20,126 bases of DNA, from positions 1 to 20,126 of IMG/VR virus record IMGVR_UViG_3300042691_007261. One strand, 5' to 3'. The translations under genes were made by a program, and so were the position numbers. Origin of the DNA: a virus. How positions within the stretch are numbered: position 1 is the first letter of the stretch; the number at the start of each line of letters is the position of its first letter. Positions 1 through 20,126 of the stretch are shown here, in pieces. The notes below the pieces were generated by a model. The model did no database searches. It was not told the origin of the DNA and worked only from the letters and a program-made list of their open reading frames with translations.

Positions 1-1
1 T

Positions 2-529
2 CGGCAGGGCGTTTCTTTCACTATTCTTGACCAGCAGGACTTTATTCAAGAACTTCGCACTGGTCTTTATGCCGTTGACTTATTCCTAAAGACAGTCAAC
101 CCAGACGGGGCTAGAAGAAAAACTAAGGTCTACTCTGTAGATACTCCGAGAGCCAGAAGGTATAACCCTAAGGAATTGGTCTACACCACTAGCACCAAAG
201 ACTTAGTTGTCCCACCTGGCACTGGAAACACTGGCTCAACTACTTTAGGGTTGGCTAATATCAATGCCACTTTCTTGACTAGCCAAGCGGGATGGACTCC
301 AGCACTAACTCTAAAAAGTTATTCAGGGAACAAATCTTTGACCCTAAGCAATACTTCAGCCAATGTAAATACATCGGCTTCTACTATAACTTTGACTGCT
401 GGCTACTCTGACACCTTATCTACAATAGGTATGGTAGACCCGGGCACTTGGGACTTGTACGCAACGCACACAAATAACAGCGTTGTACTAATTACATCAG
501 GAAACCTAAAAATCAACCTAAACGGTTAG
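2..529 (+). CDS. Virion-associated protein, 5'-truncated; LtfC-like beta-sandwich C-terminus (tentative)
   Basis: The reading frame is open from base 2 to the TAG at 527-529, so the gene starts upstream of the window; a TTG at 176 is an internal codon, since coding-like sequence continues in frame before it. About 175 residues are visible. The last 80 residues alternate hydrophobic and Ser/Thr residues. They follow the pattern of a small phage beta-sandwich domain: a strand ending in LTLS, a strand with STITLTAG, a PGTWDLYAT strand and a final TSGNLKIN strand. This resembles LtfC-like or BppU-N-like domains of actinophage virion proteins. That is recall of a pattern, not a search. Its position just before the tail terminator suggests a connector, decoration or tail protein. 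It could also be the end of a larger structural protein. Its function is not established. Confidence 0.6.
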   Translation, partial: RQGVSFTILDQQDFIQELRTGLYAVDLFLKTVNPDGARRKTKVYSVDTPRARRYNPKELVYTTSTKDLVVPPGTGNTGSTTLGLANINATFLTSQAGWTPALTLKSYSGNKSLTLSNTSANVNTSASTITLTAGYSDTLSTIGMVDPGTWDLYATHTNNSVVLITSGNLKINLNG

Positions 530-567
530 TTCTACAATAGAAGTAGCCCCTAAAAGAAAGTAAAAAC

Positions 568-786
568 ATGGTACACATTCAGACAAACTTTACTGCCGAA
601 GCAATGAACACTGGTAAGAAAGCAACAGTAGCACCCGTAAAAGCAGAGCCTAAGAAAAAGGTAAAGCCTGAGCCTGTTGCTGAAGTTGTAGTAGAAACTC
701 CAGTAGTTGAAGAAGTTGTAGTAGTCGAAGATACTCCAGTTGTTGAAGAAACAGTTGTAGTTGAAGAGGCTCCACTAGCCGAATAA
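568..786 (+). CDS. Small protein with Val/Glu/Pro tandem repeats, unknown function
   Basis: A 72-residue protein starts at ATG 568, 38 bases after the previous stop, with only a weak purine-rich site (GAAAG) upstream. Residues 17-35 are rich in Lys, Pro and Ala. Residues 40-72 consist almost entirely of Val, Glu, Thr and Pro and form an imperfect 12-residue repeat in which TPVVEE recurs at residues 44 and 56. The composition suggests an extended, non-globular, highly acidic tail behind a basic segment. There is no signal peptide or membrane segment. It lies between virion genes and ends 10 bases before the tail terminator, so it is probably expressed with them. I do not recognise a family. 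A short spurious frame is possible but unlikely, given the tight packing and in-frame repeat. Confidence 0.6.
   Translation: MVHIQTNFTAEAMNTGKKATVAPVKAEPKKKVKPEPVAEVVVETPVVEEVVVVEDTPVVEETVVVEEAPLAE
697..774 (+). repeat. 36-bp imperfect tandem repeat encoding TPVVEE units
   Basis: ACTCCAGTAGTTGAAGAA at 697 recurs as ACTCCAGTTGTTGAAGAA at 733, one mismatch in 18 bases and 36 bases apart, with the intervening GTTGTAGT-type Val codons also repeated. It encodes the acidic tail of the small protein at 568-786 and could expand or contract by slippage. Confidence 0.7.
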
Positions 787-796
787 TAGGCAACTT

Positions 797-1300
797 ATGT
801 CAACTACATCAATCGCGGATGTTTCGAGTGATGCCCTCAATCTAAAAAATATGATGGATGGCATTATTTCTCGTATTGAAACTGTTTTTCAGTCATACAA
901 TGTGCCACTTCCATCACGCCGTTATTGGACAATGGGTGAGGTAGCCGTTGACTGCGAGCAGGTAGTTGTCAACTTCCTACAAATGTACTTAGGTACACCT
1001 GGCGACGAGCAATCAACCCCGCAGCGTTGCCATGTACCACGCACTGCTACGGTAGTTATTAGTATTTCAAGACCTGTAGCCACTGTGGGTCAAAATGGCA
1101 GACCGCCTAGTGGCGATAAAATCACCGAAAGTTCTTACACTTCTGCTATTGATGCTTGGGTTCTTATGGAGTGTATCCGTGAATTTGATGTGTGGGATGA
1201 TTCTGGATACGGTTTGGGAGTAATTGCCACTATTGACACTTCTGGTCCAGAGGGCGGTTTCCAAACTGTCAATATGCAACTAACACTAGCGGTACCTTAA
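797..1300 (+). CDS. Tail terminator protein
   Basis: This 167-residue protein matches the layout I associate with actinophage tail terminators. It has an N-terminal helix (residues about 10-35), then PLPSRRYW, a VAVDCEQVVV strand, YLGTPGDE, a C-x-VPRTATVVI strand, and a C-terminal segment with a GPEGGFQ turn and a final beta strand. Tail terminators form the hexameric ring that caps the tail tube and joins it to the head connector. The length fits the family (about 130-170 residues). The start is ATG 797, with AGG of TAGGCAACTT acting as a short Shine-Dalgarno site; nearly the same context precedes the hub gene at 8785. One base separates it from the next gene, so translation is probably coupled. 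The assignment is by motif recall, and a head-tail joining protein of similar fold is the alternative. Confidence 0.7.
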   Translation: MSTTSIADVSSDALNLKNMMDGIISRIETVFQSYNVPLPSRRYWTMGEVAVDCEQVVVNFLQMYLGTPGDEQSTPQRCHVPRTATVVISISRPVATVGQNGRPPSGDKITESSYTSAIDAWVLMECIREFDVWDDSGYGLGVIATIDTSGPEGGFQTVNMQLTLAVP

Positions 1301-1301
1301 A

Positions 1302-1865
1302 ATGCCTAGGGGGTTTCCAGACAGTTGGGGCACCTACGCCGCTGGTAAAATTTGGAGAAATGTTAGGGGTTCGGCTAGCCGTGCCTATCGAGCAGGGGCT
1401 AGGGCTACTGGCGGTTCCAATCATTATTCATACAAATTTAGCCGTCTAAATCTATACAGACCTATTTTAAATGCTTATCTAAAAACCCCTGCTGGACCAC
1501 TTTGGCGTACCTTACAAGTTAGGGGCAGAATTACTTTAGTTTTAGCAAGAAGACAAGTAGGCGTAGACACTGGTGCACTAAAAAGGTCTATAACTATGTC
1601 TCATAAAACTACCTCTTACGGTCAAGAATTGAAAATAGGCTCTGAAAATAAAATTGCCTATCTACATCACGAAGGAACTAGGCCACACCTAATTACTCCT
1701 AAAAATGCCCCTCAACTTGTATTTATGAGTAAGGGCAGAATTATTAGGACTCAGTTAGTTAGACACCCAGGAACTAAGCCAAACAGGTACCTATCTGACC
1801 AACTTTTTGTTTTTCAGGATTTAGGTGCTGTTTACAGAGGCAAGTCTTTCCCTAAAGTGAAATAG
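1302..1865 (+). CDS. HK97 gp10-like tail completion / neck protein
   Basis: This 187-residue protein has the hallmark order of HK97 gp10-like proteins. A basic N-terminus precedes an Arg-rich helix leading into VGVDTGALKRSI (residues about 87-98). Then come IGSENKIAYLHHEGTRPH, LITPKNAPQLVF, an HPGTKPNRYL motif and a C-terminal helix. Family members act at the head-tail interface as completion or neck proteins. The first 60 residues (Gly, Ser, Tyr and Arg-rich) are longer than in compact members and look like a lineage-specific extension. The start is ATG 1302, one base after the terminator stop, without a clear Shine-Dalgarno site, consistent with translational coupling. By my count 16 of its 20 Arg codons are AGA/AGG, unlike the preceding gene, where CGN dominates. 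Confidence 0.72.
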   Translation: MPRGFPDSWGTYAAGKIWRNVRGSASRAYRAGARATGGSNHYSYKFSRLNLYRPILNAYLKTPAGPLWRTLQVRGRITLVLARRQVGVDTGALKRSITMSHKTTSYGQELKIGSENKIAYLHHEGTRPHLITPKNAPQLVFMSKGRIIRTQLVRHPGTKPNRYLSDQLFVFQDLGAVYRGKSFPKVK

Positions 1866-1953
1866 TAAAAATCAATAGTTTTTTTATAAAGTAAAATAGT
1901 CATAGGTTGAAACGCAACCAAATTACACATTCACAAGAAAGACTATACAGAAT
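1866..1953 (+). promoter_or_regulatory. Non-coding gap with small hairpin and possible -10 boxes upstream of tail chaperone genes
   Basis: This 88-base AT-rich gap is the longest non-coding stretch in the window. It contains a perfect 5-bp stem, GGTTG (1905-1909) and CAACC (1915-1919), with a 5-base loop; no T-run follows, so it is not a standard terminator. Upstream lie TATAAA (1885-1890) and TAAAAT (1892-1897), either of which could be a -10 box, but I see no convincing -35. Purine-rich AAGAAAG at about 1935 may help ribosome binding for ATG 1954. It may hold a promoter for the tail assembly genes; this is a weak inference. Confidence 0.3.
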
Positions 1954-2280
1954 ATGGCCAGATTTAAAGACTTCGGTAGCGGCGGAGATGCTTCTGAAAA
2001 AGAACCAATTTCATTCAAACTGTGGGGCGAAGAGTTCCACTGCGTTCCAGTAATTCAAGGAAAACTTTTACTTGAAATCGTTTCTGACTCTACTTCAGAG
2101 GACACATCTAAGTCCGCTCAGGTTATGGAAAAATTCTTTTCTGCTGTACTAAAGCCTGAGAGTAAGAAGGCGTTTGACATTATTCTTTCAGACCAAGAAA
2201 AAATTACAAGTCTAGAGACGCTAAGCGAAATTGTTGCTTGGCTAATGGAAGAGTACTCAAACCGCCCAAAAGAGCAGTAG
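1954..2280 (+). CDS. Tail assembly chaperone, short form (gpG-like)
   Basis: This 108-residue protein sits directly upstream of the overlapping frame and the tape measure gene, the classic position of the gpG/gpGT chaperones that load the tape measure protein for tail tube assembly. It has an N-terminal beta segment (PISFKLWGEEFHCVPV, residues about 18-33), then KLLLEIV and amphipathic helices to the end. This is typical of short tail assembly chaperones of actinophages. The start is ATG 1954 after an 88-base gap. The stop is TAG 2278-2280, ten bases after the end of heptamer 2265-2271, where ribosomes can shift to frame -1 and make the longer form. The role is assigned from position, overlap and layout; the sequence family itself is weakly conserved. 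Confidence 0.8.
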   Translation: MARFKDFGSGGDASEKEPISFKLWGEEFHCVPVIQGKLLLEIVSDSTSEDTSKSAQVMEKFFSAVLKPESKKAFDIILSDQEKITSLETLSEIVAWLMEEYSNRPKEQ

Positions 2281-2687
2281 ACGGTCTTTTAGAGTGGGCG
2301 GTCAATCTATGGCCGTATGTAAACGGGAAAGCAGTGATGAATGGCTTACAACTTTCAAGCATGGAAGCAAGCGATATGTTAGATGTCATTCACTATCTTT
2401 TTGAAGAAGATATGCGTTACTCTTCGGGAGAACAGGCAGAAGCGGTAGAAAAGTCTAGAGAAATAATTTACAAACAACTTTACGATGTTGATTACTTATT
2501 TTCTGGCAATTCTTCTAGGTCGTCAAGAAACGCCAATAACGGTGGGTCATTCAATGACTTTGACGATATTCAACCTTTTGACCCAAAGAAAAAGGTAACG
2601 AAGCCTTACATCCCTCCTACTCAATTTGACCCAGATACCGGGCTACCAATGAGTGGCAATGGATTACTAGAAGCACCGCTCAACTAA
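2238..2687 (+). CDS. Tail assembly chaperone, frameshift extension (gpT part of gpGT-like fusion)
   Basis: This frame lies in -1 relative to the short chaperone and is open from about 2178. It has no convincing own start: the TTG at 2238 lacks a Shine-Dalgarno site. It is therefore best read as the downstream half of a fusion made by -1 frameshifting. After slippage at 2265-2271 the product would read ...NRPK then RAVDGLLEW, joining 106 residues of the short form to 138 residues here (about 244 in total). The extension begins with a Trp-containing segment (EWAVNLWPYVNG), has helices with LFEEDMRY and a KQLYDVDY segment, and ends in a Pro-rich tail (PYIPPTQFDPDTGLP). That fits long-form chaperones. 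Its stop codon overlaps the Shine-Dalgarno sequence of the tape measure gene. Confidence 0.75.
   Translation: MANGRVLKPPKRAVDGLLEWAVNLWPYVNGKAVMNGLQLSSMEASDMLDVIHYLFEEDMRYSSGEQAEAVEKSREIIYKQLYDVDYLFSGNSSRSSRNANNGGSFNDFDDIQPFDPKKKVTKPYIPPTQFDPDTGLPMSGNGLLEAPLN
2265..2271 (+). promoter_or_regulatory. Programmed -1 ribosomal frameshift site, CCCAAAA
   Basis: In the frame of the short chaperone this reads C CCA AAA, an exact X XXY YYZ heptamer at codons 105-106, ten bases before the stop codon begins to matter. Slipping back one base enters the open downstream frame. A weaker alternative in the same phase is A GAA AAA at 2196-2202. No strong downstream hairpin is obvious by eye. A -1 shift at this position between tail genes is a conserved feature of siphoviruses. 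Confidence 0.75.
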
Positions 2688-2695
2688 GGAGGTGA
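2685..2695 (+). promoter_or_regulatory. Full-length Shine-Dalgarno site of the tape measure gene
   Basis: TAAGGAGGTGA is complementary over all 11 bases to the 3' end of bacterial 16S rRNA (TCACCTCCTTA). Eight bases separate it from ATG 2704. It is by far the strongest ribosome binding site in the window; its first three bases are the stop codon of the chaperone extension. It fixes the start of the tape measure gene. Confidence 0.85.
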
Positions 2696-2703
2696 GACAA
2701 TAA

Positions 2704-5700
2704 ATGCCAGTCGTAGGTGAAGCCCATATTATCGTTAGGGCCATCACTACCAATGTTGCCAAAGACATTAAAAATGGATTCAATGGCGTAAGTGGTAGTG
2801 GAGGAAAGAGCGCAGAAAAAGCAGGTGAAAATTTATCTGCAAAGTTTATGCGTGGCTTTAATAAGGGTTCTGAAATAAACTTTATGTCTGGAATCTCTAA
2901 AGGTTTACAAGAGATGACTCCCCAAGCGCAACAAGGTTACGATGCAATCAATCAATTAATTGTTACGGGCTACAAGGGTTCAGTAATGGGTAGCGCACTT
3001 GCTGGCTCCATCGGTGTGATTATTGGTGCTCTTGTCTCCTTAGTTGCTGCCGCTGCTGGTGCTGCCACATCTATAACAGCGGTAATCGGGCTATTTATAG
3101 CAATGAAGGCTGCCACTGCCGTAGCAAAAATGGCATTTAATGGAGTTGGAGAAGCAGTACAACAAGCAACTCAGCAACAAAAGGCACAAGTAGAGACGCT
3201 AAAAAATCTGCGTGAAGAACTTCAGCAACTAAAGTTCGATGCTGAAGATGCTGCTTTAGCCGAAGAACAGGCTGCCATATCTCTAGAAAAAGCCCGTGAA
3301 GGATTAGCAAGAACTGCCGATTTACCAGCAGATAGTCGTGCTCGTCGAGAATCAGAACTTCAATACAAGCAAGCGGAACTAAACTACCGTAGGGCTAAAG
3401 ACAGAAGTGCTGACCTAAATGAAGAATTAAGAACAGGAGCAAAGGCTAGAGCAAAGGCCGCTGCTCAAGACCCTTATGCGAACCTAACAGCAACTCAAAA
3501 AGGATTTGCTAAATTTCTTGTAAAACTACAGCCTATTTTTAAAATTCTAAGAGAGGCTGTGGCTAAAGGTTTCTTACCTCTACTACAAGAGGGCTTAAGC
3601 AAACTTATGACTTCTGGTACTTTTGACGCTATTTTTAACGGTATTAAAAATATTGGAAGTGCTTTAGGGCAAGCATCTAAAGTTTTATTTGAATTTTTCT
3701 CTTCCGCTGATACCGCTAGATATCTAAGAGAAATATTTGAACAAATTTCTTATGTCATAAAAGAGTTCGGTCCTCTCTTATCTAAATTCTTTGAAGCATT
3801 CTTTAGAATTATGGCTGCTTCTACGCCTATTACAAAAAAACTTGTAGATTTTATCTCTAAACTTTTAGACGATTTTATTGCTCTGTTAGACAGAACTGGC
3901 GACACAGGGCTAATGAAATTTTTCATTACTGCTGGAGATATGGCTGCCAAATTTGGAAAAATATTTGGCAACATTTTTGGTGGGTTTGTCAAAATTGTTG
4001 AAGCAAACTTTGGGCCCGGTACTGGTGGAGATTATTTACTAAACTGGCTAATAGAAGCCACTGAAGGATTCGGCACTTTAGGGAAAAGTGGCAGTGGACT
4101 AAAAACTTTCTTTAACGATATAGCAATCAACGCTAAAAAAATGTTTAGCGGTATTGGCTCAATTGTCAAACAAATTGTACAATTTGGTGCCGACCCCAAC
4201 ATCGGTGTGTTTTTTGAAGAAATAAAAAAGGCTGCTCCTTTCTTCAGTAGTATTCTGAAAAAGGCTGGACAAGCATTACCTACTGTTGGCAAATTAATTA
4301 CAAAAATTGTTGAAATCTTAGACAAACTTACAGACGACGCTGCTATAGATAATTTCTTTAAGACCTTGCTTACTGGTGCCGATATATTTAGCAAAATGCT
4401 GGGAAATCCAGTCGTCAAAAGCGTTATGGCATTTACTGGCCAAATTAAGGCTGTAACGCTCGGTATTGGTGAAATTGGTAAAAAGGCTAAACCAGTATTT
4501 GATTTCCTAACTCAAACAGTTACCAATGTAACTGGATTCTTTGGTAAAGCCCAAGAAGTCGCTACTGGAGTAAAAGAAGCGTTTGGTACCGTTGTAACGG
4601 TAAACGCTGGTATGAGAAGTGCCATTAAGAAGACCACGGATAGTTTTAAAAAAGCAGCAGAAGTATGGCCTAAGTTTTCAAATGGAATTAACCAAGCCAG
4701 AGACTACACTGGACTTCTATCTAAGAAAAGTGGAGCGTTTCTAAAAAACGCCACAGATGGCACTCGTAAATATCTAGCCAGCAACAACTTGCTAGTTGCT
4801 TCATATGGTCGCCTAAGACTAGCCATTGAAACTACTGCCCTAAGATTTAACTTATTCAAGACTGGTGCTCTAAAAGGTTTTACTCAGATGGCTGCTAGCC
4901 AAAATAAATCCATTGCTTTATTTGGAAGAATGGGTAAATTTATGGTTGGACATCCAATTTTGATTCTTATCGGTCTTATTGTTGGTGCCTTTATAACTCT
5001 TTACACAACTAATGAAAAATTCCGTAATCAGATAAACGACACATTTAAACCAGCCTTAGATGCAATTGGCGAAGCATTAAGAGTAATTATGGTTGCTCTA
5101 CAACCAGTAATTTTGCAGTTCCAAAGACTTATGGACACTCTTTTTGGCGGAGAGGCTGGAGGCGGTGGAGGTCCATTAACTAAATTCTTTGTAATGCTTG
5201 CTGAGTATATTTCTAAAGTTGTACAAGTTATGGCCCCATTGATTGCTGAACTAATAACTAAACTTATGCCAATAGTAGAAATGTTATTGAACCTACTAAT
5301 TCCAATAGTCAAGGTAGTTATGACACTTTGGATGGCAATTCAAGGTGCTCTTATGACAGTCATACTTAAGTTGGCAGAAGCCTTTATGAAGATAGTAAGC
5401 GTAATTGTTAAACTACTTATGCCTGTACTTGATGGCATAATGGCATATTTAGTCCCACTTATGAATGTTTGGGTTCAAATCATAGAACTTATTGCTGCCT
5501 TTTTTGAGGCTCTATTTAGTGGCGACTGGGAAAAATTTGGCACAATATTCAAACAAATTGGTCAAAATATTATTCAATCTTTGGCTGATATGTTTACTGG
5601 ATTTGTGAACTTAATTATTTCTTTATTGAATTTATTGTTCAAATTGGCGATGGCTCATCCGCTTATTGGGTTCCTAGCAGATAGCGTAAAGGCTCTTTCT

Positions 5701-6039
5701 GGTGGGACAATAGATATTAAAGCATCGGTAGATAAAGGTCTAATTCCTAATGTTCCTCGTATGATTGTTCCTCAAATGTTTGCTGAAGGTGGAGTTGTAT
5801 CACCGTCTGCTGGCGGAACTTTGGGTATTATTGCTGAGGCTGGTAGACCAGAGCGCGTTGAGCCACTTGACCCAGACGGTCTATCTAAGAGAGATAAGGC
5901 AATGATTGCTTTGATGGGCGGGGGTAGCGGTGGAATGAACATCACTGTAAACGGCACCCCAGATATGGATATCAACGCTCTTGCCGCCGAAGTAAGTAGA
6001 AGACTTGCTTTCCAAATGCGTAAAGGTGCTGCTTACTAA
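2704..6039 (+). CDS. Tail tape measure protein
   Basis: This 1111-residue protein follows the chaperones, as tape measure genes do. It sets tail length and is released on DNA ejection. Domains visible: residues 97-135 strongly hydrophobic and Ala/Gly-rich; about 150-255 an Ala/Glu/Lys/Arg-rich predicted coiled coil; about 260-300 the segment with QPIFKILREAVAKGFLPLL typical of actinophage tape measures; a long helical middle; and hydrophobic stretches at about 747-770, 844-939 and 965-995. The C-terminus has FAEGGVVSP and AEAGRPERVEPL (about 1026-1050), the usual tape measure tail motif, then a Gly-rich linker and an amphipathic end. There is no peptidase or lysozyme motif that I can see. At roughly 1.5 angstrom per residue the length predicts a tail of about 165 nm. 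Its stop codon overlaps the next ATG by one base. Confidence 0.93.
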   Translation: MPVVGEAHIIVRAITTNVAKDIKNGFNGVSGSGGKSAEKAGENLSAKFMRGFNKGSEINFMSGISKGLQEMTPQAQQGYDAINQLIVTGYKGSVMGSALAGSIGVIIGALVSLVAAAAGAATSITAVIGLFIAMKAATAVAKMAFNGVGEAVQQATQQQKAQVETLKNLREELQQLKFDAEDAALAEEQAAISLEKAREGLARTADLPADSRARRESELQYKQAELNYRRAKDRSADLNEELRTGAKARAKAAAQDPYANLTATQKGFAKFLVKLQPIFKILREAVAKGFLPLLQEGLSKLMTSGTFDAIFNGIKNIGSALGQASKVLFEFFSSADTARYLREIFEQISYVIKEFGPLLSKFFEAFFRIMAASTPITKKLVDFISKLLDDFIALLDRTGDTGLMKFFITAGDMAAKFGKIFGNIFGGFVKIVEANFGPGTGGDYLLNWLIEATEGFGTLGKSGSGLKTFFNDIAINAKKMFSGIGSIVKQIVQFGADPNIGVFFEEIKKAAPFFSSILKKAGQALPTVGKLITKIVEILDKLTDDAAIDNFFKTLLTGADIFSKMLGNPVVKSVMAFTGQIKAVTLGIGEIGKKAKPVFDFLTQTVTNVTGFFGKAQEVATGVKEAFGTVVTVNAGMRSAIKKTTDSFKKAAEVWPKFSNGINQARDYTGLLSKKSGAFLKNATDGTRKYLASNNLLVASYGRLRLAIETTALRFNLFKTGALKGFTQMAASQNKSIALFGRMGKFMVGHPILILIGLIVGAFITLYTTNEKFRNQINDTFKPALDAIGEALRVIMVALQPVILQFQRLMDTLFGGEAGGGGGPLTKFFVMLAEYISKVVQVMAPLIAELITKLMPIVEMLLNLLIPIVKVVMTLWMAIQGALMTVILKLAEAFMKIVSVIVKLLMPVLDGIMAYLVPLMNVWVQIIELIAAFFEALFSGDWEKFGTIFKQIGQNIIQSLADMFTGFVNLIISLLNLLFKLAMAHPLIGFLADSVKALSGGTIDIKASVDKGLIPNVPRMIVPQMFAEGGVVSPSAGGTLGIIAEAGRPERVEPLDPDGLSKRDKAMIALMGGGSGGMNITVNGTPDMDINALAAEVSRRLAFQMRKGAAY

Positions 6040-8744
6040 TGGCTACTGTCTATAACCTATTTACTAACCCGTCTTTTATTTCTAATACGACAGGCTGGGT
6101 TGGTCTAGCCCTATCTGGAACTACTCCTACTATTTCAACTGACAACAGTTCTCCTCTTTTTGGTACAGGTTATTCTGCAAAAATTACTTTCGCATCTAGT
6201 AGTCCGCAGAGCGGTCTGATAAGTGACGACAACTACAGAATTCCTGTAATTGCTGGTCAAAACTATACTTTCTCGGCTTATGTAAAAGTTCCAGCAGGGC
6301 AAGCAACATCAGACTTCTCACTTAGAGCATACTTTTATACATCTGGTACAGCAGGGGCTGGTGACCTAAGTTCAAGCGATTCTGCACCTACAACCATCAG
6401 TTCTTATGACGGCTGGGTAAGACTGACTTTTACTTTTACAGTCCCAGCAACCGCTACTCACTTTAGAGGATTTGTTTACAGAAGCCTGACCGCTACTATC
6501 GGTTCTGGTTATAACTTCCTAGTAGACGCTCTACAATTTCAAACTGGTTCTGAAGCGACCTCTCTTATTTATGACCAAGGTCAGAAGAACAAACTTGTAG
6601 ACAAGGCTCTTACCAATGTCTACATTGACCACCTAACTGGTATGAAACTCAAGGCGGATATCCGTCTTGGCGATTTTGTATTCAACCGTATCGATGAATA
6701 TGGCGTTATTTGGGTAGTCAACGATGTCGAGGGCTGGTGGAACTTGCCTCAAGTAGATATGCAAGATTTGCCTCGTGGATGGGGAGATGGCTCTTACACT
6801 ACATACGGTAGATACGGCTCTAGACAACTAACCATTACTGGAAGTTTTATTCTTCAAGACTCTGATACTCAGTTGGAAGCGGCTAGAGAAAGACTCATTA
6901 AAGCCATAAATCTAGTAAAAAAAGACAGTTGGTTAGTACTAGATGAAGACACTCCTAAGGCTCTAAAAGTTAGACTTAGTGGTACCCCTAGCATTGCTAC
7001 AGTAAATCCTAGAGGTAAGACAGATTTTTCTATCGGTTTAGTGTCTGCTGACCCAATCAAGTACAAGTGGGCAGATGCTAGAGATGATGGCTACGCTTTA
7101 ACGACAGCCAACTCTAACGCCGAGGTAGTAACTATTAGGAACGATGGAAACACTCCAGTAGGAGTTGTTTTTGACATCATTGGCCCAACCACTGGGCCAG
7201 TATCGATATTCAACAAAACATCGGAACAACTTATTGATGTTATTTACAGACTTAATAATTACAGAAGTTATACTGTTGAAAAAGCAGAAGTAGAAAACGG
7301 TAATTTAGTTTTTACTACCAGCAGTCCTCACGGGTTTAGTGTCGGTGAAGCAGTCGACATACTAAATGTGCCAGACATTTTTAAGGTTAGTTCTGTAATT
7401 TGTTCAACAACTGATTACCTAGACATTACTACTGAAGTAAAACATAATTTTTCCGCTGGGCAAAAGATTTATTTGACTGGTATCAGCGGTCTTACTAACT
7501 ACGGAAATGTTGCCAATGGCACTTACACCATTACTAATGTTTATGGTGGAACAGATGACTATAAATTTAGAGTCAATAATGCGTCTCTAGCCCTATCCAC
7601 CGCCGTATCTAGAACCGCGGTTGCATCATCTAAGTTCAGTAACTGGACTGAATTGTCAGCAATTACATACGACAGTGCTAATAATTTGGCTACCGTAAAT
7701 ACTGCAACTACTCACGGTTTTTCAGTAACCGACCAAATTGTCATAAGCAACACTGATGCAATATATAACGGCACTTGGGTTGTAACTGGTGTGCCATCTT
7801 CAAGTTCATTTGAATTATCTATTTACGAGTCTCAGACTAGAAGAAAAATAAGTACTTACGCTTGTACGCTGTCTCTAGGTACTATTGTCACCTCTGGTAA
7901 TACCGATGCTCAAATTGGGGATTTTATTACCATTGAGGGTGTAAATGAAGATTTCAATGGGACTCACGAAGTAGCAAGCGTCTCTGGTGCCACGATTACT
8001 TTCTATAAATCTTTTCCTTCTGAAATATCTACCCCTGCGTCATCGACTTACGGGTATGTCTATGTCTCTAAACTATCTACCAGAGCGTCTGCACCGTTTG
8101 CTAGCGGTAAAGCGTATTATGGAAATATTTATAATGGTTATTATAATGTTGACTATGTTTCTACTGCCGATGCATCCAAGTTTAAAGTAGTTAGACCAAT
8201 ATATTACTCCAATGTTGTTGAAACTACGCTTTCTGATTTTGGTGGAGACAGTACAAGTCCAAAGTCTAGAATTTATGCTGAAGCACTAAGTATTGACACA
8301 TACACTAGGGATGTTGCTCTAAATGGGGAACTGGGCGGTTATCGCTCAAAACTTGACACCATTGTTGATTGGATTGAATTACAGCCTGGCGACAATGAAA
8401 TAGTGTTTGAAGATTTTAATAAAATTTATGTATCTCAAGTTACATATGCGTACACTAATGTTCCTAATACAACAGCAACAATAACTACAGAAACAGACCA
8501 CAATTTAGTTGTCGGTTCTCAGGTAAAAGTAGTGAGCCTAAACACGGTTGCTGGGGGTTCGGCAGTTTTTGCTAACAATTCAACGGCAACTATATTGACG
8601 GTTCCAGACACAAAAACATTTACATTCACTCCAACAAGTTTAGGTAGTGGTTCTATTAACACCACAAGCGTTTCTACTGGTTATGTTTATGAGGTTAGCC
8701 CAGCAGCCTTGAACATCTACTACAGGTCAGGCTGGATTGGGTAG
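6039..8744 (+). CDS. Distal tail (Dit) protein with N-terminal carbohydrate-binding-like domain and inserted beta repeats
   Basis: The 901-residue protein directly after the tape measure should be the distal tail ring protein. Residues 1-178 resemble a jelly-roll carbohydrate-binding module: NLFTNPSF at the start, GQNYTFSAYVKVPAG in the middle, and a final LVDALQFQTGS strand. Residues about 195-400 carry Dit features: PRGWGDG, a GRYGSRQLTITGSF strand, a following AARERLIKAI helix, and a SADPIKYKWA strand. The C-terminal lobe is recognisable at 748-792 (ALSIDTYTRDVALNGE, W-x-ELQPGDNEIVFED) and 887-901 (PAALNIYYRSGWIG). Between these blocks are inserted HG-[FY]-type repeats, with core residues at about 431, 469, 559, 625 and 821. 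Typical Dit proteins are much shorter (roughly 250-350 residues), so this is an enlarged Dit, probably an adhesion protein as well as a structural one. ATG 6039 overlaps the previous stop. Confidence 0.75.
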   Translation: MATVYNLFTNPSFISNTTGWVGLALSGTTPTISTDNSSPLFGTGYSAKITFASSSPQSGLISDDNYRIPVIAGQNYTFSAYVKVPAGQATSDFSLRAYFYTSGTAGAGDLSSSDSAPTTISSYDGWVRLTFTFTVPATATHFRGFVYRSLTATIGSGYNFLVDALQFQTGSEATSLIYDQGQKNKLVDKALTNVYIDHLTGMKLKADIRLGDFVFNRIDEYGVIWVVNDVEGWWNLPQVDMQDLPRGWGDGSYTTYGRYGSRQLTITGSFILQDSDTQLEAARERLIKAINLVKKDSWLVLDEDTPKALKVRLSGTPSIATVNPRGKTDFSIGLVSADPIKYKWADARDDGYALTTANSNAEVVTIRNDGNTPVGVVFDIIGPTTGPVSIFNKTSEQLIDVIYRLNNYRSYTVEKAEVENGNLVFTTSSPHGFSVGEAVDILNVPDIFKVSSVICSTTDYLDITTEVKHNFSAGQKIYLTGISGLTNYGNVANGTYTITNVYGGTDDYKFRVNNASLALSTAVSRTAVASSKFSNWTELSAITYDSANNLATVNTATTHGFSVTDQIVISNTDAIYNGTWVVTGVPSSSSFELSIYESQTRRKISTYACTLSLGTIVTSGNTDAQIGDFITIEGVNEDFNGTHEVASVSGATITFYKSFPSEISTPASSTYGYVYVSKLSTRASAPFASGKAYYGNIYNGYYNVDYVSTADASKFKVVRPIYYSNVVETTLSDFGGDSTSPKSRIYAEALSIDTYTRDVALNGELGGYRSKLDTIVDWIELQPGDNEIVFEDFNKIYVSQVTYAYTNVPNTTATITTETDHNLVVGSQVKVVSLNTVAGGSAVFANNSTATILTVPDTKTFTFTPTSLGSGSINTTSVSTGYVYEVSPAALNIYYRSGWIG

Positions 8745-8784
8745 TGTATAATTACTATAAAGACAAATACAGAGTTAGGCAATT
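8745..8784 (+). promoter_or_regulatory. Possible internal promoter and start context of the hub gene
   Basis: The 40-base gap and its left edge carry a consensus -10 hexamer TATAAT (8747-8752) and a second, TATAAA (8756-8761). No good -35 is seen at 16-18 bases; TTGAAC at 8709 is too far away. The start context TAGGCAATTATGTCA nearly repeats that of the terminator gene (TAGGCAACTTATGTCA), giving AGG as a short Shine-Dalgarno site. This might allow separate transcription of the hub and fibre genes. Confidence 0.35.
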
Positions 8785-11700
8785 ATGTCAGACAACGAAA
8801 TAACTTATAGATATTTCATCACCAACCTAATAACTAATCAAGTTATTGGTGAAGTCCCCCTAACGGGGGTGTCTTATGAAAGAGCACTTAAAGACGCTGG
8901 TTCATTTTCTGGAACTTTATCTCTTGCCGAAGAAATAGTTGGCATAGATGTATACAACGCCACAATGCCAGGCAAAAACGCAATTTATGTTTTGCGTAAT
9001 GGGGTATGTGTTTGGGGTGGAGTTATTTGGTCTCGTAGTTATGATGTTGTAGGGAAAACGGTCAGCATTAATGCTAACGAATTTACAAGTTATTTTCAGC
9101 ACAGAAAAATTTGGAAAAGTTGGAACTTAACTTATAGCGACACCCTAGTTTATGTCGACCCAAAAAATGAATCTCAGTTGATAATAGAACTGAGTACGGA
9201 AACTGATAGAAGAATAACAATTGAAGAAGGGGTAGCAGTTGAGTTATCTTTCTTAGACAAGAGAGGTTACAACCTAAACGGGCATTTTAGAGTTAATAAA
9301 GATTTCTTTAATGCTAAAAGAATTACTGTTGATAAAGACGCTCTTCAATGGAATGTCCCTAATGTTAGCCATGTATTTCAAACTAAAAAAGATGGATTAT
9401 TTGATGTAGCCAGCAGACAAGTAACTGCTGGAAGTAAACAAGTTAAAATTACCACCGACACCCCTCATATGCTTTCAGTTGGTAGCGAAGTAACTATTGA
9501 AAATCTTGAAAAAGAAGTTGCTGTTGCCACATACAAAACTTATAAAACTCTTAGCACCGAATACCCAATAGCGGCCATATCATCTACTTCAACTATTTAT
9601 GGTTATGGGCTTAAAGTTACAAAAGATAGTTTTGTCATAACTGGATTCACTGCTTCGACTATAGAGGGGATTTCAGTTGGAGCCAAAATAACCCAGTTGT
9701 CTGACCCCAATAATAAACACAATAACGGAACTCTTTTTGTTGCTGGATTTGATTGCAGAGTTACAAAAGTAGATAAAGGTGCAAATACCGTCACATTTTC
9801 TTCCTATTTAGGGGCAAACATAAGCCCAACAAACACACCTGCGTCTAGAACTGGCACTGTTTATTTAAAATTTGAAAATCAAAAAAGCGGTTATATTGCC
9901 ACCGCTGATAAAAATCGCGGAGAACTTTTATACTCCATCCAACCTAAAAACTACAGTTGGGCTGGAAAATTGGGTAAGGGCTCATTAGTAAAACTAAATG
10001 GAATTAAAAAATTCCAAGCAAGTGGTACAGAAACCGTTCAAGATGATAAAGTTTTTGGTTTTTTAAGCGGAGACAAAACTAGGTACCCATACAATGGCGG
10101 GGATGCTACTGCTCTTACCGTAAGCGGTGAAAAGGTAATAAGTCTCTCTAACACAAGTCCAAACAATCAAAGCACAAACGCTATTAAACCTGGAATGAAA
10201 TTTACTAGAGTTTCTGGAGTAGTAAATAGTGACACATTTGTAAAAAATGTTATAAATGCTACCGCTTTTACTCTTGAAGTTTCTGATTGGACAACTGGGG
10301 GTGGGATAACTTTTGACATAGCAGAAGAGGAATTCCACACTGTAAACGGTTTTTCTGATTCAAATGTAATTAAAACTATGCAGGACTACCACTACCAAAG
10401 CAAGATAAGCGATTTTGCTGGTGTCCCTTCAATTATATTTAAAAGAAAAATTGGTCCACCTAAGGGGACTCTTATAAACAACTACCTTAGTGGTTGGGTA
10501 GCACCAACCGCCGATGCAAGTTTTAATATTGTTCAGGTAGATGTACATGACTACCCTTACACCAAAAGCGACGCAGCCGAATGTGTAAATACAGAAGATG
10601 GTGAAACTACACCAGTTATCAAAGTGATTGACAGTAAGACATTTATTGTCAACTCTTCTTGTGAAGCAAAATATGATAACACCAGCACTAATCAGGGGAC
10701 AGCAAAAATTGCTTGGGATGGTAAATACCAAGCGACCATGTACACTCACACAGACACTTACGAGCAAGTTAGGTATTTCTTAGGTAAAGTCTACGAAGAT
10801 TTTGTTTCCATTGAAAATAGAAACCCATTCCTAAACAATTTAGATAAAACTTTTATTAGAACTGCCAAGTATGACACTGCTACTGATTTAGCAACAATTA
10901 CTACAGGTTTTAGAAAACCCGTGTACAGCAAAACTATTTACTTTGACTACACCTCTTTAAAAATGATTGCCAGAATAGGATTATACGAGCCGTACTCTCA
11001 GTTCAACACCACTGAAGATGTAAACAGAGTAGTAACAATCACAGGGTCTGATACTTCAATAAATGGAACTTTCTTTATAAAACAAATAGACGGCACAAAA
11101 AGTTATGTCGATTATGAACTTAATGAAAAAGAGCAAAGGGACATAAATAAATATTCACTTGCTAGTGTCAGTAGAAGCGGTGGTTTTGTCACATACACCA
11201 CCAATCAACCTCATAATATGAGGGTTGGTCAAATAGTGACTGTCGGTGGCCTTGCAACTAATATGAATGTATATAATACGGCAGTATTGGAAATAACAGA
11301 CACCACTATTAAAGTTTTCACTACATATGCTGGCACGGCAACCGACTCTTCGCCTAACGCAAGTATTTTTACATCAGACAGATTAATTTACGAAACTAGA
11401 CTGCCAGTGGGGTCTTCTGTAATTACTTTTGGTAAGCACAATCTGAGTGCTGGAAATAACATTGAAATTAGAGGTCTTACTAGGCAGAATTACGATGGAG
11501 TATTCAAGGTTTCTTCTGTTCCAGATGAAGTTACTTTTACTTATAAGCCTCAGTTTGAGTCCTTAGAAGTTATTGGCGTAGAACTAAGTTACTTAGTCAA
11601 TTCATATGTAGTCACTTTAAAACTAAATAAGGAACCTAATTTTACTAAATATGACTACATCAATGGTTATACCGACATCACAATTAGTGGTCTAGGAGCA

Positions 11701-13482
11701 CCTTACGATGGCACGCAGACAATAGATTCTTACAAAGAAGTTAAAACAAATTCTGGCACAGAATATTATTTGTCTTATAAAATTTCTGGTGCTGCTGAAA
11801 GCCGCCCTATACACCCTATGCGTTTGGCTTCTTACTCTCAAAGAAAGTACGGAACTTCTAGTTCTATTACCGCTGCCAGTTATGTGGCAGAAATTGGTGG
11901 CACAAAAACTAAGACTACTGCTACTGGTAGAGGTGTCTCTACATTTACAACTGGCTCCGTTCATTCGTTTACAGTCGGTGAAAAAGTAGTTATTTCTAAT
12001 GTTGGTGGAGAATTTACTCAATTAATTGGAAACACTAATGCGTACTCGGAGTATATAGTTACGGTTTCTTCGGTACCTAGCAATACCACATTTACTGTAA
12101 GTAGCGTGGCCACTGCTTCAAATGAAAGTCTTTGGAAACTTAAAAACAATTCTAATATTGAAATAGCAAAGAAAAATACAAGTACCTCACCGTCTAATGC
12201 TACCGCGGTGGCGTTTGACAATTCTGACAACAGACCGACTGATATTTATCCAAAAATAAAAATTGACAATCTGCCTACTGTCAATGACCTTACATCTTTA
12301 ACTACGCAAATAACTGGTAAAGCATTTAATGCTAAAACTAAGGCTGTTTATTTACAACTAAATTCTGACCCAGGTTTTGCAGTTGGTCAAACTGTGTTTA
12401 TTCAAAATGCAGATGACACTAAAGAGAATATTTTTGATGGCTACTACACCATCAGTAGTTTTAGTAAGTGGACTGACAATAAATACCAAATTGTATATGT
12501 TTCCTCGAATCAAAAAGAAAAAGCAAGCATAGGCACATTTGATAAAAAGCAAGTTTTGACTGGGTACAAAAAAGAATCCGCTAATACAGATGCCTCTGCC
12601 ACTGTCTATTCTCAGGTAATTTCTGGAAGTTACGGCTCGTTTACTGAAAATTCTGACCCTATTATTGAATTCTCTACATACGAAGATTCTGGCAACTACC
12701 AAAGAGTGCCAACTTATACTGGAGACAAACTAAAAAATGTTGGAGATTACTTATCCGAATATTCTGATAAATATATAGTAAAACCAAATAGCACAAAAAT
12801 AATTAGGAATGTCTACGGATTTGAATATCGAATTGATTGCGTCTATGACAACATAAATTCAACTTTTAGAAGAGTATTTACTTTCTTGCCAATTTCTTAC
12901 CCTAATCCGCCTATACACGGTGAAGTGTCCCCGCCTAGTAGGTTTGGAGCAGACAAAATTGTATTTGAATATCCCGGCAATATCAGTAGCGTAACCCTAG
13001 AAGAGTCTGCTGAAGAGGCTTCTACTAGATTCTTTATGGTAGGTAGCGATGGAGGCACTGGAACTCCAGACGCTTCAAAGACTTATGTCGGTGTCGCTCA
13101 TAAAGATTTGTTAGCAGACAACTGGCCTTTATTAGATTCAGATGAAAGTAATGACAAATTAGATTTTATTGATGACATTTCAGAAAATGCTTATAGATAT
13201 CTGAATGAAACTAAACCACCATCTGGTGTTTTTCAAATTGCTGTAGTAGGCAATCTTGACCCTGTGGTAAATACTTACAAACCTGGCGACTGGTGTAGCA
13301 TTATAGTAAACGATAAATTTGTAAAAGACCGTTTGGCTAGTGATTTAGAACCTAGAAACGATGTAATAGTGCGAAAAATACTTTCTTATACCGTAGAAGT
13401 TCCAGATGCTCCTTCTGTTCCAGAAAGCGTTAACTTAAATCTAATAACTGAGTGGGATGTAGATAACCGTGGCCAGCAATAG
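8785..13482 (+). CDS. Baseplate hub (minor tail) protein with very large beta-repeat insertions
   Basis: This 1565-residue protein falls into three blocks that resemble actinophage hub or minor tail proteins of about 350-450 residues. Block 1 is residues 1-115: VPLTGVSYERAL, then TMPGKNAIYVLRNGVCVWGG and SYFQHRKIW. Block 2 is residues about 645-685 (TYEQVRYFLGKVYEDF). Block 3 is residues about 1277-1565: SYGSF, YTGDKLKNVGDYLSEYSDKY, FEYRIDC at 1346, FRRVFTFLPI, YEYPGN-like FEYPGN, and KPGDWCSIIV. Between them lie about 530 and 590 residues of beta-rich sequence with repeat cores at about 228, 810, 885, 1060 and 1196. The hub plugs the tail tip beneath the Dit ring and usually contacts the cell first. 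No peptidase or lysozyme motif was recognised. Its end overlaps the fibre gene by 14 bases. The hub call rests on remembered motifs and position. Confidence 0.72.
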   Translation: MSDNEITYRYFITNLITNQVIGEVPLTGVSYERALKDAGSFSGTLSLAEEIVGIDVYNATMPGKNAIYVLRNGVCVWGGVIWSRSYDVVGKTVSINANEFTSYFQHRKIWKSWNLTYSDTLVYVDPKNESQLIIELSTETDRRITIEEGVAVELSFLDKRGYNLNGHFRVNKDFFNAKRITVDKDALQWNVPNVSHVFQTKKDGLFDVASRQVTAGSKQVKITTDTPHMLSVGSEVTIENLEKEVAVATYKTYKTLSTEYPIAAISSTSTIYGYGLKVTKDSFVITGFTASTIEGISVGAKITQLSDPNNKHNNGTLFVAGFDCRVTKVDKGANTVTFSSYLGANISPTNTPASRTGTVYLKFENQKSGYIATADKNRGELLYSIQPKNYSWAGKLGKGSLVKLNGIKKFQASGTETVQDDKVFGFLSGDKTRYPYNGGDATALTVSGEKVISLSNTSPNNQSTNAIKPGMKFTRVSGVVNSDTFVKNVINATAFTLEVSDWTTGGGITFDIAEEEFHTVNGFSDSNVIKTMQDYHYQSKISDFAGVPSIIFKRKIGPPKGTLINNYLSGWVAPTADASFNIVQVDVHDYPYTKSDAAECVNTEDGETTPVIKVIDSKTFIVNSSCEAKYDNTSTNQGTAKIAWDGKYQATMYTHTDTYEQVRYFLGKVYEDFVSIENRNPFLNNLDKTFIRTAKYDTATDLATITTGFRKPVYSKTIYFDYTSLKMIARIGLYEPYSQFNTTEDVNRVVTITGSDTSINGTFFIKQIDGTKSYVDYELNEKEQRDINKYSLASVSRSGGFVTYTTNQPHNMRVGQIVTVGGLATNMNVYNTAVLEITDTTIKVFTTYAGTATDSSPNASIFTSDRLIYETRLPVGSSVITFGKHNLSAGNNIEIRGLTRQNYDGVFKVSSVPDEVTFTYKPQFESLEVIGVELSYLVNSYVVTLKLNKEPNFTKYDYINGYTDITISGLGAPYDGTQTIDSYKEVKTNSGTEYYLSYKISGAAESRPIHPMRLASYSQRKYGTSSSITAASYVAEIGGTKTKTTATGRGVSTFTTGSVHSFTVGEKVVISNVGGEFTQLIGNTNAYSEYIVTVSSVPSNTTFTVSSVATASNESLWKLKNNSNIEIAKKNTSTSPSNATAVAFDNSDNRPTDIYPKIKIDNLPTVNDLTSLTTQITGKAFNAKTKAVYLQLNSDPGFAVGQTVFIQNADDTKENIFDGYYTISSFSKWTDNKYQIVYVSSNQKEKASIGTFDKKQVLTGYKKESANTDASATVYSQVISGSYGSFTENSDPIIEFSTYEDSGNYQRVPTYTGDKLKNVGDYLSEYSDKYIVKPNSTKIIRNVYGFEYRIDCVYDNINSTFRRVFTFLPISYPNPPIHGEVSPPSRFGADKIVFEYPGNISSVTLEESAEEASTRFFMVGSDGGTGTPDASKTYVGVAHKDLLADNWPLLDSDESNDKLDFIDDISENAYRYLNETKPPSGVFQIAVVGNLDPVVNTYKPGDWCSIIVNDKFVKDRLASDLEPRNDVIVRKILSYTVEVPDAPSVPESVNLNLITEWDVDNRGQQ

Positions 13483-16400
13483 AAGTAGAAAATTTAGGTC
13501 AATCACTGGTCGTATTAGTGAAATTGATAAAAAATTAGGCTCTGTAGATAAAAACCTGCAAGCAACGGTAAATGGACTTGGCGTAGATTCCGTGTCTTCA
13601 GATTCTATATCGAGTGAATCGGTCGGTTCTGACGCAATACAAATCGAGTCCATTACAGCCGACAAAATAGCACCTAGCGTTTTTGAAAGTGCCTCTTCTG
13701 GAATACAAAGAGTGCCTACCCCGCTGACCTCGGTAGATTATTGGAACTCTGCTATATATGGAAACATAACTGCTTTTTCTAATGCCTATTTTGGAAACAA
13801 AGAAAATAAAAATGTTGAAGCAACTGAGCAGGGGGTGTTGTTCAGTCCTGAAGCCAACAGTTCAGTGTCTATTAGTAAGGCTCAGTTGTTGAGTGATGGA
13901 GTGGTTCTTATTACTACTGACTCCGCTCATGGTTATGAAGTAGGCGACTACATAACAATAACAAACTTAGATTCTCCATTTGACGGGGAGTGGGTAATAA
14001 CAAGTACTCCATCTGTAAGCACTATGTGCTACTCAATAAACCAGTATGAAGAAAGTTCTACAAATGTAGATACTGGTGCGTACATAGTAATAGGTGAAGA
14101 AGATACCGTCGGGTACAAGCACAGTATTGTTAGGAAATCTTTTGTAGATGGAGTAGTTACTCTAAGTTTAGTTGACGAAACTGACACTACAGCCACATCT
14201 AGTACGCACGGCTATGAGGTTGGCTATGTAGTGACTATTTCTGGTCTAGGTTCCCCGTACGATGGCACTCATAAAATAACTTATGTTGCTGCCGATAAAT
14301 CTGCAATTATTCAATATAGACCAGACAACCTAACCATAGATGAATTTGAACCTAAAATTTCCTTGACTTCTGCTTGGGGCAACGGGACCAACATTACTTA
14401 TGACTCTGACGACATTCACGGCATATCACTAAATCAGATTGTAAAGATTACTGGATTTAGTACAGGTGGATATAACCTTACTGGAAGAGTAAACGGAGTT
14501 TATGGTGGCGGTAGCACATTCACTATTCCATCAACTACCACTACTACATCTCCAGATACTGGTGGCACATATAGTTGTCTAAACGCTAGCGTCTCGGTAG
14601 AAGCAGATGCCGTGCTATTCCTAACTGGTAAGAATCCAGTGCCGTCTAGTAGAAGCGTAGTTATTAGTTGGGTATCAAACAATCCAATAAAATTTTATGC
14701 TGTAGTTTGGCAATCATCTACTCCAGATTCTCCATTGTTTACTGAAATTGATGCTGAAATCAACGGAGATGTTTCTTATTTGCCTGGGCTAAATAACTAT
14801 GCTTGGGAAATCCCTGAAGGCATAGATTATTACGCTATTTATGCTGAGGTACTGCCCGGTAGCCCAGAAGCACTACTAAAAGAATGTTATGTATTTGAAT
14901 CAGTTGGCGATTCTAATAAAAAAGTAGAAAAAATTGTAAATGCTTCTATTGAAGCGGTAGCCAATAACGCCAATAAAGTCACCTTATACACATCTAGTAC
15001 CCACCCCTACAATGTCGATGACACCGTTTTGCTTAGCGGTATGGAGACCGTATCAGACACGCTAAATAAAAAATTTACAGTTTCAGCGGTTTCTGACGAC
15101 AAAAAAAGTTTTTCAGTAAGTGTCCCTGTTGTAAATATATTGGTTGCCACCACGAGTGCTAGTTTCACAGTAAATACTAATCCTGTATATAACGATATTA
15201 CTGGTGCTACATCTAACTTAGATGTTTCTGGAAAAATCTATGTAGGTCAGCCTTTTACTTCTAGCAATGTTACTGCTCTACCTAACAGCACTGTAACTGC
15301 AATTGAATCTGTAACTAATGATGTTGTAGTAAAAACTGGTCTTGTTGCTACCTTGGTTAGTGGTAGTAATACCGTAACCCTAACTACTGGAAATACAGAA
15401 GGAATTTATTCTGGTCAAATCCTATTGAAGACATCTGGTACTGGTGCTTTTGTCACTAATGGTGGTTCCTATGTAGACACTGTTACTGGAAGTACGACAT
15501 TTACTACTACTGCCACTCACGCAACTAGCGGTTCTACTACTTTCAATACGGCCGTAAGAACAATAACTCAGTCTTCTTTTAGAGTAAATAATGTCAGTGC
15601 TGGCACAAACTCTAGTGTAAATCTTTCTTTCTATTTACCTAATACAGAAAGCACCTCCAGTATTGCTCTATCAGCAACTGCTATCGGTGGGTTTGCCAAA
15701 ACACAGACAAGTACCATAAGTCCTGTAGGTATAAATCAAGTTGGAGCAGACGGCTCTCAGGGATTGAATTTAACTGATGACAGCAAAACAGACAATTACT
15801 TAAGCATTAAAACTTCTATCGGAGAATCGGTAGCGTCTGTTTCTAACACTGGTGCTGGGACTTTCAAAACTCTAGACGCTGACTCGCTATCTGTTGATGG
15901 CGACATCACTATTGGAAATGAAAATACCGCTTTAGTTGGAACTTTTATTGACGAAAAGTTTAATGGAAAATCTTATAGCGGTGCCCTACTAGATAGACTG
16001 GCTCGCGGGACTATTTATCAGGCTTACTGGCTAACTCCATCGACTAATGTAGAAACTAAGTATCACGGCTTTGCTGCTGGAACTTTTAAACTTGACACAA
16101 ATAGGCTTTACCAAGTTTATGCCAGTTCTTCTGGTATGAGGGCAAGCGTAAATACAAATGTTGCTCTTGAGTTTTTGATAAGCACAACTCCTATGAGAGT
16201 TGATGATGATACTGACCTATCACACCTTTCATACACTCACCCATCTCAGACTTACACTACATCTACACCAAATGACTCTACATATACAACTGCTATTGGA
16301 AATGACTCTGTATTCACCACTACTTCAAACTCTGGCCACACCCACGCTGTAAATGTCACTCACACTCACAATGTGAACATTTCACACACACACACCGTAA

Positions 16401-18349
16401 GTGTATTTACTAGCAGTTTTTGGAGAGATTTAGCGGGGCATTTTTACTCAACAAGTCCAACTCCAGTTGCTAATAACACCACTAAATACGCAATTACCAG
16501 TTTTAGTCGTACAAGTCCAAATGCAAATATAACAATTACATTGCCAAATGTGGCTGCCAAATACATGCAATCAACCGATGACATAACAAAAATGTTTGTT
16601 GGCGTGAATATAAATAACAGACTTTATGAAAACAATGTAGATAATAGTCAAAATATAAATGGCACATATAGATTGACAAAAAACAACAGAACTCAATTTA
16701 TATTTCAGTCTTACGGGACATCAACTATATCCACAGTCCAAAGAGTTGAAAATTTACAAGCAACGCTATCTACTGGAACTAGCACCATTACTCTGACTTC
16801 AGGAGTTACTACCAATATTTCTAATGGGCAAATGCTAATAAAAACTTCTGGTACTGGAGAGTTTGGAAATAATGAAATAGTTTATGTAATATCAAAAACC
16901 AATCCAAGTACTTTGGTAGTTGGATATGCTAACGGTGACGCTGTAACTCACTCGGTTGCTGGCGCAATTACATTTGAAGCCAGTGCTGGGGAAATAACTC
17001 TTGTGGACCCAATTATGACAAATACAAGAGCAACCTTTACTAATGCTAATCAAACTTTGATAACTGGGACAATGGTGTCTGGTAGCAACACTATAACTGG
17101 TATGGCTAATATGGCTAATGAATTGGCTGTAGGAGACACTATCTACGAAGTAGGTAGTGGACCGATGCCTTCTACTGCTACCGTAGTCAGCATTGTCAAT
17201 GCTAATGCTATAACTATTAGTGGCACCGCTAGCAGTACGGGTGGAGTCACATTTGACACTAATAGAGTGCTTGCCACAAGCGATGGCGTAAATCACACAT
17301 ATGTGATACCAAACCTATTCCAGTCAGGTCAATTAGTTGATGTAACTTCTGAAAATAGTGCTTGGGACATAACTGCTGGAACTGTAGTCTCTGCTAACTC
17401 TACTCAATTTATAATTACACCACCTTTAGGTGCCATTACTCCAGCGGGCAGCAATACGACTGGCTATGTTGAGGCAAGTTGGTCAGATAGACAAGTTCAG
17501 TTGCATAGGAACTATTTGCCTTCCGAGACAGACTTGTATTATGTTCTTCGCTTAAGACATCAGGTGACTCCAAGTTCTTACGCAATAACTCTTGCTGAAA
17601 ACCCAAACAGTATGCTTGCCATCACTGACTTAGGACAAGCAAAAGACATGAGTTTTGTTGCTCAAGAAAATGCTGGGGCAACTTGGACATCTGGATTACC
17701 AATTGGGTACAACGATGTTTCTTCAACTGACACTACAATAATTGCCGAAACTCAAATTTTATCCGCAAGCGATTCTGCTTATTATGATAATTACGGTAAA
17801 GGCACTGAAAGTAATATTCCTTATTCCTATTTGTACTACTTGTATCAAGGTAATCGTGGAGATGCTTCTGGAGTGAAAAAATCTGCTGTTTTGTTCCCAG
17901 CGTTTGACTTTACTGGGAAAACAAACGGTCTTACAATTACAAAACTTGAAGTTTATTTGAGAAATAGAAATTCTTATAATTCAGACGGGCTTACTGCGTA
18001 TTTAGCAGTCCATGACAGTGCTTCGCTTGGCTCGTCTGTACCACTGGCAAATGATTTATGTCCAGCAATTACGACAACATTTACTAAAGGTCAAGGAAAG
18101 TGGATAACACTGCCTACAAGTTGGCACGATGCGTTTGATGCCAATGGCACTGGTAGAGGGATTTTGCTTGGAATTGTTGATGAAAATCCAGACACTTACT
18201 ACGATGCCAACACTAATTATGGTTATTTTGATGGTGTCACGCTAGATGATGCCCCACGAATAAGAGTTACTTACAGATACAATTCAAGTGTTGGCTCTCA
18301 GAACAGTGGGGGTGGAGATGGTAGCGGTGGAGACTACATTGCAATATAG
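13469..18349 (+). CDS. Large tail fibre / receptor-binding protein with beta repeats and HxH motifs
   Basis: The start is GTG 13469 inside the end of the hub gene, a 14-base overlap. The 1626-residue product begins with a basic helical stretch and an IT-x-DKIA-type segment (residues 1-72) with Ser-rich 5-residue periodicity, as at the attachment end of many fibres. HG-[FY] repeats follow with cores at residues about 154, 247, 317 and 512. A second repeat family (SGSNT-[IV]-T and LLKTSGTG motifs) occurs at about 623-697, 1092-1172 and 1195-1266. Three His-Thr-His octapeptides lie at 957-975. The C-terminal domain (about 1470-1612) is beta-rich, with AYLAVHDS, KGQGKWITLP and PRIRVTYRY, followed by a Gly-rich tail. 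Position and composition point to a trimeric adhesin that recognises the host surface. No enzymatic or intramolecular chaperone motif was seen. By my count about 29 of 35 Arg codons are AGA/AGG. Confidence 0.75.
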   Translation: MASNRSRKFRSITGRISEIDKKLGSVDKNLQATVNGLGVDSVSSDSISSESVGSDAIQIESITADKIAPSVFESASSGIQRVPTPLTSVDYWNSAIYGNITAFSNAYFGNKENKNVEATEQGVLFSPEANSSVSISKAQLLSDGVVLITTDSAHGYEVGDYITITNLDSPFDGEWVITSTPSVSTMCYSINQYEESSTNVDTGAYIVIGEEDTVGYKHSIVRKSFVDGVVTLSLVDETDTTATSSTHGYEVGYVVTISGLGSPYDGTHKITYVAADKSAIIQYRPDNLTIDEFEPKISLTSAWGNGTNITYDSDDIHGISLNQIVKITGFSTGGYNLTGRVNGVYGGGSTFTIPSTTTTTSPDTGGTYSCLNASVSVEADAVLFLTGKNPVPSSRSVVISWVSNNPIKFYAVVWQSSTPDSPLFTEIDAEINGDVSYLPGLNNYAWEIPEGIDYYAIYAEVLPGSPEALLKECYVFESVGDSNKKVEKIVNASIEAVANNANKVTLYTSSTHPYNVDDTVLLSGMETVSDTLNKKFTVSAVSDDKKSFSVSVPVVNILVATTSASFTVNTNPVYNDITGATSNLDVSGKIYVGQPFTSSNVTALPNSTVTAIESVTNDVVVKTGLVATLVSGSNTVTLTTGNTEGIYSGQILLKTSGTGAFVTNGGSYVDTVTGSTTFTTTATHATSGSTTFNTAVRTITQSSFRVNNVSAGTNSSVNLSFYLPNTESTSSIALSATAIGGFAKTQTSTISPVGINQVGADGSQGLNLTDDSKTDNYLSIKTSIGESVASVSNTGAGTFKTLDADSLSVDGDITIGNENTALVGTFIDEKFNGKSYSGALLDRLARGTIYQAYWLTPSTNVETKYHGFAAGTFKLDTNRLYQVYASSSGMRASVNTNVALEFLISTTPMRVDDDTDLSHLSYTHPSQTYTTSTPNDSTYTTAIGNDSVFTTTSNSGHTHAVNVTHTHNVNISHTHTVSVFTSSFWRDLAGHFYSTSPTPVANNTTKYAITSFSRTSPNANITITLPNVAAKYMQSTDDITKMFVGVNINNRLYENNVDNSQNINGTYRLTKNNRTQFIFQSYGTSTISTVQRVENLQATLSTGTSTITLTSGVTTNISNGQMLIKTSGTGEFGNNEIVYVISKTNPSTLVVGYANGDAVTHSVAGAITFEASAGEITLVDPIMTNTRATFTNANQTLITGTMVSGSNTITGMANMANELAVGDTIYEVGSGPMPSTATVVSIVNANAITISGTASSTGGVTFDTNRVLATSDGVNHTYVIPNLFQSGQLVDVTSENSAWDITAGTVVSANSTQFIITPPLGAITPAGSNTTGYVEASWSDRQVQLHRNYLPSETDLYYVLRLRHQVTPSSYAITLAENPNSMLAITDLGQAKDMSFVAQENAGATWTSGLPIGYNDVSSTDTTIIAETQILSASDSAYYDNYGKGTESNIPYSYLYYLYQGNRGDASGVKKSAVLFPAFDFTGKTNGLTITKLEVYLRNRNSYNSDGLTAYLAVHDSASLGSSVPLANDLCPAITTTFTKGQGKWITLPTSWHDAFDANGTGRGILLGIVDENPDTYYDANTNYGYFDGVTLDDAPRIRVTYRYNSSVGSQNSGGGDGSGGDYIAI
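15335..17265 (+). repeat. Three dispersed copies of a second beta repeat in the fibre
   Basis: Copies lie at about 15335-15557, 16742-16982 and 17051-17265. Each starts with a short strand, then SG(S/T)NT-[VI]-T or STGTSTIT. Copies 1 and 2 then share L-[LI]-KTSGTG-[AE]-F, while copy 3 has VGDTIYEVGSG in the same place. All end in a strand close to GS-x-TF or GGVTF. The DNA is also similar, for example TCTGGTACTGG in copies 1 and 2. Boundaries are approximate. Confidence 0.6.
16337..16402 (+). repeat. Triple His-Thr-His octapeptide repeat within the fibre gene
   Basis: The translated segment reads HTHAVNVT, HTHNVNIS, HTHTVSV, an 8-residue period with the HTH in the same place each time (residues 957 to about 978). 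At DNA level CACAC-rich units recur. HxH motifs in trimeric fibres such as phage T4 gp37 line up along the axis and coordinate metal ions, and the same arrangement is plausible here. Confidence 0.75.
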
Positions 18350-18377
18350 ACAAAAAACGATTAGGTATAATTAGAAT
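18339..18377 (+). promoter_or_regulatory. Promoter for small-gene cluster, probably giving a leaderless mRNA
   Basis: A perfect TATAAT lies at 18366-18371, leaving six bases before ATG 18378. A start site seven bases past the -10 box would place the A of ATG at +1. There is no Shine-Dalgarno sequence before this ATG. Leaderless starts with a -10 box at this spacing are common in Actinobacteria. The -35 region is poor: TTGCAA at 18339-18344 is 21 bases away, too far for a standard spacer. Confidence 0.5.
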
Positions 18378-18695
18378 ATGATTCAAGTAAATGACATTGT
18401 TAGGGCAACCCTACAAGATGGCAAGTCAACTGCTGTGCAAAACTTCACCGTATCTGAAATTGACGGCACTAAGTACTTTGGCGGAGCATTGGAGTGCGAC
18501 ACCGAGGCTGGTTGGGTAGTAGAAATACTTAGAAAAAACATCGATAATCTTGCCTTACCTGAAACTATTTCCGAAATCAGAGCCACTGACAGAAGCAATC
18601 GTATTCACGAATTAGTAGGAAAAGGTACCGCTTGGAGAGATTCAAATGGAAATTTGTTTGATGTTGCAAACATCATCAGTTGGTCAGCGGTTTAG
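18378..18695 (+). CDS. Hypothetical protein, 105 residues
   Basis: The first gene after the fibre starts at ATG 18378, immediately behind a TATAAT box and without a ribosome binding site. The protein begins with IQVNDIVRATL, which looks like the first strand of a small beta-barrel. It continues with an FTVSEIDGTKYFGG strand pair and WVVEILRKN, and ends with a second half containing KGTAWRDSNGNLFD and IISWSAV. There is no signal peptide, membrane segment or Cys pair. The small beta-barrel look (similar to SH3-like or KOW-like folds) is only an impression from strand pattern. I do not recognise the family. It lies between virion and replication genes, so it could belong to either program; its own promoter suggests expression separate from the tail genes. 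Confidence 0.7.
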   Translation: MIQVNDIVRATLQDGKSTAVQNFTVSEIDGTKYFGGALECDTEAGWVVEILRKNIDNLALPETISEIRATDRSNRIHELVGKGTAWRDSNGNLFDVANIISWSAV

Positions 18696-18716
18696 CCACG
18701 CTTCGTGTGCTAGCAT
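18694..18716 (+). terminator. Weak hairpin after the 105-residue gene, possible terminator
   Basis: AGCCACG (18694-18700) pairs with CGTGTGCT (18704-18711) around a 3-base loop, with one T bulged. It begins at the stop codon, and an interrupted T-run (ATTTTA, 18715-18720) follows. The stem is short and the T-run poor, so termination would be partial at best. Confidence 0.3.
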
Positions 18717-18743
18717 TTTAGAAAGACATATGAAAGATAACGA

Positions 18744-19214
18744 ATGTATGAAGTGAAAGATGGAGCCAGAACTTTACAGTTTGATGGCGTAGTTTTAGGA
18801 AAATCTTCTTCTTGGCGTAAAGGCTCGTATCGCTGGATTGAGTTTGGATTATACAAGACCGAAAGCGGTTCTTATGTTCTATCGCGTGTAGGTATATCGC
18901 TAATCTACCACGGTGCTGGTTGCCCACTTGTAAAAAAGTATGGACTAAAAGAGTCTTCAGTAAAAGAACTACACGAAGATGCCATATCTTGTGAAGAGTG
19001 TTATCCAGATGAAAGCGTAAATTTAGTTTTTCCTGAAAATTACAGGTACTGGGCTCAGGTGTCGGAAGACCCTAAGGCTGTACTAGAAGCACTTTATAAG
19101 TATGATGTTGGTGGTGCTAGGTACCTTACCAATGTCGCCCAAAGACTTCTTGAGGTTGCTTCTAAGCAAGATTCAGGTATCGATTCAGTGTATAGAATAG
19201 AAGTAATACCGTAA
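18744..19214 (+). CDS. Conserved-type phage protein with possible zinc-binding H-x3-C / C-x2-C motif
   Basis: This 156-residue protein opens with MYEVKDGARTLQFDG, then SSSWRKGSYRWIEFGLYKT and SYVLSRVGISLIYH. It contains His56-x3-Cys60 and, after a 22-residue helical stretch, Cys83-x2-Cys86, a spacing that could bind one zinc ion. The second half has RYWAQVSEDPKAVLEALYKYD and a helix, GARYLTNVAQRLLEVA, before a final VYRIEVIP strand. This layout resembles conserved hypothetical proteins I associate with actinophages, but I cannot name a function. ATG 18744 is chosen because it is the first start of the frame and the Tyr-Glu-Val opening looks like a natural N-terminus; no strong Shine-Dalgarno site is seen. 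A nine-codon frame starting at ATG 18730 (ending 18756) overlaps this start in another frame and might act as a leader. Confidence 0.78.
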   Translation: MYEVKDGARTLQFDGVVLGKSSSWRKGSYRWIEFGLYKTESGSYVLSRVGISLIYHGAGCPLVKKYGLKESSVKELHEDAISCEECYPDESVNLVFPENYRYWAQVSEDPKAVLEALYKYDVGGARYLTNVAQRLLEVASKQDSGIDSVYRIEVIP

Positions 19215-19228
19215 CGGAAGAAGTAAAT

Positions 19229-19501
19229 ATGTCGGAACCAGAACAAATACCGCAACCACAACCGACTGCTTCTCTGCCTGACGATGTTGATTTGAAACAT
19301 CTTTCAGTTTTGTCTATTCATATGCACGAGTTATTTACTCACTTACAAAAGCACGGATTTAGTAAAGACGAAGCACTAACCCTTACTGGTATGGTGCTGT
19401 CTTCTAACTCTTTATATAAATTTGATATCTACTCTGATATGACGCTAGACATTGAAGACGACCAAGATTTTGGCGGTTTAGATGGCGAAGACTTCGTATA
19501 A
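19229..19501 (+). CDS. Small acidic helical protein, hypothetical
   Basis: A 90-residue protein starts at ATG 19229, 14 bases after the previous stop, with GGAAGAAG upstream as a modest ribosome binding site. Residues 1-20 are Pro/Gln-rich and probably disordered. Residues about 22-62 (LSVLSIHMHELFTHLQKHGFSKDEALTLTGMVL) form two likely helices with a GF-x-x-[DE]-EAL turn, as in small helical phage proteins that I remember beside actinophage replication or structural genes. The end is strongly acidic (IEDDQDFGGLDGEDFV). There are no Cys residues and no membrane segment. It probably sits in one transcript with the zinc-motif gene before it and perhaps the polymerase after it. Its function is unknown; a protein-protein adaptor is possible but not shown. 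Confidence 0.72.
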   Translation: MSEPEQIPQPQPTASLPDDVDLKHLSVLSIHMHELFTHLQKHGFSKDEALTLTGMVLSSNSLYKFDIYSDMTLDIEDDQDFGGLDGEDFV

Positions 19502-19534
19502 GTAGTAAACTCATAAAACGACGATTGGACACAA

Positions 19535-20126
19535 ATGACAACTGGATTGACTAACACTCAACTTCATTTAGTAAATAGCGTAGAAAAGGCTGGCGAGTTT
19601 TTGACTTGGCTAAGTCAGCGTCGCCCGTATGACGCTATTGCTATTGATACTGAGACTGGTGAACTTCCAGGTCGCCCACGCAAAGATGCTTTATCGCCTT
19701 GGCACGGGAAACTACGCCTAGTTCAAGTTGGCGATGGAGAACAAGGCTGGTCGATTCCTTGGGATGAATGGTCTGGTGTTTTCTACCAAGCAATGGATAA
19801 GTTTGACGGTCAGATTGTTTGTCACAACATTGCCTTTGAAGCAAAATGGTTTGAGATGCAATCTAGATGGTCTATGCCTTGGCACCGCTCTCACGACACA
19901 ATGATTATGTCGCAGATTATTGACCCTATTGGTTCTGCTGCTCTAAAGAAACTAACATCTCAGTATGTTGACCCAAAGGCCGCTGCTCTACAAACTCACT
20001 TAGACAACTCACTCCACGAGAATGGTTGGACTTGGGGAACCGTGCCTGTGAACTTTGAGCCTTACTGGTCTTATGGTGCTTTAGACACCGTTCTTACTAT
20101 GAAACTGTTTGAGCGTTTCTGGGAGC
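19535..20126 (+). CDS. Family A DNA polymerase, 3'-5' exonuclease domain (3' end beyond window)
   Basis: The frame opens at ATG 19535, 33 bases after the previous stop, and runs off the window end with 197 codons visible. All three DEDD exonuclease motifs are present: Exo I AIDTETG (Asp38, Glu40), Exo II CHNIAFEAKWFE (Asn98, Glu102 where many polymerases have Asp), and Exo III YWSYGALDTVLT (Tyr180, Asp184). This is the proofreading domain at the start of phage DNA polymerase I enzymes. A stand-alone exonuclease or the 5' part of a split polymerase cannot be excluded, since the polymerase motifs would lie downstream. Seven of the eight visible Arg codons are CGN, in contrast to the AGR-rich fibre gene, which suggests a different origin or expression regime. 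It marks the switch from virion to replication genes. Confidence 0.85.
   Translation, partial: MTTGLTNTQLHLVNSVEKAGEFLTWLSQRRPYDAIAIDTETGELPGRPRKDALSPWHGKLRLVQVGDGEQGWSIPWDEWSGVFYQAMDKFDGQIVCHNIAFEAKWFEMQSRWSMPWHRSHDTMIMSQIIDPIGSAALKKLTSQYVDPKAAALQTHLDNSLHENGWTWGTVPVNFEPYWSYGALDTVLTMKLFERFWE

Follow-up and report, generated by a model that had tools for sequence, protein, structure and literature searches.

The window, by which is meant the whole 20126-base stretch of DNA analysed, is an IMG/VR virus contig from a tailed freshwater phage and carries genes for the tape-measure protein, the distal tail protein (Dit), the hub and a fibre (Table 1). A second contig, L013, is 99.95% identical to it over 9141 bases and adds an upstream major tail protein gene, and among named phages it is closest to Actinomycetia phage DSL-LC01 and to large Microbacterium phages, e.g. 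A3Wally and Cece. The window Dit has two marks of an evolved Dit, namely a Dit core, recognised by PF22768, phrog_33 and phrog_202, and an extra carbohydrate-binding module (CBM_4_9, E 1.2e-10); its PF22768 score of 24.7 bits lies slightly below the cut-off of 25, which the Dits of DSL-LC01 and of a second clade of relatives (clade B) exceed. The first part of the Dit core is 74-91% identical in relatives. In the Microbacterium relatives Dit and hub are separated by an additional minor tail protein gene (L004:9686-11920; L005:9600-11945) with weak module matches. The C-terminal part of the fibre (window 17714-18346) resembles a tail protein of the Streptomyces phages RickRoss, WheeHeim and Forthebois (31-33%, E 3e-9 to 7e-9), of which WheeHeim is a tectivirus, belonging to another realm and having an actinobacterial host. 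A search for related loci with the window fibre as query gave no match, perhaps because some of its parts vary more than anything in Dit or the hub.

Module copies in Dit, hub and fibre

A module profile built from eight seed copies and then extended over relatives detected 14 copies of a module (type 1) of some 50-80 aa between positions 7257 and 15160, with five in Dit, five in the hub and four in the fibre and domain scores of 23-68 bits. The preliminary description of this DNA had counted about 14 copies, distributed in just this way (about five of them in the hub), and the count stands, except that a hub copy placed near 11690 proved to be a degenerate piece of 10 bits falling outside the 14. 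Its proposal that a single repeat family runs through three neighbouring proteins is upheld by a matching predicted fold in hub and Dit and by profiles from which one protein at a time was left out: the copies in the omitted protein were regained, down to E 3e-12 for the fibre, 6e-10 for Dit and 3e-8 for the hub, with two weaker fibre copies at E ~0.006. Ser/Thr-rich beta proteins could resemble one another through composition, with no homology, and the low-complexity character of the segments would fit such an artefact, as would a tblastn search in which an 83-aa consensus found no match in phages, low-complexity filtering being a possible reason. That explanation is extremely improbable and is refuted by the shuffled-protein null, in which none of 900 shuffled proteins, nor the reversed proteins, gave a match at E<0.01 (top shuffled score 8.4 bits); the cross-protein recovery and the agreement of predicted folds also stand against it.

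Table 1. Genes, domains and module copies in the window, with residue positions (aa) in the encoded protein.
Feature	Window position	Strand	aa	Remarks
Tape-measure gene	2704-6039
Dit gene	6039-8744
Dit N-terminal carbohydrate-binding domain CBM_4_9	6054..6461	+		PF02018, E 1.2e-10, 42.4 bits (cut-off 25.9)
Dit core, first part	6573..7256	+		phrog_33 and phrog_202 'distal tail protein Dit'; phrog_5577
Dit module 1	7257..7415	+	407-459	40 bits; short, end overlaps module 2
Dit module 2	7404..7610	+	456-524	42 bits
Dit module 3	7641..7826	+	535-596	59 bits
Dit module 4	7830..8060	+	598-674	47 bits; model resembles E1 FCCH, Z 9.2
Dit C-terminal domain, last part, after array	8277..8438	+	748-806	PF22768 SPP1_Dit, profile 42-94 of 97
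Dit module 5	8442..8687	+	802-883	42 bits; model resembles E1 FCCH, Z 8.5
Hub gene	8785-13482
Hub N-terminal core	8806..9285	+		phrog_1885 positions 15-131; 43% identity to DSL-LC01 hub
Hub module 1	9418..9654	+	212-290	40 bits
Hub type-2 module	10147..10320	+		22 bits, E 7e-6
Hub module 2	11143..11355	+	787-857	36 bits; model resembles E1 FCCH, Z 9.9
Hub module 3	11413..11568	+	877-928	45 bits
Degenerate hub copy	11677..11751	+	965-989	10 bits, E 0.037; bears the GGTCTAGG DNA match
Hub module 4	11905..12135	+	1041-1117	34 bits
Hub module 5	12301..12540	+	1173-1252	33 bits; same position as last DSL-LC01 hub module
Hub C-terminal core	12619..13476	+		84-88% identical in close relatives; 41-43% in DSL-LC01 and Microbacterium phages
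Fibre gene	13469-18349
Fibre module 1	13856..14074	+	130-202	68 bits
Fibre module 2	14111..14350	+	215-294	49 bits
Fibre module 3	14351..14569	+	295-367	24 bits
Fibre module 4	14933..15160	+	489-564	39 bits
Fibre type-2 module a	15347..15547	+		19 bits, E 8e-5
Fibre type-2 module b	16760..16903	+		16 bits, E 5e-4
Fibre type-2 module c	17063..17257	+		13 bits, E 5e-3

A profile seeded on copies from major tail proteins revealed four copies of a distantly related subtype (type 2), three of them in the fibre and the fourth in the hub; profile against profile, the two subtypes match at E 1e-5 (probability 81%). Relatives bear module copies in their major tail proteins as well. One relative (L017) has two neighbouring, closely similar major tail protein genes (589-1743 and 1762-3318), one product having a single type-1 module and the longer one a tandem pair of type-2 modules. 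The Microbacterium phages Cece and A3Wally have regular arrays of half-length modules (~36 aa) in the C-terminal part of Dit (L005 aa 526-800; L004 aa 906-1180).

Fold of the module

The module is an E1-FCCH-like beta-barrel. The Pfam profile E1_FCCH (PF16190) gave 14.4 bits for the window Dit and 14.7 bits for the fibre, under the gathering cut-off of 29.5, and no match for the window hub; a clade B Dit reached 32.9 bits, above the cut-off. AlphaFold models were obtained for hub residues 780-1262 and Dit residues 340-890 with mean pLDDT of 59 and 56, some module segments being modelled better. In these low-confidence models hub residues 784-867 and Dit residues 596-681 and 791-889 form a barrel that matches the FCCH domain of UBA1/UBA6 (Z 8.3-9.9), and two of these, hub module 2 and Dit module 4, resemble in addition the K1F/phi92 endosialidase barrel (K1F residues 423-512; structures 4hiz, 3gvj, 3ju4, 1v0e and 3gvk) at Z 8.2-9.7. 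The tool itself gives 7-8 as the background for best matches; Z 8.2-9.9 thus represents a modest margin, and the fold match gains weight from its consistency with the sequence label and from its recurrence in two proteins. The FCCH-like label given earlier to these segments is supported as a description of fold. A sequence-profile search of solved structures produced weak matches (best E 0.03), and a literature search on FCCH domains in phage tails found nothing relevant in the collection of papers covered. Foldseek matches to viral proteins were plentiful in cyanophage fibres and baseplates, down to ~E 1e-10, and PHROG matches included fibre, baseplate, major tail and head proteins; it is from these two sources, and not from tblastn, that the breadth of the module type was judged, and they indicate that it is common in phages.

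Insertion sites and descent of the copies

In DSL-LC01 the module sites are empty or nearly so, the Dit of 385 aa having one module, the hub of 659 aa two and the major tail protein none; the A3Wally major tail protein has one module at the place where that of DSL-LC01 has none. Residues 1173-1564 of the window hub were aligned by BLAST with residues 305-668 of the DSL-LC01 hub. In three Dits the PF22768 match starts at profile position 40-42 directly after the modules, as if the Dit array interrupted the C-terminal domain, and the hub array falls between phrog_1885 positions ~131 and 146. The arrays lie within and after the Dit C-terminal domain, in the hub between its N- and C-terminal parts, and in the first third of the fibre. 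The clade B Dit has two modules inside its N-terminal CBM-like domain, directly after the first conserved segment, and the related Dits L023 and L024 have none at this site, a clean gain of two modules. An easily folded domain that loops tolerate might spread by recombination with no advantage to the phage from any one copy, and the insertions in apparent surface loops, including that CBM-like domain, are in keeping with such neutral accretion, as is the wide occurrence of the fold in all kinds of phage structural proteins. We regard it as unlikely, however, as every copy in the window's clade is kept at its position in those relatives whose sequence covers that position.

Copy number and position are constant within the window's clade. 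In a tree of 97 copies and 69 columns, whose deep forks are poorly supported, each window copy clusters with the same-position copy of relatives, so the array is old and stable in this lineage. Between relatives the module copies are mostly ~41-76% identical, compared with 74-91% for the cores, and modules diverge faster than the core proteins. Copies in different genes show the divergence to be expected of old paralogues. Once the overlapping pair d1/d2 is set aside, the window lineage has no excess of DNA identity between copies of one genome, and the apparent d1/d2 excess seen in clade A is produced by their overlapping coordinates. It had been noted that a hub copy and a fibre copy keep DNA similarity in GGTCTAGG and TACGATGGCAC. 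This identity is real, but the same codon is used in 6 of 10 shared residues against 3.5 expected (P ~0.09), and the DNA match is kept in no relative. It follows from a shared peptide, GLG-PYDG, often met with in the module family and encoded by other codons in relatives. A recent hub/fibre exchange was accordingly rejected as its origin.

The situation is different in clade B. Here the module of the major tail protein and the N-terminal pair in Dit are 69-79% identical in DNA over ~190-226 bases. In one phage (L025) both Dit copies lack the same 3 bases, in frame, and have in common an identical run of 20 bases, features absent from the orthologues in the other four phages; L033 is a weaker case of sharing between Dit and major tail protein. 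Over whole modules there is no within-genome excess in clade B, and short tracts alone show one. These short shared tracts, in few genomes, are suggestive of gene conversion. The earlier proposal of duplication and exchange among neighbours thus finds no support as recent exchange among the three genes in the window lineage, given its positional orthologues and the lack of DNA excess, and is supported for clade B, where duplication and module gain are accompanied by a probable and local exchange, mainly between major tail protein and Dit. It is conceivable, if improbable, that one barrel family constitutes a pool of adhesion parts shared by major tail protein, Dit, hub and fibre, in which gene conversion would carry short stretches between copies in different genes and so shift the surface specificities of several virion proteins at once. 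Also unlikely is a docking role, in which barrels of Dit, hub and fibre would pack together and hold the tip: adjacent proteins do have the same fold, and local sequence sharing of the clade B kind would keep interfaces alike, but copies in different genes have drifted as far apart as old paralogues would.

Possible roles in adhesion or spacing, and known systems

The reading that we prefer, to which we would give a probability of about 55%, is that the tail tip is an 'evolved' Dit/Tal-like adhesion device made up of surface-exposed adhesion and spacer beads. E1-FCCH-like barrels are inserted as arrays at fixed sites of tailed-phage structural proteins; they would lie on the outside of the tail tip and spread it, and would make many weak contacts with host surface glycans beside the CBM_4_9 of the same Dit, the FCCH-like barrel being the repeated brick of the device. 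The beads probably extend the tail tip and help to grip the host surface. The suggestion that the modules lengthen the tip fits the compact relatives with few modules.

It may be instead, and we consider this possible though the less likely, that the modules act as passive spacers, rigid beads that determine how far the tip reaches and how thick it is, whilst binding is left to CBM_4_9 and the C-terminal part of the fibre. This would explain why the copies keep their number and place throughout the window's clade, a constancy as compatible with a structural as with an adhesive role, why the arrays are flanked by conserved cores, and why cultured Microbacterium relatives have regular ~36-aa half-length arrays in Dit and hub. 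Spacers of the tip, however, need not occur in the major tail protein too, nor would they be expected to diverge faster than the cores, and a phage tailspike binds glycan with this fold. The K1F endosialidase has three polysialic-acid sites, of which its barrel, with the host-discrimination residues S460, S468 and G504, is one (PMC12632334); the match of the modules to it is a likeness of fold, not of binding site. It is from this glycan site, the CBM_4_9 in Dit and the faster divergence of the modules that we infer glycan binding and favour adhesion beads over pure spacers. With its filled and empty or near-empty sites the locus offers a clear case of tail tip growth by one small fold in several neighbouring proteins, and a tractable set in which to put the question of adhesive versus spacer beads in uncultured freshwater actinophages.

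Several known systems invite comparison. With E1_FCCH (PF16190) the modules share the fold, by structural match and by a relative's copy above the sequence cut-off, but the window proteins reach 14-15 bits, under 29.5, and show no sign of ubiquitin chemistry, so that the label is one of fold. The K1F/phi92 endosialidase has the same barrel (Z 8.2-9.7) in a phage tail domain, but there it is a single barrel in an enzyme, whereas the window phage has arrays without an enzyme. Foldseek matches, down to ~E 1e-10, lie in Synechococcus phage fibres, an endosialidase and a baseplate wedge initiator, but these phages have other hosts, and the alignments are long and loose with TM-scores under 0.2, so that they are resemblances and not orthologues. 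Evolved Dits are known from lactococcal and Oenococcus phages, and CBM-decorated Dit, Tal or major tail proteins from lactococcal 936 and other phages (PMC6669499, PMC8540738). Like the window Dit with its CBM_4_9, these have inserted extra domains, and their bricks are common to several virion proteins; the brick of the window phage differs in being an FCCH-like barrel, in arrays of 4-5 per protein that are homologous across proteins. The bead type itself is known and widespread.
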